From: Roseimaritima multifibrata
GTDB lineage: Bacteria > Planctomycetota > Planctomycetia > Pirellulales > Pirellulaceae
Direction of reading: 5' to 3'
Length of the DNA stretch: 64,000 bases
NCBI RefSeq assembly: GCF_007741495.1
Contig: NZ_CP036262.1
Location: 5,518,001-5,582,000 of the forward strand
Of the stretch, positions 1-64,000 are shown one piece after another. The translations under genes were made by a program, and so were the position numbers. The notes under the pieces are model-generated. The model was given only the letters and a program-made list of their open reading frames with translations, searched no databases and had not been told where the DNA came from. Within the stretch, counting starts at the first letter, position 1. Every line of letters begins with the position of its first letter.

Positions 1-333
1 AAACGGCGTTCGATGGTCGTACTGGAAACGAACATCATCGACGAAGTCAACGCCGCGCAAGTGGTCGACTACCTGGGCAACATCAGCGGACGGCACCTAC
101 CTGTCGGAGTCCTCCTCCGCGACCGTCAAATGTTCGACACCGCCGACCATCCCGGCGGAGGCAGAGAGAACATGCTCCGAGCCGCCGTAGCCAGCGAGAT
201 CCTCTGCTGGCGAGACCAAGTGATCCGCGACCTAACCCACCGAGGAGTCCTAATGGTCGACACCTTCCCAGACGAACTAACCGCCCCCCTAGTCAACCAA
301 TACCTAGAAATCAAAGCCAAGCACCTGCTGTAG
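1..333 (+). CDS. DUF58 domain protein, 3' end only
   Basis: The frame is already open at base 1 (it reads K-R-R-S before the first Met at base 13), so this is the C-terminal 110 residues of a longer protein. The stretches VNAAQVVDYLG, GRHLPVGVLLRDR, AAVASEILCWRDQVIRDL and the end TAPLVNQYLEIKAKHLL match the conserved C-terminus of planctomycete DUF58 proteins. These are von Willebrand A-like proteins, usually encoded beside MoxR-type AAA ATPases and aerotolerance genes. The partner genes would lie left of the window. The family's precise role is not settled. It ends directly in a simple-repeat array. Confidence 0.75.
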   Translation, partial: KRRSMVVLETNIIDEVNAAQVVDYLGNISGRHLPVGVLLRDRQMFDTADHPGGGRENMLRAAVASEILCWRDQVIRDLTHRGVLMVDTFPDELTAPLVNQYLEIKAKHLL

Positions 334-568
334 TTGGGAGACAAGGAGACAAGGAGACAAGGAGACAAGGAGACAAGGAGTTGGGAGTTGGGAGTTGGGA
401 GTTGGGAGTTGGGAGCTGGGACAAAAAAGCGCACACTCCTTCACTCCTTCACTCCTTCACTCCTTCACTCCTTCACTCCTTCACTCCTTCACTCCTTCAC
501 TCCGTGTCTCCGTGTCTCCGTGTCTCCGTGTCTCCGTGTCTCCGTGTCTCCGTGTCTCCCCCACTCCT
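334..568. repeat. Compound simple-repeat array, left copy
   Basis: Four short tandem repeats follow one another: the 8-mer GGAGACAA, the 7-mer TTGGGAG, then after a short spacer (about 420-436) the 8-mer TTCACTCC, and finally the 8-mer GTGTCTCC up to about 560. The left half is purine-rich and the right half pyrimidine-rich. GGAGACAA and the reverse complement of GTGTCTCC differ at one base, so the two halves can pair into a long imperfect hairpin. A very similar array lies at 5807-6040. The short open frames across it are by-products of the repeat and are not called as genes. Confidence 0.9.
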
Positions 569-616
569 CATGATTGAACTGGTCGACCGATGGTCTAAAA
601 TGGGATTTAGGCGAGC

Positions 617-3600
617 TTGTTGCTCGGCCACGATTTTGGGGTTCGGATTTTTCGCTACTGGAGTCAGAAAGTTAATATCTACGATTGGCACAACTTCAGT
701 CCGCTTCGCTTCTGTGCGAAAGTCTTTGTAGCTCTCGCTCTGTTGATGCTGGCGACGACGTCTTCTGCATCAGCGAATGAACCTCCTGCCGATGAACGGA
801 TCATCGAATGGCGATTCGATGGGGACGCGCAACCCTCGACGTGGACTGGCACCCCCGGCAAGCTTGGCGAGGGACCACGGCCGCCCAAACATCCTGAATT
901 TAAAAGCGACAACAAGGCGATGTCCTTTGCGGGGCATGAAAGTGCGATCCTGATTAAAGACCAGGAGCAAGGCGGCGATGTCGATATTCGTTTTGGTAGT
1001 GGTGAGACCTTTGCCTTCGAAACATGGGTGAAGTTCAAAACCATTCGTCCAGGACAAACGGCCTACGTATTGGGTAAAGGACGACACCCAAAACATGGCG
1101 ACGATTTCGAAGATAACAATCAAAATTACTCCGTTCGGTTTCAAGGAACCGGCGGCGGTGCCCGATTCGGAATTCTCTTCACTAGCGAACATCCCGAAAC
1201 GAAGAAACGTGCTTGGCATCGCTGGTGGAGCGAAGCCAGCGTGCCAGCTACCGGATGGCACCATGTGGCGTTGCAATTCACGTTCGGAAAAAGCGACAGC
1301 TTGCTTGCCTGGATCGACGGGCAAGCGGTCACAGGCACATGGGACGAAAGTGGCGCGACCGACCTACCACCGGTGCAAGACGCCGACGATCTAGTCATCG
1401 GCACCGGCTTTAACCGCAGCGCAGGTTCATCGTTTCAAGGATGGCTGGACAACTTTGCGATCTATCGCTCTGGATTTGATCCGACGAAAATTGCTCAGCA
1501 GTACAACTTTGTCCCGCCGCCTCCTGCGGTAACTCCCGAGATGATTCCAGCGGGCAAGGTGCTGGTGCAGATCAGCGAGAAAGACGTTCCGAAATCCAAT
1601 AGCTGGCCGGAAGCCCCGCAAGTTACCGAAACCTTTGAAGAAGAAGTCTTCGGACTTTTCGAACTTCCACACAAGTACGTCTCGACAGGCGTTCGGGGCG
1701 AGCGGGCCAATCCGTCTCACCTACGAGCCTCGGCGATCGTAAACCTACCCGCTGGCAAGCACCGCCTGCTGCTCCGTGGCCGTGGTGCGTGCCGGCTTTC
1801 GATCGACGGAAAACAGATACTTAAGACCTCGACACGGCCACCTGATCCCGGCGGCTACGCTCCCCTTTCGATGCAGGATGAATACCTGGATCTGGGACCG
1901 GACTTCCGCTTTGCACCGCCAGGCAATCGCGATACTTGGTCCGAATTCGAATCCCAAGGAGGCGAACATTTTGTTGTTTTGGAAACGATGGTCGGTGGCG
2001 TCGCCGGCGGCAGCACTTTCCGACCCGATCTAGGGGAGACCGTCGTTGCCGTGTCGTTGGAAGGAAGCGAAACATGGTCGCTACTTTCCCCTGGAGACCG
2101 TGAAGTTCGATACACCGACGAAGGCTGGCAAGCCTACGAATCCGAACGCCGCGAAGTGCTGGCTAAAATCAACGCCGCAGCGCGAGCCGAACGCCGAGTG
2201 GCCAACCAAGACTACTGGAATCAACGTCGCACGGCCGCTGCGAAGTGGTTGGACGAAACCGAAAAAGTAGCGGTCCCGAAACTGCCAAGTGGTTATTCCG
2301 CTCATAACCCGATCGATCATTTCCTTGCCGCTCGAATCGTCGACGTCCAACAAGACTCGGCGGAGGGTGATGCAAAAGGTGTCGACTATTTCGAACAGAT
2401 CCGCCCTCTGCTGGAATCGCGTTGCTACGACTGCCATCAGGGCAAAAAGGCTCAGGGAAGTCTGCGGATGGATGATCACGAATCGGTGTTGGCAGGTGGA
2501 GATTACGACGGACACGCAATCGTTCCCCGCAACGTTGACGAAAGTGCGCTGATCGATCGCGTCACCGCGGAGGACGAAGATGTTGTCATGCCGCCCAAAG
2601 GTGCACGGTTAACCGACGCCGAAGTCGATCTGCTGAAACGCTGGATCAAGGAAGGTGCCGTATGGCCGCAGTTCGATGTCGATAATTTCCAGCCGACTCC
2701 GCTTTCCAATGACCTCAGCTTTCTCCGCCGCGTGTCGCTGGACACCATCGGTGTGCCGCCGACCGAATCCGAAATCGCTGCATTTCTTGCGAGCGCCCCA
2801 GAAACACGTCGCGACGAAGTGATTGACCGGTTACTGGACGATCCTCGCTGGGCCGATCACCGGATGGGTTATTGGCTGGACGTGCTGGCCGAAAACCCCA
2901 ACATGATCAACCCGACGCTGAACAACACCGGTCCTTTCCGCTGGTGGTTATATGAGTCGCTGTTGGACAACAAACCGGTGGACCTCTTCGTAACCGAGCT
3001 GATCCGAATGGAAGGGAGCGAGCGACTGGGCGGCCCCGCCGGCTTCGCCACCGCAACGCAGAACGACCTACCAATGGCAGCCAAAGGGATCATCGTCAGC
3101 TCCGCGTTTCTCGGAGTCGAAATGAAATGTGCCCGCTGCCACGACGCACCGTCACACGTTTCTCTGCAGGAAGATTTGCTGCAGGTCGCCGCACTGCTGA
3201 AACAAAAACCTATCAAACTGCCCGCCTCCAGTAGCGTGCCGGTCGGTCGCCTGAGCGTAGGTAGCCGCAAACCTCTGATTGAAGTCACCCTGCAACCGGG
3301 AACCGTCGTCGAACCGGCTTGGCCGTTCGCTCGCTACTGCGATGAATCGGTCGCGGATGCCCTGGCTGAAAACCCCGAAAACTCGCGAGACCGGCTCGCC
3401 GCTCTGATCACCGCCCCACAGAACGAACGCTTCGCCCAAGTGATGGTCAACCGGATCTGGCAGCGTCTGATGGGCAGAGGCTTGGTCGTCAGCGTGTCGG
3501 ACTGGGAAAAGTCCGGTCCCTCGCATCCCGACCTACTGAAGTGGCTCGGGCATCAGTTCGTCGCCTCCGGATATGACACCAAAGCGATCACTCGCCTGAT

Positions 3601-4408
3601 CTTGAATTCACATGCATACCAACGTGCAACGGATGCGACCCTGACCGAAACCAGCCCACTTTTCATCTCACCGGCGCCGCGGCGATTAACCGCCGAACAG
3701 ATCGTTGATTCGGCATTCCACGCAACCGGGACTCCGTTTGATCTGGAAGAGGTCAGCCTGGATATCGATAGCGTCCGCGCCATGGCGACCACGATCACAC
3801 TGGGAAAAGCAAGCCGAAGCTGGATGCTCGCATCCAGTTCAAACGAACGCGATCGCCCCAGTCTTGGACTGCCGAAGATCACGGCCGTAACAAGCGTGTT
3901 AAAAACCTTCGGCTGGCGTGGAGCGAGGCAGGATCCAAAAAGCATTCGCGACTCCGAATCCAACATGCTTCAACCTGCGATCTTTGCCAACGGCGTGATG
4001 AGCACCTGGCTGACGCGGCTGAGTGACCAGCACGGGATCACACAGCTTGCACTGGAGGACCAGTCCGTCGACCAGTTAGTCGATCGAGTCTTCCTCAGGC
4101 TGCTCACACGAAAACCGTCGGCCGAAGAGAAAGAACGTTACGTACGTTTCCTTTCCGAAGGCTACGAAAGTCGCGTGATCCCGGAAGCAAAGCGAATCAC
4201 CCCGCCCACCGGCAAACGCGGACCCGTCCGTTACGTTAGCTGGTCCAACCACGTCGACGGCCCCGCCAACACACTGGCGATAGAAAAGGAAGCGGACGCC
4301 CGCCGCGGCGCCCCACCCACCAATGCCCTAGACAACGACTGGCGTCTCCGCATGGAAGACATGTTATGGGCCGTCCTCAATGCACCCGAGTGGTTTTACA
4401 CACCATAA
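617..4408 (+). CDS. Secreted planctomycete cytochrome-type protein with LamG, DUF1549 and DUF1553 domains
   Basis: A protein of about 1263 residues. A hydrophobic segment near residues 36-52 ending in SSASA-NEPP looks like a signal peptide. Residues about 60-290 look like a LamG/concanavalin-A-like jelly roll. A c-type haem motif CYDCH lies near residue 603 in a PSCyt1-type domain. DUF1549 follows (about 690-860, with a second CxxCH, CARCH, near 838), and DUF1553 fills the C-terminus. These very abundant planctomycete proteins are thought to act in the periplasm in polysaccharide or sulfatase-linked metabolism, but their biochemistry is unknown. The partner DUF1501 gene follows 110 bases later. 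Start: only TTG codons (617 or 620) precede the signal peptide in frame; the first ATG, at 746, would cut into it, so the start is uncertain. Confidence 0.85.
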
Positions 4409-4443
4409 AACAAGTAATATCCAAATCAAACGTAGCTGCCGTC

Positions 4444-4470
4444 GCCAGACGGTGGATCCCACGCTCTGGC
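4444..4470. repeat. Imperfect palindrome between the paired genes
   Basis: GCCAGACGGTGG and CCACGCTCTGGC form inverted arms around a 3-base loop with one two-base mismatch. The same core (CCACGCTCTGGC) recurs near 40627-40640 on the other strand and at about 53567-53578, so this is a member of a dispersed palindrome family. It could form a hairpin in the mRNA between the DUF1549 and DUF1501 genes. Confidence 0.6.
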
Positions 4471-4518
4471 AAACGCACCTACCATGGATACCCGACCATT
4501 TCATCCCCGGACACCATC

Positions 4519-5799
4519 ATGAACCGACGACACTTCCTCGCTCAAACGGGTGCACTTGCCGGAGCCGCCCAACTCAGTCACTCCGCATTCGCCTCGCCGG
4601 CCGCGATCAACGTCCCCAAAGGCAAAGCCGAAAACGTCATCTTCATCTGGCTGGGGGGCGGAATGTCTCAGATCGACACTTTCGATCCCAAAAAACGAGG
4701 CAACTCCAAAACTTCACCAAAGCTGTCCGGAGCCGAGTACGACTCGATCGACACCGCCGTGCCTGGAGTCCAATTCTGTGAACACCTACACCGCACGGCG
4801 AAGCTTGCCGATCGCCTCACCGTTATCCGGTCGATAAACCATCACCTCGTCGACGAACATGCGTTCGGCACCAACTTCGTCCACACCGGGCGTCTGATTA
4901 GCGGAAGTATTACCTATCCTTCGATCGGAGCCATTATCAGCCACGTGCGTGGTCCGGTCAGCCCCGACGTTCCCGCCTACATGCTGATCGGCTATCCCAA
5001 CGTCAGCCGCGGTCCTGGCTTCCTAGGCGCCAAAGCGGGCTACGTTTACCTGGTCGATACCGACAGCGGCCCTGCAGGCTTTTCGCGGCCAGAAGACGTA
5101 ACGGCTCTTCGAGTCCAACGAAGACAGCAACTCCTCAAGCCACTCACCGACCGAGTCCCGGACAACTCCGTCGTCGCCCAGTACCGGACGGCTCAAGCCG
5201 AAGCACTGCGTCTGGCCGGCCCCGACTTCATGCGGCACTTCCGCCTGCAGGACGAACCCGCCGACTTGCGGAATGGATATGGAGGCGAATTCGGACAACG
5301 CTGCCTGCTTGCGCGACGTCTTGTGCAAGCCGGAGTCCGATTCGTCGAGGTCTCCCACAACTTGAACTTCGTCAACGGCACCGGCTGGGACACCCACAAC
5401 GAAGGCCAACAGAACCAGCATCTTCTCATCAGAGACCTAGACATCGCCTTATCCGCGCTGATCACGGACCTTGAGCAACAGTCGATCCTCGACAAGACAT
5501 TAGTCGTAATCGGCACCGAGTTCGGACGTCCCGCCGCCTACGACGCCCGAGGCGGACGCGGGCACCAAGGCAGCTGCTTCAGCCTGCTCTTAGCCGGAGG
5601 CGGCCTGAACCACCAAGGCGCCTACGGAGTCACCGACGAGCTAAGCAAGACGATCGAAGAAAACCCAGTCAGCGTCCCCGACTTCCACGCAACAATACAC
5701 GCCGCACTAGGCATCAACCCATCCCACGAACTATTCGACGGCTCCCGCCCCATCCCCATCACCGACCAAGGAACCCCAATAGCATCCCTATTCAGCTAA
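4519..5799 (+). CDS. DUF1501 protein (alkaline-phosphatase/sulfatase superfamily fold)
   Basis: A protein of 426 residues. The chosen ATG gives [17 protein letters not shown], an RR-containing Tat-like signal. An upstream in-frame ATG at 4366 would overlap the preceding gene and bury this signal, so it was not used. Family features are [17 protein letters not shown] near the mature N-terminus, [17 protein letters not shown], the block GWDTHNEGQ, and VVIGTEFGR near the C-terminus. DUF1501 proteins are nearly always encoded next to DUF1549/DUF1553 proteins in planctomycetes, as here, and probably act with them in the periplasm. The substrate is unknown. Confidence 0.9.
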
Positions 5800-5806
5800 G
5801 CAAAAA

Positions 5807-6040
5807 GAGACAAGGAGTTGGGAGCTGGGAGTGAAGGAGTTGGGAGACAAGGAGACAAGGAGACAAGGAGTTGGGAGTTGGGAGCTGGGAGCTGGGAGAC
5901 AAGGAGACAAGGAGACAAGGAGCTGGGAGCTGGGAGCTGGGAGTCAAAGAAAAAACTAGCTCGCGGCGCGCACTCCTTCACTCCTTCACTCCTTCACTCC
6001 TTCACTCCGTGTCTCCGTGTCTCCGTGTCTCCGTGTCTCC
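5807..6040. repeat. Compound simple-repeat array, right copy
   Basis: Same ingredients and same orientation as the array at 334-568: blocks of GGAGACAA and TTGGGAG/CTGGGAG, a central A-rich spacer (about 5945-5970), then TTCACTCC and GTGTCTCC blocks. Here the purine 8-mer and 7-mer blocks alternate twice, so it is not an exact duplicate. Together the two arrays bracket the DUF1549/DUF1501 gene pair. Confidence 0.9.
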
Positions 6041-6096
6041 CCAACCGGTCCCGCACCTTGACGCCGAGGGCTCACCTCCGCAATACTCCTACCAAA

Positions 6097-6170
6097 GCGC
6101 CCGTGGCACAATTGGATAGCGCGTCGGCCTCCGAAGCCGAAGGTTGTGGGTTCGAACCCCGCCGGGCGTA
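6097..6170 (+). tRNA. tRNA-Arg (anticodon CCG)
   Basis: A 74-base cloverleaf. The acceptor stem GCGCCCG pairs with CGGGCGT (G-T at the first pair), with discriminator A. The anticodon stem TCGGC/GCCGA encloses loop CTCCGAA, giving anticodon CCG. The T arm is GTGGG-TTCGAAC-CCCGC. The D stem GCAC/GCGC has one A-C mismatch, a slight oddity. The 3' CCA is not encoded. A broken tyrosine integrase starts about 115 bases downstream, which suggests the tRNA served as an integration site. Confidence 0.92.
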
Positions 6171-6286
6171 CTGAGCAGAAAGCAGCAGAATCGTTACTCA
6201 AAACGATACCGAACAGCGTGTCTGTGCGGCGATTCCCCAAGATTTAATCCGGTAGTACTACCGGGGTAGTACAAGGATCGTTTCAC

Positions 6287-6893
6287 ATGGGGCATCTAAA
6301 GCGTGGATCTGTCCCGTCTTGTCGGCATCACAAGCCCACTGATCAGGCTGCCGTCACCATCGTTGGTGCTGACCACTATCTCGCTAAGCCGCCCGCAAAG
6401 CAGAGCACGCACGACTCCTGGCTGAATTCGCGGCTACGAGCAAAGTCACAAAGGACTTCGCGGAGGTTGAGAACGTCATCCTTATGGTCCAAGTGCTGCC
6501 CGCTTACGGGGAGTTCACCCAGACCTACTACGTCAAAGATGGCAAGCCCGCGAACGAACTTGACGCGTTGCGGGCAGTGATGCGCGACGCCAAGGTTTTG
6601 TTTTCCCATTTGCCAACGGAACAGTTTGGCCCACTGGCGATATAGACGGTGAGGCAGCGATCGATAGAACGTGGGCAAGCTCGCACGACCAACAAGAACA
6701 TGCATCGACTAACGCGAATCTTCCGCTGGGCCGCCGCTGAGGAAATGGTGCCTGGCAATTTACTGCACTCACTAAACGCAGCTCCTGGCCTGAAAAAGGA
6801 CGCTGCAATGCACGAGAGCCTGATCCGATCCTGCCCGTAGCGATCAATATCGTGGAACAGACGATTCCACACCTACCTGAGGTCACACGTGAC
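6287..6893 (+). pseudogene. Broken tyrosine site-specific integrase
   Basis: Fragments in different frames line up, in order, with the N-terminal and SAM-like core-binding regions of planctomycete phage-type integrases. The first is RGSVPSCRHHKPTDQAAVT at 6304-6363. The next is a frame containing VLPAYGEFTQTYYVKDGKPA, ending in a stop at about 6645 (FGPLAI). Then comes NMHRLTRIFRWAAAEEMVP (about 6697-6755) with SLNAAPGLKK, and finally a short EPDPILPVAINIVEQTI-like stretch. The catalytic R-K-H-R-H-Y domain is absent. At least two frame changes and a stop show it is dead. Its position beside tRNA-Arg fits the relic of an integrated element. Confidence 0.75.
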
Positions 6894-7290
6894 ATCCTTT
6901 CGGACGTGACGGAGTCAGTGAATGGTTACGGTAACGCGACTCGTCGAGCCGACGTAAAGGACTTGACCTTCCCAGAAATCCTGCAGGAGATCATGAACCG
7001 AGTATTGGCGGCGGAACGACAAAGCCAAGCCGAACTGGTGGAGGCACGAACGCGAGCGGAAGTCGAGCAGATCGAATCCGAATCACGAGCGGAAGTCACG
7101 CGACGTGATGGTCAGACGGAAGCCGAATCGCAAGGAACGAGCCAAGACGATGGAGAGCCACCTGGCACTGCTGCGACTTGTCGAACTCGAATCGCTGCGT
7201 GAACTCGCGCAGAACGGTAACGCACGACGATATCTCGGTCTCGACCGAGTCAGTCTAAACGGAACGGATTCAGGAAAGCACAATTCGTGA
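6894..7290 (+). pseudogene. Remnant of an SPFH/band-7 (slipin-like) protein
   Basis: A segment reading VKDLTFPEILQEIMNRVLAA followed by a charged coiled-coil stretch (AELVEARTRAEVEQIESES) resembles the end of an SPFH domain and its helical tail. A frameshift near 7105-7150 moves to a frame reading ESHLALLRLVELESLREL and NGNARRYLGLD, which resembles the conserved C-terminus of such proteins. The N-terminal domain is missing and the remnant is joined directly to the integrase fragment, so it appears to be a deletion junction. SPFH proteins normally scaffold membrane microdomains; this one cannot be functional. Confidence 0.6.
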
Positions 7291-7571
7291 TGGATACGAG
7301 TCGGGCATTCCGATTCAATTCAAGCAGGATCGATGATTCGATCATCGGTCCTGCGATTTTTCGTCCTTGGAATGTGCCGGAAGCACCCAACCGGCGATGC
7401 CTGGGAACATAGCCGTCAGATTAGAACGCCAGCAGCACATCGCTCTGTCTCTAGGCTTCCGGCAGTAACCGTTTTTGATGCTTGTTAGGCACTCGAAACC
7501 GTTCCCACAGAGAATGTCTTACCCGATGATGCAATCGCTGGGGTAGCTCAGGCTCTGATTCTCACAACTGA
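7291..7571. other. Intergenic, no gene recognised
   Basis: No start-to-stop frame with recognisable content was seen on either strand. The stretch lies between the SPFH remnant and the 3' end of the PEP-CTERM gene and is probably decayed sequence. Confidence 0.4.
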
Positions 7572-8135
7572 TCAGCAAGATGCACAGGCAGTAGCGGAAC
7601 GGCGACGGTAAACAGAAATCATCAAACCGACTCCCAGCACTCCCAGCACTCCCAGACTCGATGGCTCTGGAACGGCGTTGGTATCGCTGCGGAACGCATA
7701 ATTGACTCTGCCGTGCCCTACGAGGTTGTCCTTAACCAATGCAGATGAGGCAGCAACACCGAAACCTCCTGCATACCCGCTGGTGGGGCCGTAATAGAAA
7801 CCAAGATACTTAACATTCCAGTCTTCAGCCTGGATCGACTCGCCAATACCAATCGTGTCGTACCAAGCCATATTATTGATATTGAGCGGGTTGATGTCGA
7901 TCGTTGAGATCGAATAGTCCCCCGGACTGCCGCCGAATATCAGAGCAGCTGCTTCCTGCCCCGTGTATGCCAGTGGACCGTTTGGAGGAGACAAATTCCA
8001 GGACTCTGCCAATGGGCTGGCGTATACATCCCAACTTCCGACGTAAATCATGCCTGCACGAGCCGCCTGCGACCAGCAGGTAACGGCAGCAAGGACTGCA
8101 CACATCAAAACAAAATTTCGAACTTTAACTGACAT
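7572..8135 (-). CDS. PEP-CTERM sorting domain protein
   Basis: A protein of 187 residues starting at ATG (MSVKVRNFVLM). An N-terminal signal peptide runs to about residue 28 (ending SQAARA-GM). The C-terminus carries the tripartite PEP-CTERM signal: VPEPSSLG, a hydrophobic helix (VLGVLGVGLMISV), and a basic cluster YRRRS. Such proteins are exported and processed by exosortase EpsH/XrtA, then attached or released at the cell surface. The body has no recognised domain. The helix is encoded by a short repeat (CTCCCAGCA units on the plus strand). It sits alone between broken genes, so its functional context is unclear. Confidence 0.85.
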   Translation of the reverse strand: MSVKVRNFVLMCAVLAAVTCWSQAARAGMIYVGSWDVYASPLAESWNLSPPNGPLAYTGQEAAALIFGGSPGDYSISTIDINPLNINNMAWYDTIGIGESIQAEDWNVKYLGFYYGPTSGYAGGFGVAASSALVKDNLVGHGRVNYAFRSDTNAVPEPSSLGVLGVLGVGLMISVYRRRSATACASC

Positions 8136-8559
8136 AAGACGATTACTCCCTGTGCAAGAAACAAACAGTTAACCAGGCAACCTACTCACTACATATCACC
8201 GACAGGGAATGTGATATCAATTATGACAGTCACTTAGTTTTCGCGAAACCGATACAGTACCCCACGTTTAGATTTCACTCGCGACTCAGGTTGCGGGGGG
8301 CGAATTTTCAACCCGCCAGCTTGGTGTGTCAACCCTGCGATCCTGGCCGGGCATAGAACATCCAAATCACAGGAGAAAAAGGGGGCAGGAGCGAATGGCA
8401 CTGCCGGCCGTATATAACGTTTTCTGCACAGCACTGAGAACCACGAGGCCCTCGTGGCATCGAAAATCATTATTTTTCTAGCCGAAGCATTTTGATATTT
8501 TGACGTGGCCGCTCTGCCTGTATCATTAACGTCGACGTGACTTTCCTTGGCATGGGTGC
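8136..8559. other. Intergenic upstream of PEP-CTERM gene, no gene recognised
   Basis: This stretch should hold the promoter of the minus-strand PEP-CTERM gene. A minus-strand open frame at 8234-8626 has no recognisable motif and overlaps the transposase remnant, so it was not called. Nothing else could be supported. Confidence 0.4.
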
Positions 8560-8869
8560 TTGAAAAACTTCGGTCAGGGAAGGCCCATGTCGTTTTACTC
8601 CAAGTGCCCGCGTAACGCGTCGCCATTTCGCATCTTCAGCGATTCCATGCTGCAAGATTCATCACTTCCGCTCAGCGAGGTGATTGATCAATCCATTTTC
8701 GACGAGAGGTTTGAACGCTTCGATGTCGATTTCTCTTGCGACGATGATGCCGTTTACACATCGCGAGGGCCGCATCGAACCGCGAGCGAACAAGCGCCGA
8801 CCAAAAGTCCTCAAACTATTAGCCATCCCACGAGCCGCCTACCAAGCTCAACTGGTCGTGACCGTATGA
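8560..8869 (+). pseudogene. Internally deleted IS4-type transposase remnant
   Basis: The first frame reads DSSLPLSEVIDQSIFDERF and VDFSCDDDAVYT, resembling the N-terminus of IS4-type transposases ahead of the catalytic core. At about 8760 the sequence jumps to another frame reading REGRIEPRANKRRPK and AIPRAAYQ, the typical basic C-terminus. The whole DDE core (several hundred residues) is missing, so this is an internal deletion relic. It is distinct from the intact IS at 36.2-37.7 kb, whose C-terminus differs. Confidence 0.6.
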
Positions 8870-9058
8870 ACGTAAACCCTATGGTATCAACCGGCAGTGC
8901 CATTCGGGTCAGGAGCCGTTTTCGTTATCGCTGCCCCAAGTCGGCGATCGGTCTTCGTGCCGCGGTGGGTTAGAAAGTATACTCGTACCGGTGTACCGTC
9001 ATCGACACGTTGCCGCTGGGGCAAAGCACGGAAGCACTGCGCATTAGAGGTTCGTTTT

Positions 9059-10801
9059 ATGGCTTCCCCCACGATCGAAATCGGCGCCCTGGTCACAGGC
9101 CTGGGCGGGGGGTTGGCGCTGTTCCTGTTTGGCATGCGTCAGATGACCGACAGTCTCCAGACGGTCGCTGGCAGCAGCATGAAAAATCTGCTCGCGCGGT
9201 TGACCGCCAACCGGTTCACCGCTGCCTTGGCGGGGGCCATCATCACCGCGGTGATTCAGTCCTCGTCGGTCACAACGGTCTTGGTTGTGGGCTTTATCTC
9301 GGCCGGGCTGCTGACGTTCAGCCAGTCGATTGGGGTGATCATCGGCGCAAACGTTGGTACTACCATCACGGCGCAAATTATCGCGTTTAAGGTTTACCAA
9401 TATGGTTTGTTGATGATTGCGAGTGGTTTCCTAATCAACATCACCGCCAAAGGTGAGAAATGGAAGCAGTGGGGGATGGTCCTATTGGGCCTGGGGATGG
9501 TGTTTTTCGGTATGGAATTGATGAGCACTGCGACGGTACCACTGCGCGAGTGGCCGCCGTTCATCGATGCCATGCAGAACATGCGCAGCCCACTGCTAAG
9601 TATCCTGGTCGGATTAGTATTTACATCGATCGTGCAAAGCTCGTCAGCCACGACCGGGATCGTGATCGTGCTGGCAAGTCAGGGATTGATTTCCCTGGAA
9701 TCGGGGATTGGGCTGATTTTTGGCGCCAACGTCGGAACCTGCACAACGGTCATTCTGGCTGCGTTTGGGCGACCACGTGAAGCCGTTCAAGCTGCCTGGG
9801 TGCATGTTATCTTTAACGTTGGCGGCGTTCTGCTGTGGATGTTCTTCATTTATCCGCTTGCGGACCTTGTGCGGATGATTTCGCCGACCGCCGAAAACCT
9901 AACAGGAACGGCTCGACTGGCGGCGGATACGCCGCGACAAATCGCCAACGCTCACACCCTGTTTAACGTTGGCAACGCGTTGTTGTTCATTGGGTTCACC
10001 GGCCCGTTAGCTAAACTGGTCGATCGCCTTGTTCCCAAACGCAAAGTGCCGAAAGGGATTTGTCCGCTATACCTGGACGAGATGTTCCTGGAACACCCGT
10101 CCATGGCACTGGACCAAGTGCAGCGAGAATTGGTTCGGCTGGCGGAACTGGACCAAAAGATGTTGGAGCACGCTTTCCGCGTCGCAACCGTCGGAACGCA
10201 GCGCGACATTCGTCTGCTGCAAAAAGCCGAAGACGATGTCGACACCCTGCATGGTGCGATCATCACTTACCTCGCTCAGCTGTCGCAGAAAAACTTGGTG
10301 GCTCCCCAGCCGACGCAGCTGCACCAGTACTTCGCAGTGGCCAACTACCTGGAAAATGTTGGCGATGTGATTGAAAACAATGTGCTGACCGATGCCGAAA
10401 AACGAATGCGAAAGGGAGTGGCTATCAGTCCTGCCACAATTGATGTACTGCACACGGTTCATCTGAAGGTTTGCTGGGCGTTCGAGCGTGCTATCGATGC
10501 GCTGCGTGATCAGGATCAACAGGCAGCGTGTGATGCAGTGGAAAGCAAAACGATTGTGAACGAGCTCGCCGAAAAAGCGACGGCTCACTTGGCCCAGCGG
10601 CTGATCGCCTATGAGCCCAATCGGCTTGCTGCCTTTAAGGTTGAAACGGACATTATCGAAAACCTGAAACGAATCAACACGTTAACACGGCGAGTCGCTC
10701 GCCTGGCGCTGCCCGAAGGCAACACCAACGCCTCGGCACCGCAGCCACCGGATTCACCAGCGCAGCATCCCCCGGCGTATCAGCAATCTCTTTCTGAGTA
10801 A
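9059..10801 (+). CDS. Na+/phosphate symporter family protein with PhoU-like C-terminal domain
   Basis: A protein of 580 residues. The ATG at 9059 is preceded by an AGAGG ribosome-binding site with good spacing; the longer upstream frame to 8897 lacks this and was rejected. About eight hydrophobic segments make up the first 350 residues. They contain the paired inverted-repeat signatures of the Na/Pi-II (NptA/YjbB) family: QSSSVTTVLV with GANVGTT in the first half, and QSSSATTGIV with GANVGTCTT in the second. The final 200 residues are a helical PhoU-like domain probably facing the cytoplasm. The likely role is sodium-coupled phosphate transport. There is no pst/pho gene beside it. It is intact although both flanks are decayed. 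Confidence 0.88.
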   Translation: MASPTIEIGALVTGLGGGLALFLFGMRQMTDSLQTVAGSSMKNLLARLTANRFTAALAGAIITAVIQSSSVTTVLVVGFISAGLLTFSQSIGVIIGANVGTTITAQIIAFKVYQYGLLMIASGFLINITAKGEKWKQWGMVLLGLGMVFFGMELMSTATVPLREWPPFIDAMQNMRSPLLSILVGLVFTSIVQSSSATTGIVIVLASQGLISLESGIGLIFGANVGTCTTVILAAFGRPREAVQAAWVHVIFNVGGVLLWMFFIYPLADLVRMISPTAENLTGTARLAADTPRQIANAHTLFNVGNALLFIGFTGPLAKLVDRLVPKRKVPKGICPLYLDEMFLEHPSMALDQVQRELVRLAELDQKMLEHAFRVATVGTQRDIRLLQKAEDDVDTLHGAIITYLAQLSQKNLVAPQPTQLHQYFAVANYLENVGDVIENNVLTDAEKRMRKGVAISPATIDVLHTVHLKVCWAFERAIDALRDQDQQAACDAVESKTIVNELAEKATAHLAQRLIAYEPNRLAAFKVETDIIENLKRINTLTRRVARLALPEGNTNASAPQPPDSPAQHPPAYQQSLSE

Positions 10802-11013
10802 AACCCTAGATGCCATACAAAGTCGCACAATAAAAACCAGCTTCCTCGGTGCCAACCGAAATGTAACCGGTTCACGCGATTGCCTCCTGCGCAAAAGACA
10901 CAGCGATAACAACCTACGTACCAAGCGACCAGCAGATGATCGCCGCAAGTAGTTCAGCATTTCGCGATGTCTTCACCGACGAATCGGTCACGAGGATTGG
11001 AACGTTAGCCTCC

Positions 11014-11175
11014 GAGCATCTGGACTACCAACGGAACCAACAGTACAGCGTCACAGCACTGAAGGAGACGACTGGTACGATCAGTGAACGCTACGCCTAC
11101 GATGCATTGACCGTACTTGCTGGAAGCGGGAACGCATTGAGCGAATCGGCATACATACACAAAAAGAATGACTGA
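11014..11175 (+). pseudogene. RHS-repeat protein fragment
   Basis: The frame reads HLDYQRNQQYSVTALKETTG, ISERYAYDALTVL and GNALSESAY, which resembles the YD-repeat region near the RHS core end of large RHS proteins. Only about 50 residues survive. There is no upstream repeat block and no downstream toxin domain, so this is a relic. Confidence 0.6.
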
Positions 11176-11224
11176 GCTGGCGAATGACGACGAGTAGGTC
11201 TCCTCGAGGTCATTCTTTTTCTTT
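11161..11224. terminator. Long-stem hairpin followed by T-rich tract
   Basis: AAAAAGAATGAC (11161-11172) pairs perfectly with GTCATTCTTTTT (11209-11220), enclosing a 36-base loop that can fold further, and T-rich sequence follows. It could act as a terminator on either strand. It lies at the end of the RHS relic. Confidence 0.45.
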
Positions 11225-11710
11225 CGCTGCTGACTGCTGGAGTTAGCAGCGGTTAGACCGCAGTGGCGTATAAGAGGTGGCGAGCGGTTTGATTCGCTCG
11301 CTTTTCACGCAGTGCTGGTGGACTGCCTGATGTGCCGCCCCAACAGATGATTTTGACCAGCATTAAAAGCTGGCACTTCGGTGACCACGGCATATTGCAC
11401 CGGAGCACCGAATTGAGAAGATGGACGTGTGGACAGCAGCATTCTGGAAGTCGATCATTCGTTACTCGATCATATCGGCGAATGATCCTCGACCGATCCG
11501 GATTGGACTTCTATCGCGTCGTCTGGGGAGGGGCTTTTTGAACGTCCGCGACGAAGGCTCGCATGTAATCGGGAGCTAAGAACCGAACCTTCTCAAACGG
11601 ACGACCGGTCTTGCCGCAACGCTTGGGCACCATTCCTGGCTCCCATTTTTGCTTGTCTGGCGGCTTATCTATTCACGTTTGTGACGATTGTCTTGCGGGG
11701 GATGTCGCTT
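11225..11710. other. Decayed intergenic region with one possible mini-ORF
   Basis: No full-length gene is visible. On the minus strand 11511-11633 encodes 40 residues (beginning MVPKRCGKTGRPFEKVRF, continuing LAPDYMRAFVADVQ). The composition is protein-like, but no family could be assigned and no ribosome-binding site is evident, so it may be a gene fragment. Confidence 0.3.
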
Positions 11711-12019
11711 CTACAGGTGCACGGGAATGGAACGCATTTGTTCGTTTTCTTGCCTTGATTGCGGAGGATCGATCCAGGGGATGTCCTGCCCATCTGTCAG
11801 TATCTGCGAAATCCGCGATTTGAATTCACGTGTTAGTTTGAGCAAAACGTCTCTTTCTCCGGCGCCGCTGGCTTCCAGTCCTGCTAGGTTTGCGACTCTT
11901 CCGGTGACGGTTCCGTTCTCATTTTTGCGGATATAAACCTTGCAGGTGTAGGCCGGAACGACGGGGGCTGAATCGCCCGTGATATCCAGCGATTTCGAAG
12001 GGTCAGGTGTTGGTTTCAT
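11711..12019 (-). CDS. Small conserved-looking protein of unknown function
   Basis: A protein of 102 residues from ATG at 12019 (MKPTPDPSKSLDITGDS). An earlier TTG at 12055 is possible. The core AYTCKVYIRKNENGTVTGRV followed by ANLAGLEASGAGERDVLLKL resembles the one-strand/one-helix layout of HicB-like partial RNase-H folds. There is no adjacent HicA-type toxin and no DNA-binding tail, so no antitoxin role is claimed. No signal peptide or membrane segment is seen. It is divergent from the phospholipase D gene. Confidence 0.6.
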   Translation of the reverse strand: MKPTPDPSKSLDITGDSAPVVPAYTCKVYIRKNENGTVTGRVANLAGLEASGAGERDVLLKLTREFKSRISQILTDGQDIPWIDPPQSRQENEQMRSIPVHL

Positions 12020-12149
12020 GGTCCTATTCGCTTTCTCACATTTTTGTTCTGCCAACGATCCGCCTGCCGTTTTCTCTTAAAACCAGCTTGGCCGTGCCGG
12101 GAGAGAATTTGTTTTCGTATCGCGGCGACTGAAAAGGCGTCTTCAACGC

Positions 12150-13478
12150 TTGCAAAGTTCGTCGCTGCAATCGAGAACCTGTAGACTAACCGATTCATCC
12201 AAATCCGACGACACTCAATTTCCGCTCGCTGCCAAGCTGGTCCGTTTGCACTGTTTTTCGGGACGTTCTCTCACTCTCTGGCGGAAATCTTTCTTGCTCA
12301 GGCCCGTTCGGTCCTTGGGGACCATTATCGAATCCTCCTCGGCGACCGAGTTGACTGCGTTGTGGGATCGGCGTGCAGAACAGGATCGGCGGATGGAGAT
12401 GATCGTGACGTCTCGCTCATTTTTGTATCTGTCGAAGTTTTACATCGAATGGGATGAATACGGACGTGAATGTCTGGCGGCCCCCCTTAAGACACAGCAA
12501 CGCGTCGTCGCGACCGTTCTGGTCTTCGATCGCTTCGGTCAACGACTTGCCGGCACTCTGATGTCCAAAACCAACCGAGCCCAGCTTCAATGCCAGATCA
12601 ACCTACTAAAGCAGGCAGGTGGCCGAGTCGTGATGTACACCCCCACAAACGCGATCGACCGGAAAGTGGGCTGCGGGCAACACATCAAGATTCAGTTGTC
12701 CGAAAGCGGCGAGGCAATCTTCGGCAGCAGCAATATCACTCGCAGTTCCTTCAAGGCCTGGAATGAATTTGCCGTCGCGTTGCGTGGCCCGATCGTCGGT
12801 CTATTAATACACAATTTTTTCGAACTGCTCGGTTCATCGATTCCAGAACACGAACCTTTACTGGACAAACGACACTCCCAGCCTATAAACATTCCACTGG
12901 ACTACTGGTCCCATGACCCGAACCGAGACGCTGGCCGATGGGGTGCACTCGGTCGCCGGGAAATCAATCCACTGACGTTGATGCTAGCCGACAAAATTCG
13001 TAAAGCCCAACGCACAATCCAGCTGACCAGTTTCTACTACAAACCGGCACGTCTAATCGCCGAAGCGATTAAGGAAGCGACCGCACGAGGGGTGACGGTC
13101 GATATTTTTCACTCACACGCCTCGGCCCTCGATTCGCAACTCCCTTGGCTGGCGGCAGTGACCGATTACCCGGCGTTGGCGAAACAGGGCGTGCGAATCT
13201 ACGAAAACCGACATGGCGAACATTCAAAAATCGTCTTAGTCGACGACGAATGGACGACGTTCGGAAGCTACAACTTCGAAGATGCGGCCGACAGCCGAAT
13301 GGCTGAAGCGATGCTGGTCACGCAGGAAGCTTCGATTGTCGAAATGGCCCGAGCCATCTTCCAGGAACTGGCCGCCGACCCCGACAATCGCTTGGTAACT
13401 TCCGCAGAAATCAAGCAGTGGCCCGCATCTCGACGCATCGCAACCACTCTCTTTCGCCCAATCAAACAATGGTTCTAG
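12150..13478 (+). CDS. Phospholipase D-like (cardiolipin synthase-type) protein
   Basis: Up to 442 residues with two PLD domains. The first HKD-like motif, HIKIQLSESGEAIFGSSN (His near 178), keeps H and K but lacks the usual Asp four residues after K. The second, HSKIVLVDDEWTTFGSYNFE (His near 358), is complete. Conserved blocks SFLYLSKFYIEWDEYGREC and LTSFYYKPARLIAEAI support a phosphatidyltransferase or phospholipase role at the membrane. There is no clear transmembrane segment. The start is uncertain: the frame opens with TTG at 12150, while family-like sequence begins near residue 66 (TELTALWDRRAEQD), so a later start is possible. Confidence 0.8.
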   Translation: MQSSSLQSRTCRLTDSSKSDDTQFPLAAKLVRLHCFSGRSLTLWRKSFLLRPVRSLGTIIESSSATELTALWDRRAEQDRRMEMIVTSRSFLYLSKFYIEWDEYGRECLAAPLKTQQRVVATVLVFDRFGQRLAGTLMSKTNRAQLQCQINLLKQAGGRVVMYTPTNAIDRKVGCGQHIKIQLSESGEAIFGSSNITRSSFKAWNEFAVALRGPIVGLLIHNFFELLGSSIPEHEPLLDKRHSQPINIPLDYWSHDPNRDAGRWGALGRREINPLTLMLADKIRKAQRTIQLTSFYYKPARLIAEAIKEATARGVTVDIFHSHASALDSQLPWLAAVTDYPALAKQGVRIYENRHGEHSKIVLVDDEWTTFGSYNFEDAADSRMAEAMLVTQEASIVEMARAIFQELAADPDNRLVTSAEIKQWPASRRIATTLFRPIKQWF

Positions 13479-13536
13479 ACGACCGCCGCCTGAACGGTCG
13501 GGCCCTTGAAACGGAAGCAGAGAAAGATTGTTGTTT

Positions 13537-13876
13537 GTCGTCTTTCGCTCGGGACGTGAAACTTGCAGGTGACGATTTCAACCCTGCCCATCCGAGCCTG
13601 AGTGCAGTGCTTTTAGCCCAGCGGGCGGCAGATACTTGCCGTTGGCGTAAGCCAACGGAAACCTAGCGAGCGTGCGCATTAAAGCCCAGCGGGCGACAGA
13701 CAAGGGTTGTTCTGTCGCCCGCTGGGCTTTCCTTTTCGCGATCCCCACTCCGGCGGCTCGCGCCGCCGGCAAGTATCTGCCGCCCTCCGGGCTACGTGTT
13801 CACTCGGCCCCATGTAGACTCGTCAACTGCTGCAAATCCTTCATTTATGGATTTCACGTCCCGAGCGAAAGGCGAC
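13537..13876. repeat. Three concentric inverted repeats in a convergent gap
   Basis: The outer arms (13537-13561 and 13852-13876) share CTTTCGCTCGGGACGTGAAA and its complement, with one mismatch beyond that core. The middle arms (13615-13641 and 13767-13793) carry GGCGGCAGATACTTGCCG and its near-complement. The inner hairpin is at 13681-13730. All three share a centre near 13705. The outer arm belongs to a family seen again at 19334-19350 and 58615-58670. Confidence 0.8.
13681..13730. terminator. Perfect 20-bp stem hairpin, likely bidirectional terminator
   Basis: The arm AAAGCCCAGCGGGCGACAGA (13681-13700) is exactly complementary to 13711-13730 across a 10-base loop. It starts with AAA and ends with TTT, followed by CCTTTT. 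It lies between the convergent phospholipase D-like and ion-channel genes, which suits a terminator acting in both directions, or a REP-type element. Confidence 0.6.
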
Positions 13877-13919
13877 ACTGCATCATCGTGGCCTCTATCG
13901 GTTTGGCCGTTGGGGGCAA

Positions 13920-14693
13920 TTACTGCGGCGTGTTCTTGCTGATTAAGTTCAGCATTTGTTTGGCTCCGACGACTGCGGGCATCACGACTTGGGTGGCACC
14001 GGCTTGTCGCAATTTCCCTGCCGTGCTGGAGTGCTCGGCTCGACTGATGATTTGCAAATCGGCATTTAAACCTTTTGCAGTCAAGGTGATAAAGACATTG
14101 TTTGCGTCGTTGGGCAAACAAGTGACTAAAAAACCGGCTTGCGCGATCCCCGCTGCCTGCAGATGTTCGTCTTCGGTTGCATCCCCATGAATATAGGCAA
14201 TGTTCCGCGAGCGCAGTTCTTCGAGGATACCCGTCCGAAGATCGATCACAACCAAATCAAAACCTTGTGCGGAAAGATCGAGTGCAAGGTTCTGTCCCAT
14301 TCGACCATAGCCGCACAGAATAACGTGTCTCGACATCTGGTCGATTGCTTTATGCATCCTTCGAATTCCTCTTCGTTGTTCCAATTCACCTGCCAAAATC
14401 ACCTGAAACAGCCCACCAAACGTGTAGGCCGAAGCGGTCATCCCGGCCAAAATCACACCGACCGTAAACAGCTGCTGCGAATCGCTAAAAGAGCTTTGCT
14501 CCGCAAACCCCACGGTCGAAATCGTGATGACCACCATCCAAATGGAATCGACCCAGCTCATCGAGCCAAAGTATCGATAGCCACAAACCGAAATGACAAA
14601 AATCGATGCCAGCACCATCCCTCCTCGTCGAATACGATCAAACGAAGTGGTCGGCTTCCAGTGCTTTTTAATTTTTTTCAGCTTCTGTTTCAT
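13920..14693 (-). CDS. Two-helix ion channel with TrkA-N (RCK) domain
   Basis: A protein of 257 residues from ATG (MKQKLKKIKKHWKPTTSF); an upstream TTG at 14711 is possible. A transmembrane helix (GMVLASIFVISVCGYRYFG) is followed by a pore helix and filter-like TISTVGFAE, close to the potassium-channel TVGYG type but with GFA at the filter end. A second helix follows, then a Rossmann TrkA-N domain with HVILCGYGRMGQNLALDL and an acidic residue after the next strand (LVVIDL). The protein ends soon after the Rossmann fold, so the TrkA-C ligand domain of longer relatives is missing. It is likely a ligand-gated K+ (or cation) channel of the inner membrane. Confidence 0.8.
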   Translation of the reverse strand: MKQKLKKIKKHWKPTTSFDRIRRGGMVLASIFVISVCGYRYFGSMSWVDSIWMVVITISTVGFAEQSSFSDSQQLFTVGVILAGMTASAYTFGGLFQVILAGELEQRRGIRRMHKAIDQMSRHVILCGYGRMGQNLALDLSAQGFDLVVIDLRTGILEELRSRNIAYIHGDATEDEHLQAAGIAQAGFLVTCLPNDANNVFITLTAKGLNADLQIISRAEHSSTAGKLRQAGATQVVMPAVVGAKQMLNLISKNTPQ

Positions 14694-14820
14694 TCCTGCA
14701 GTGTAACTCAACGGAAGGGTTTCCAGGATCCTACCAAGTCACCGCAGCAGCGAAAATTCCAGCTAGAATGATGGAACGGCCCATTTTCTGAGACGGCTCT
14801 TATCTTTTTGGGATTCGACG

Positions 14821-16470
14821 ATGCCAACTTCTTTTCGAAATCGCACTCTTTGCAGCCGTTGGCGGAACCTTACCCCTGGATGGGGAATGATCTGGTCATG
14901 CCTACTCCTTTTGGCTCCGGCACCTGTCGCCGTTGCCGCGAAACCTGTGGCCCCCAACATCATCGTGATCTATACCGATGACCAAGGATTTGGAGACGTC
15001 CGCTACCTCAACCCCAAGGCTAAATTTAAGACTCCGAATATGGACCGCATCGCCGCCGAAGGGATTGCGTTCACCAACGCCCATTCCAGCGACTCCGTCT
15101 GCACTCCGTCACGATACGGCCTGCTAACGGGCCGCTACAGCTGGCGCACGACGATGAAACAGGGCGTCATGGGCGCGGAAGGAAAATGCCTGATCCCCGA
15201 CCAGCGAATGACGCTGGCGTCTCTGCTGCGTGATTCGGGTTACGACACAGCGATGGTCGGGAAATGGCATTTGGGAATGGATTTTCCGGGGACACCCGAA
15301 GACCGTGATTGGTCGCTTCCCGTCCAGGATATGCCGCTAGACAAGGGCTTTGATCATTTCTACGGCATCCCCGCCTCTCTCAATTATGGAATTTTGGCCT
15401 GGTTCGAAGGACGACATGCCGCGGTTCCTCCGCAGTTATGGACTGCAAAAAAACCGAATGCAAGGCACTCGGATTACCGAATCATGCCTCCCTACCAAGC
15501 GACAGCCGCCGAAACACGGCAGACGCTTGGCAAGCCCGGTTTCGAAGTCGCCGCCGACTTTATCGACAATCAATGTTTGACTCGGTTTACCGACAAAGCG
15601 ATCGCTTGGCTTGATCAAACCACTCAGCCGACGGGAGAAACAGCTCCACAGGATTCCGAATCGCGCAAACCCTTTTTCCTCTACCTGCCGTTCACTTCGC
15701 CTCACTACCCGGTCTGTCCCTTGCCTGAATTCTGGGGTCAAGGCGAATGCGGCGGCTATGGAGAATTTGTGATTGAAACCGACCATCACATTGGCCGGAT
15801 CTTGGACTACTTAGATCAAAAAAATCTTACTGAAGAGACGCTTGTGATCCTGACGAGCGACAATGGTCCGGAAAATTCGTGGAAAGGCCGGATCAAACAA
15901 TTTCAACATCACAGCAACGGTCCTTACCGGGGCGGCAAACGGGACATCTACGAAGGAGGCCACCGGGTCCCGATGCTGATCCGGTGGCCTGCCGGAATCT
16001 CCAATCCGGGCCGCACCTGTGACGATCTGGTCGGACAAATCGATCTACTGGCGACCGTCGCAGAACTGATTGGCACCCCTTTGCCAGCGAACGCGGGCGA
16101 GGACAGCCACAGCTTCGCGTCGATTCTGACCGATCCTGACAAACCTCATGCCCGCGTACCTTTGATCAACCACGGAGTCAGTGGGCGGTTCGCGATCACC
16201 GACAAAAACTGGAAACTGGTTCAGGCTTCGAAACCTAATGGACAAGTCGAACTTTACGACCTTGCTTCCGACGAAGGCGAAACGAAAAACCTGATCGACT
16301 CGCATCCCCAGGTCGCCGAACAACTTCAGGAAAAACTGAATCGCATTATCTGTCAGGGTCGCTCGACCGCAGGCCCCGCTCAAGCGAACGACACCGGATA
16401 CTGGAACCACTTGCACTGGATGTCCGCACAACAATACGACCTTCTCTCTCTTCCTGAATCACAAAGGTAA
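14821..16470 (+). CDS. Secreted sulfatase (arylsulfatase family)
   Basis: A protein of 549 residues with an N-terminal signal region (WSCLLLLAPAPVAVAA). The catalytic cysteine-type signature VCTPSRYGLLTGR lies near residue 94; this cysteine would be converted to formylglycine by a sulfatase-maturating enzyme encoded elsewhere. Metal-binding IIVIYTDDQGFGD is at the mature N-terminus. MVGKWHLG and LTSDNGPENSWKGR are later active-site blocks. It probably desulfates algal or animal sulfated polysaccharides outside the cytoplasm. The next gene, another sulfatase, starts 5 bases after its stop, so the two are an operon. Confidence 0.92.
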   Translation: MPTSFRNRTLCSRWRNLTPGWGMIWSCLLLLAPAPVAVAAKPVAPNIIVIYTDDQGFGDVRYLNPKAKFKTPNMDRIAAEGIAFTNAHSSDSVCTPSRYGLLTGRYSWRTTMKQGVMGAEGKCLIPDQRMTLASLLRDSGYDTAMVGKWHLGMDFPGTPEDRDWSLPVQDMPLDKGFDHFYGIPASLNYGILAWFEGRHAAVPPQLWTAKKPNARHSDYRIMPPYQATAAETRQTLGKPGFEVAADFIDNQCLTRFTDKAIAWLDQTTQPTGETAPQDSESRKPFFLYLPFTSPHYPVCPLPEFWGQGECGGYGEFVIETDHHIGRILDYLDQKNLTEETLVILTSDNGPENSWKGRIKQFQHHSNGPYRGGKRDIYEGGHRVPMLIRWPAGISNPGRTCDDLVGQIDLLATVAELIGTPLPANAGEDSHSFASILTDPDKPHARVPLINHGVSGRFAITDKNWKLVQASKPNGQVELYDLASDEGETKNLIDSHPQVAEQLQEKLNRIICQGRSTAGPAQANDTGYWNHLHWMSAQQYDLLSLPESQR

Positions 16471-16475
16471 TCACC

Positions 16476-17975
16476 ATGCCGAAGCTCCCATCGATTCCCC
16501 TGACCCTTGGGGTGCTACTAGGTTTGCTTGGCTTCGCTCCCTCGGCGGTCATTGCCGAAACAGCTCGGCCAAACTTTTTGGTGATCGTGGTCGATGACCA
16601 ATCTCCCTTTGACCTACAGCTCTATTCACCGGAATCGAAGCTGGAGACTCCTAATATTGATCAGCTTGCCGCCGCCGGTCTGACCTTCGATGGAGCTCAT
16701 CAGATGGGATCTTGGTCGGGTGCCGTCTGCACGCCATCGCGGCATATGATCATGAGCGGACGGACCGTCTGGCATCTTCCAATGCCCCAAAAAAGGAACA
16801 AAAACAAAAAGGCATCCGAAGCTCCGCAACCGCCCAACATGGCACCGGCAAACCTTGCCGAAAACACGATGGCTGCGATCTTCAATCGCGCCGGTTACGA
16901 CACGATGCGGACCTGCAAAAAAGGAAACAGTTACGCCGCGGCGAATGCCCAGTTCACCGTTGTCCGCGACGCGACCAAACGGGGCGGCACCGAGAAATCA
17001 GGAAGTGCGTGGCATGGGCAACAGGTTCTGGATTATTTGCAGGAACGCGAATCAAGCAAAGACGAAGACCCGTTCTTGATCTACTTCGGTTTCTCTCACC
17101 CGCACGATACCCGTGATGGGACTCCGGAACTGCTTGCCAAGTATGGAGCGACCAACCATAGCGATCGCAAAACACTGCCAGCGGCGAATCCTAAACAACC
17201 ACCACTGCCGATCAACTACCTCGAATCCCATCCTTTCCCGCATGGTCACCCAGGCCTTCGAGACGAAGTCGCCGTCAGCGGAGTCTGGGAACGTCGTGAC
17301 GAGCAAACCATCCGCAACGAGCTTGGCCGCGAATTCGCATGCAGCGAAAACATCGACATCCAAATCGGAAAAGTCCTCGATCGACTGCAGGCAATGGGAC
17401 AATTGGACAACACTTACGTGATCTACACCTCCGATCACGGAATGGCCATCGGGCGTCACGGCCTGCAGGGGAAACAGAACCTCTATGAACATACATGGCG
17501 GGTCCCCTTCCTGATCAAAGGGCCTGGCATCCCCGCCGGACAACGGACGCTCGGCAACATTTACCTGTTGGACATCGTGCCAACGCTGTGTGACCTAGCC
17601 GGCATTGAAGCCCCGGAAACCGTCGAAGGCAAATCCTTTAAACCGATTCTCAACGGAGACCCCAACCCGATACGAGAAGTCCTCTACGGCGTTTACTGTG
17701 GCGGGACCAAACCGGGGATGCGGTGTGTCAAAAAAGGAGACTGGAAACTGATCAAATACGACACGCTCGATGGCGCCGTCCACGAGACTCAGCTGTTTAA
17801 TCTGGCAGCGAATCCTCACGAGTATCTACCAGAACACAAACGCCAGGCCGCTCAAGAAACCGACCTGGCAGAAGCCCCTGAACACGCCGCCAAACGGAAA
17901 GAGATGGAAGCCCTTCTGCTTAGCGAAATGCAGCGTTTGGATGACCCGTATCGTCTATGGGATCAACCACAGTAA
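16476..17975 (+). CDS. Secreted sulfatase, second of a tandem pair
   Basis: A protein of 499 residues with signal peptide GVLLGLLGFAPSAVIAETA. The metal ligand block FLVIVVDDQS precedes the formylglycine motif VCTPSRHMIMSGR near Cys85. YTSDHGMAIGRHGLQGKQNL and EHTWRVPFLIKGPG resemble the S1 family branch that includes heparan/choline-type sulfatases. It is only modestly similar to its neighbour, so the pair is not a recent duplication and probably acts on different sulfate positions of one glycan. AAAGG, overlapping the stop of the first sulfatase, serves as ribosome-binding site. It converges with the dehydrogenase gene 36 bases away. Confidence 0.92.
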   Translation: MPKLPSIPLTLGVLLGLLGFAPSAVIAETARPNFLVIVVDDQSPFDLQLYSPESKLETPNIDQLAAAGLTFDGAHQMGSWSGAVCTPSRHMIMSGRTVWHLPMPQKRNKNKKASEAPQPPNMAPANLAENTMAAIFNRAGYDTMRTCKKGNSYAAANAQFTVVRDATKRGGTEKSGSAWHGQQVLDYLQERESSKDEDPFLIYFGFSHPHDTRDGTPELLAKYGATNHSDRKTLPAANPKQPPLPINYLESHPFPHGHPGLRDEVAVSGVWERRDEQTIRNELGREFACSENIDIQIGKVLDRLQAMGQLDNTYVIYTSDHGMAIGRHGLQGKQNLYEHTWRVPFLIKGPGIPAGQRTLGNIYLLDIVPTLCDLAGIEAPETVEGKSFKPILNGDPNPIREVLYGVYCGGTKPGMRCVKKGDWKLIKYDTLDGAVHETQLFNLAANPHEYLPEHKRQAAQETDLAEAPEHAAKRKEMEALLLSEMQRLDDPYRLWDQPQ

Positions 17976-18011
17976 GGTGAGCAATGGCGAGGCGGTTCTA
18001 ACAACCGGCAC

Positions 18012-19052
18012 TCAAACGGAACCGGGTGCAAGGACCGCTTTGACGACTTCGCCGTGGTGCATTTTTTCGAAGGCGGTATGCCACTCTTCCAGAGGCCAGA
18101 TACCACCGACGATCGGTTTTACATCTAATTGTCCACTCGCCAACAAAGCGAGGACGCGTTCCCAAATCGGCCAGTAGTGACTGAAGCTACCCTGCAGGGT
18201 GACGTTCTTTTGCACCAACGGGTCCAGATTAAAATTCAACGGTTGCGGCCCCCAGCCAACCTTGCTGATCCAGCCTCCGGGGCGAACCACCTGGAGAGCG
18301 ATCTGCAGCGTCGCACTTGCTCCCGCGGCATCGATGACACCATCACACCCCAGTCCATCGCGATCTTTGCACCATTCTTCAGGCGAACCGATAATCGTTT
18401 CGCAGCCGTAAGACGCGGCGATCTTTAGGCGACCTTCATCCTGCGGCAAACCTGCCACGGCCACCTGAGCTCCACACAGCCGAGCCATTGCGGCGCACAG
18501 GATTCCGATCGTCCCTGGCCCCAACACCAAGACTCGGTCACCTGGTTCAATTCGGCCATTTTTGACGACCGCGTTAAAAGCGACACTGCAAGGTTCGGTC
18601 AGGCAAGCGATTTCTAAAGGCAATGCGTCGGGGACTTTATGCAGGATCCGCGAAGGGACTCGCACGAACCGTGTCATCGCTCCATCCACTCCATACCCAA
18701 ACCCTTTGCGAGACGGATCGAGGTTGTAGCGGCCTTGGCGAGTCATCGGGCTATTAAGATCGATAACGGCAGCCGTTTCGCTAACGACTCGATCCCCTTC
18801 GTCCCAACCAACAACGCGTGATCCCACTTGCCGAATATGCCCGCTGAACTCATGCCCAAGAACAACCGGGTAATTTACCGGCCAGGAATGGTCCGCCGTC
18901 CACTGATGCAAATCGCTGCCACAGACGCCCACATTGGCAACTTCCAACAAGACATCTTCGTCACCGATCACAGGCGTTTCGATCTCGCGGATTTCGACGC
19001 TTCCAGCTTCTGGTGAATAGTTAACAACCGCGGGAGACAGCGTTTCAGGCAT
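18012..19052 (-). CDS. Zinc-dependent medium-chain alcohol/polyol dehydrogenase
   Basis: A protein of 346 residues. The ATG at 19052 (MPETLSPAVVNYSPEAG) has AGGA nine bases upstream; an open extension to 19388 was rejected. Motifs are GVCGSDLHQW (catalytic Zn Cys), GHEFSGHI (Zn His/Glu), and GPGTIGILCAAMARLCGA (NAD-binding Rossmann loop). The usual structural-zinc four-cysteine lobe is absent: that region reads SPMTRQGRYNLDPSRKGFG. The relatives are sorbitol, threonine and L-iditol dehydrogenases. The substrate cannot be named; the neighbouring HPS-like gene and sulfatases hint at sugar catabolism. Confidence 0.85.
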   Translation of the reverse strand: MPETLSPAVVNYSPEAGSVEIREIETPVIGDEDVLLEVANVGVCGSDLHQWTADHSWPVNYPVVLGHEFSGHIRQVGSRVVGWDEGDRVVSETAAVIDLNSPMTRQGRYNLDPSRKGFGYGVDGAMTRFVRVPSRILHKVPDALPLEIACLTEPCSVAFNAVVKNGRIEPGDRVLVLGPGTIGILCAAMARLCGAQVAVAGLPQDEGRLKIAASYGCETIIGSPEEWCKDRDGLGCDGVIDAAGASATLQIALQVVRPGGWISKVGWGPQPLNFNLDPLVQKNVTLQGSFSHYWPIWERVLALLASGQLDVKPIVGGIWPLEEWHTAFEKMHHGEVVKAVLAPGSV

Positions 19053-19421
19053 GGTGAGAATTCCTGACGGAGGAAGAAAGGGGCAGGGTAGGGGAGCCAT
19101 TGTCGCCCTTTTGTTCGCCCAAAGAAAGGGAACCAAATTCGCCGCCCAGTAGGAACCAAACAAGACGCAGGCGTTGCCCGCTATGCGAATGTCTAGCCCG
19201 GAGGGTTGAGGGAGGATCGTTGCCGCGGAGGGCGTACAAATCGATGCAGACAGGTTTGGCGAATGTCGTGTTTCGCACCGCGAAAGCGTCGCTTTAAATG
19301 GCGTTGTCGATGCGTCGCTCCCCGCGAACGCAACTTTCGCAGAGCGAAAGGCGACACACGAATCGCTCCCGACAGGCCGGCAGCCCATCCTACGTTTTAC
19401 CGGGACAGCTGGTCGCGTCCC
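19053..19421. repeat. Intergenic with two GCGAAAG hairpins
   Basis: TTTCGC-ACC-(G)CGAAA at 19271-19285 and CTTTCGC-AGA-GCGAAAG at 19334-19350, the latter followed by GCGACA. The same arm plus GCGACA occurs at about 13865-13876 and 58662-58674. No gene is seen; the left part should hold the dehydrogenase promoter. Confidence 0.6.
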
Positions 19422-20114
19422 TTACTGCACCGACTGGGCGTGGACGGCTTCGCAGATCATCCTTAGCGAAGATTCCAGGTCTCCGTCGGCCGTGCGGAAG
19501 GCATCTGCGTCGATGGTCAGCGGGGCCCCAAGAACGACTAGCGGCGCTCCGTGCTGCGGGCAGGCAATCGCTTGTTCGATGCTTAGCCCACCAACCGCTT
19601 GCACTGGAACCTTCACGGCATCGACAACCGCCCGCAACTGATCCAGCGGGCTTGGCATCGGTTGTCCAGCGGCTGCGATCCCACGGCGTTCATCGTAGCC
19701 GATGTGGTGGATAATAAAATCACAGCCCAGATCTTCCAGCCACTTGGCTCCGGCCACCATATCGGGACAGACCATATTGTCGCCCATCACTTGGCAACCG
19801 AAATCGGCGCCCGCTTTTACGACACACTTGATCGTTTCCGCGTGAGCTCGAGCCATCACGACGACGTGAGTGGCTCCTGCTTTGGCCATCATTTCGGCTT
19901 CTAAATAGCCACCGTCCATGGTCTTAAGATCGGCGACCAAAGGGACCCCGGGGAAGGCTCGTCGCAGTTCACGGACTCCGTGCAAACCTTCTGCAAGGAT
20001 CAGTGGAGTCCCCGCTTCTAACCAATCCACGCCAGCCCGAATTGCCAATTCCGCGGTTTGCAAGGCTTCGTCGATATTGGTTAGATCAAGCGAAATCTGG
20101 ACAATCGGTTTCAT
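19422..20114 (-). CDS. 3-hexulose-6-phosphate synthase-like enzyme (OMP decarboxylase superfamily)
   Basis: A protein of 230 residues, the expected size for a single HPS/KGPDC-type barrel. VQISLDLTNIDEAL opens the first strand. The superfamily signature D-x-K-T-x-D is present in VADLKTMDGGYLEAEMMAKA, and VQAVGGLSIEQAI is the late phosphate-binding loop. HPS condenses formaldehyde with ribulose 5-phosphate, while the sister enzyme decarboxylates 3-keto-gulonate 6-phosphate; the sequence cannot separate these. No 6-phospho-3-hexuloisomerase gene is adjacent. It lies 58 bases after hisG on the same strand, so it may be co-transcribed with the proline/histidine genes. Confidence 0.75.
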   Translation of the reverse strand: MKPIVQISLDLTNIDEALQTAELAIRAGVDWLEAGTPLILAEGLHGVRELRRAFPGVPLVADLKTMDGGYLEAEMMAKAGATHVVVMARAHAETIKCVVKAGADFGCQVMGDNMVCPDMVAGAKWLEDLGCDFIIHHIGYDERRGIAAAGQPMPSPLDQLRAVVDAVKVPVQAVGGLSIEQAIACPQHGAPLVVLGAPLTIDADAFRTADGDLESSLRMICEAVHAQSVQ

Positions 20115-20172
20115 TATTCAAGGTGGGGGTTAACGGTAGAAAATTGAATACGGCCGGCCAGCATACCCGGAA

Positions 20173-21066
20173 CTACAAGCGACAGTTCGCCATCGTGATT
20201 TCAAGGATGGCGGTAGCCCCTAACAGCTCCAGTTTTTCCATACAGGAGATCACGTCATCGCGGCGGACCATCGAGCGAACCGAGCACCACTGGGTGTCTT
20301 CCAGAGTCCCGATCGTTGGCGAGTTAAACCCGGGGGTGATTTTTTCAGCCGCCGCCAATTTTTCGCGAGGAACATTGTATTCCAGCAGCGAGTAATCACG
20401 AGCGATCGTAACCCCTTCTAAACGCCGAACGACCCTGTCGGCCGTTTCCTTGTCGCGGCAATTTGCATTTTGAATGAGGACCGTTTCGTAGTGTCCGATT
20501 TCATCCAGAATCCGCAGTCGATTGGCCGCCAGAGTGCTACCGGTTTCGACCAGATCGACAATCGCATCGGCCACCCCCAACTGAATCATCACCTCGACAC
20601 TTCCCGAAAGGGAAACCAGATGTGCACTGGCATCGAATTTCTTCAAATAGTTGCGGGTCACGGTTGGAAAACTGGATGCGATCCGTTTGCCATTTAAATC
20701 AGCTGCGGTTTGATACGAGGAATCTTCCGGCACGCAGACGGCTAACCGACAACGTCCGACGCCCAGCGGCATTCGCACCGTCACATCAACGTCGGACTCA
20801 TCGACCAGGTCGCTGCCGGTGATCCCCATATCGATAGCTCCTTCGGCACAGAGCGTCGGGATATCATCGGTTCGCAGAAAAGTCAGATCGATCGGCAGCC
20901 CACTCACGCGAGCGAACAGCCCTCGATTTTGGCGGCGGAACCGTAGTCCTGCCTGCTTCAGCAGATCCCCAGCCAGCTCGCTCAAGCGACCTTTGCTGGG
21001 AATCCCGATGCGCAGATTGCTTTGGGGGAGGGCAGGGGAATTCGAATCGGGCGATGGGCTGTTCAT
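20173..21066 (-). CDS. hisG: ATP phosphoribosyltransferase (long form)
   Basis: A protein of 297 residues. It catalyses the first step of histidine biosynthesis, joining ATP and PRPP. The N-terminus has LRIGIPSKGRLSELAGDLL. The phosphate-binding loop region is AIVDLVETGSTLAANRL. A C-terminal regulatory ACT-like domain (about residues 225-297, with WCSVRSMVRRDDV) marks the long HisG(L) form, which is feedback-inhibited by histidine and works without HisZ. It begins 9 bases after hisE on the same strand. Confidence 0.95.
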   Translation of the reverse strand: MNSPSPDSNSPALPQSNLRIGIPSKGRLSELAGDLLKQAGLRFRRQNRGLFARVSGLPIDLTFLRTDDIPTLCAEGAIDMGITGSDLVDESDVDVTVRMPLGVGRCRLAVCVPEDSSYQTAADLNGKRIASSFPTVTRNYLKKFDASAHLVSLSGSVEVMIQLGVADAIVDLVETGSTLAANRLRILDEIGHYETVLIQNANCRDKETADRVVRRLEGVTIARDYSLLEYNVPREKLAAAEKITPGFNSPTIGTLEDTQWCSVRSMVRRDDVISCMEKLELLGATAILEITMANCRL

Positions 21067-21075
21067 ACCTAGTTA

Positions 21076-21423
21076 TTATTCTTTCGTCTTTCGTTGGGCT
21101 TTTTCAACCAGCCCGGAAGTGCCTTCACGTCGTTCAAGTTCATCCGCGACTTCGCCAATATCGACGCCGCGCCAGGTCAACAGGACCATGGTGTGATAGA
21201 TCAAATCGGCCGCTTCGTAGACAAAATGGGCACGTCCTTCGTCCCCCTCTTCGTCAGCCGCCTCGATCAATTCCTCGGCTTCTTCACGAATTTTGCCGCC
21301 GATTTTTTCAGCCCCACCATCCAGCAATTTGGTGGTGTAGGATTTCGGTGGCCGGTCGGCAGCTCGCTGCTGAAGCGTCTGCATCAAGCGGCGGAGGGCG
21401 GGAAGATCATCTGGAGTGGACAT
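21076..21423 (-). CDS. hisE: Phosphoribosyl-ATP pyrophosphatase
   Basis: A protein of 115 residues, a stand-alone HisE of the MazG-like all-alpha fold that performs the second step of histidine synthesis. The conserved block KIREEAEELIEAADEEGD and AADLIYHTMVLLTWRGVD carry the acidic metal-binding residues (E-x-x-E and D). It is sandwiched between a small conserved gene (2-base gap) and hisG (9-base gap), so it is clearly in an operon. Confidence 0.95.
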   Translation of the reverse strand: MSTPDDLPALRRLMQTLQQRAADRPPKSYTTKLLDGGAEKIGGKIREEAEELIEAADEEGDEGRAHFVYEAADLIYHTMVLLTWRGVDIGEVADELERREGTSGLVEKAQRKTKE

Positions 21424-21425
21424 AC

Positions 21426-21668
21426 CTACAGGTCCCCTTCAATGGGACCTTCTCCCTCAACATCGCCGCACCATTGCTGCAAGGCGGTGACAAGACAATC
21501 TCGTTCCTCACGATTTGCCCACAACGACTCGTCAGCCTCCAGCCGGACTTCATAGCGTCCTTCGCACATACAATCCTCTTCACCACAGAAGTGGGGCGTG
21601 TCAGAAACCCACACAATGCGGTAAAGAGGCAGATGCTTATCATCTACCAAGAACAGCGGTGACTCCAT
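21426..21668 (-). CDS. Small cysteine-containing protein upstream of hisE
   Basis: A protein of 80 residues from ATG at 21668 (MESPLFLVDDKHLPLYRIVW), preceded by GGAG at good spacing. The frame is open further to 21704 but without a better start. FCGEEDCMCEGRYEVRL has three cysteines that could bind metal, and another occurs in WCGD. It lies 2 bases from hisE and 48 bases after proC, so it is co-transcribed with histidine genes. No known domain was recognised. The tight linkage suggests an accessory role in that operon, but this is only a guess. Confidence 0.7.
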   Translation of the reverse strand: MESPLFLVDDKHLPLYRIVWVSDTPHFCGEEDCMCEGRYEVRLEADESLWANREERDCLVTALQQWCGDVEGEGPIEGDL

Positions 21669-21716
21669 GGAATTGGACTCCATTGCAGTGAAGCACTGCA
21701 TCAATTGAGTATTGAG

Positions 21717-22544
21717 TTACGAATTACCCATTTCGCGGCTGCGGGCAGCCGCCGTCCGAACCGCCTCGATCATGGCCGAACGGAGCCCATTTTGTTCCAA
21801 TGCTGCCAAACCGGCAATGGTCGTGCCGCCGGGGCTGGCAACGGCATCCTTCAGAAGAGCCGGATGGTCGCCGGTTTGGGTGACCATCTGAGCCGCTCCG
21901 AGGACCGTCTGAGCGGCAAATTGCTGGGCTAGAGCTCTTGGCAGGCCGGCAGCGACGCCGCCATCGGCCAACGCTTCAATGATCATAAATATGTATGCCG
22001 GTCCTGATCCGCTAAGTCCGGTGACCGCATCCAGAGCCGATTCTTCGACTTGAGCGACGACTCCCACGGCCGCCAAAATCTGCTCGACCGTCTTCGCCTG
22101 GGCCTCGCTGACCTTGGGGCCACAAGAGAAAGCCGAAGCCCCGAACCCGACCAGACTAGGGGTATTGGGCATCACCCGGACGACCGATTTACTATCGAAA
22201 ATCTTTTGCAGGGTCGCCAATTTGACTCCGGCAGCGACGGAAATCACCAATCGCCCGGCCCATGCCCCTGCAGCCGATTCGGCCACGCTGGGAAAAGTCC
22301 CCGGTTTAACCGCCACGATCACCGTCTCGGCCGACTCAACCGCTGCCTTCAAGGTCGCGGGATCGGCCTGTTCGACGCAAACGCCCAACTTGCTTTCGGT
22401 CCAAACCTGACACGATTCTGCCGTCCGGTTGATGACAGTGACCCGTGTTGATTCGATAACCCCCGCACGTATCATCCCTTCCACCAAGGCTCGGCCCATG
22501 CGGCCGCCCCCGACCAAAGTCAATTTACCGGCGATCGTTTTCAT
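21717..22544 (-). CDS. proC: Pyrroline-5-carboxylate reductase
   Basis: A protein of 275 residues, catalysing the final step of proline synthesis. ATG at 22544 (MKTIAGKLTLVGGGRMGRAL) has AAAGGA upstream; a GTG at 22571 is less likely. The NADP-binding GGGRMG loop, VVRVMPNTPSLVGFGASAF, and the C-terminal signature ALDAVTGLSGSGPAY through AQQFAAQTVLGAAQM identify ProC. It is the first gene of the minus-strand run proC-orf-hisE-hisG-HPS-like and is divergent from argB 181 bases away. Confidence 0.95.
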   Translation of the reverse strand: MKTIAGKLTLVGGGRMGRALVEGMIRAGVIESTRVTVINRTAESCQVWTESKLGVCVEQADPATLKAAVESAETVIVAVKPGTFPSVAESAAGAWAGRLVISVAAGVKLATLQKIFDSKSVVRVMPNTPSLVGFGASAFSCGPKVSEAQAKTVEQILAAVGVVAQVEESALDAVTGLSGSGPAYIFMIIEALADGGVAAGLPRALAQQFAAQTVLGAAQMVTQTGDHPALLKDAVASPGGTTIAGLAALEQNGLRSAMIEAVRTAAARSREMGNS

Positions 22545-22725
22545 CTGTAAGAATCCTTTTAGAAAGTTCACGGAGAACCATCAGTAATTGACAGCAAGCC
22601 CGTCAAGCCCCTAGATTGATCGGTTTTTCCGCTTTTGAACAGTCCCTCGACAGGGACGACCAAATGGGTTTGTCTCGCGGGCAATGCCCACACCAAAAGC
22701 GTCCTGCATTTAAGTCAATGGAAAC

Positions 22726-23604
22726 GTGGTCAACGTGCAAGAAGCCATTCAAAAAGCGAATACGTTGATCGAAGCGATGGGCTGGATCCGTCGCTTTCGA
22801 GGCAAAACGACCGTCATCAAGCTGGGCGGAAGCTTGCTTGAAAACGAGATCGCGTTGCAACACATCCTAGTCGACGTCATCTTCATGGAAACCGTTGGGA
22901 TGCGTCCGGTGATCGTCCATGGCGGTGGCAAAGCGATTACGGCGGCGCTGGAAAAACAGGGAATTCAGCCGCAATTTGTGCAAGGCCGCCGAGTCACCGA
23001 CGCTGCGACGCGGGACGTCGTCCGGACCGTTCTAGCAGGCGAATTGAACGAATACGTTACCCAGCAAATCGAATATTTGGGCGGACGCGGTATGAACCTT
23101 TCGGTCCATACGACAAACGTCCTGCATGGCAAACGCCTAATGCTGGACGATGAAGCAGGCGATTTAGGGTTCGTGGGTGAAGTGACTCGAGTCGATCGCC
23201 AAGTCATCGATGGGCTCTCCTATACCAACCAAGTCCCTGTCATTCCATCGATGTGTGTCGACGAAAACGACGGCGAACATCTGAATGTCAACGCGGATAC
23301 CGCAGCGATGGCGGTCGCTCAGGCACTGGGAGCCGAAAAATTAATTTTCCTTAGCGACGTCAACGGCGTCCGGCGTGAAAAAGATAATCCCGATTCGATT
23401 ATCAACTCATTGACCGCTGAGGAAGCTAGGCAACTGATCAAGGATGGTGCGATCGAAGGGGGCATGATCCCCAAAGTCGAAGCGTGCCTAGCCACACTCC
23501 AACGCGGGGTAGGCAAAGTGCATATCATTGATGGCAGCCTCAGACATTCGCTCTTGCTGGAAATTTATACGACCAGCGGAGTTGGCACCCAGTTGGTTCC
23601 TTAA
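22726..23604 (+). CDS. argB: Acetylglutamate kinase
   Basis: A protein of 292 residues. It phosphorylates N-acetylglutamate in arginine synthesis. The start is GTG (22726; a second GTG at 22735 is possible) because no ATG precedes the conserved core. [13 protein letters not shown] is the Lys-containing nucleotide loop, [10 protein letters not shown] binds substrate, and [20 protein letters not shown] and [16 protein letters not shown] are late catalytic and regulatory segments. It heads a plus-strand arginine cluster with a degenerate argD-like gene and argF. Confidence 0.95.
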
Positions 23605-23725
23605 TCTAAATCAACTCTAAATCAGCCCCATCGAGCATGGCCAACAAACCGGAACACCGACCGCCGTTCCATCATTCTTGTGGCCTCTTAACCGCGTTCC
23701 TTTTTCCCTGTCCCCGAGTCATTAG

Positions 23726-24736
23726 ATGGTTGCTTCAGAATCTGACCGATCTTCGCGGGAACTGGCACAGGCCTACGAGAGTGAACTGCTGGCCAGAACC
23801 GGCGGGAACCATGTGGTGTTCACCCCCTGCCGGGAAATGGCCATCGAATGGGCGATTGCTGCAGTCCGCCTCCGCTCGGCCGGCCAAAAATTCAAAATCA
23901 TTACCTTCGTAGGGAATGAACTGGGGCAGACGCTTGCCTGTCATTCCGCGTCGGGATTTCCTGAATCCCAAGCCGACCTGGGGCCGCTGGTAGCCGGGTT
24001 CGTTCATTGCCCATGGGGCGACGCGTCTGCAGTCCGCGAAGCAATTGACGATCAGACCGCGGCGATCTTGATCCAGCCGATCCAAACGGCCAATGGCTTG
24101 CAGATGGCATCGACAGAATTCCTCCAAGAACTGCGCGAGATCGCCGACACAAACGGATTGTGGCTATTGAGCGATGAGAGCTCATTTCCATGGGGCGTCA
24201 GCGGAGCTCTCGATAGCCAGTCCTCATTTGGATTTGAACCACATGCAAGGATTCTGGCAGAAGGGCTTGCTGGCGAATTCCCTCTAGGAGTTGTGATCTG
24301 GCAGGACCAACTGCCGGATGCTTTGCAAACGCATCCCCTGCTGCAAACCCTGCCGGTCGCCGCGACCATCGCGACCGCAGGACAAACCGTTCTGAAAGAT
24401 TTGAATGAGGAATCTTTACAGTCCGTTCAAGCGGTCGCAGCAATGTGCGAGCGAGCTTTGATTTCGCTGGTCGACGACTTTGAATTCGTCAAAGAAATTC
24501 GCCAACGAGGGATCCTGTTCGCCGTCGAAATGGACATTCCTGTCGAACCGCTTGTCGCCGAACTGAGCCAGCACGGCGAAGCGTTTCGAACCGCCGGTTC
24601 GCACACGCTCCGCATCCAACCTCCCTTTCAGATGACTTCCGAAGACCTGGAAAACTTGGTCGCGGATCTTCATCAAGTCCTACAGTCTGTCGAAAGAGCG
24701 GCTGATCCGACAGAGGAACCGGTCGCGGGACCTTAA
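23726..24736 (+). CDS. Degenerate ArgD-like aminotransferase lacking the PLP lysine
   Basis: A protein of 336 residues, between argB and argF where argD is expected. It aligns along its length to class-III acetylornithine aminotransferases but has lost the catalytic motifs. FKIITFVGNELGQT replaces the usual GFHGRT region, ILIQPIQTANG replaces EPIQGEGG, SDESSFPWGVSG replaces DEVQxGxGRTG, and ILAEGLAGEFPLG replaces the AKxLGGGxPIG loop. The Schiff-base Lys is therefore Glu179 (GAA at 24260). The N-terminal domain is also shorter by several tens of residues. The frame is open throughout, with no stop or frameshift. It is either a pseudoenzyme under new selection or a young pseudogene. It probably cannot catalyse transamination. 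Confidence 0.8.
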   Translation: MVASESDRSSRELAQAYESELLARTGGNHVVFTPCREMAIEWAIAAVRLRSAGQKFKIITFVGNELGQTLACHSASGFPESQADLGPLVAGFVHCPWGDASAVREAIDDQTAAILIQPIQTANGLQMASTEFLQELREIADTNGLWLLSDESSFPWGVSGALDSQSSFGFEPHARILAEGLAGEFPLGVVIWQDQLPDALQTHPLLQTLPVAATIATAGQTVLKDLNEESLQSVQAVAAMCERALISLVDDFEFVKEIRQRGILFAVEMDIPVEPLVAELSQHGEAFRTAGSHTLRIQPPFQMTSEDLENLVADLHQVLQSVERAADPTEEPVAGP

Positions 24737-24817
24737 ATCGCATATGCTATCTGTTCGCGACCAGTGACCGCGGACCTTCACTGTCATCCTGTATCTACCT
24801 GGATTCCGAATCGACCC

Positions 24818-25783
24818 ATGCGACACTTGCTGACCCTATTTGACTTGACACCCGCCGAAGTTCGTTCGATCCTGGCGACCGCAGTCCATCTGAAAAGCTT
24901 ACTTGCCCAAGGAGAACGTCCTCCGATCCTTGCCGGGCAGACACTAGGCTTATTGTTTGAAAAACCAAGCCTCCGCACCCGCGTCAGTTTTGAAGCGGGA
25001 ATCAACCAACTGGGTGGCGGAAGTTTGTTCCTTGGTGAAGACGTCGGCTGGGGCAAACGGGAATCACCTGCCGATTTCACTCGCGTCCTCGGCCAGTTCC
25101 TCGATGGAGTTGTATGCCGAGCGAAATCTCACTCACGTGTCGAAGAGCTTGCTCGGTATGACGCGATGCCGGTCATCAATGGCCTGACCGACCTCAGCCA
25201 CCCCTGCCAAGCGTTGGCCGATATTTTGACGGTGGGAGAAGTCTTCAGCCAGTTGCCTGACAACCAATTTGATCTCGCCAGTCTGGCGGGTCGCGAAGTC
25301 CTGTTTGTCGGGGATGGCAATAATGTCGCCCGTTCACTCGCCTTGATCTGTGCGATCCTGGACATGCCCTTCACGCTCGCCTGTCCCAATGGATACGCCA
25401 TCGACGACATCTGGATCGAACGGATCTCCAAAGCCTACCCCAAGGCAAAACTAAACCGGGTAGAACGTCCGGAAGATGCGATCGGCAGTGCCGATGTAAT
25501 CTATACCGACGTCTGGACAAGCATGGGGCAGGAAGCCGAAGCGGCCGAACGCCGACAGATATTTGCACCTTATCGAATCGACGAAAAATTGCTGGCAGCG
25601 GCTCCCAAGACAGCCTGTGTGCTGCACTGTTTACCGGCCATTCGCGGTGAAGAAATCACGCAAGAAGTGATCGATGGCGATCAGAGCCAGATCATTCGTC
25701 AAGCCGGCAATCGCATGCATGCGCAAAAAGGCTTGCTCGTTTGGTTGATGGCCCCTGAATGGGTCGAAGCAAACATTAGCTAG
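24818..25783 (+). CDS. argF: Ornithine carbamoyltransferase
   Basis: A protein of 321 residues. It transfers the carbamoyl group to ornithine to give citrulline. ATG at 24818 ([15 protein letters not shown]) fits the family N-terminus; an upstream frame extension was rejected. The carbamoyl-phosphate loop is [13 protein letters not shown], with Leu where many homologues have Thr in [18 protein letters not shown] and the ornithine-binding cysteine motif [12 protein letters not shown] are intact. It is the last gene of the arg cluster and converges with the GGDEF gene across a palindromic repeat. Confidence 0.95.
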
Positions 25784-25820
25784 GCAAGCGAGTAGCTTTT
25801 TAGCTTGCGGCGTCCAACGT

Positions 25821-25958
25821 TTAGCGGAACGGCGCATGCTCAATGCCAGCTACCTTGGCATCTGCGGGCGGATTCCCTTGCCGGATCGTCGCAAGTCGAC
25901 CGGCAAATTCATTGTGTTTTCTAGGCGGATCGCCGGAAGGTTCGCGCCGTTCCGCTAA
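25821..25958. repeat. Single palindromic repeat between convergent genes
   Basis: TTAGCGGAACGGCGC (25821-25835) is a perfect inverted copy of GCGCCGTTCCGCTAA (25944-25958). These are the outer arms of the unit that forms the arrays at 30.4-31.2 and 36.1-38.3 kb, but the interior differs, so this is a solitary, diverged member. Confidence 0.75.
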
Positions 25959-26024
25959 GAAAGTCGATGGCGTCGAGCTTGCAGCGTCCGGTGGGGCACG
26001 GCCCTATATTCTCGCGACAAAAGA

Positions 26025-28223
26025 CTATGGCCGAACCAATGTCGCCATCAGGTAACTTCGCAGGCTTGCGATGACCCGATCGGTGCAGGCGGTTAATTCT
26101 CGCATGCGTCGGTCACGACCTCGAACCGGTCGCAACTGAGCATCGATCACCGTGGATGTCTGCAGACCGCCCGAAGCCGAACGTTTGGTGTGTTCCTCCG
26201 ACAATTGAACGGTCAAGTCGAAATCGATTCGTTGATCGACGCGGCGTCGACCGCCGAAGGAAAACATCACGCTCATGCGAATGCTGACTTTGCTTTCGTT
26301 AACATCTTGGATCGTTGCTTGATGATCCGCGATAAACCCGCGTAACTTTTCGATCGCCAGGTCGGCAGGAACAGGGGTAATCATGCGGACTTCGGTATTG
26401 CCAACGTCCCCTCCTTCGAACCACGACAACCAACTGCTCAAGCGACCAGTTTTTCCGCTAGCCGTTTCCGGGTCACTGCTTCGTCCAGCACCAAGCTGAA
26501 CAACTTGGTTACGTCCACCGTCCTTGGCCTTCAACAAAGCTCGGTCGGCTCGCGCCAATAAGGTTTCTGGCGAATCGCCGGCTTGGTATTCGGTGACTCC
26601 AAAACTAGCGGTCATGTTTTTGCGGTTCAAAGAATCAATCGGGGTGTTTTCGATCGCCGCTCGAATCTGTTCAGCTCGTTGGGTCGCTGCAGGGTTATCG
26701 CTGCCTGGGCTGAGGACGACAAACTCTTCTCCGCCGTAGCGACAAACCAAGTCTCCCTCCATCGTGCAGGCTTTTAAGACTTCCGCAAAACAGACCAATG
26801 CTTCATCACCAGCCTGATGCCCATGCACATCATTGATCCGCTTAAAGTGGTCGATGTCACAAATAATCAGACTGAACGTCGCTCCCGAATTGGTTGCAAG
26901 GTCGGTTAATTCGATCAATGCACGGTCGAACTGCCCGCGATTGTCAACTCGAGTTAGTGAATCCTTCGTCGCCTGTTCGTGTAAGTCGACCAGTCGCTCT
27001 TCCAAATTTGCTTGACGTGAAGCGTCATGAAAAACGGCCATCGCCCCGTACGTTTCGGAGACTCCGGACGTCACCGCCGACACATGAACATGCACTGGAA
27101 TCTCGGTTCCATCTGCAACTCGCATCAGCATCTGCCGACTGCTGTACATCCCACTTTTTAAGCTTTGCAAAAGCGGGCATTGCGTTTCCGTAACCAGTTG
27201 ATTCTGACTGTCACACAGCCCCACAAGATCGGGGGTCCAAAGATGATTGATGGCCGCCTCGGCACCCACACCCGACATCCGCTCGAGCGCCCGATTCCAT
27301 TCGACGACATTTCCCTCTTTATCGATAAAGACGACGCCATCGTGCATATGATCGAAAAGCTGGCGATGGAACAGTTGGTACTGTGATTCAGCCTCATCCC
27401 CGGCCAATGAAACCGAGGATGCTCTTCCTGCGGTCGACCATGGGCGGGCATCGCGTTTGTCTTTTAACTGTCGCAGCCAACGAGTCATCACTTGTCCCTG
27501 CAACTTGGCAGGGTGGCTTTCTAACATGCGGCAATAATCATGAACCAATTCACCATCAAACTGAGTCCCCGAACCTTCAAGCAGTTCTGTGAGGGCTCGT
27601 TCGCGACTGATCGCAGGCCGATAAACATGGTCGGTCGTCATCGAATCAAAGGCCCCCACGATCGACAGCATCCGAGCTCCCAACGGTAACGCATCGCGCT
27701 GCGGCCCATCATCGCTGCGCCGACTGTCGTACCAAGTATGCCCGTATCGAACGATCCCGAGGATTTCGGCATCGTCGGTGCAGCCTTCCAGAATTTCACA
27801 TCCCAGCCGAGGATAGAGGTCCATCGCCAACTGTTCGCGAACGGACAACTTACCTGGCTTGCGAAGCACGCTGTCGGGAATCCCGATCTTGCCAATATCG
27901 TGCAAGAGTGCAGCGACCTCGATTCGGTCGCGTACTTCGGGCGCCACCCCCATCCATTCAGCCCAAGCTGAACAGCCGACTGCGACGCGCAAGCTGTGGG
28001 CTGCGGTCGGTGGATGTTTGGTCCGCAAAGCGTAATAGAGAGCCGTAGCAATCCCCAGTCGCACCATCGCCAACTGGTTTTCAAATTCCATCTCAGGAGC
28101 CGAAGAGGCTTCACCGGTCAGCGAATCCGCAGCCGCCAAGGAGCCTAAATCTGCTAGCAAATCGGGGATAACCGTCGTTTCCGAAGCCGTGAACTCGAGT
28201 TGTTCTTTTGTAATTTCAGGCAT
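26025..28223 (-). CDS. HD-GYP-like / PAS / GGDEF signalling protein
   Basis: A protein of 732 residues with no transmembrane segment. Residues about 50-250 are an HD domain with AALLHDIGKIGIPD and KPG as in HD-GYP phosphodiesterases, but the GYP loop is replaced (YGHTWYDSRRSDDGPQRDA). A PAS domain (about 280-400, DGVVFIDKEGNVVEWNRALE) is followed by a GGDEF domain (about 415-575) with an intact RYGGEEF and DIDHFKRINDVHGHQAGDEA, which predicts diguanylate cyclase activity. The last 130 residues form an unassigned domain (RMSVMFSFGGRRRVDQRIDF). It likely makes c-di-GMP in response to a PAS-sensed signal. The catalytic state of the HD half is doubtful. Confidence 0.88.
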   Translation of the reverse strand: MPEITKEQLEFTASETTVIPDLLADLGSLAAADSLTGEASSAPEMEFENQLAMVRLGIATALYYALRTKHPPTAAHSLRVAVGCSAWAEWMGVAPEVRDRIEVAALLHDIGKIGIPDSVLRKPGKLSVREQLAMDLYPRLGCEILEGCTDDAEILGIVRYGHTWYDSRRSDDGPQRDALPLGARMLSIVGAFDSMTTDHVYRPAISRERALTELLEGSGTQFDGELVHDYCRMLESHPAKLQGQVMTRWLRQLKDKRDARPWSTAGRASSVSLAGDEAESQYQLFHRQLFDHMHDGVVFIDKEGNVVEWNRALERMSGVGAEAAINHLWTPDLVGLCDSQNQLVTETQCPLLQSLKSGMYSSRQMLMRVADGTEIPVHVHVSAVTSGVSETYGAMAVFHDASRQANLEERLVDLHEQATKDSLTRVDNRGQFDRALIELTDLATNSGATFSLIICDIDHFKRINDVHGHQAGDEALVCFAEVLKACTMEGDLVCRYGGEEFVVLSPGSDNPAATQRAEQIRAAIENTPIDSLNRKNMTASFGVTEYQAGDSPETLLARADRALLKAKDGGRNQVVQLGAGRSSDPETASGKTGRLSSWLSWFEGGDVGNTEVRMITPVPADLAIEKLRGFIADHQATIQDVNESKVSIRMSVMFSFGGRRRVDQRIDFDLTVQLSEEHTKRSASGGLQTSTVIDAQLRPVRGRDRRMRELTACTDRVIASLRSYLMATLVRP

Positions 28224-28456
28224 GCCAAGGAACCATCAAACGCGGATTTAGCAGAAATATCTAGAAGTCGAACATGTCGTGGAAACGTAAGTCACAGTTA
28301 CGTCCTGAGCAATCAAACACTGCAAAAACAGAGCTACAATCCGAACTCCGGTCTGTTCCCCAGTGGCCCAAAGTCGGGTGATGCCGTTTAACCGGAAGAT
28401 GCGGGTTGATGTTGCCTTCAGGGCAGCCGCTCATCTACTCTTCGGCCTGAATTCAG

Positions 28457-30340
28457 ATGGCTACCAGAAACCTTGGCGGTGACATGTCTCACGACCGGCG
28501 TCCTCAACTTGCCCAGCGGCGACGACGGGTGATTTATGCGCACGGCGTCGGCACAGAAACCTCTCAGTCTCCAGCCGCTTTCGCCGCTGCTCGAGAAGCT
28601 CGCCGGCCTGTGGCCCCCTATGGATCGCGAGTCCAACGGCGGTTGAGAGCACGTTGGTTTGGCCTCGTACCGGTTCGCCGCCGCACGATGTCCGCGGTGA
28701 TTGTGACGGTTTTGTCCACGATCCTTCTGCTGACGCTGGCTCATTGGTTCGCGATTCGCTGGCCACCATTGGCTTATGCCCCCGATCTATCGCGACCACT
28801 ACGACTGGATCACGCGGACAGTTTTGGCACTTGGCTGCGAACCATCCTCTGCCTGAGCGGGGCAGGAGCCGCCCTACTGATCTACCAATTGCGTCGCCAC
28901 CGGAGCGATGACTACGAAGGCCGGTACCGAATATGGCGGCCGGTCATTCTCCTGATGGTGATCGCCAGTATTCAAGCGGTGACCGGATTCATCGACTGGG
29001 CAGGATTCCTAATCGATGCCGCGTTGGGCGAACGAAAAGCTCTCGCAGGTGGCGATTGGATGCGGTTGATCATGGCTGTCGGAGGTGCCGCCCTGGGGCT
29101 CCGTTTAATCGCCGAAGTCTGGCAAAGTCGACTGGCAACTCCGGCACTCATCGCTGGCCTGTTGTCGCTGGCCTATCCAGCAGCCGTCCACTGGAAATTG
29201 ATGACCGTGGAATCCCCGCTGGCAGCCACATTTTATAGTGCAGCCCCCCTTCTTGGTTGGGCAGGGATCTGGATTGCGCTGGTGGCCTACCTCCGTTTGT
29301 TATACCGCGAAGTCCGACGTATCGATGAGAACGATCATCTAGGGGACCGACTGCGGCAATGGAACGTCGTTCGTTACTGGAATGCCGAGCAAGACGAAAC
29401 CGACGAACAAGAAACAAAAGAACCCGCAGCGAAAACCAGCCGCCGCGCCGCAGCCAAAGCCAAAACGCCAACGCCAACGCCAAAACCTGCAGCAACCGTC
29501 AAAGCAGCCCCAGAAAAATCACGCCGCACCGCGACCCGCCCGGCGGCCGATAAAGATGCCGATCTTGACGACGATTCGGAAACGACCAGCGAAACCGAAA
29601 AACCACGCCGCCGTTGGCTGGGGCTTCGCAAACCTGCCGTCGCCAAATCCGAATCGCCTCAATCCGAGGACAAACCGTCCACCGCTAGCGAGCCCGAATC
29701 CGGCGACACCAAATCGGAAAAAAGCACTGCCAAACGAAGCTGGCTTGGACGAAAGAAAGCTGCACAGGACGCCTCCGAAGTAGACGCACAAACCGGTGAC
29801 GCTGAATCAGAATCCGACGCAGCGAAACGAAGCTGGTTCAAACGCAAGAAGGCTGTTTCCGAAGAAACCGAAACGGAGCCAAATCCCGCGTCAAAGCGAA
29901 CGGTCGCAGCTAAACACACAGACTCCGACGCGTCCGAGAATACCGACCACGCGGAAGACGAGGACGCCCCAGCCAAAACCAAACGAGGTTGGTTCCGACG
30001 CGGTAAAGCCGATGCAAATACAGAAAACGAAAGCACCGCCGACGCTGCGAACCAAAATGCCTCGGACGACGCAACCTCCGAAGACGAAGACAAACCAAAG
30101 AAGAAGTCATGGCTCTCCAAACTGTCCCTCCGTTTACCTCCCGGCGGGAAGAGCAACGAATCGGACGATGGAGACGACCAAGACTCCGCTTCCAAGCAGC
30201 CACAGCCGAATGATAACGATTCCTCACAAGAGGAAAGCGAAGAGTACATCGACCCAGACTCCATCGACTGGGACTCACTGAACAAGGCGGAACGAAGACG
30301 CCTAAAGCGGCAACTGAAACGGCAATCCAACGCCGCGTGA
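28457..30340 (+). CDS. Membrane protein with repetitive acidic/tryptophan-basic C-terminal tail
   Basis: A protein of 627 residues (ATG 28457; ATG 28484, MSHDRRPQLAQ, is an alternative). The basic N-terminus is followed by about six hydrophobic helices between residues 75 and 285. From about residue 300 it is hydrophilic, with long Asp/Glu/Ser/Thr spacers punctuated by five basic-aromatic motifs: RRRWLGLRKPA, KRSWLGRKKA, KRSWFKRKKA, KRGWFRRGKA and KKSWLSKL. It ends in SLNKAERRRLKRQLKRQ. No family was recognised. The tail is probably cytoplasmic and disordered and could bind a polyanion, membrane or partner protein. Confidence 0.75.
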   Translation: MATRNLGGDMSHDRRPQLAQRRRRVIYAHGVGTETSQSPAAFAAAREARRPVAPYGSRVQRRLRARWFGLVPVRRRTMSAVIVTVLSTILLLTLAHWFAIRWPPLAYAPDLSRPLRLDHADSFGTWLRTILCLSGAGAALLIYQLRRHRSDDYEGRYRIWRPVILLMVIASIQAVTGFIDWAGFLIDAALGERKALAGGDWMRLIMAVGGAALGLRLIAEVWQSRLATPALIAGLLSLAYPAAVHWKLMTVESPLAATFYSAAPLLGWAGIWIALVAYLRLLYREVRRIDENDHLGDRLRQWNVVRYWNAEQDETDEQETKEPAAKTSRRAAAKAKTPTPTPKPAATVKAAPEKSRRTATRPAADKDADLDDDSETTSETEKPRRRWLGLRKPAVAKSESPQSEDKPSTASEPESGDTKSEKSTAKRSWLGRKKAAQDASEVDAQTGDAESESDAAKRSWFKRKKAVSEETETEPNPASKRTVAAKHTDSDASENTDHAEDEDAPAKTKRGWFRRGKADANTENESTADAANQNASDDATSEDEDKPKKKSWLSKLSLRLPPGGKSNESDDGDDQDSASKQPQPNDNDSSQEESEEYIDPDSIDWDSLNKAERRRLKRQLKRQSNAA

Positions 30341-30370
30341 TCCGTAAGAGCATGGCCGCAAGTTCAAATT

Positions 30371-31155
30371 CCTAGCGGAAGGGCGCGAGCCATTCCGCTA
30401 GGAAACCACTCTGCAAAAAGGGCCGGACGGCTTGCGCCATTCTGCTAAGAAGGTGCTCGCAAATTCAAATTCTTAGCGGAAGGACGCGAGCCCTCCGGCC
30501 CGCAAACCACTCTGCAAAAGGGCCGGACGGCTTGCGCCGTGCCGCTAAGAAGGTGCTCGCAAGTTCAAATTCTTAGCGGCAGGGCGCGAGCCCTCCGGCC
30601 CGAAAACCACTCTGCAAAAAGGGCCGGACGGCTTGCGCCGTGCCGCTAAGAAGGGGCTCGCAAGTTCAAATTCCTAGCGGAAGGGCGCGAGCCCTCCGGC
30701 CCGCAAACCACTCTGCAAAAAGGCCGGACGGCTTGCGCCGTACCGCTAAGAAGGGGCTCGCAAATTCAAATTCTTAGCGGCAGGACGCGAGCCCTCCGGC
30801 CCGCAAACCACTCTGCAAAAAGGCCGGACGGCTTGCGCCGTGCCGCTAAGAAGGGGCTCGCAAGTTCAAATTCCTAGCGGAAGGGCGCGAGCCCTCCGGC
30901 CCGCAAACCACTCTGCAAAAAGGGCCGGACGGCTTGCGCCGTGCCGTTAAGAAGGGGCTCGCAAGTTCAAATTCCTAGCGGAAGGGCGCGAGCCCTCCGG
31001 CCCGCAAACCACTCTGCAAAAAGGGCCGGACGGCTTGCGCCGTGCCGCTAAGAAGGGGCTCGCAAATTCAAATTCCTAGCGGAAGGACGCGAGCCCTCCG
31101 GCCCGCAAACCACTCTGCAAAAGGGCCGGACGGCTTGCGCCGTACCGCTAAGAAG
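30371..31155. repeat. Tandem array of about eight 100-101 bp palindromic units
   Basis: The boundary CTAGCGG/TTAGCGG recurs near 30371, 30472, 30572, 30673, 30773, 30873, 30974 and 31075. Each unit is an imperfect palindrome: TTAGCGGCAGGGCGCGAGCC then CTCCGGCCCG, a 20-base centre (ACCACTCTGCAAAAAG), then GGCCGGACGGCTTGCGCC and CCGCTAAG. The linkers alternate slightly (AAGGTGCTCGC or AAGGGGCTCGC). It fills the gap between a plus-strand and a minus-strand gene. Units are nearly identical and there are no unique spacers, so it is not a CRISPR. Confidence 0.95.
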
Positions 31156-31167
31156 TGATCGCTGCAC

Positions 31168-32493
31168 CTATTCGCGTGCGGCCATGACTCCGCTACCTCG
31201 TAGCCGCCACAAGAAGAAGACCGTTCCGAGAGCCATCAGGACCGAACAAAGCAGAAAGATGCGTTGTGGCGAATCGCCGAACATCCCTCGGACAACAAAG
31301 TAGACCACCGCTGCAAAGGTCATGAAGGCGAAGGAGACCGCATTTGCGGTTCCTAAAAAACGGCCTCGCTCATCATCCGGAGAAAGACTCTGCAGTAACG
31401 CTTGCAAGGGAACGATATAGAACCCGGCAAAAAAGCCGGCTCCCATAATGAAGAGGGAAACATTGCTTAAACCGACCTGCATGATCGATGACCTTGGCAT
31501 TCCGCCGACGCCTACGACCTCTGGTCCAACACCATATAAACGGGGCGTGACCATGCCTAACAGTGCAAAGAAAACGACCAACCCGATCGCTCCCAGCGGA
31601 ATCAGACGCGGTTCAATGCGATCCCCTGAGATGAAACCGGCAAACGCACAACCGACTCCGACCGAAATCCCCAACACGCCCATCAGAATACTGGCACTCG
31701 CTCGATCGATATTCAGCACGGTCGTATATTCGGGGAGAATAAAAAAGGCTAACCCGGCCATCAGATAGAAGTATCCCCAAGCCATCATGACCATCAACAT
31801 TCGAGTCTTCGCCATCTCTTTAATGGCAAAAACATAGGTCGTAAACGGGTTGTAATCGTATTTCAGATTCGGATCGCCTGGCTCCAGCCGATCCAGAAAG
31901 AGAACCGATATCCAACCGGCAATGGCAACCGCAACCAGTACGACTCCCGGCAACCATCTCATCCCCACCGTCGATCCGCCGTCAACGATGGGGTTATAAA
32001 GGTCGGCGACATAACCTGCCGTCAGTGTCCCCACGATCACCGCAATATTGGTCATCATATTGATCGTTCCATTCGCGCGGCTTAAGTCGCTTTCGTCGAC
32101 CAATTCGGGGATCATCCCGTACTTTGCCGGCCCGAAGAAGGCACTTTGACATGTCAACGCCACCAAAGCGGCCATCGTGACCCACAGGTTCCCAAGCCAA
32201 AATCCAGCCATCGCGGTCATCGCAATCGGGATTTCACAAATTTTGACGGCGATGCTGACTCTTCGTTTGGAAAAGCGATCCGCAATCTGGCCGGCATACC
32301 CTGACAACAGAATGAAAGGAAGCGTAAAGCAGACGCCCACAATCGCTTGACCTCCGGTCCCCAGTTGTCCTTCCCAAACTCCCTGAGTGATCACCATATA
32401 GGTCAGCACTCCTTTCAGGATGTTATCGTTTGCGGCACCAAAGAACTGGGTGACCAGCAGGCTGAGGAAACCACCACGAAGCATTTTTGTCAC
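31168..32493 (-). CDS. MFS transporter, LplT-like
   Basis: A protein of 441 residues with about twelve hydrophobic helices. The start is GTG at 32493 (an internal ATG at 32484 is possible). FFGAANDNILKGVLTYMV in helix 1, SGYAGQIADRFSKRR in the loop after helix 2 and SAFFGPAKYGMIPELVDE resemble lysophospholipid transporter LplT and the transporter half of Aas-fusion proteins. LplT flips lysophospholipids inward for reacylation; no acyltransferase is adjacent here, so the substrate is inferred only from family resemblance. Located in the inner membrane. Confidence 0.82.
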   Translation of the reverse strand: MTKMLRGGFLSLLVTQFFGAANDNILKGVLTYMVITQGVWEGQLGTGGQAIVGVCFTLPFILLSGYAGQIADRFSKRRVSIAVKICEIPIAMTAMAGFWLGNLWVTMAALVALTCQSAFFGPAKYGMIPELVDESDLSRANGTINMMTNIAVIVGTLTAGYVADLYNPIVDGGSTVGMRWLPGVVLVAVAIAGWISVLFLDRLEPGDPNLKYDYNPFTTYVFAIKEMAKTRMLMVMMAWGYFYLMAGLAFFILPEYTTVLNIDRASASILMGVLGISVGVGCAFAGFISGDRIEPRLIPLGAIGLVVFFALLGMVTPRLYGVGPEVVGVGGMPRSSIMQVGLSNVSLFIMGAGFFAGFYIVPLQALLQSLSPDDERGRFLGTANAVSFAFMTFAAVVYFVVRGMFGDSPQRIFLLCSVLMALGTVFFLWRLRGSGVMAARE

Positions 32494-32588
32494 GGGGCTT
32501 ATTCCACTTGGAGGAAACTCGGTCGGAAAGAATCAGAGGGGGGCAGTATAGCAAGCCATCGCTACCCAACAGGAGCCCGCGGCATCGA

Positions 32589-32981
32589 TCAGGCTTCGCG
32601 TTCCGAGGGATCCTCTTCACCGCGATATTTGGCAATCGCTTCGGGAAGCGGATACTGCGTCACATCTCGGTCCCCGCCGGTTGCTGCGATTTGCAGCAAC
32701 CGTTCAAAGCCTCGGGAAATCAAAGTGCGGCGTTCGTTCACAAAAGCTTCATCCAAAGTCCGGCAATCGAACATCCCCTCCACCTCCACCGCTTCGAAAT
32801 CGGGATGGTCAATGAACTGAGCGACAACCGGATTACAGCGCAAGTGACGCTCCGGAGTCGTATGCAGGACCTCGGGATCTAATTCACCGATCACATATCG
32901 CAAGTACAGATCGCTGTTGTCGATACCAGCGACCTCTTCGCCACAGACATCGCAGAGATATCCCTGTTCGCACTGGGCCAT
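32589..32981 (-). CDS. Small protein with CxxC, downstream of dapB
   Basis: A protein of 130 residues starting with ATG (MAQCEQGYLCDVCGEEVAG). The CDVCG near residue 10, with an earlier Cys, could bind zinc. The middle reads LYLRYVIGELDPEVLHTTPE, and the rest is acidic without signal peptide or membrane helix. No family is recognised, though the tight spacing to dapB (9 bases) shows co-transcription. Confidence 0.7.
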   Translation of the reverse strand: MAQCEQGYLCDVCGEEVAGIDNSDLYLRYVIGELDPEVLHTTPERHLRCNPVVAQFIDHPDFEAVEVEGMFDCRTLDEAFVNERRTLISRGFERLLQIAATGGDRDVTQYPLPEAIAKYRGEEDPSEREA

Positions 32982-32990
32982 AAAAGCGAC

Positions 32991-33803
32991 CTATTTCATC
33001 CCCAGGACATCAAACATCGAATACATTCCGGCGGGCTGATCCTGCAACCACTTGGCAGCGGCTAACGCGCCTGCAGCGTAGGAGTCACGATTGGAGGCAG
33101 CCACTTTTAGTTCGATCGTTTCTCCCATCATTCCAAAAACGATTGTATGCTCCCCGGGGTTATCACCGGTTCGAACCGCATGGTACCCGATTTCATTTCC
33201 CGTTCGCATGCCGGTTTTGCCTTCGCGACCATGAACATGTTTGATCGCCGAAGCCCCCGGTTCGCGTTCGAATTCTGCTGCGATCAACTCTCCGAACTTG
33301 AGCGCTGTCCCGCTGGGTGCATCTTCTTTGAAGCGATGATGGCGTTCGATGATTTCCACATCCACGCCTCCGGAAACATCTTTTAAAGCGGCGGTAACCT
33401 GCTGTGCCATCCGCATCGTCAGATTCACCGCAAGGGACATGCTAGGCGCCCACACGATGGCGATTTTTTCGGAGGCCTGTTTCAGCCGATCGTGCTGCTC
33501 CGACGTCAAACCGGTGGTCGCCATAACCAAGGCAGCGTTAGCTTTCACAGCCGAATCAATGACTCCGTCCACCGCTTCGGGAAGCGAAAAATCGACGATC
33601 ACGTCAATATCGTCCGGCCACGCCGAAGCGACCGGCACGTCTAATTCCGACAGCCCCGCTAAAAACCCTGCATCTTTGCCAAGATCCGAATGGTCGGCAT
33701 GTTCAATCGCAGCGACCACGCGGAAATCGGGATCCCCCGCAGCCAACGCAACGACTCGACGCCCCATTCGCCCTGCAGCACCGTGAACGGCAATTCGCAA
33801 CAT
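32991..33803 (-). CDS. dapB: 4-hydroxy-tetrahydrodipicolinate reductase
   Basis: A protein of 270 residues. It reduces hydroxytetrahydrodipicolinate in lysine and diaminopimelate synthesis. ATG at 33803 gives MLRIAVHGAAGRMGRRVVAL with the NAD(P)-binding GAAGRMG; a TTG four codons upstream is less likely. VDFSLPEAV, the catalytic block EIIERHHRFKEDAPSGTAL and GMRTGNEIGYHAVRTGDNPG are standard. Planctomycetes make peptidoglycan, so this is housekeeping. It is followed by the small CxxC protein. Confidence 0.95.
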   Translation of the reverse strand: MLRIAVHGAAGRMGRRVVALAAGDPDFRVVAAIEHADHSDLGKDAGFLAGLSELDVPVASAWPDDIDVIVDFSLPEAVDGVIDSAVKANAALVMATTGLTSEQHDRLKQASEKIAIVWAPSMSLAVNLTMRMAQQVTAALKDVSGGVDVEIIERHHRFKEDAPSGTALKFGELIAAEFEREPGASAIKHVHGREGKTGMRTGNEIGYHAVRTGDNPGEHTIVFGMMGETIELKVAASNRDSYAAGALAAAKWLQDQPAGMYSMFDVLGMK

Positions 33804-33897
33804 GACGCAAAACAACCTTGATGAAAGTACTAATCAATCCATAACAACGATTCAGTCAGTGTAGCGAATCAACGTTTTATTGCTAAGTCGGCGACCG

Positions 33898-34848
33898 TTA
33901 GCTGCGAGGGTGATACTGCTGATGCACTTTCTTCAACCGAGAATGGTCGACGTGGGTGTAGATCTGAGTCGTTTGGATGCTGGCGTGCCCCAACATCTCT
34001 TGGACTTGCCGCAGGTCCGCTCCTCCCGCCAACAGATGGGTGGCGAAACTATGCCGCAGACTGTGGGGACTGATCCCCGACTGGATATTCGCCCGCTTGG
34101 CGTACTGTTTCACCAGCCTCCACAGTTGGATACGCTCCAAAGGACGTCCGGTGCGTGACAGAAACAGCACATTGCTCCGCTCCGGGCCGCGGTCGGCCAG
34201 CATCGGACGCAGTTCCTCCAAATATTGATGGATCGCCGCAATCGCTCGAGTCCCGATCGGAACCATCCGCTGCTTCCCTCCCTTTCCTTCACACTGCAGG
34301 TAACGTTCCTCAAGCGACAGATCGTGCAGCCTCAGAGAACAGGTTTCACTGGCACGGCAACCACTGGCATAGAGGACTTCCAACATGGCGCGGTCGCGTT
34401 GCCAAAAGGAGTCCGATTTGCGGGGGGCTTCGAGAAAAGCTTCGACCTGCCGGTGGGTCAAAACTTTAGGCATGCGCTGCCATGCTTTCTGCGTCGCCAA
34501 CAATTCAACGGGATTGTCGACGACAATCCCTTCCAACTGCAGGTACTTAAAAAACATGCGTACGGCAACGACATTCCGCGAGATGCTGGCGGGGGCCAAG
34601 CCGGAATCGTGCAGACGACTGACGTAGTTTGATAATTCGCGGATCGTCAGATTTTTCATCCGCCTGGTCCCGGCCCACTCACTAAAGCGGTCCAGATCGC
34701 GGCGATATGCGATGATGGTATTGTTTGCGAGATGGCACTCACCACGCAAATAACCGATAAAATCGTCAACCATCCCAAGCGTTTTGGCGGTTGACCCTGA
34801 GGCGGGGGCCGAGTTCTGTAATTGCTGCAGTTTTGTCAGACGAGCCAT
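33898..34848 (-). CDS. xerD: XerD/XerC-type tyrosine recombinase
   Basis: A protein of 316 residues, the usual length. It has an N-terminal SAM-like domain (IGYLRGECHLANNTIIAYRR). The catalytic residues are all present: Arg165 (ASGCRASE), Lys192 (GKGGKQR), His262 and Arg265 (SPHSLRHSFATHL), His288 (LGHASIQTT) and Tyr297. It is likely the chromosome dimer resolvase that acts at dif, although C versus D subtype cannot be fixed. It lies within the block flanked by the two opposed repeat arrays. Confidence 0.9.
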   Translation of the reverse strand: MARLTKLQQLQNSAPASGSTAKTLGMVDDFIGYLRGECHLANNTIIAYRRDLDRFSEWAGTRRMKNLTIRELSNYVSRLHDSGLAPASISRNVVAVRMFFKYLQLEGIVVDNPVELLATQKAWQRMPKVLTHRQVEAFLEAPRKSDSFWQRDRAMLEVLYASGCRASETCSLRLHDLSLEERYLQCEGKGGKQRMVPIGTRAIAAIHQYLEELRPMLADRGPERSNVLFLSRTGRPLERIQLWRLVKQYAKRANIQSGISPHSLRHSFATHLLAGGADLRQVQEMLGHASIQTTQIYTHVDHSRLKKVHQQYHPRS

Positions 34849-35064
34849 ATCAGACCTTCAGCGGTGACGCAAACGATCCTCCATGACGTTGCACCAAATA
34901 GAACGAACCGATTGTTGCTAGGAAGATCGTAAAATACGTTACCGACCTTCCCCCGTTTCCCTGCACCAACCTATTATTGGTTATCGCCTGGAGAGCGTCG
35001 GCAGTCTGAGCCGACCTAAATTCTTTCCGAACAAACCAATCGCATCCATTTTGCGGACCCTATC

Positions 35065-36048
35065 ATGAATGTACTTGTCGTTGGCGGAGCCGGTTACGTT
35101 GGCTCGCACTGTGCCCGTTTGCTTCGCAGCCAAGGGCATACGGTTTATGTCTATGACAATCTTTCACGAGGCCACCGCCAAGCGGTCCCCGATGACCGCT
35201 TAGTTGTTGGGGAGGCTGCCGACCGGGAACTACTGGTAAAAACGCTTCGCGACCACAAAATCGAAGCGGTCATGCACTTCGCCGCATTTGCGTTAGTGAA
35301 CGAATCGGTGAATGATCCCTCGCTTTATTATCGCAACAATGTGATCGCCGCACTTGAACTGCTGGACGCGATGCGCGAAGCGGATGTCAAAAAGCTGGTT
35401 TTCAGTAGCACCACCGCCACCTACGGGGAACCGGATACGATCCCGATCCCCGAAACGACTCCGCAAAATCCGATCAATCCCTACGGGTTCACAAAACTGG
35501 TCATCGAACAGGCGATGGCTGACTACGCGGCCGCCTACGGCCTGGGTTACGCCGCCCTGCGTTACTTCAATGCCGCGGGCGCCAGCCCCGACGGGACCAT
35601 TGGCGAAGACCACGACCCCGAATCGCACTTGATCCCATTGGTCCTACAGGTTGCCCTCGGACAACGGGAATCGATCACCGTATTCGGCAACGATTACCCA
35701 ACTCCCGACGGAACCTGCATCCGGGACTACGTCCATGTCGACGACCTGGGGGCAGCCCACTTAGCGGCCATGGATCGTCTGGAACCAGGAAAAGGGATCT
35801 GCGTTAATCTTGGAACCGGCAATGGATACAGTGTCCGCGAAGTCATCGAAGCATGCCGTCAGGTGACCGGTCATCCGATCCCCGAAGTCTCCGGCGAACG
35901 CAGAGCAGGGGACCCACCCGAATTGATCGCCGATGCCAGACTGGCCAAAGAACTGCTCGACTGGACGCCCCAGTACACCGACGTCACCAGCATCGTAAAA
36001 ACCGCCTGGAACTGGCATCGCAGTCACCCAACGGGTTACACCAAATAG
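35065..36048 (+). CDS. galE: UDP-glucose 4-epimerase
   Basis: A protein of 327 residues. MNVLVVGGAGYVGSHCARLL contains the GxxGxxG NAD loop. VFSSTTATYGEP carries the catalytic Ser/Thr and NPYGFTKLVIEQ the YxxxK pair. Later blocks DGTCIRDYVHVDDLGAAHL and RRAGDPPELIADARLAKELL fit the extended SDR epimerases that interconvert UDP-glucose and UDP-galactose for surface polysaccharide or galactose use. The 216-base gap to the divergent recombinase gene should carry both promoters. Confidence 0.93.
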   Translation: MNVLVVGGAGYVGSHCARLLRSQGHTVYVYDNLSRGHRQAVPDDRLVVGEAADRELLVKTLRDHKIEAVMHFAAFALVNESVNDPSLYYRNNVIAALELLDAMREADVKKLVFSSTTATYGEPDTIPIPETTPQNPINPYGFTKLVIEQAMADYAAAYGLGYAALRYFNAAGASPDGTIGEDHDPESHLIPLVLQVALGQRESITVFGNDYPTPDGTCIRDYVHVDDLGAAHLAAMDRLEPGKGICVNLGTGNGYSVREVIEACRQVTGHPIPEVSGERRAGDPPELIADARLAKELLDWTPQYTDVTSIVKTAWNWHRSHPTGYTK

Positions 36049-36059
36049 CGGTTAACGAT

Positions 36060-36208
36060 ACGGCCTTTCTTGCAGAGTGTGTCGCCAGGCCGGAGGGCTC
36101 GCGTCCTGCCGCTAAGAATTACAATTTGCGAGCACCTTCTTAGCGGAACGGCGCAAGCCGTCCGGCCTTTCTTGCAGAGTGTGTTGCCGGGCCGGAGGGC
36201 TCGCGCCC
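36060..36208. repeat. Left part of second palindromic array, cut by an IS
   Basis: This is the reverse orientation of the 30.4 kb unit: CTTAGCGGAACGGCGCAAGC, then GTCCGGCCTTTC, TTGCAGAGTGTGTTGCC, GGGCCGGAGGGCTCGCGCCC. The array stops at 36208 where the IS begins; its last 12 bases (36197-36208) are the target duplication. Confidence 0.9.
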
Positions 36209-37731
36209 AATGCCACTTACTTTAAGTCTATTCGGGGGGTGGAGGTTGTTCGGTTTTTGTTTTTTTCTTCTTGCGCAATGACTTTTGGAACTTGGTGGTT
36301 TTGGGGCGGCGCGGGTGGGCGATCCGTGGGTAGTTGCGTGGCTCCTTGCGAACTGGAAGCTTGCGTTTGGAGGCGCTGATTAACGCGCTCGTGAATGCTA
36401 GTTGCCACTCCTCAAATGTATCGCAGGACTTGCGCAGCAAGTGATCTTGGAAGCTCAGCCATACGCCGCTGAAGCTCAGACGTCGGGGCGTAACCTTGGC
36501 AAGTTTCGCCGCACTTCTTCGGAGCTGAGACACCAAGTTGTACGCGACGACCGAGCCCATCAGCTCTTTCATTACCATGTCCACGCTCTTGGCACGGATG
36601 TCCTCAGTGTTCATTGTCACTTTGGCATCCCGTATGTCGAACTCCACGTCGTACCGTCGACGATAAAGTTCTGCCAGGCAGGTCGCGTCGAACTCCAGCG
36701 AGCTGACCATCGCCAAAGTCGTGCCTCCTTCGAGCTGGACCTCGTGAATGAATACATCCAGGCATGTCCCCGGAGGGATATCGGGATTGCCTTTCAGATC
36801 TTTTTTTGTTGGAGTCCATTTGAGCCGGTAGCTCTTGTAGCCTTCGCCTTCATCGACCAGTTCCGCTTTTTTGCGATACGACTTGTACCGCGTCATCGAC
36901 AGGCGAAACAAGAAATCATGTTTTGCCACACGTGTATGATAAGCCACGCCATAGATGCCAAAACCACTGTCAGCAAGCACAATGCTGTTACTGGGTAGTT
37001 CGCCAACAATCTCGCGAGCTTGCTTGGCTTCGCTGGAATTATTGGGTCCGTACATTGGGTCGATTTTGGGGACCAAAATGCAGCCACTTTGCATCTCGGC
37101 AGCGACCATTAGCATCGCCACTGGCCAAACCGATTCGCCGTACTGGTTGGTTGAAGGTGGAAAAGCTTTTTTCAGTTCTGGTGTTGGTGGCAGTGTGATC
37201 GTGGTTCCGTCGATAATGAAGACGCGGCGGTCATCGAAAGCTCTTTCGGCAGTGCGTCCTAAGTAGTCACAAACACATCGCGAGAATCGCTGGATCGCTT
37301 CGAGCGGCAGACGGGTGCGTGCCTTGGAGAACGTGGAAGTATTCTCTCCCAATGTTCCTTCGCGGACACGTTTATTGTCCGGAAAGAGGTCGGTTTGATG
37401 GTTCACGGCTTCGGAGACAACTTGACTCAGCGAAGCGCCACCACGTAACCGCTGGAGTATTAACAGCCAGATGGTCGCAGCTTGGCTGTAGACCATTCTG
37501 GTGTTGGGGCGATCATCGATATCGAAGATGTTTTTGAGCTCAGGAACCCGCAGGATCTGATCGAGAAGTGCCCTGGCAGCGACGAATTGCTCATCAGGCG
37601 GATCGGAAGGGTTTGGCGGAATAAGCATGACAGACCGTCAGAATGGCAGGGAATTGGAAACCTCCTGCAATAGCGCAAATTTTGTTCCATTCGCTCTGTT
37701 TGGCGAAATTTTCTCCAAAGGAAGCGGCATT
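36209..37731 (-). mobile_element. Intact IS4-family insertion sequence
   Basis: A 1523-bp element with one transposase gene. The ends read AATGCCACTTACTTT and, inverted, AATGCCGCTTCCTTT. It is flanked by direct repeats GGGCTCGCGCCC (36197-36208 and 37732-37743). The terminal bases allow the true duplication to be 8 to 12 bp. Removing the element plus one 12-bp copy puts the flanking repeat units exactly 102 bp apart, the array's own period, which confirms both boundaries and a clean insertion. Confidence 0.93.
36228..37628 (-). CDS. IS4-family DDE transposase
   Basis: A protein of 466 residues, uninterrupted. The catalytic strand motifs are VFIIDGTTITLPPTPELKKA (first Asp), NSIVLADSGFGIYGV (second Asp) and the IS4 signature Y-x(2)-R-x(3)-E in LYRRRYDVEFDIRDAKVTM (Glu). 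The long, very basic C-terminus (SLRKKKKTKTEQPPPPE) is unusual for the family. It fills almost the whole element and is probably functional. It differs from the deleted IS4-type relic at 8.6 kb. Confidence 0.93.
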   Translation of the reverse strand: MLIPPNPSDPPDEQFVAARALLDQILRVPELKNIFDIDDRPNTRMVYSQAATIWLLILQRLRGGASLSQVVSEAVNHQTDLFPDNKRVREGTLGENTSTFSKARTRLPLEAIQRFSRCVCDYLGRTAERAFDDRRVFIIDGTTITLPPTPELKKAFPPSTNQYGESVWPVAMLMVAAEMQSGCILVPKIDPMYGPNNSSEAKQAREIVGELPSNSIVLADSGFGIYGVAYHTRVAKHDFLFRLSMTRYKSYRKKAELVDEGEGYKSYRLKWTPTKKDLKGNPDIPPGTCLDVFIHEVQLEGGTTLAMVSSLEFDATCLAELYRRRYDVEFDIRDAKVTMNTEDIRAKSVDMVMKELMGSVVAYNLVSQLRRSAAKLAKVTPRRLSFSGVWLSFQDHLLRKSCDTFEEWQLAFTSALISASKRKLPVRKEPRNYPRIAHPRRPKTTKFQKSLRKKKKTKTEQPPPPE

Positions 37732-38270
37732 GGGCTCGCGCCCTGCCGCTAAGAATTTCAATCTGCAAGCACCTTCTTAGCGGAACGGCGCAAGCCGTCC
37801 GGCCTTTCTTGCAGAGTGTGTTGCTGAGCCGGAGGGCTCGCGCCCTGCCGCTAAGAATTTCAATCTGCGAGCACCTTCTTAGCGGAACGGCGCAAGCCGT
37901 CCGGCCTTTCTTGCAGAGTCTGTTGCCGGGCCGGAGGGCTCGCGCCCTGCCGCTAAGAATTTCAATCTGCGAGCACCTTCTTAGCGGAACGGCGCAAGCC
38001 GTCCGGCCTTTCTTGCAGAGTCTGTTGCCGGGCCGGAGGGCTCGCGCCCTGCCGCTAAGAATTACAATTTGCGAGCACCTTCTTAGCGGAACGGCGCAAG
38101 CCGTCCGGCCTTTCTTGCAGAGTCTGTTGCCGGGCCGGAGGGCTCGCGCCCTGCCGCTAAGAATTACAATTTGCGAGCACCTTCTTAGCGGAACGGCGCA
38201 AGCCGTCCGGCCTTTCTTGCAGAGTCTGTTTCCGGGCCGGAGGGCTCGCGCCCTGCCGCTAAGAATTACC
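37732..38270. repeat. Right part of second palindromic array, five further 102-bp units
   Basis: TTAGCGGAAC recurs at 37777, 37879, 37981, 38083 and 38185, exactly 102 bases apart. With the unit at 36140 left of the IS this makes six copies. The orientation is opposite to the array at 30371-31155. Because 102 is a multiple of three, a long open frame runs through it, but it is just the repeat translated. The array ends at the 3' end of the glycosidase-like gene. Confidence 0.95.
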
Positions 38271-38304
38271 GAAGCGACTTGCTCTGCCCTGTGGCGAACC
38301 AGCC

Positions 38305-40287
38305 CTACTTTTTTCGCACGACCACTAGCCAGTCCTCTTGCGGATCTTCTGGCGCCGTTCCTAGCTTTACCTTGGATCCGCCTTGCAGGGACTTCTGTGA
38401 ACCCGTGCTTAGGTCACCTCCGGTGCGAGGGTTGAACCACTGGACATCGAATTCACCACTTGCCTCCGATAGATCCAGTTCATGATTTCCACCTTCCGGC
38501 AAATAAACCAAGTAGAGTTCCCCCTGTTTGGCAAAACAAAAACGCGAAGCCTCGTGTTGTGGGTTTCCGACCAATTCATCCGCATTTTTCATTTCCCAAA
38601 ACGGAATCGAATGGTCCGCGAAAAAATCGAGTGCAATTCGGCATGCGTCCCAACTCTGGTCTCGACTTCGCCAGTCTTCGCACACGATGTCGTTTTCGGC
38701 GAACTGGTATCCAAAGTAGTACTCACAGCCAGCCCCGCCAGCCATTAGCGTCCCCCATAACGTTTGCTTTCGGACCCTATTCTGGTCGTAGACCATTTTG
38801 CCCGTTCGATCATGCCCGTCGAACCCGCGGTAGCCCAGGTCAGGGCATTGTCCATGGGCAGCGGATCCCGATTCGTCAAACGCTACCACCCATGGTTTCC
38901 CTGCCTCAGCCGAGGCTGAAACCCATTTGATTGTCTGGGCATGCGTGGACTGCAAATTGCTGTTCTGCAGAGAAGCCCCGGTCAACTTGGACTGTTTACC
39001 TAGCAGCGGGCGATAGACTTTGTCTTGCTCGTTTGGATAGGTATGGATCACGATGTTGTTGCCGTAGGGATCCAAATCACTGATCGCATCCATCATCGCT
39101 TTCTGCTGAGCCGTCGTCTGCGTATTCTCTTCACCCAAGTTCCAGTTAAGCGCCAGATTGTGGCCGAACCTTGCGATCAATTCGCGGCAGTACAGTTTGC
39201 GTTGAATTCCCAGATCACCGCCGTCGAGTGATTCGGGAACAAAGCCTCCTCCTTTGCCCTTTTTGTGATCGTCGTTTTCGGTTTCTTGCATCTTAAAATG
39301 CAAATACATCCCGCGTTCGGTTCCATGCTGAAACACGATTCCCCACTGATCCAGTTTGCTGCAGTCATAGTGCAGTTTGTCCTCTCGCTGCACAAACGGC
39401 CATACATTGTCGCCGTCGCCACCCGCGTTATAGGTCAAGAAAGAGAACGCATTACATCCTTTGCCTGACAGATAGTTGACCGCACCAATCAGACCTTTTC
39501 CTTTTCCATCCCCCCAAGTCGGATCGCCAGGCTGCCAATCCTTCCGATGCGGTGCCCAGGATTTCAAAGGAGCCTTTTTAGCGTTACCTGCGTGAGTGTT
39601 GTCAAAATCTTTGTAGGCAAGGAGCGTCTCCGGCGCATCCGCTCCAGCTTTCAAGAAGTATTCACCCGACCCTGCAAACCGCAAATAACGTTTACCAACA
39701 TATTCCAAACGGCCATGAGCCCGCAGGTCGCGTCCTTGCTTGTCGCTTTCGACGATATTCAGCGTTCCTGCCTGACCATCAAAAGGTTGCAGCGGTGTCG
39801 ATTCCGTTTCCTTTTCGACGGCAACCAAATCGCCTTTAAGAAAAGAAACTTTATAGTCCCAACGTCCCGTCTTGTTCGGCGTGAAATGGGCTCGCCAAAC
39901 GACACCTGATTCCGCCGACGAATTAGCTGCATCACCATCCGCCGCAAAGTAACCAGGGATATTGAATTCGCTTCCATCCTGGTGGGTGAACCGCACGGTC
40001 ATCCGATAATCGGTATACGGATTGGGAACATTATCCTTTTCATGAGCAAACGGCCCCTGCAGATTCAGAGTCACGTTGTGCCAAAGTTTTTGCTCGCCGC
40101 TAACCGCCACGGAACCGTCGCCATCAGCCTGGCGTGGAGACTGCTGCGGGAGATCGCTGGAGGCTTTTGTAGGGCTGGCCTTAACCGCCGCTTCTGCATG
40201 CGATGACTGAATTCCGGGGCAAACCAACAAGATACCGGCCAGGACCCAACCACCTGAAATTCCAGATTTCATACCGACTCGGATCAT
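38305..40287 (-). CDS. Secreted DUF5060 / glycosidase-like protein with collagen-binding-type C-terminal domain
   Basis: A protein of 660 residues from ATG 40287; ATG 40272 ([16 protein letters not shown]) gives a cleaner signal peptide. The mature N-terminus (about 55-200) is a DUF5060 beta-sandwich with [14 protein letters not shown] and [14 protein letters not shown]. The middle is a TIM-barrel-like region ([33 protein letters not shown] with a candidate acid Glu, [10 protein letters not shown] with a candidate nucleophile Glu). The last 80 residues ([27 protein letters not shown]) match the small domain that follows apiosidase-like GH140 barrels. It likely cleaves a polysaccharide outside the cytoplasm; the substrate is unknown. 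Confidence 0.8.
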
Positions 40288-40810
40288 CAATAGTCACTTG
40301 TAAAAGAGAAGCAAACGAAGAGTAGCCCCGCAGGACGGATTGGCCAGCGAACAAAGAAGCCCCCATTTTACAAGCCTTTTCAACGCGCGGGGCGAATTCC
40401 ACCGACAAAGTCCGTTCGTTTTCAACTTCTCAACGCAGGAACGCTTTCCACAGACACCGTCCATTTGGAAAGAATAATCGCAGGTCCGCCTCTCGACACG
40501 TGCGATAAATAAGTTGGCGGTTTCCGTGGGGATTGCAAGCCAGCGATGCGACGAGTGCTGGCGTGACAACAATGCAGCAAGAACCATCGTCTGGCGACGG
40601 TAGCTATCGCAGGCACGTACCTGCACTCGCCAGAGCGTGGGCAGATCCGCAATACGTCACAAATCGATTTCCCGTCCCTCGCGAAGAACGCTTTTTTTGG
40701 GTTGTTTTCGCTGAGGATGTGGCGTTTGTTATTTGTTATTCTCCGTCTCGGAGAGACGGAGCTACGGATGAGAGATGGAGCTACGGATGGGTGACAGTCT
40801 CTCTGATCGA
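40288..40810. repeat. Intergenic with dispersed palindromes
   Basis: Contains TCTGGCGA (40590-40597) inverted as TCGCCAGA (40627-40634), the same family as the palindrome at 4444-4470. It also contains the hairpin CTCCGTCTC-GGA-GAGACGGAG (40741-40761), followed by two copies of GGAGCTACGGATG. The latter may end transcription of the giant minus-strand gene, but no T-run follows on that strand. No gene was recognised. Confidence 0.6.
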
Positions 40811-43800
40811 TTATTCCGTTGGTGGTGGCACATCGTGCACGCTGGCACCTCGTTTGGGATCGAGCACCAGAATCGCGAATCGCTGTACTTCCCCCAGTTC
40901 GGTGGAACTGAGACTGGCGTAATCGAATCGGCCTCGCAGGTCGGTGTACCCATCCTTATAGAATTTCACTTCGCCGTTGGCCATTCTTCCATACACTTTC
41001 ACATAAGCCGAAGCGACCGGTTGGCGGTTCGCCGAATCGCTCACTTGCAGCTGTCCAAATCCTTCGGAGACGTACGCGGTCAAACGACCTCCGTAGTACA
41101 AGGTTGTTGCATGAGCCGATCCACTGACGACTTCAATCAGCAGTGTCTGTTCGGACCAATCGTCTTCTAACAGGTACTCGGTGGTCCCGGCTTCCGCCAG
41201 TTTGAGCGGCTCAAGCAGATCGGGTTGTACCGTAGCCATCCGGGCAAGGTCTTCTTTGACGAACGGCGTCTTACTAAACAACAGTTCCAGATCGACGCGA
41301 TACAATTTAATCGTTGCCTGTGGTGCATTACGATGCGTAATCCGCACCCGTTTTCCTTCGGTGACAACGTTTAGGCTGGGCTGTGAATCGGCTGCGCGAG
41401 CCTGCCGACGTTCGCGATCCATCATCGCCAGATCGGCTGCTTGGGGATCGACTGCCAAAGCGTCTTCTTTTGCATTAACGTCTCCGCTTAGCCCGGCCTG
41501 CAAATCGCGATGTTGTTGCAAGACTTCGGCGATCGCACCAAAACGCTCCTTCCACCTGGGGACTGGATGCTCCTTACCGGCTTGAGCAATTTTCTCTGCG
41601 GTCGCTAGGTCACCTTGATGAAGTGCCAAATAACCGGTCAGGTAGTCTCGCTGCAGACGCATATTCGTCGCCGCATCTTTCACTTCAGCAAAGCGAGCGA
41701 GCGCCTCTTCGATTCGATTTTGAATTAGCAGGTAGTAACACAGTGCCAGCTGCTGGTCCGTGGAGGGCGTTTGCTGATAAGCCAGAACCTTCATAAATTC
41801 ACGGTACTGCAACAAAAACTTGTCATTCAGGATTTCCGGTTCCGCCCGTAGCGGATGGATCCGAGCTCGCACCAGCGGAGCGTATTCCAGATGTTCATAC
41901 AGATTCCGTGGTATCGGTTGAATCGTTACCAAGGACGATTTGAAAACCGGCCCAGCGGTTTCAATCAAATCGTCGCGACTGGCCAAATACTCCTGCATCC
42001 CCAGTAAATCCTGATGGTGCAAGCTATAAGCGAATAGTTCGGGAACCCAAACGTTTCCAGAACGCAGTGCACCTAACACCGTTTCGTAAACATCCAGCGC
42101 TCGCATTCGGTGCAGCACTAACGACCAATCCAAGCGGTGTAGGTTTGCCGTCTGCAAGAATTTTCCGATCTGTGCAGCGGAACCGTCGCGAGCGATTGCC
42201 TGCCACGATTTCTCGTCCGTCACCGTCGGGCTTGCGACGACATTAAATTCACGCGTTTGGCCCAGAGCTACCGCTCGGCCTGCCTGCGAGACACAAACGG
42301 GATAATGCACGAATGTTCCTGAGGCAGGAAAATAGAATTCGTATTGTTGCCGATGAACGGCAAAAGGTTCCAGTCGAACCGTTGCACTATCGGTTGCCAA
42401 ACTGCCTGCCAACGGAATGGCTCCGGCAGGAATCTGCCAAAGCAAGTCGACCGTTCGTGGCTGGGGCGTCGGATTGGTTACGATCACCTGCCCGACATAC
42501 GCCACCTGAGTCAAGTACTCAACGGGTGCGACGCGAACCTGCTGGTCCTCGTCATCGACCGGTGGCGTTCCCACCGCTTCAAAGCGTTGCCCAACCAGCA
42601 GACTTGGATCTCCTTCCATCGCCTGCAAAGCGACCAAGCGTTTTGTGATAACCGCGACGGAATGTTCCGGAGCGTAGGGCTGACCTGGTTTGTCAGGGAG
42701 CGCGACGTCGCCCGCCTGAAGGGGCAGTCCACAGACGGCCAGTGCAGCGAGGGCCGCGTGATAGTTATCCGTTGGATCCAGCAAATGTTGACTCAGTTTA
42801 TTGGCTGGCCCATTCTGCGCCCAATCGGCCCAGAAGTGGTCAACCGCGATCAACTGGGCATCCGCATCGGCGGTCCGCACTTGATCCCACTGGCTCTCGG
42901 CCCACTGCTTAGTGGGGTCAAGCGGCTGATAGAAATTGGCAACCCTGCCCAACGAACGTTTTTTACGGAACCCGAATCCCAAGGCGTTCGCTTGTGGTTT
43001 GGCATTAAAGAACTTAGCCGATTCGGACTTATTCTCCGCACGATCCAGAACCTCCGACTCCGCTTCTTCTGCCATGTCGCCCATTCCGCCGCCCATCCCC
43101 ATTCCACCAAAGGCCATTCCTTCCGCTGGCGCCGCTTCGCCCATCATCATCCCACCGACGCCACCTCCACCACCAAATCCTCCCATGCCACCCATCTGGT
43201 CCATTCGCGATTCCGATAGCCGCCGGCTTCGCAATCCCGATTCGACGGCTCGGCGCAGTCGTTCTGGATCTTTTTTCAACATCGCAACCCGCTCCCTCAG
43301 ATCACGTAAAATCGCGTCACGGGCCGCAGGTACCGCGCGTGCCAAGATGGCTCGCTCGATCGCGTTTAATCGGTGGTATTTCCAAGGCTCCGTCCAGGGC
43401 GTCAGATCGGTCCCCAGCAACCATTCATCAATCAGTTGGCGTTCCTTTTTGTTTTCAAGAAACGGCCGGACGACGTTTTTGAAAAACGGACGATCATGCT
43501 GTGACAAAAACAGATGCACTTCATGGCAGGCCAATCTCCCATACGCCTCGCGTTTCGCTTCGTCGTCCATTTGATGCCAGCGGGCAAGTTCTCGAAAGTC
43601 ACCTAATCGCGGGTCGTCGACCAACGTTTGGTACAGCCCCATCAGGTCGGCCAAATTTGAATAAACCTGCAATTGAGCCGTCCCTAGCTCGTCCAATTTC
43701 AATGGCTGATCGGGCGAGGCGATTAGGACTCCGCGTTCAAACGCGTAGGGCGATTCGGCTTGCAACGCTTGCGCAAGTCGCAAATCGCGTCGTTCTGGTT

Positions 43801-46800
43801 CCGCCAACTTGCCGTACAGAGTCCGCTGAATCAATGTGTTCGGGTCCATCACAACGATTTGCACAATCGGCCACTCTTCAAGGAGCGCTGCGGGAACCGT
43901 TACCTTGCCGTTTTCATCGGGCAACAAGTTCAGCGCGACACCTCCCCCATTGGCGAGAAAATCATAGGTGGGCGTCACATCGATTTGAGGACCAACCTGT
44001 TTCGCGTGCGATCCACGGCCCCTGCTGCGCTTAGGAGCAGCCACCGCTGCGGCTTGAGGCTCGTCCCCATCGGCGGCGATTTGCGACTGATTCGTCGTTT
44101 GATCGGTTTCCCAAGGGTTCAACAAAAGTGAAGGCTGCGGCAGCATGACGCCAGGATATTTACTCGCGAACTGCCTTTTCAAAACGTACTCGTATTCTTC
44201 GCCTAGCTTCATCCCGCTGATATAAGCATTGCTTAACAACTGCAGATAGGAAGATTGAAGATCCGAAAGGTTGGCCAGTCGTAAACGGTCGACGACCAAC
44301 CGACGGGGTACGTAATGGCTGGCCAAAACATGCACGCGAGCGGCAGGGGCTTCACCAGAAAGCTGAACTTCAATCCCATTGGCAGTGGTTTCGATACGGG
44401 TAATACCAAGCGGATCCCGCCTTGGAACCTGCAGAGCACGGACCGTTCCAACGGCGTAGCCAGCGTGCACATCGCCATCACTGATCGCGATCGATACGGT
44501 CCGCTGCCGTTGCAAATCATCCAAGCGATAGTTACCAGCCTGCAACGGTGTAAAACTTAGCAGACCATCTTCGACCGAAAGTTGTTTTGGCAATTCTCGC
44601 AGCGGACGATCCTGCCGCATCTCCCAAATCCGGAAACGGTTGGTGATAGGCAATTCCGTATCCAAAGCAAACTGCACGGGCTGGTCATTCCCCGCATGGA
44701 CGCGCACCGGCCAATCGGCTTGATCCAAAATCAAATGCCGTTGATGAACCGCTCCACCTCCGACTCCCAAAGTTAGGCTGGTCACATTTGGCAACGGACC
44801 AAGAACCACCACCCCCGCATCATTTGTTTGCAAGGTCTGCTGAACCGGTCGGGGGCGGACGGTCGTTTGCAGCGTGACAGCCACCGACGTGGCGCCCGCC
44901 AATTCTCCATTGCGGCCCCGAACCTCAATCACCCAATCTTCACCACGCCGTGTCAAATACGCATCGACGGTTGCAGCCGTCTGGTCGATACCGTTCACAT
45001 TCCAGTGATCCGCGAACTGCACGTCTTCGATGCGTCCATCGGCAATCCGTTCGACTTGGCCGACCACTCGCAGATCCAAACGCTGCAAACGGGCGGGGAC
45101 CCGAAACGCAAGCGCCATTTCCGTCGTCTCTGTCCATTGCAAATCACCGTATCGTTTGGTCGATTGAATTCCGTCCAGGTCAGTCGACACGATCTCGACA
45201 TAGGCATCCTGCAGTAAGGACAGGGACACCGGTTCGCCATTCATCGTCAATCGAGGGCGCAGACCGATCGTTGCAGTGCGACCGGCCAGCAGTTGTTGCT
45301 CACTTATCAGGACGCCCGCGGACAACGAATACGATTCTTCCATTTGAGGCAAAGTGATCGTTTCTGCCAAATCGCCCACGACCACAATCCCTCGACGCGT
45401 CGTCGAATTGGCGACCATCGGCAAAGTGATGGCTCCCGATTCATCCGCGGTAAACTCCTGCGACCCAATCCACATCCGGCCGTCTTGCAGTGGTTGCCGC
45501 TGTTCGTCAAACAGTTTTACTTCCAGCCCATCGACCGTTAATTGCGTCAATGCCTGAATTTCACCACGACGAATCATGGCTCGCGTTCGTAGTCCTCCAC
45601 CCAGCAGATCGACAACCCAGACGCCACGGCCTTCGATTTCGGGCAATGCGATTGTTTCGCGGTGCCTGCGGACCGCTGGCTGTGCAAACTCAATCCGCCG
45701 TTGGTGCGTAGCCACCAAGCCATCCAGGTCCAGATCCGAATTCAACGGTTCCGTATGCGTACGGTAATAGGCTGTGGGATTGATCTTATAAATCCGCACC
45801 ACCATTTCTTGAATATTTTTCACGTCAACGAGCAACTGACTGGGTTGCGTGGGATCGTGGACCGGCAGATTTTCAGGTGCCAGAGTCAATTCAATTTTTT
45901 CTTTCAGCGACTGCTGATTTTCAGGAGAAAGCCTGCGGTACCAATCGGCAGGCGTCCCGACGCCGTTTAACAATTGGGTTTCAACGAAAACATTATCCAG
46001 ATACTCTTTTTGCAACCACGGTGCGTAGGCCGCTGGGGATTCGGCATCTTCCAGGAAAATTTCCAGGTAGGAACGGACCAGATCGGCATCGTTGCCAATG
46101 GGAGGCACAAACGCCCATGCAGAATAATCTTCGTTCATTTTGACAAGCGCAGAACCTGCATTTCGACGCAGTTCTAACGGAACCAATTGTGATTCACGCG
46201 GTAACTGCAAGTACCGCACGAAACGAGATTCAAGCGGTTTACCGACGGCCAGGTCGGCTTCCAGCAATCGATACAGCACGGCGGCCTTCAGGGCATTCCA
46301 AGCGGGTGGCAACGTCGTCAGATACTCATCGGCCCGTTCGTAATACCGACGGCGGACCGCCAACTGCTGCCCCATATCGGAATCGTCACTCGGACGCATC
46401 CGCAGCAGGCGCTCGCGGATCATCGGTTCCGAAAACGCGACCTCCGGAATCGCTTCCGCCACCCGTTCTAATTGCAATTCCGTCAACCAACGGTGAGCCG
46501 AAAATTCACCGAACCGTCGACTACTGGGCGAATTCTGTTTCAATTCCATGATCACCAGTGAATCCAGGTTATCCATCCACGGACCATCAACCTGTTCTAG
46601 CAACCACGACACATTGACCGGCAAACCGGCCACCTCATTCGCCAAGAAACGTTCTCCCAAACGTTGCAGGCCTGCTTGAGTCAATTGTCTTTCGCTTCTC
46701 AGTGAATCGTCAATCAGCGTATCGATAACCAGCGCATTTGCGGGCAGCGTATCGGGGTAACGACGTTCGCCGCGCAAAGGCGGCGCGGTATGGTTCAGCT

Positions 46801-47182
46801 GAATTCCTAACCGGGCGCGAAGGTATTTGATCGTTAGATCCGGCGTCGCGCCAAATGTCAACAACCGCTGCCGGTCCAACATCCCTCGCAGCAATGGACT
46901 GGAGTTCAGATGAATGTTGTTTTCCCACTGCAACAACAGATCCTCGGACTTCGCTAACTGGCCGGTGACTTGGTAGTGCAGGCAATGGTAGTAATAGAAT
47001 TCAACACTCCCCGGCACCAATTCATCTAGAATCGACTGGCGATTCTCAGCGAGTGCATAGCGTTCGACCAAGCCAACCGGGTCGGCATGTGCAGTTGAGC
47101 TGAAATGACTTACCATCATCAATGTTATCAAGGATCCGAAGAGGGCAGGGCGGAAGCGATGATCGACACACGTCATGAACAT
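40811..47182 (-). CDS. Giant secreted protein (2123 residues), macroglobulin-like in places
   Basis: ATG at 47182 (MFMTCVDHRFRPALFGSLIT) starts a signal peptide ending near STAHA-DP, with AGGA upstream; a longer frame was rejected. Roughly the first 430 residues are helical. Next come beta-rich segments (VDVKNIQEMVVRIYKINPTA, ETIALPEIEGRGVWVVDLLG, GLEVKLFDEQRQPLQDGRMW) resembling MG-type domains of bacterial alpha-2-macroglobulins, but no CGEQ thioester was seen. A Gly/Met-rich stretch (about 1325-1370, GGMGGFGGGGGVGG) splits the protein. The rest has helical repeats (YYLLIQNRIEEALARFAEV) and a final beta domain (VSDSANRQPVASAYVKVYGR). Possibly an envelope protein interaction scaffold; function unknown. 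Confidence 0.8.
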   Translation of the reverse strand: MFMTCVDHRFRPALFGSLITLMMVSHFSSTAHADPVGLVERYALAENRQSILDELVPGSVEFYYYHCLHYQVTGQLAKSEDLLLQWENNIHLNSSPLLRGMLDRQRLLTFGATPDLTIKYLRARLGIQLNHTAPPLRGERRYPDTLPANALVIDTLIDDSLRSERQLTQAGLQRLGERFLANEVAGLPVNVSWLLEQVDGPWMDNLDSLVIMELKQNSPSSRRFGEFSAHRWLTELQLERVAEAIPEVAFSEPMIRERLLRMRPSDDSDMGQQLAVRRRYYERADEYLTTLPPAWNALKAAVLYRLLEADLAVGKPLESRFVRYLQLPRESQLVPLELRRNAGSALVKMNEDYSAWAFVPPIGNDADLVRSYLEIFLEDAESPAAYAPWLQKEYLDNVFVETQLLNGVGTPADWYRRLSPENQQSLKEKIELTLAPENLPVHDPTQPSQLLVDVKNIQEMVVRIYKINPTAYYRTHTEPLNSDLDLDGLVATHQRRIEFAQPAVRRHRETIALPEIEGRGVWVVDLLGGGLRTRAMIRRGEIQALTQLTVDGLEVKLFDEQRQPLQDGRMWIGSQEFTADESGAITLPMVANSTTRRGIVVVGDLAETITLPQMEESYSLSAGVLISEQQLLAGRTATIGLRPRLTMNGEPVSLSLLQDAYVEIVSTDLDGIQSTKRYGDLQWTETTEMALAFRVPARLQRLDLRVVGQVERIADGRIEDVQFADHWNVNGIDQTAATVDAYLTRRGEDWVIEVRGRNGELAGATSVAVTLQTTVRPRPVQQTLQTNDAGVVVLGPLPNVTSLTLGVGGGAVHQRHLILDQADWPVRVHAGNDQPVQFALDTELPITNRFRIWEMRQDRPLRELPKQLSVEDGLLSFTPLQAGNYRLDDLQRQRTVSIAISDGDVHAGYAVGTVRALQVPRRDPLGITRIETTANGIEVQLSGEAPAARVHVLASHYVPRRLVVDRLRLANLSDLQSSYLQLLSNAYISGMKLGEEYEYVLKRQFASKYPGVMLPQPSLLLNPWETDQTTNQSQIAADGDEPQAAAVAAPKRSRGRGSHAKQVGPQIDVTPTYDFLANGGGVALNLLPDENGKVTVPAALLEEWPIVQIVVMDPNTLIQRTLYGKLAEPERRDLRLAQALQAESPYAFERGVLIASPDQPLKLDELGTAQLQVYSNLADLMGLYQTLVDDPRLGDFRELARWHQMDDEAKREAYGRLACHEVHLFLSQHDRPFFKNVVRPFLENKKERQLIDEWLLGTDLTPWTEPWKYHRLNAIERAILARAVPAARDAILRDLRERVAMLKKDPERLRRAVESGLRSRRLSESRMDQMGGMGGFGGGGGVGGMMMGEAAPAEGMAFGGMGMGGGMGDMAEEAESEVLDRAENKSESAKFFNAKPQANALGFGFRKKRSLGRVANFYQPLDPTKQWAESQWDQVRTADADAQLIAVDHFWADWAQNGPANKLSQHLLDPTDNYHAALAALAVCGLPLQAGDVALPDKPGQPYAPEHSVAVITKRLVALQAMEGDPSLLVGQRFEAVGTPPVDDEDQQVRVAPVEYLTQVAYVGQVIVTNPTPQPRTVDLLWQIPAGAIPLAGSLATDSATVRLEPFAVHRQQYEFYFPASGTFVHYPVCVSQAGRAVALGQTREFNVVASPTVTDEKSWQAIARDGSAAQIGKFLQTANLHRLDWSLVLHRMRALDVYETVLGALRSGNVWVPELFAYSLHHQDLLGMQEYLASRDDLIETAGPVFKSSLVTIQPIPRNLYEHLEYAPLVRARIHPLRAEPEILNDKFLLQYREFMKVLAYQQTPSTDQQLALCYYLLIQNRIEEALARFAEVKDAATNMRLQRDYLTGYLALHQGDLATAEKIAQAGKEHPVPRWKERFGAIAEVLQQHRDLQAGLSGDVNAKEDALAVDPQAADLAMMDRERRQARAADSQPSLNVVTEGKRVRITHRNAPQATIKLYRVDLELLFSKTPFVKEDLARMATVQPDLLEPLKLAEAGTTEYLLEDDWSEQTLLIEVVSGSAHATTLYYGGRLTAYVSEGFGQLQVSDSANRQPVASAYVKVYGRMANGEVKFYKDGYTDLRGRFDYASLSSTELGEVQRFAILVLDPKRGASVHDVPPPTE

Positions 47183-47343
47183 GAGAAGCGTTTCCTGAAT
47201 GGTAAGCGATAAGCGTGAGCAGCATTGACATAGACGAGAGGGCTTGGAGCCGGTTCCCGGCAATTAAACGGCCCGATAGCTTTTGCATTAGTATTTTCCG
47301 GATCGAATCCATTCCCTCACGACATTCCAGCCCGTAAGGCCCC

Positions 47344-47868
47344 ATGACAACCACCGAGCCCTTTTTTCCGCAATCCGGGCGACTGGCAGGCATCGACTAT
47401 GGCACCGTTCGGATGGGAATCGCCATTTGTGATCCTGGGCGTATTTTAGTCAGTCCATTGGAAATCTTACGTCGTAGCCCACCGGAGCAAGAAACAAAAT
47501 ATTTCCGACAACTGGTCCAAACCGAACGGATTGAAGGCTTCGTCGTCGGGTTGCCGATCCACTGCGATGGAGGCGAAAGCGACAAAAGCCGGGAAAGTCG
47601 CAAGTTTGCGATTTGGTTACAGGAAACCACCGAACGGCCGGTGCGGTTGTTCGATGAACGTTTTACCACGGCCGATGCGACACGACGTTTGCAAGCCGGG
47701 GGGATGTCGCGGAACCGCCGCAAACAACGCCTGGACGCCGTCGCCGCCCAAATCGTGCTGGAATCATTTCTCGAAGCGGCTAGGTATTTTGGGGACGAAA
47801 AACTGCCCGGCCAGCCAATCGATGCCCCCGATGATGGCGCCGCTCCACTGGATGACAGCGATCAATAA
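47344..47868 (+). CDS. ruvX: Putative pre-16S rRNA nuclease / Holliday junction resolvase-like RuvX (YqgF)
   Basis: A protein of 174 residues, slightly longer than usual because of an acidic tail (DAPDDGAAPLDDSDQ). The RNase H-like fold signature is clear: GIDYGTVRMGIAICD (first Asp), FVVGLPIHCDGGESDKS, VRLFDERFTTADATRRL (Glu) and RRKQRLDAVAAQIVLESFL (last Asp). It acts in 16S rRNA 5'-end processing. It is divergent from the giant secreted protein and is followed by the HEAT-like gene. Confidence 0.92.
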   Translation: MTTTEPFFPQSGRLAGIDYGTVRMGIAICDPGRILVSPLEILRRSPPEQETKYFRQLVQTERIEGFVVGLPIHCDGGESDKSRESRKFAIWLQETTERPVRLFDERFTTADATRRLQAGGMSRNRRKQRLDAVAAQIVLESFLEAARYFGDEKLPGQPIDAPDDGAAPLDDSDQ

Positions 47869-47921
47869 CCCGCAAGCCTCCAGAAGGAGGCTTAATTGTT
47901 CGTCTTTTGGGGCAAATGACC

Positions 47922-47927
47922 TATAAT
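47922..47927 (+). promoter_or_regulatory. Perfect -10 box TATAAT
   Basis: TATAAT upstream of the HEAT-like gene would put transcription start near 47934. A -35 is poor: TTGTTC at 47896-47901 leaves a 20-base spacer. If it is a true promoter, the ATG at 47932 cannot be the start codon, which favours ATG 47977. Confidence 0.45.
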
Positions 47928-47976
47928 AGGGATGTTCGTGTCTCTTCTCCCCCTTTTCTTGGCGTTTCAAACAGTC

Positions 47977-49224
47977 ATGCGATTTGAATGGAAGAATTTC
48001 AGATTGACTCGCTGCGTTCAAAGTTTGCGGTGGGTGGGCGTTGCTGCCGTCCCATTCTGCTTCCAGTTTGCAGCCGCTGCCGACACGCTTGAACTGACAC
48101 ACGGCACCAGTGTTGCAGGCAACATTCGTCAATTTGAGAACGATCCACGTCCCTATGCGTTGGTGCAGTTGCACGACGGGCTGCGGATCGCCATCCGAAA
48201 ATCGGACGTTCGTAAAACCCGCGATGCCGAACTGATCGCGCAGTATCGCCAGCTTGCAGCCAGGGCTCCTGATACCGTCGAGGGCCAGTACGAGATGGCT
48301 CGATGGTGCACTAAAAACAGCCTGTCGGATCACTCTGAATTCCACATGCGACGCGTGATTGCAATCGACCCTGAACATGGTCCCGCTCGCGAATCTCTCG
48401 ACTACGTTAAACGTCGTGATGAATGGATTCCCCGAAAGCAATGGGCACGCGAGAGAGGATTGGTCCGCAGTGCTGGCCGATACCAATTGCCCGAAGACCT
48501 TGCGATGCAGGCAGAATCCAAAGAAGTGGACATCAAGGTCAAGGCATGGAAACGTGACATCGCCCGCTGGCGTATGGCATACCTTCGCGGAGGCGACAAA
48601 GCGGGTGAAGCATTGGTGGCGCTGCGGGCCATCGATTCACCGTTGGCCGTTCCCGCACTCGGTGACGAATTGACCAATCCTCGCAACCAAAATCAACCGC
48701 ATGCACTGCGGCTATTGTGGATTCAATTGCTGGGACAATTCGCAATGCCTGCTGCCGTCGAACCATTGGTCCGCGTCGGAGTCCAGGAAAACGATCCGGT
48801 GATCCGTGAAGCGGCGTACGAGCGATTGCAAAATTATGGCTACCAGTCGGCCGTACGGACCTACGTTCCGATGTTAAAAAGCTCGAATAACGCTGAAGTC
48901 AACCAAGCGGGACGCGCCCTGTCATTCCTTCCCGATCCCGAGATTCGGTTTGCCCTTGTCGACGCCCTGGTCACCTCCCACACGACCACCAAACGTCCGC
49001 AACACGACACGAATGTGACCTTGGGACAGAACGGGGGAGCCGGCGGCCTATCCATGGGCGCCAAGGCAACCTCTAGGACCGATCATTTGCGCAACCCGCA
49101 TGTCCTCAGCGCCCTTCGTGAAATCGCTCCCGAAGTCGATTTCCAGTACGACAAAGATCGTTGGCGACAGTATTTCGCACAGCAACTTGGCAGCTACCAA
49201 GGGGATATGCGGCGCGATCAATAA
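47977..49224 (+). CDS. Secreted HEAT-like repeat protein
   Basis: A protein of 415 residues from ATG 47977; an upstream in-frame ATG at 47932 lies at the predicted transcription start. The signal peptide spans VGVAAVPFCFQFAAA-AD. It begins with a beta-type segment LELTHGTSVAGNIRQFENDP resembling a membrane-associated or SH3-like domain. Helical pairs follow, with HEAT-like repeats near residues 195-330 (SPLAVPALGDEL, PAAVEPLVRVGVQENDPVIR, EVNQAGRALSFLPDPEIR). It probably mediates protein interactions in the cell envelope. No catalytic motif was seen. Confidence 0.72.
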   Translation: MRFEWKNFRLTRCVQSLRWVGVAAVPFCFQFAAAADTLELTHGTSVAGNIRQFENDPRPYALVQLHDGLRIAIRKSDVRKTRDAELIAQYRQLAARAPDTVEGQYEMARWCTKNSLSDHSEFHMRRVIAIDPEHGPARESLDYVKRRDEWIPRKQWARERGLVRSAGRYQLPEDLAMQAESKEVDIKVKAWKRDIARWRMAYLRGGDKAGEALVALRAIDSPLAVPALGDELTNPRNQNQPHALRLLWIQLLGQFAMPAAVEPLVRVGVQENDPVIREAAYERLQNYGYQSAVRTYVPMLKSSNNAEVNQAGRALSFLPDPEIRFALVDALVTSHTTTKRPQHDTNVTLGQNGGAGGLSMGAKATSRTDHLRNPHVLSALREIAPEVDFQYDKDRWRQYFAQQLGSYQGDMRRDQ

Positions 49225-49413
49225 CCGCGATCCAGAATGTCAGTATCGCCTTGGCAACCAACGTGCATTGGGGAACATTCAGGGCAGCCGCTCCGGGGAC
49301 GGCCAGCACATCAAAGATTCGGGCCACGACGGTTAAGCCGTTCACCGATAGATGAGTGGTTTCCGTGGTAAACGAATCGCCTGCGATTCGCTTACCGCGC
49401 GAATCACGTCACC
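49225..49413. other. Convergent gap, no gene
   Basis: A short gap between the HEAT-like gene and the minus-strand prenyltransferase-fold gene. No clear repeat of the array family was seen; only a weak palindrome (GCGAATCGC-CTGC-GATTCGC, 49373-49391). Confidence 0.4.
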
Positions 49414-51396
49414 TTAGAGCGGAAACTCTTCTTCGGCGGCACTGTCGGAGTAAAGAGGCATATGTCGATAGTAGACTTCCAAAATCATCGTCGCCATGGA
49501 AGTCGTATAAAGTCGCCCGCCATGTTCGGTCCCGTGCCCCACATTCCCAAGGTACCAACTTCCTCTAGTGGGCCCCGAATCCGATTGCTCGGCAACCAAC
49601 CAATCTCGCAAGACGGTATTGAATTTATCCCATTCGGGACCACCATGCTGCCGAAGCACCTGAGCGGCATAGTAGTCGTAATAGATATCGCTCTTCACAA
49701 CTCCGGTCTTCGCCAGATTCGCGACCCCTTTCTGGATCCCAGGATGATCTTTGCCCCAGCCCAAATACATTCGGCAAAGCAGGCCAACGGCGTTACACGC
49801 TCGGTGTCCTCCGGCCCTGGCCGATGGTTCGGTGTACCCGTACAGCGAACCATAATCGGACTGGACCGAATCAAGGAAAAGTGACGACCCGCGGATTGAA
49901 GCAGGCGAAACCGTCAGGTGCCCCATGTAACCGCTCTTCAAAGCCATGATCTGCCATCCAGTCGCGGAGGTGTCTCCGGCTTGTCGCGGCGAATACCGCC
50001 ACCCGCCTCCACGAGGATCCTGAGCATACATGATGAAATTCAGGGCCCCTTGAGCGGCGACGGCCAAACGTGGATCTTCGGTCATTGCGTAGGCTTCGCA
50101 GAGGACGATTGCCGCCAACCCGTGGGAGTACATCGATCCACCTTTCTCGGTGTAATCAACAACCGGCAGGCCTCCCTTGTTTCCAGGTTTCCCATTGGCG
50201 ACCAAAAAAGCCAAACCACGTTGAACGGTTTGCTTGTGCTCGCCATCGAACTGAGTTTGCCCGGCTCCTAAAAACGGAAGCAGGGCTAAGGCGGTTGCGC
50301 CGTTGACGCCCGTATCCAACGTCCCCGAATGATTACACTGCGGGTCACGGCAGACCAGTTGATGATTGAAGGTCCAACCACCGTTAACTGCTTGGTGTTT
50401 TTCCAGCCATTCCAAGGCCATGCGAACGGCCGCTTCACTGGAATCCGTACCGCCGTACTTACGCAGCATTTGTTTCTTAACTTCAGCACTACTGCGACTG
50501 CCAAGTTCGCTAGTCGATTTCGCACTGAGTGTTTGCAGCGAATCGGCGACGGGTGCCATCTGGCTGGCCATGTCGACCAAGCTAACCGGCATGGAGACCA
50601 TTTCCAAAGGAGTCTCCATATCGATCGGCTCCATCTCTTCCATCGGTTCCGGGGTGTCGACCACCTCTTCGCTAACCTCTTCTTCGGTCTCTTCCATATC
50701 CTCCGACGGAGGTTCAATGGTGTATTCTTCGATTTCGGGCCCTTCTTCGGTACCGGCCGCCGCACTGAGAACGTTGATCACTTGTTCAGGAACTTCGATC
50801 GTCATCAACGCCAAAGATAGCAGCAGCAAAACATGAACGAGCATGCTGACCATCCAAGCGGGGACCGCCTGAAAGAGGACAAATTTACGTTGGAAGTTAG
50901 CGTCGTCCGGCTCGCTAAATTCCTGGCTTGTCGCCGCCGTACCGCGTGTTTTTTGTGGAGTTTCTGACGCGAGCATTTCCGGTTCAAGCGCATCGGCGTG
51001 TGTGGCGGCCCCAAACCCCAGAAGGGGATAAAAAACAAAGGGAAGGAAAGCCATACCGACTCCGAATCCAGCCCCTTTATTAAACGCCTTGGCGACGTCG
51101 ATCGCCACAAGGATCATCACAACCGGACCGACCACGGGGATCAACAACAACACCAACCACCACAGTGGGCGCTGGGCGATTTCCAACAAGACAACCGCGT
51201 TGTAAACGGGCACTAAAGCCGCCCAGCCCGGTTTGCCGGCTTTTACGAAAACCTTCCATAGGCCGGCGATTGCAACCAGCCCCAACAGCAATCCAAGCAG
51301 TCCAATAACCGCAAAAACAAGCAGAGCAGCTCCGGCAGCCGACGGAATCGCCGCATCGGATTGAGCAAAGATGAAACAGTTTTGGAAGAGGGTCAT
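49414..51396 (-). CDS. DUF5684 membrane domain fused to a prenyltransferase/squalene-cyclase-fold domain
   Basis: A protein of 660 residues. The N-terminus (about 20-130) has helices with GLWKVFVKAGKPGWAALVPV, PLWWLVLLLIPVVGPVVMIL and KAFNKGAGFGVGMAFLPFVF, a DUF5684 module. One more helix near 185 (WMVSMLVHVLLLLSLALM) precedes a long acidic Glu/Met-rich spacer. Residues about 320-640 form an alpha/alpha toroid with repeats such as AVRMALEWLEKHQAVNGGW, TGVNGATALALLPFLGAGQ and HRACNAVGLLCRMYLGWGKD. No DxDD cyclase or DDxD motif is evident, so enzymatic activity is doubtful. It probably places a helical toroid outside the inner membrane. Confidence 0.82.
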   Translation of the reverse strand: MTLFQNCFIFAQSDAAIPSAAGAALLVFAVIGLLGLLLGLVAIAGLWKVFVKAGKPGWAALVPVYNAVVLLEIAQRPLWWLVLLLIPVVGPVVMILVAIDVAKAFNKGAGFGVGMAFLPFVFYPLLGFGAATHADALEPEMLASETPQKTRGTAATSQEFSEPDDANFQRKFVLFQAVPAWMVSMLVHVLLLLSLALMTIEVPEQVINVLSAAAGTEEGPEIEEYTIEPPSEDMEETEEEVSEEVVDTPEPMEEMEPIDMETPLEMVSMPVSLVDMASQMAPVADSLQTLSAKSTSELGSRSSAEVKKQMLRKYGGTDSSEAAVRMALEWLEKHQAVNGGWTFNHQLVCRDPQCNHSGTLDTGVNGATALALLPFLGAGQTQFDGEHKQTVQRGLAFLVANGKPGNKGGLPVVDYTEKGGSMYSHGLAAIVLCEAYAMTEDPRLAVAAQGALNFIMYAQDPRGGGWRYSPRQAGDTSATGWQIMALKSGYMGHLTVSPASIRGSSLFLDSVQSDYGSLYGYTEPSARAGGHRACNAVGLLCRMYLGWGKDHPGIQKGVANLAKTGVVKSDIYYDYYAAQVLRQHGGPEWDKFNTVLRDWLVAEQSDSGPTRGSWYLGNVGHGTEHGGRLYTTSMATMILEVYYRHMPLYSDSAAEEEFPL

Positions 51397-51657
51397 GCTG
51401 AGTCCCTACGCGGCCTGATAGGCCCATTAGAAATCGAAAGAAAAGCAAGCCCAGAATGATTCTGGAAAGGTCCATTATACGCAAAAAAAAACCACAATTC
51501 AGCGATTTCAGGCCTCATTCTCTCCAATTCAGGCCTATCCACCGGCTCAATCGCCATTCGCGTTTTGCTCTGGTCGAATATTAGAACGGTGAAAAAGCTT
51601 AAAAGTACCCGCTTAGCTGTGCGGCGACGGCGAGGATTTTTCATTCCCCCCCGCCTG

Positions 51658-52269
51658 CTAACGATTCAGACGCACGTTGCTCATCATCAGAACGTGCTCT
51701 TTGACCGCCCCAGCGACACGCGAATTCAACTGCACCGATCCTTTGCCGCCAACGACCCCCACGGCTCCGCTGTTCATTTCTAGCCAAAAAATGGTTTCAT
51801 GAATCGGATCGTATCCTCGGGGGGTTCCTTCCAGCTCGATGGCAACCCAACTGTCCGAAGATTGCTTTTCTTGTTCTTCGATTTTTTTCTCCACAACGGT
51901 ATCCCAGTCATAATGCCGTTGATCCAGCAGCGCATGCCGCAGGTGCCCGACTCCGGGGACCCCCGCCAGATCGATCGTGCGATCGTGCGATTCCATTTTT
52001 TCGGCTAACGGACTCCCTTCATCGAATCGCAAACGCAAGACGGCCGAAGACTGCAACGCGGCCACCGCGTCCGCCCCAAAAAAATCGATCGTCTTTTCCA
52101 ATTGAGTCCGCCGCAGCTGGATCCCTGAAACGGCTCCGATCACTCCGATCGCCAGCAACCCCAGGGCGAACAGCGCCCACCACCCTCGGCGGAAAGCTCG
52201 TTCGCCCTCTTTTCCAGCTTCTTCAAACACCGATTCCGTTTCTTGTTCCGGTTTGTCAGAATGATTCAT
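51658..52269 (-). CDS. Single-pass membrane protein of unknown function
   Basis: A protein of 203 residues starting with ATG (MNHSDKPEQETESVFEEAG). An acidic N-terminus, one helix (WWALFALGLLAIGVIGAVSG), then a soluble domain outside, with VLRLRFDEGSPLAEKMES and SDSWVAIELEGTPRGYDPIH. It ends in EHVLMMSNVRLNR. No family is recognised. It is divergent from aroB across 40 bases, so promoter elements must overlap the coding starts. Confidence 0.7.
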   Translation of the reverse strand: MNHSDKPEQETESVFEEAGKEGERAFRRGWWALFALGLLAIGVIGAVSGIQLRRTQLEKTIDFFGADAVAALQSSAVLRLRFDEGSPLAEKMESHDRTIDLAGVPGVGHLRHALLDQRHYDWDTVVEKKIEEQEKQSSDSWVAIELEGTPRGYDPIHETIFWLEMNSGAVGVVGGKGSVQLNSRVAGAVKEHVLMMSNVRLNR

Positions 52270-52309
52270 TGTTTTCCTTCTTTCCCAAAGACCGAACCTC
52301 TTACTGCAA

Positions 52310-53446
52310 ATGTCCCTAATGCCTGAATCGCGTCTTCCAACTCCGGTCCAAGAACTGAAGGTCCCTCTAACCGCCTCACCCTATTCTATTTTGGTCGGGA
52401 CGGAATGGTGGGAACAGGTTGGCGAGACCATTCACCGCACGCTCCCTGATATGAGCCATGCATTTTTCGTCGTCGATTCCGAAATCCGAGGCCAGTGGGG
52501 AGAACCGCTGGTCAAGCAACTGCGGGACGTAAACATCCGAGTCGACCTGGCAGAAGTCCCCTCCGGCGAAAACAGCAAATCCCCAGAACAACTGGCAGGG
52601 CTTTGGGAGCAAATGCGAATGGATCGAGCCGACCGGCAATCGGTGGTCATCGCCGTTGGTGGCGGAGTCGTCGGAGACTTAGCAGGGTTTGCCGCAGCGA
52701 CGTTCAATCGAGGCCTTCGCTTGGTCCAAGTCCCCACCACCCTTTTGTCTCAGGTCGACAGCAGTGTAGGCGGGAAAACAGGAATCAATCTTCCCGATGC
52801 CAAAAATGTCGTCGGAGCCTTCTGGCAACCCTCGCTGGTCGTTATCGACACGGTCACGCTGAACACCCTTCCGCCTCGAGTCCTCCACAGTGGGTTAGCG
52901 GAAGTTGCCAAGTACGGTGTGATCGCCGACGCTGACTTTTTTGCATGGCTGGAAAAGAACGCTTCGCGGCTGGCCAAAGCCGACCCAGAGGCACTGCGAC
53001 ACGCAATCGCAGTTAGCTGCCAAACCAAAGCCGACGTCGTGATCGCCGACGAACGCGAAACGACCGGACGCCGAGCCACATTGAATTACGGCCATACGTT
53101 CGGGCATGCAATCGAAGCGACCGCAGGTTATTGGAAATTTCTACACGGGGAAGCGATCTCCATCGGAATGCGAATGGCAGCCCATTTGGCCTGCAGCCGA
53201 GGCTTGGTCGACGCCGCCTTTGTCGACCGCCAAAACGCGCTTCTGAAACAGCTGCAATTGCCTCTCAGCTGGGACGAAGCCGACCCACAGGGGATGCTAC
53301 AGGCCATGCAAAACGACAAGAAAGTCAGCCACGGCAAATTACGATTTGTGTTGCCGACTGAAATGGGCCACGTGCAAATGTATCAAGACATCCCCGACGC
53401 CCAAATTATCGAAGCGATCGAAATCTGCCAAAGCGACCCGAGCTAG
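52310..53446 (+). CDS. aroB: 3-dehydroquinate synthase
   Basis: A protein of 378 residues. It converts DAHP to 3-dehydroquinate in the shikimate pathway using NAD and a divalent metal. IAVGGGVVGDLAGFAAATFN is the NAD loop. TTLLSQVDSSVGGKTGINLP carries catalytic residues, SGLAEVAKYGVIAD holds the metal-binding Glu, and LNYGHTFGHAIEA holds the metal-binding His. ATG 52310 has no strong ribosome-binding site; ATG 52319 (MPESRLPTPVQ) is an alternative. Confidence 0.95.
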   Translation: MSLMPESRLPTPVQELKVPLTASPYSILVGTEWWEQVGETIHRTLPDMSHAFFVVDSEIRGQWGEPLVKQLRDVNIRVDLAEVPSGENSKSPEQLAGLWEQMRMDRADRQSVVIAVGGGVVGDLAGFAAATFNRGLRLVQVPTTLLSQVDSSVGGKTGINLPDAKNVVGAFWQPSLVVIDTVTLNTLPPRVLHSGLAEVAKYGVIADADFFAWLEKNASRLAKADPEALRHAIAVSCQTKADVVIADERETTGRRATLNYGHTFGHAIEATAGYWKFLHGEAISIGMRMAAHLACSRGLVDAAFVDRQNALLKQLQLPLSWDEADPQGMLQAMQNDKKVSHGKLRFVLPTEMGHVQMYQDIPDAQIIEAIEICQSDPS

Positions 53447-53645
53447 AATGTTCCAAACCCGGGTACCCCGCCATGGATGCGTGTAACCCGATCAGACAGT
53501 CGCTTTCGTCCGCGGAGCCATTCGCGTTGGAAGTGAAATGTATTGGTGACGCTTGGGGGGGCTGCCCACGCTCTGGCAAGCGTCGCTACGTGACTGCCGT
53601 GGTTCTTGCTGACCAGACGCTGGCCGGCGGGAACCGGTCAGCCTT
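53447..53645. repeat. Convergent gap with dispersed palindrome copy
   Basis: GCCCACGCTCTGGCAAGCG (about 53564-53582) shares its core with 4459-4470 and the complement of 40627-40640. No coding frame was recognised. Confidence 0.5.
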
Positions 53646-54827
53646 TTAGTGCCGGATGCCTCGGCGCCCTAGCACTCGATACAGTTCAGCTTCATCAGTG
53701 ATCCCTTCTTCGACCAATTGCCAGGCTCGCTGTGCCAAGGTCACCATTCCTGCATCGGCAGCTGCCTGACCGATCTGATTCGCGGGGACGGTCCCCTCAA
53801 GCAAAGCCCCAACGACATTGCCTACCGCGTCGTCCCCGTCCAGGACCATCAATTCGGCGATCGCGACGCGTCCGTGATAACCAACGCCTAAACATTCAGG
53901 ACATTCGCGAAGTCCGTTTTCTCCTGACCGAATCAGCGGAACATCACGGCATTCGACGCACCGCTTACGCAACAATCGCTGGCTACATAAAGCTCGTACA
54001 CCGCTGCGGATCAAATAGGGCGGCAAGCCCATTTGCACTAACCGCTGAACCGCCGTTGCCGTATCGGGGGCGTGCAGAGAAGAGAAGACCAAGTGCCCTG
54101 TCAGCGAAGCTTGCAGGGCTGCTTCGGCGGTTTCGGGATCACGGATCTCACTGACCAACAGAACTTCAGGATCTTGCCGAACGGCACTGCGCAAGGCCGC
54201 CGCCAGACTCATCCCCGAGGCGGCATCGATTTGGCTTTGGCTGACTCCAGCTAAAACCGATTCGGGTGGATCCTCGATCGTTAAAACGGAGCGTCGCACG
54301 GGGCGTCCGACGATGGCTCGCAGGCAGGCATAAAGCGTGGTTGTTTTTCCGCTGCCCGCAGGCCCGGTTAACAGAATCGCCCCTTCGGTCTCGGTCGTTA
54401 GTGCCGCCAGCGTCGAAGTCACTTCCTCCCCTAGCCCCAACGTTGCCAGTTCATGCAGCTGAGCCTCCGCACGGAACAACCGAATGACGGCTCGCTGTCC
54501 ATAAAGCGTTGGAAACAACCCGACTCGCATATCGCGGGCATCGATAGACAGGTCGATTCGCCCTTCTAATGGTTGGCCTACTTTGTAGGTTGGCAAACCG
54601 GCCAAAACCATCAGCCTTGCCGAGGGATCGGTGCGGCTGCTTTTGGGAACCGTGGCGATCGGGACCAAAGCCCCATCAATTCGAAACAGGATCTCCCAGG
54701 AATCGCTACGTGGGTGCAAGTGAATGTCACTGGCTCCCTGCTGCCAACCTTGGTCCAAGATCGCATCGACCAATTCGACGGCGTATTGGTCGCTGTCGGG
54801 AGCAAGAGAATCGAAGTCAAACGACAC
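53646..54827 (-). CDS. GspE/PilB-type secretion ATPase
   Basis: About 393 residues from a GTG preceded by AGGCGGA (giving [V]SFDFDSLAPDSDQ); an upstream TTG at 54863 is also open. The N-terminal domain has ASDIHLHPRSDSWEILFRID. The ATPase core has Walker A GPAGSGKTTT, the Asp box LTIEDPPE, Walker B PEVLLVSEIRDPETAEAAL and the His box TGHLVFSSLHAPDTA. A four-cysteine zinc module (RCVECRD ... RECPECLGVGY) lies near the C-terminus. It is shorter than typical GspE because the N1 domain is missing. No other type II secretion or pilus gene is nearby. Confidence 0.88.
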   Translation of the reverse strand: MSFDFDSLAPDSDQYAVELVDAILDQGWQQGASDIHLHPRSDSWEILFRIDGALVPIATVPKSSRTDPSARLMVLAGLPTYKVGQPLEGRIDLSIDARDMRVGLFPTLYGQRAVIRLFRAEAQLHELATLGLGEEVTSTLAALTTETEGAILLTGPAGSGKTTTLYACLRAIVGRPVRRSVLTIEDPPESVLAGVSQSQIDAASGMSLAAALRSAVRQDPEVLLVSEIRDPETAEAALQASLTGHLVFSSLHAPDTATAVQRLVQMGLPPYLIRSGVRALCSQRLLRKRCVECRDVPLIRSGENGLRECPECLGVGYHGRVAIAELMVLDGDDAVGNVVGALLEGTVPANQIGQAAADAGMVTLAQRAWQLVEEGITDEAELYRVLGRRGIRH

Positions 54828-54878
54828 GGTACTTCCGCCTAGGGCGTGAGCGAATCGAGGCAACGTATTTGCGTTGCC

Positions 54879-56285
54879 CTAAAACAATCGATTGTACCCA
54901 TTCAAAGCGGCAACGCGGTACGCTTCTGCCATCGTGGGGTAATTGAAAGTCGTTTCCACAAAATACTCGATCGTATTATTGGGAGCCGGTTGATTCATGA
55001 TCGCTTGCCCGATGTGAATGATCTCCGATGCGTTTACTCCAAAGCAGTGCACGCCAAGGATCTCGCGGGTTTCACGGTGGAACAGCAATTTCAGCATCCC
55101 AACCGTGGCACCAACAATCTGGGCTCGTGCGAGGCTCTTAAAATTGCTTTGCCCGACTTCATATGGAATACAGGCGGCGGTCAATTCTCGTTCGGTCTTG
55201 CCAACCGAACTGATTTCCGGGCTGGTGTAGATGCCGGTCGGAATATCATGAACCCGTAAATTCCCGTCTTTCTCTCCCAGCATATGCATCGCGGCCGCAC
55301 GCCCTTGCGTATAAGCAGCACTGGCCAACGACGGGTAACCAATCACGTCTCCGACCGCGTAGATATGATCCCGAGCGGTCAGGAACTGATCATCCACGAT
55401 CAATTGGCCGCGTGAATTGGGTTCGATGCCAATCGCTTCCAGCCCCAATTTTGCCGTATTTCCTTGTCGACCGTTTGCCCACAAGATCACGTCCGTCTTC
55501 AACCGCTTGCCGCTCTTCAGCGTTAGCACCGCACCACAATCGCCAACCCCTTCGCAGCCTTCGATCGATTCAAAGGTTTCGTTGTGACGAATCAAAACCC
55601 CTTGATCTCGCAAATGGTAGGACAAAGCGTCGATGATCTCATCATCCAAAAATTCAAGCAATTTGTCTCGAGTGTTGACAAGGTTGACTTTAATCCCCAG
55701 GTTCCGAAACATCGAAGCGTATTCCGTTCCGACCACTCCGGCACCGTAGATGGTGATGGTGTGCGGTTTGGTATCCAGTTCAAGAATCGTATCGCTGTCG
55801 TAGATCGCAGGGTGACTGAAATCGACACCGTCTGGACGAAACGGTCGCGATCCCGTGGCGATCACAAAATAGCCCGCAGTGACTCGTTCCCCTTCGATGT
55901 CGACCGTGTGGTCATCGACAAATACAGCCGTTCCTTTAAGGACCGGGACGTTGTTCCGATCGTAGAAGGACTGTCGCATTTGGACCTGCTTTCCGATGAT
56001 CGCTTGCGTCCCCTGCTTCAGCTGTTTCATCGTCGGACTGACCCGAATCCCCCACTCGCGAAACATGGGGTTTTTGAGCGCATTCATCGTCGAAGTAATC
56101 GAATACCTCAACGCTTTGCTAGGGATGGTTCCCCAGTGTGTGCAACCACCACCGAGCGAGACATGACGTTCAACGACGGCTACCCGCTTTCCACCCTTGG
56201 CCGCCTGCATTGCGGCTCCCTCACCGCCAGGGCCCGAACCAATTACCAGCAGGTCGTAGTCATATTTCATGTCACTCATAACCAT
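54879..56285 (-). CDS. sthA: Soluble pyridine nucleotide transhydrogenase
   Basis: A protein of 468 residues of the flavin disulfide reductase family. [20 protein letters not shown] binds FAD. The active-site region reads [19 protein letters not shown], which has one cysteine instead of the CxxxxC pair and is the hallmark of Sth[18 protein letters not shown] is the NAD(P) loop. The C-terminal dimer domain contains [17 protein letters not shown]. It balances NADPH and NADH in the cytoplasm. The start is one of three nearby ATGs; the first was used. Confidence 0.92.
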
Positions 56286-56407
56286 TTATCGCGGTTTTAC
56301 GGAGTTTTTGCACAGACTGCTTGTCGATCTGAATTGATTGTTACAAATTAGAATCGATCGCCAACCCTGCCTTCATGCAGTTATTTTCATTCAATCCGAG
56401 ATCCACC

Positions 56408-57238
56408 ATGCAACTTGCCGCCGTTCAAATGGATGTCACTCTGGCCGCCATCGAGAAAAACCGCGACCGTGTGACCGAATGGACGACCCAAGCAGCCCGT
56501 AACGGTGCCGATTTGATCGTTTTCCCCGAATGTGCGCTAACCGGATACTGTTTTGAAAGTCGCGAGGAGGCAAACGATTCGGCAATGACGGTCGACGACC
56601 CTCGCTGGAAACCTTTGCTCGAATGCGTCGCGAATAACAAAGTCCACATCAGCCTTGGTTTTCTAGAAAAAACGCCTGAAGGGTCACTGTTCAACGCAAG
56701 TGTCCTGATCGGCCCCGACGGAATGGTTGGCGGCTATCGAAAAATCCATCTTCCTCAGCTTGGTGTCGACCAGTTCGTCGACCGTGGCGACAAGGAATAC
56801 GCGCCCCTTCCAGCCGGAGACGCAAACGTCGGATTGGCAATCTGCTATGACAGTTCCTTCCCTGAACCGATGCGTGTGCTCGGGTTAGCCGGAGCCGACA
56901 TCATCGCACTTTCGACAAACTGGCCCGTGGCTGCAGCCCGAACCGCTGAAATCGTGCCGCCCGCTCGAAGTATGGAAAACCACCTTTATTTTGTCGCTGC
57001 AAATCGAGTCGGTCACGAACGGAACTTTGATTTCTGTGGATTGAGCAGCATCTGTGGTCCCGACGGGATCGAACTGGCTCGAGCCGCCGACGATTCGGAA
57101 CAGATTCTCTACGCAACCGCCGACCTGAAATTGGCTCGCAGCAAACGGATCGAACGAACCGTCGGTGCCCATGTCATCGATAGATTCGCCGACCGACGTC
57201 CTGAATTCTACAAATCCATCATTGAGAAAAAGACCTAG
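56408..57238 (+). CDS. Carbon-nitrogen hydrolase (nitrilase superfamily)
   Basis: A protein of 276 residues from ATG 56408 (MQLAAVQMDVTLAAIEKNRD), the canonical family start; an upstream ATG at 56375 was rejected. The catalytic triad is complete: Glu in DLIVFPECALTGYCFESREE, Lys in GGYRKIHLPQLGVD, and Cys in VGLAICYDSSFPE. It is an amidase or N-carbamoylase-like enzyme whose substrate cannot be named. It is followed two bases later by the CPXCG gene and then the deacetylase-family gene, all on the plus strand. Confidence 0.9.
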   Translation: MQLAAVQMDVTLAAIEKNRDRVTEWTTQAARNGADLIVFPECALTGYCFESREEANDSAMTVDDPRWKPLLECVANNKVHISLGFLEKTPEGSLFNASVLIGPDGMVGGYRKIHLPQLGVDQFVDRGDKEYAPLPAGDANVGLAICYDSSFPEPMRVLGLAGADIIALSTNWPVAAARTAEIVPPARSMENHLYFVAANRVGHERNFDFCGLSSICGPDGIELARAADDSEQILYATADLKLARSKRIERTVGAHVIDRFADRRPEFYKSIIEKKT

Positions 57239-57240
57239 AA

Positions 57241-57495
57241 ATGTTTGACGACGATCCATCCGAGGACTTCGACGACGAAGAAGGACCGACCTCTACAAAC
57301 ATCGATGTCGAAGGGGCTTACGTTTGCGACAACTGTGGTGAAGAAATTGTTGTCCCGTTAGACATCGCCGCCGGAACAAGCCAGCAGTACGTCGAAGACT
57401 GTCCCGTTTGTTGCAGCCCAAGTCTGATCCATGTTGAATTTGACGCCGAGGATCGAGCCCACGTGTGGGCTGAAGCCGAACAAGATCGGTACTAA
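57241..57495 (+). CDS. CPXCG-motif cysteine-rich zinc protein
   Basis: A protein of 84 residues starting with ATG 2 bases after the amidase stop. An acidic N-terminal tail (FDDDPSEDFDDEEGP) precedes a zinc module with YVCDNCGEEIVVPLDIAAG and EDCPVCCSPSLIHVEFD. It is of the small CPXCG family, whose role is unknown. The second motif reads CPVCC instead of CPXCG, a small departure. Its tight coupling to the amidase suggests co-expression. Confidence 0.85.
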   Translation: MFDDDPSEDFDDEEGPTSTNIDVEGAYVCDNCGEEIVVPLDIAAGTSQQYVEDCPVCCSPSLIHVEFDAEDRAHVWAEAEQDRY

Positions 57496-57531
57496 AGAAT
57501 CGCCTTCCCCTTTCCATTCGGCGCTCGACCA

Positions 57532-58437
57532 TTGCGACTGTTCTACACGGACCATTTTGAACTGCCATTGCCCGAAAAACATCGGTTCCCGATGTCAAAA
57601 TACAGGCTGCTTCGACAACGCGTTTTTGAATCACCGAATTTCAGTCCGCAGTCCCTCCAGGTCCCTCAGGCAGCGACCGACCAACAGTTATTGACCAGCC
57701 ACTCCGCCGACTACATCCACCGCGTGCAAACGGGAACCTTGACGTCCCAGGAAATACGGCGGATCGGATTCCCTTGGTCGGACAAAATGGTCGAACGCTC
57801 GCGGCGCAGCGCCGGGGCGACCATCGCGGCGGCTCGTTCCGCCTTGACCGATGGAATCGCCGCCAATTTAGCGGGTGGCACGCATCACGCATTTGCCGAC
57901 GCGGGGGAGGGCTTCTGTGTCTTCAACGACTCCGCAATCGCCATCCGAACGATGCAAGCCGAAGGGTTGATCCGACGAGCTGCCGTGATCGACCTAGACG
58001 TCCATCAAGGAAACGGAACCGCCTCCATCCTGACCGGAGATTCCAGTGCGTTCACTTGTTCGGTCCACGGAGTCAAGAATTTCCCGCTTCGCAAAGTCCC
58101 CAGTGACCTAGACGTCAGCCTGCCTGATGGAACCAAAGATGACGAATACTGTGCGGCGGTGGAAGCGGTCTTCGACAGCCTGCAACAAGACCAATCGCAG
58201 GCTGGCAACTACGACCTTGTCATCTATCTTGCCGGAGCCGATCCGTACGAGAAAGATCGGCTGGGACGCCTATCGCTAAGCATGCAGGGATTGCGCCGCC
58301 GCGACGAAAAGGTGATCGGTTGGTGTCGCCAACACAAAATCCCGGTTGCTGTTGCCATGGCGGGTGGCTATGCAAACGAGGTGGAGGACATTGTGGACAT
58401 CCATTTCCAAACCCTCGAAGTGCTTCGGCAATCTTAA
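57532..58437 (+). CDS. Histone deacetylase family hydrolase
   Basis: A protein of 301 residues. The start is TTG at 57532: [L]RLFYTDHFELPLPEKHRFP is the conserved family N-terminus and no ATG precedes it. The zinc site and active residues are present: GGTHHAFADAGEGFCVFND (tandem His), AAVIDLDVHQGNGTA (zinc Asp and His) and LAGADPYEKDRLGRL (zinc Asp). Bacterial members deacetylate acetylpolyamines or acetyl-lysine (AcuC-like). The last 15 residues reach an in-frame stop before the repeat-bearing gap. Confidence 0.9.
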   Translation: MRLFYTDHFELPLPEKHRFPMSKYRLLRQRVFESPNFSPQSLQVPQAATDQQLLTSHSADYIHRVQTGTLTSQEIRRIGFPWSDKMVERSRRSAGATIAAARSALTDGIAANLAGGTHHAFADAGEGFCVFNDSAIAIRTMQAEGLIRRAAVIDLDVHQGNGTASILTGDSSAFTCSVHGVKNFPLRKVPSDLDVSLPDGTKDDEYCAAVEAVFDSLQQDQSQAGNYDLVIYLAGADPYEKDRLGRLSLSMQGLRRRDEKVIGWCRQHKIPVAVAMAGGYANEVEDIVDIHFQTLEVLRQS

Positions 58438-58614
58438 CGCACACGACTGCGGCAATGGTTTGCCTAAGAGCCGCCTCCAGTGGCTTGTGCCGCCGCAAGG
58501 GCGGCACCGATACGCTACATCGATCGCCCGCAAGATCCGTTGCTGAAATTGGATTTCCCCAAACCCCAATGCTTCACGGGTTGTCGTTGCAATCGGAAAC
58601 AGAGAAAGACTGTA

Positions 58615-58670
58615 GCCTTTCGCTCCACGAAAGCAGTTCCAAAAGGACGTTCTTTCGCGGAGCGAAAGGC
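58615..58670. repeat. Long imperfect hairpin in convergent gap
   Basis: GCCTTTCGCTCC (58615-58626) is inverted perfectly at 58659-58670. Within it CGAAAGCAGTTCC and GGACGTTCTTTCG pair imperfectly around AAAA. The left flank (GGAAACAGAGAAAGACTGT, about 58595-58613) also resembles the sequence left of 13541, so the repeat family includes flanking bases. It lies between the deacetylase and DUF11 genes. Confidence 0.8.
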
Positions 58671-58702
58671 GACAATCACTCAATCGACCGTCCGTTCAGA
58701 AC

Positions 58703-61700
58703 CTAGCTTCGTGACATGAACAACCGTTTCGACAACAGGCGTGGAGCTCGAATCAGCAATTCCACCTGATCGTCTTCGCTGTCGACTCCGTTACCAGGGA
58801 CACTGTCGATATCAAACTGGTCGGCAGAGATGACTTCCACCTGAATCGTTTTGATCCCCCGTTCGTCGACTTGAGCCATCAAAACCAATTGCTTGGTCTG
58901 GCCGGCGGCAATATCGCCAACCGTCCAAACTCCGGTAGCCGGATCATAAGTCCCCGATCCAGGATCGGATGAAACCAAAGTCATTCCGTCGGGGAAGGGG
59001 ACCGCGACCACAACACCCGTGGCGTCAATCGGTCCCGCATTCGAAACATCGAAAGTCATCGTGATCACGTCGCCTTCCAGCGGACTGTCGTTATCGACCG
59101 CAGCGGAAACCGACAAATCGACAACCGGCGGCGTGATGGTAACGCTGCCCAGATCATCCTCTCCGATCAAACCATTGCCGGGAGTACTATCGGGATCAAA
59201 CTGAAGCACCGAGGTGACCTCCGCGGTATTCACAACCGGCGAAGCGGTCAGCACCGTTGCCGTAATCACCAACGTCGCGGTTTCACCAGAAGCTAAGGAA
59301 GCGACCGTCCACATACCGGTCTGCGCCGAGTAATCACCGACGCTGGCAGAGGCGGATTCAAATTGCAAGTCCGCTGGCAACCGATCCTGCACTGCGATTT
59401 GTTCGGCGGTATCGGGTCCTGAGTTAGTCAATTCCAGCAAAAACTGAACCTGAGCCTCTCGATCGGGAGTCGCATTATCAACCGATTTCTGGAGTTCTAA
59501 ATCGGCCATCTGAGTCCGGAAATCGACACTTGCCCAGTCATCCTCGGTCGTGTCTTGATTGTCGGGATCGCTATCGATATCGGGCTGATCACTCTTCGTC
59601 ACTTCGGCACTATTTGTTGCGCCACTGATCTCGCCTACACGTGCCGAAATGACAAGCGTCGCGGTCTCGTTGGCGGCGACCGAACCGACAGTCCAGATTC
59701 CGGTTTGAGCGTTGTACTGACCTTGGCCAATCTGCACCGATTCAAACGTGACGCCTGCCGGCAACAAATCGGTCACTTCAACACCGGTTGCCGTCGAAGG
59801 CCCTGCATTACTAAGTTCCAATGAATAAGCGATCACGTCGCCTACATTTGGTCGTTCCTCATCCACGATTTTCGTGAGCGCCAAATCGACCAACTGCGGC
59901 GTCAACGTGACGTCAGCGTAATCATCCTGATCGGGATCATTGTCCGCCGGCACGCTATCGGGATCGAACTGATTGCTGGCGATGACTTCTGCCGAATTCG
60001 AAACGGCTTGGTTACCTTGTACCGTTGCTCGAATCTGCAACGTCGCACTCGCACCGTTCGCTAATTCAGGCACTTGCCAAATGCCTGTTGCGGAATCGTA
60101 GTCGCCGACCGATGCCGTGAAATCAACAAAAGTTAATTCTGGAGGAAGTTGATCTTGAACCTGAATCTCGGCTGCCGAATCGGGTCCTGCGTTTGCCAAA
60201 GTGATCGTGTAAAGAACTTCGCCCCCGACGTTGGGAGCAGAATTATCGACCGTTTTGGTTAGCGATAAATCACTACTTGCCGGAATAACATCAACAGCTG
60301 CAAAGTCGTCGTCCGCTTCGACGCCGTCCCCAGGCTGACTGTCGCTATCAAATTCGTTTGCAGCCAATACTTCGGCTTGATTGGTTAACGTTTCAAAAAG
60401 GGTCAAGCTGGCGATGATTTCCAGGGTTACCGCTTCGCCCGCCGCAAGGTCACCCACTTCCCAAATCCCCGTCCCTGAATTGTATCCACCCTGCTCAGCA
60501 TTTGAGCTGACATACGCTAGGCCGGTCGGCAATTCGTCGCGGACCGAAACCCCACTTGCGTCGTCCGGTCCATCATTGCGGACCGTCAACGTGAACGAGA
60601 CCTCACCTCCAATCGGCACCCGTGACTCGGCTACCGATTTTGTCAGCGACAAATCGATGACGGGAGGCGTGACTCGTGCGGAAGCATAGTCATCATCGCT
60701 TCCCACATTGTCGTTGGGGGTTGAATCGGAATCGACTTGATCCACAGCGATCACTTGCGTCACATTCGTCGACGGCTGGTTGTCGACGACGGTCGCATCG
60801 ATAAACAACGACACCGTCCCACCATCGGTCAATAAGTCGATCGTCCACTCCCCGGAGACCGGATCGAAATCACCAGCGGAAGTGCTATGCGAGAAATACT
60901 CCAACCCCGCAGGCAAGTTATCAGCAACCACGATGCTGGTCGCGTTATCAGGTCCGTCGTTTGATAATTCAATCTGGAAGCGGACAACGTCACCGACATT
61001 GGGTGCGGATTCACTCACCGTTTTCGTCAGCGACAAATCCGCAACCTGAGTCCGAATCGAAACCTCCGCTAAATCGTCATCGCCAACAACACTGTCGCCA
61101 GGGACGGAATCAAGATCGGGCTGATCGGCGGCCTGAACCTGAACGCGGTTGACCAGTTCGTTTAACAGACGATCAACACGAACCGTCAATTCTAGTGTTT
61201 CTTCATCTCCCGGTTCGATCGATGCCACGCTCCACAGCCCCGTGCTACTAACATAGCTGCCAGCACTCGCTTGTTGATCGGTAAGAACCACGCCACTTGG
61301 CAAACGGTCAAGCAAGACAACTCCGGTGGCCGTGCTCGGTCCATCATTACGAACGGTAATCAAATAGGTGATCGAATCTCCAACATTTGGCAACGAGTCG
61401 CTGACGGTCTTGGTAACCGACAAATCGATTTGCTGCCCATTTACGTCGACACTGGCAAAATCGTCATCCGTGCTGTTGCCGTCATTCGGAGTTGAATCCG
61501 GATCTTGCTGGTCGACCGCGACGACCTCCGCCGTGTTGACCAACGTTCCAGCCGCCTCAACGGTCGCTACCACCTGCAAGGTTGCATCACCATTAAACGG
61601 TAGATTTTCAAGACTCCAAATCCCTTGGACTTCGTCATAACTACCCAGCGTTGCCGTATCCGAAACAAAGGCCAACCCGGCTGGCAAGATGTCCTCGATC

Positions 61701-64000
61701 TCGATATTGGTTGCCGCGTCCGGCCCTGAATTGCGAACCTGAATCGTGAAAGTGACTTCTTCGCCAACATCCGGAGTGGCTGCGGAAACGGTTTTGGTCA
61801 AACTGAGGTCCGCCGTGGCCAATTGAAGCCCCACGCTGGCCTGATCGTCCTCGGTCGAATCGCCGTTGTTCGGTGAACTGTCGGTATCGTACTGACCGGC
61901 GGCTATCACCTCGGCCGTGTTGACTCCGGGGGTCGCATTAACGACCGTGGCACGAACTTCCAGAACGGCGGTGTCCCCGACAGCGATCGTTGGGATTGCC
62001 CAGTTTCCGTTCGCTTCCGTATAGGTTCCGGAAGTGGTGGATTCACCCGCAAACGCATAACCGGCAGGCAAAGAATCCAGAACGATCACATCGGTTGCGA
62101 CATCAGGGCCGGCATTGTTCGCCCGAATCGTGAAAACGACTTCATCCCCAAGATTCGGACGCGCGTTGTCGACCGTTTTGGTCAAAGATAAATCGATCGC
62201 CGGGACATCGATCGTTACGCTGTCCTGATCGTCGTCGTCAGGCAGGTTGTCGTTCGGTGTACTGTCGGGATCCTGCTGCTGGGAAGCGGAAACCTGAGCC
62301 GAATTGATTAAGGTTCCTGGTGAATCAACCGTTGCGGTCAAAACCAAAATCCGCGGCACCCCGACGGCAATATTACCAACGGTCCAAACACCTGTCGCTT
62401 GATCGTACGCGTCAGCATCCGAAACGCTCACCAACGTGAACCCGGCAGGAAGTTGGTCGGTAACGGTCACGCCACTGGCGGCATCGGGCCCCGCGTTGGA
62501 AACGGTCAGCGTAAACGTCACCGATTCGTCTACGTTGGGGGTTAAATTGCTCGCCGTTTTGGTGAGAGACAAGTCGGCAGTCGGAGTCGTTAATCCTGCC
62601 GAGGCTTGGTCATCCTCCTCGGCGTCCGCGTTGTTCGGCGTGCTGTCGACATCAAACTGGTCGGCGGCAATCACCTCGGCAGTATTCACCAACGACCCGT
62701 TCGCTTGAACGGTCGCGACCATGGTTAAAGTCTGATCATCGCCACTTTCCAACGACGCCAATGTCCAGACGCCACTCCCTTCGTTGTAACTTCCGGCACT
62801 CTCTGTCGCCGACACCAAAGCCAATCCGGTCGGGAGCAAATCACGGACTGCGATGCCTGTTGCTGTTTGAGGACCTGCGTTGCTTAGCGTGACCAGAAAC
62901 GTGACGTTATCGCCAATATTTGGGCGTTCGTTATCGATCGTTTTAGCAACCGATAAATCGATCGTCTGCGGATCAACATTCACCGAAGCCTGGTCGTCCT
63001 CGCCCGGCAAACTGTTTGCTGGGGAACTGTCCGCGTCAAATTCGTTGGCGGCGGTGACCTGTGCCGTGTTCACTTTTCGGCCCGCGTTGTCGACCACTCC
63101 TGTGATCGTGATCGTTGCACTGTCTCCACTGGCGATGGTTCCGATCGTCCAGATTCCCGTGGCAGAATCATACGTTCCGTTGGCGGTCGAAAACCGTCGA
63201 AACGTAATTCCTGCGGGCAATGCGTCAGTGACTTCGACGCCGGTTGCCGAATCGGGGCCCGCGTTGTCGACTTGAACGGTAAAGGTTACTTCCTGCGAAA
63301 CATTCGGAGTCGCATTGTCGACCGTTTTGGTCAGCGATAAATCGGCCTCCTCATAGTTCGCAAAATCTTGCGTAAAGACAGTCGTACCGACCGTCCCCAC
63401 CAGTTCCGCAGCGCCGTTCACATCCGCCCCCGCCGTGATCTCCATCTCGATCGCAGTCACGTCCGTAAAATCGGCTCCTCCGCCAGACGTTGCAACAAAA
63501 TCGCTGAATCGAATCAGTTCGGCGGACAGAAAGTTCTGCTGCGTTAAAGGAATCGGCAGGGTCGCCGAGCTATACCGAGTTGCGGTGCCAGCAACCCCGT
63601 CGTCGCTATACAACCGGACAATGACATTTCCTCCAGCTTGATCCGCCCGGATCTGCAATTGGACGCCAACCGCATTTGCCGTCAAATCAACGTTAGCCAG
63701 CCCTGTATCGTTAACGCTTAACGCATCCCCATCAACGCCATCCCAGGTAATTCGTCGCTCTCCAGCCCCCGTAGTCACCGAGTCGAATGTGAGCTGATCG
63801 GGCAACAATGGATTGTCCACATTCAATTGCACGGCACCGTTGACGCTCGTTTTATTGACATACATGTCTCGTTCGCCACCGATCACTTCCGGAGCCGCCA
63901 CGCTACTTGTCACCGGCACATCGTCCTGGATCGTATCGATCACCTCCTGACTGGTTTGGTCAAAACTATCGATGGTCGTCCGGATCTGCCCTTTGACAGC
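58703..64000 (-). CDS. Giant DUF11-repeat surface protein, C-terminal part
   Basis: The frame is open through base 64000, so the N-terminus lies beyond the window; 1765 residues are visible. A beta domain (about the first 225 residues, GGERDMYVNKTSVNGAVQLN) is followed by twelve DUF11 Ig-like repeats of about 128 residues. Each opens like ADLSLTKTVDNATPNV or IDLSLTKTVDNARPNL, holds NAGPDSATGVEVTDALPAG, and ends with an acidic D-x-D-S-x-P loop that may bind calcium. The protein ends in LIRAPRLLSKRLFMSRS, a basic tail resembling those of other planctomycete surface proteins. It is likely an extracellular stalk or adhesin. Confidence 0.92.
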   Translation of the reverse strand, partial: AVKGQIRTTIDSFDQTSQEVIDTIQDDVPVTSSVAAPEVIGGERDMYVNKTSVNGAVQLNVDNPLLPDQLTFDSVTTGAGERRITWDGVDGDALSVNDTGLANVDLTANAVGVQLQIRADQAGGNVIVRLYSDDGVAGTATRYSSATLPIPLTQQNFLSAELIRFSDFVATSGGGADFTDVTAIEMEITAGADVNGAAELVGTVGTTVFTQDFANYEEADLSLTKTVDNATPNVSQEVTFTVQVDNAGPDSATGVEVTDALPAGITFRRFSTANGTYDSATGIWTIGTIASGDSATITITGVVDNAGRKVNTAQVTAANEFDADSSPANSLPGEDDQASVNVDPQTIDLSVAKTIDNERPNIGDNVTFLVTLSNAGPQTATGIAVRDLLPTGLALVSATESAGSYNEGSGVWTLASLESGDDQTLTMVATVQANGSLVNTAEVIAADQFDVDSTPNNADAEEDDQASAGLTTPTADLSLTKTASNLTPNVDESVTFTLTVSNAGPDAASGVTVTDQLPAGFTLVSVSDADAYDQATGVWTVGNIAVGVPRILVLTATVDSPGTLINSAQVSASQQQDPDSTPNDNLPDDDDQDSVTIDVPAIDLSLTKTVDNARPNLGDEVVFTIRANNAGPDVATDVIVLDSLPAGYAFAGESTTSGTYTEANGNWAIPTIAVGDTAVLEVRATVVNATPGVNTAEVIAAGQYDTDSSPNNGDSTEDDQASVGLQLATADLSLTKTVSAATPDVGEEVTFTIQVRNSGPDAATNIEIEDILPAGLAFVSDTATLGSYDEVQGIWSLENLPFNGDATLQVVATVEAAGTLVNTAEVVAVDQQDPDSTPNDGNSTDDDFASVDVNGQQIDLSVTKTVSDSLPNVGDSITYLITVRNDGPSTATGVVLLDRLPSGVVLTDQQASAGSYVSSTGLWSVASIEPGDEETLELTVRVDRLLNELVNRVQVQAADQPDLDSVPGDSVVGDDDLAEVSIRTQVADLSLTKTVSESAPNVGDVVRFQIELSNDGPDNATSIVVADNLPAGLEYFSHSTSAGDFDPVSGEWTIDLLTDGGTVSLFIDATVVDNQPSTNVTQVIAVDQVDSDSTPNDNVGSDDDYASARVTPPVIDLSLTKSVAESRVPIGGEVSFTLTVRNDGPDDASGVSVRDELPTGLAYVSSNAEQGGYNSGTGIWEVGDLAAGEAVTLEIIASLTLFETLTNQAEVLAANEFDSDSQPGDGVEADDDFAAVDVIPASSDLSLTKTVDNSAPNVGGEVLYTITLANAGPDSAAEIQVQDQLPPELTFVDFTASVGDYDSATGIWQVPELANGASATLQIRATVQGNQAVSNSAEVIASNQFDPDSVPADNDPDQDDYADVTLTPQLVDLALTKIVDEERPNVGDVIAYSLELSNAGPSTATGVEVTDLLPAGVTFESVQIGQGQYNAQTGIWTVGSVAANETATLVISARVGEISGATNSAEVTKSDQPDIDSDPDNQDTTEDDWASVDFRTQMADLELQKSVDNATPDREAQVQFLLELTNSGPDTAEQIAVQDRLPADLQFESASASVGDYSAQTGMWTVASLASGETATLVITATVLTASPVVNTAEVTSVLQFDPDSTPGNGLIGEDDLGSVTITPPVVDLSVSAAVDNDSPLEGDVITMTFDVSNAGPIDATGVVVAVPFPDGMTLVSSDPGSGTYDPATGVWTVGDIAAGQTKQLVLMAQVDERGIKTIQVEVISADQFDIDSVPGNGVDSEDDQVELLIRAPRLLSKRLFMSRS

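Follow-up and report, generated by a model that had tools for sequence, protein, structure and literature searches.

LCB1 (SPTLC1) is the non-catalytic partner of LCB2 in serine palmitoyltransferase; it is a pseudoenzyme of the PLP-dependent fold type I, in which the lysine is absent and which is kept by selection, and its active partner is proven. The protein described here, encoded in the window (the whole 64,000-nt stretch of Roseimaritima multifibrata DNA that was analysed), resembles LCB1 in being a lysine-less relative of a PLP enzyme kept by selection, but differs in that a distant transaminase, unlinked to its gene, appears to carry out the ArgD step. With ArgD (TIGR00707; Aminotran_3, PF00202) it shares common descent, the slot between argB and argF, the predicted fold, and the aspartate at N1 of PLP; unlike ArgD, it has no Schiff-base lysine, a changed PLP-phosphate loop, a short N-terminus, and a model score far under the cut-off. 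The third system of relevance is AstC (TIGR03246), to which the candidate for the ArgD step, here called P7, is to be compared; P7 is like AstC in standing beside AstA, AstD and AstB in relatives and in keeping the catalytic residues, but unlike it in its score against the AstC model (91.3 bits, cut-off 609.95; no equivalog model matched) and in standing alone in R. multifibrata. In excerpts of PMC3590144, AstC and ArgD of E. coli are said to be functionally interchangeable, and the PLP phosphate is described as bound by Gly105, Ala106 and Thr281 of AstC, N1 by Asp223, and the substrate carboxylate by Arg141, with Lys252 forming the Schiff base; the equivalence of these residues to the ArgD columns used below rests on motif alignment. 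A literature search of openly accessible papers found neither an ArgD pseudoenzyme nor a replacement of ArgD reported for planctomycetes.

A lysine-less ArgD between argB and argF

The gene, its neighbours and the positions discussed below are as follows.

22726 to 23604, strand +: argB, upstream neighbour, conserved in the slot
23726 to 24736, strand +: lysine-less ArgD homologue (pseudoenzyme), 336 aa, assigned from its open frame, Aminotran_3 and ArgD models, same-slot orthologues and the predicted ArgD fold
23834 to 23836, strand +: Glu37, in the former PLP-phosphate loop (Ala or Thr in intact ArgD); 26 of the 28 lysine-less proteins have an acid here
23918 to 23920, strand +: Glu65, in place of the former ring-stacking Phe (Phe in 31 of 31 intact ArgDs); 26 of the 28 lysine-less proteins have an acid here
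24173 to 24178, strand +: Asp150-Glu151, the retained PLP-N1 aspartate pair; Asp invariant in the 28 lysine-less and the 31 intact proteins
24260 to 24262, strand +: Glu179, codon GAA, at the position of the Schiff-base lysine (from the sequence and alignment column 257)
24764 to 25783, strand +: argF, downstream neighbour, conserved in the slot

The frame begins with ATG and is free of stops over 336 aa. Its product matches a single Pfam family, Aminotran_3 (126.2 bits, cut-off 30.5), and among NCBIfam models those for ArgD come out on top, though far under the cut-off (TIGR00707, 135.7 vs 410.05 bits); a sequence search of the PDB likewise places it as an ArgD homologue. An ArgD-derived gene between argB and argF is what the first-pass annotation, made from the sequence alone, had reported, and these matches together with the two neighbours bear this out. 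The protein is an ArgD homologue with Glu179 in the place of the Schiff-base residue: the column holds lysine in 31 of 31 aligned intact ArgDs and in none of the 28 lysine-less proteins, and a misread lysine is ruled out by the agreement of 28 slots. The Ser-Gly-Ala/Thr of the PLP-phosphate loop has become Cys-Arg-Glu, and the altered motifs DESSFPWGVSG, QPIQTANG and GNELGQT are present as first quoted. The view that every signature is altered thus stands for the lysine and these motifs, but not for Asp150-Glu151, of which Asp150 is the PLP-N1 aspartate, nor for Gly67 and Thr69, all of which are retained. Likewise, it is true that GAA is one base from AAA, but a recent single-base loss of the lysine is not the history, since relatives carry Ala, Gly, Ser or Gln there. 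The reported shortening of the N-terminus is also real, as position 78 of the ArgD profile aligns with residue 21, which means that some 55–60 residues are missing, and the codon just before the ATG is a stop. By the residues checked, the protein cannot function as a PLP transaminase. A scan for promoters and terminators gave nothing above chance.

The ArgD fold is predicted to be kept. A first structure model reached a pLDDT of 93.2, and its top structural matches in the PDB are acetylornithine aminotransferases (2ord, Z 38.2); as this model leaned on an alignment of 33 rows of which 24 are intact ArgDs, a second one was built from nine lysine-less rows only, with a pLDDT of 81.9.

Occurrence and descent

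The argD place was read in 70 genomes, 30 of them found by matches to the window protein and 40 fetched via argB; close genera were preferred in the sampling, hence the proportions are not a census. It holds an intact ArgD in 31 genomes, a lysine-less protein in 28, and nothing in 11, where the argB and argF matches lie 20–172 bases apart. Both argB and argF flank 69 of the 70 places; in one genome (G045) an intact ArgD is found with neither gene on its short stretch. The 28 lysine-less proteins come from nine genus codes of the Pirellulaceae (g1, g12, g14, g78, g82, g83, g84, g88, and g89), and their Schiff-base lysine is replaced by Ala (21), Gly (3), Ser (2), Glu (1), or Gln (1). Of 80 named loci, 40 were examined and gave 8 lysine-less proteins, 29 with lysine, and 3 that were unreadable. 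In genus g88, argB and argF are adjacent and the slot is empty in five of six genomes examined; over evolution, then, the lysine-less protein is dispensable.

In a tree of the slot proteins, the 28 lysine-less sequences form one clade (SH-aLRT 100, stem length 1.4) next to Candidatus Laterigemmans (G148), which has an intact ArgD. AU tests do not reject a clade of Roseimaritima and Laterigemmans (p 0.49 for argB plus argF, 0.43 for the slot), nor do they reject one clade of all lysine-less and g88 rows (p 0.46); with neither topology rejected, a single loss of the lysine and two separate losses are both possible. Gly155, His172, Pro264, and Gln377, which the four Roseimaritima proteins have in common with most of the remaining lysine-less ones and which G148 lacks, favour a single loss.

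Selection and rate of change

The frame is open in 28 of 28 lysine-less genes, while of 600 neutral simulations of the window gene 5.5% still had an open frame at a divergence of 0.1 changes per site, and none had one once it reached 0.25. Of 12 lysine-less pairs, one was saturated; the other 11 gave dN/dS values of 0.083–0.381, obtained from slot frames cut stop to stop that may include untranslated codons, against 0.012–0.084 for argB in these 11 pairs. In three slot pairs dS is above 2 and the ratio unreliable, among them the window's own pair (G000/G002; dN/dS 0.25, dS 2.0). The argF ratios for G203/G221 and G183/G184 took impossible values and are left out. A catalytic residue lost in 28 orthologues, with dN/dS in this range, is the mark of a pseudoenzyme, and the sequences indicate that the lysine-less ArgDs are under purifying selection, looser than before. 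The first-pass annotation had suspected that selection kept the frame open after catalysis was lost, and had proposed sister species and dN/dS as checks: the three other genomes of the genus are without the lysine too, and dN/dS is well below 1, not neutral. Orthologues and dN/dS together rule out a young pseudogene. Where argB identity is 0.70–0.75, slot identity averages 0.69 between intact ArgDs (114 pairs) and 0.28 between lysine-less ones (121 pairs); such faster change also fits slow decay.

The altered pocket and the acidic tails

Several residues absent from intact ArgD are common in the lysine-less proteins, namely Gly155 (27 of 28), His172 (26 of 28), and Gln377 (24 of 28). In 24 of 28, an acid occupies both the PLP-phosphate loop and the place of the ring-stacking Phe. 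With acids at the phosphate and ring sites, the N1 aspartate kept and the lysine gone, the pocket of an anionic cofactor could now hold a basic amino acid. It is possible, if only tentatively so, that the rebuilt acidic pocket of the remnant accepts a ligand or a partner protein, by which the remnant would tune arginine synthesis. A narrower version is quite unlikely as a whole: the dead transaminase would sense arginine or ornithine on behalf of the arginine operon, reporting to ArgB, ArgF, or P7, and long acidic tails found in some genera would serve as its docking arms.

Strongly acidic tails, with net charges from -43 to -127, are present in 12 of 28 lysine-less proteins and in none of 31 intact ones (lowest charge -13); seven of the 12 carry the tail at the N-terminus and five, of genus g83, at the C-terminus, and the window copy has none. 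Tail lengths are approximate, as the start codons of the relatives are uncertain. Examples are the following.

L008, 802 to 1300: acidic tail
L016, 859 to 1240: acidic tail
L165, 3′ part of the slot frame: acidic tail

A candidate for the ArgD step

The genome of R. multifibrata, searched as one contig of 7,216,590 bases, has five places for class III transaminases, that is, BioA, HemL, a domain fused to a polyketide synthase, P7, and the window gene; the fused domain lies inside a long polyketide-synthase-like frame (L003:31-2835). The first-pass annotation had concluded that transamination would need another ArgD. This expectation was not borne out: none was found in the own genome, and the ArgD model, run over 52 genomes, found none in any of the 39 whose slot is lysine-less or empty; ArgD exceeded the cut-off in 13 of 52, exactly those with an intact ArgD. 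ArgJ is over its cut-off in 52 of 52 and ArgC in 50 of 52 (none in G181, partial in G003). The persistence of both indicates that N-acetylornithine is still needed and, for these two steps, which were the ones examined, contradicts a loss of the arginine route. In R. multifibrata argC and argJ lie far apart (G000, C1:1341352 and C1:3813786), and they are adjacent in some relatives with an intact ArgD, e.g., G021 and G007. The best candidate for the missing activity is the AST-linked class III transaminase.

Outside the window, G000 C1:7022713-7024131 (L222:6711-8132), strand -: P7, class III transaminase (omega-transaminase), from the search of the own genome

In 24 P7 proteins, read at 17 active-site positions, the Schiff-base lysine, the N1 aspartate, the Ser-Gly and Thr of the phosphate site and the substrate arginine are present in 24 of 24. 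P7 is encoded in 38 of 39 argD-deficient genomes (it was not found in G003, which is 82% complete), including 11 of 11 with an empty slot, and in 8 of 31 with an intact ArgD. It is also present in three genomes that are probably ArgD-less (G015, G030, and G031), classed as argD-deficient by weak matches to the window protein only and not by TIGR00707: in G030 argB and argF are adjacent, in G015 the contig ends after argB, and G031 has a distant argB only. Two incomplete genomes with neither argB nor P7 (G027, 78%, and G036, 72% complete) were left uncounted. In G097 and G031 only distant relatives of argB occur (L215-L218; 25–31% identity), and another arginine route may operate there.

In each of the eight genomes where P7 occurs together with an intact ArgD, it adjoins AstA. 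Among the genomes with both P7 and AstA, the two are neighbours in 20 of 28; in G021 the operon order is M20 hydrolase, P7, AstA, AstD, AstB. This neighbourhood in all eight intact genomes and the G021 operon indicate that P7 holds the AstC place. Of the 22 intact genomes of the family, 8 encode P7 together with AstA and the other 14 encode neither, a match that rules out a P7 unrelated to AST; within one genus (g24, intact ArgD), G065 and G075 have both and G026 has neither. The 42 argD-deficient genomes (the 39 and the three probable ones) include 21 without AstA, and P7 is kept in 21 of 21. R. multifibrata is one of these; its P7 stands outside any AST operon and AstA is absent. At least eight changes of AstA are counted among those rows of the tree that bear P7; the states cluster strongly along the tree, and paired independent contrasts had no statistical power, with 1–2 usable pairs.

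The M20-type hydrolase (NF005602) that precedes P7 in AST operons (L231:4380-5624, G021) perhaps has the AstE role; in G002 such a hydrolase is beside P7 too (L234:3653-4894), with AstA far away. In G065, which has an intact ArgD, AstA is split over two frames (G065:C1:8394213-8396610) and P7 is matched only to residue 345, so that the AST operon may be decaying there.

Proposed history and alternatives

The preferred reading, at a probability of about 0.72, is that the window protein is a long-lived pseudoenzyme left after the AST-linked catabolic transaminase P7 took over the ArgD step. The window gene would be the vertical descendant of the argD that most of the relatives examined carry between argB and argF; P7, in the succinylornithine-transaminase place of the AST operon, would have been able to make N-acetylornithine as well, and this activity would have freed ArgD from its step. 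In some lineages argD vanished, and in at least nine genera ArgD lost the lysine and the PLP site and stayed as a non-catalytic protein under purifying selection. The simplest reading of P7 itself is that it gained a second, biosynthetic duty, in line with the interchangeability of AstC and ArgD in E. coli. An anabolic enzyme appears to have been displaced by a catabolic relative, and a single bacterial family displays all states, from ArgD without P7, via both, to lysine-less ArgD with P7 and P7 without ArgD. Replacement by P7 would supply the step missing from the arginine pathway of Rhodopirellula-type planctomycetes; annotation as argD by position or homology would be wrong in these planctomycetes, and the pseudoenzyme family with its rebuilt pocket presumably has a new role that is open to experiment.

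Somewhat unlikely is that P7 is an AST enzyme only and that another transaminase, of class I/II or other, performs the ArgD step. P7 does match no equivalog model, BioA, HemL and the polyketide-synthase-fused domain are encoded in the genome, and the search covered class III only; yet P7 without AstA occurs only in argD-deficient genomes (21 of 21, vs 0 of 14 AstA-less intact ones), and excerpts of PMC3590144 state that AstC can replace ArgD in E. coli. A slowly dying pseudogene, relaxed and without a role, its frame open by chance or for the translation of argF, is unlikely. It would account for the slot identity of 0.28 vs 0.69 at equal argB distance, the absence from five of six g88 genomes and the truncated N-terminus of the window copy; all 28 frames are open, however, dN/dS is 0.08–0.38, neutral simulation loses the frame early, and new residues are common across genera.

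As for what the remnant does, a role in the arginine operon as a ligand binder or a protein partner ranks first, ahead of slow decay, a subunit of a P7 heteromer, and new chemistry. That the window protein is the non-catalytic subunit of such a heteromer, as LCB1 is for LCB2, is very doubtful. Class III transaminases form dimers whose active site lies where the two subunits meet (AstC, excerpts of PMC3590144) and the fold is predicted to be intact, but P7 is present in all 11 empty-slot genomes and hence does not need a partner of the window type; moreover, the N-terminal part is missing from the window copy and the two genes are unlinked. Highly improbable is that the protein is still an enzyme whose old cleft has taken up a new chemistry independent of PLP: for all the group-specific acids at two pocket positions, His172 and the invariant N1 aspartate, no known chemistry fits, and pocket residues differ even within Roseimaritima, where column 143 is Tyr, Asp, or Glu.
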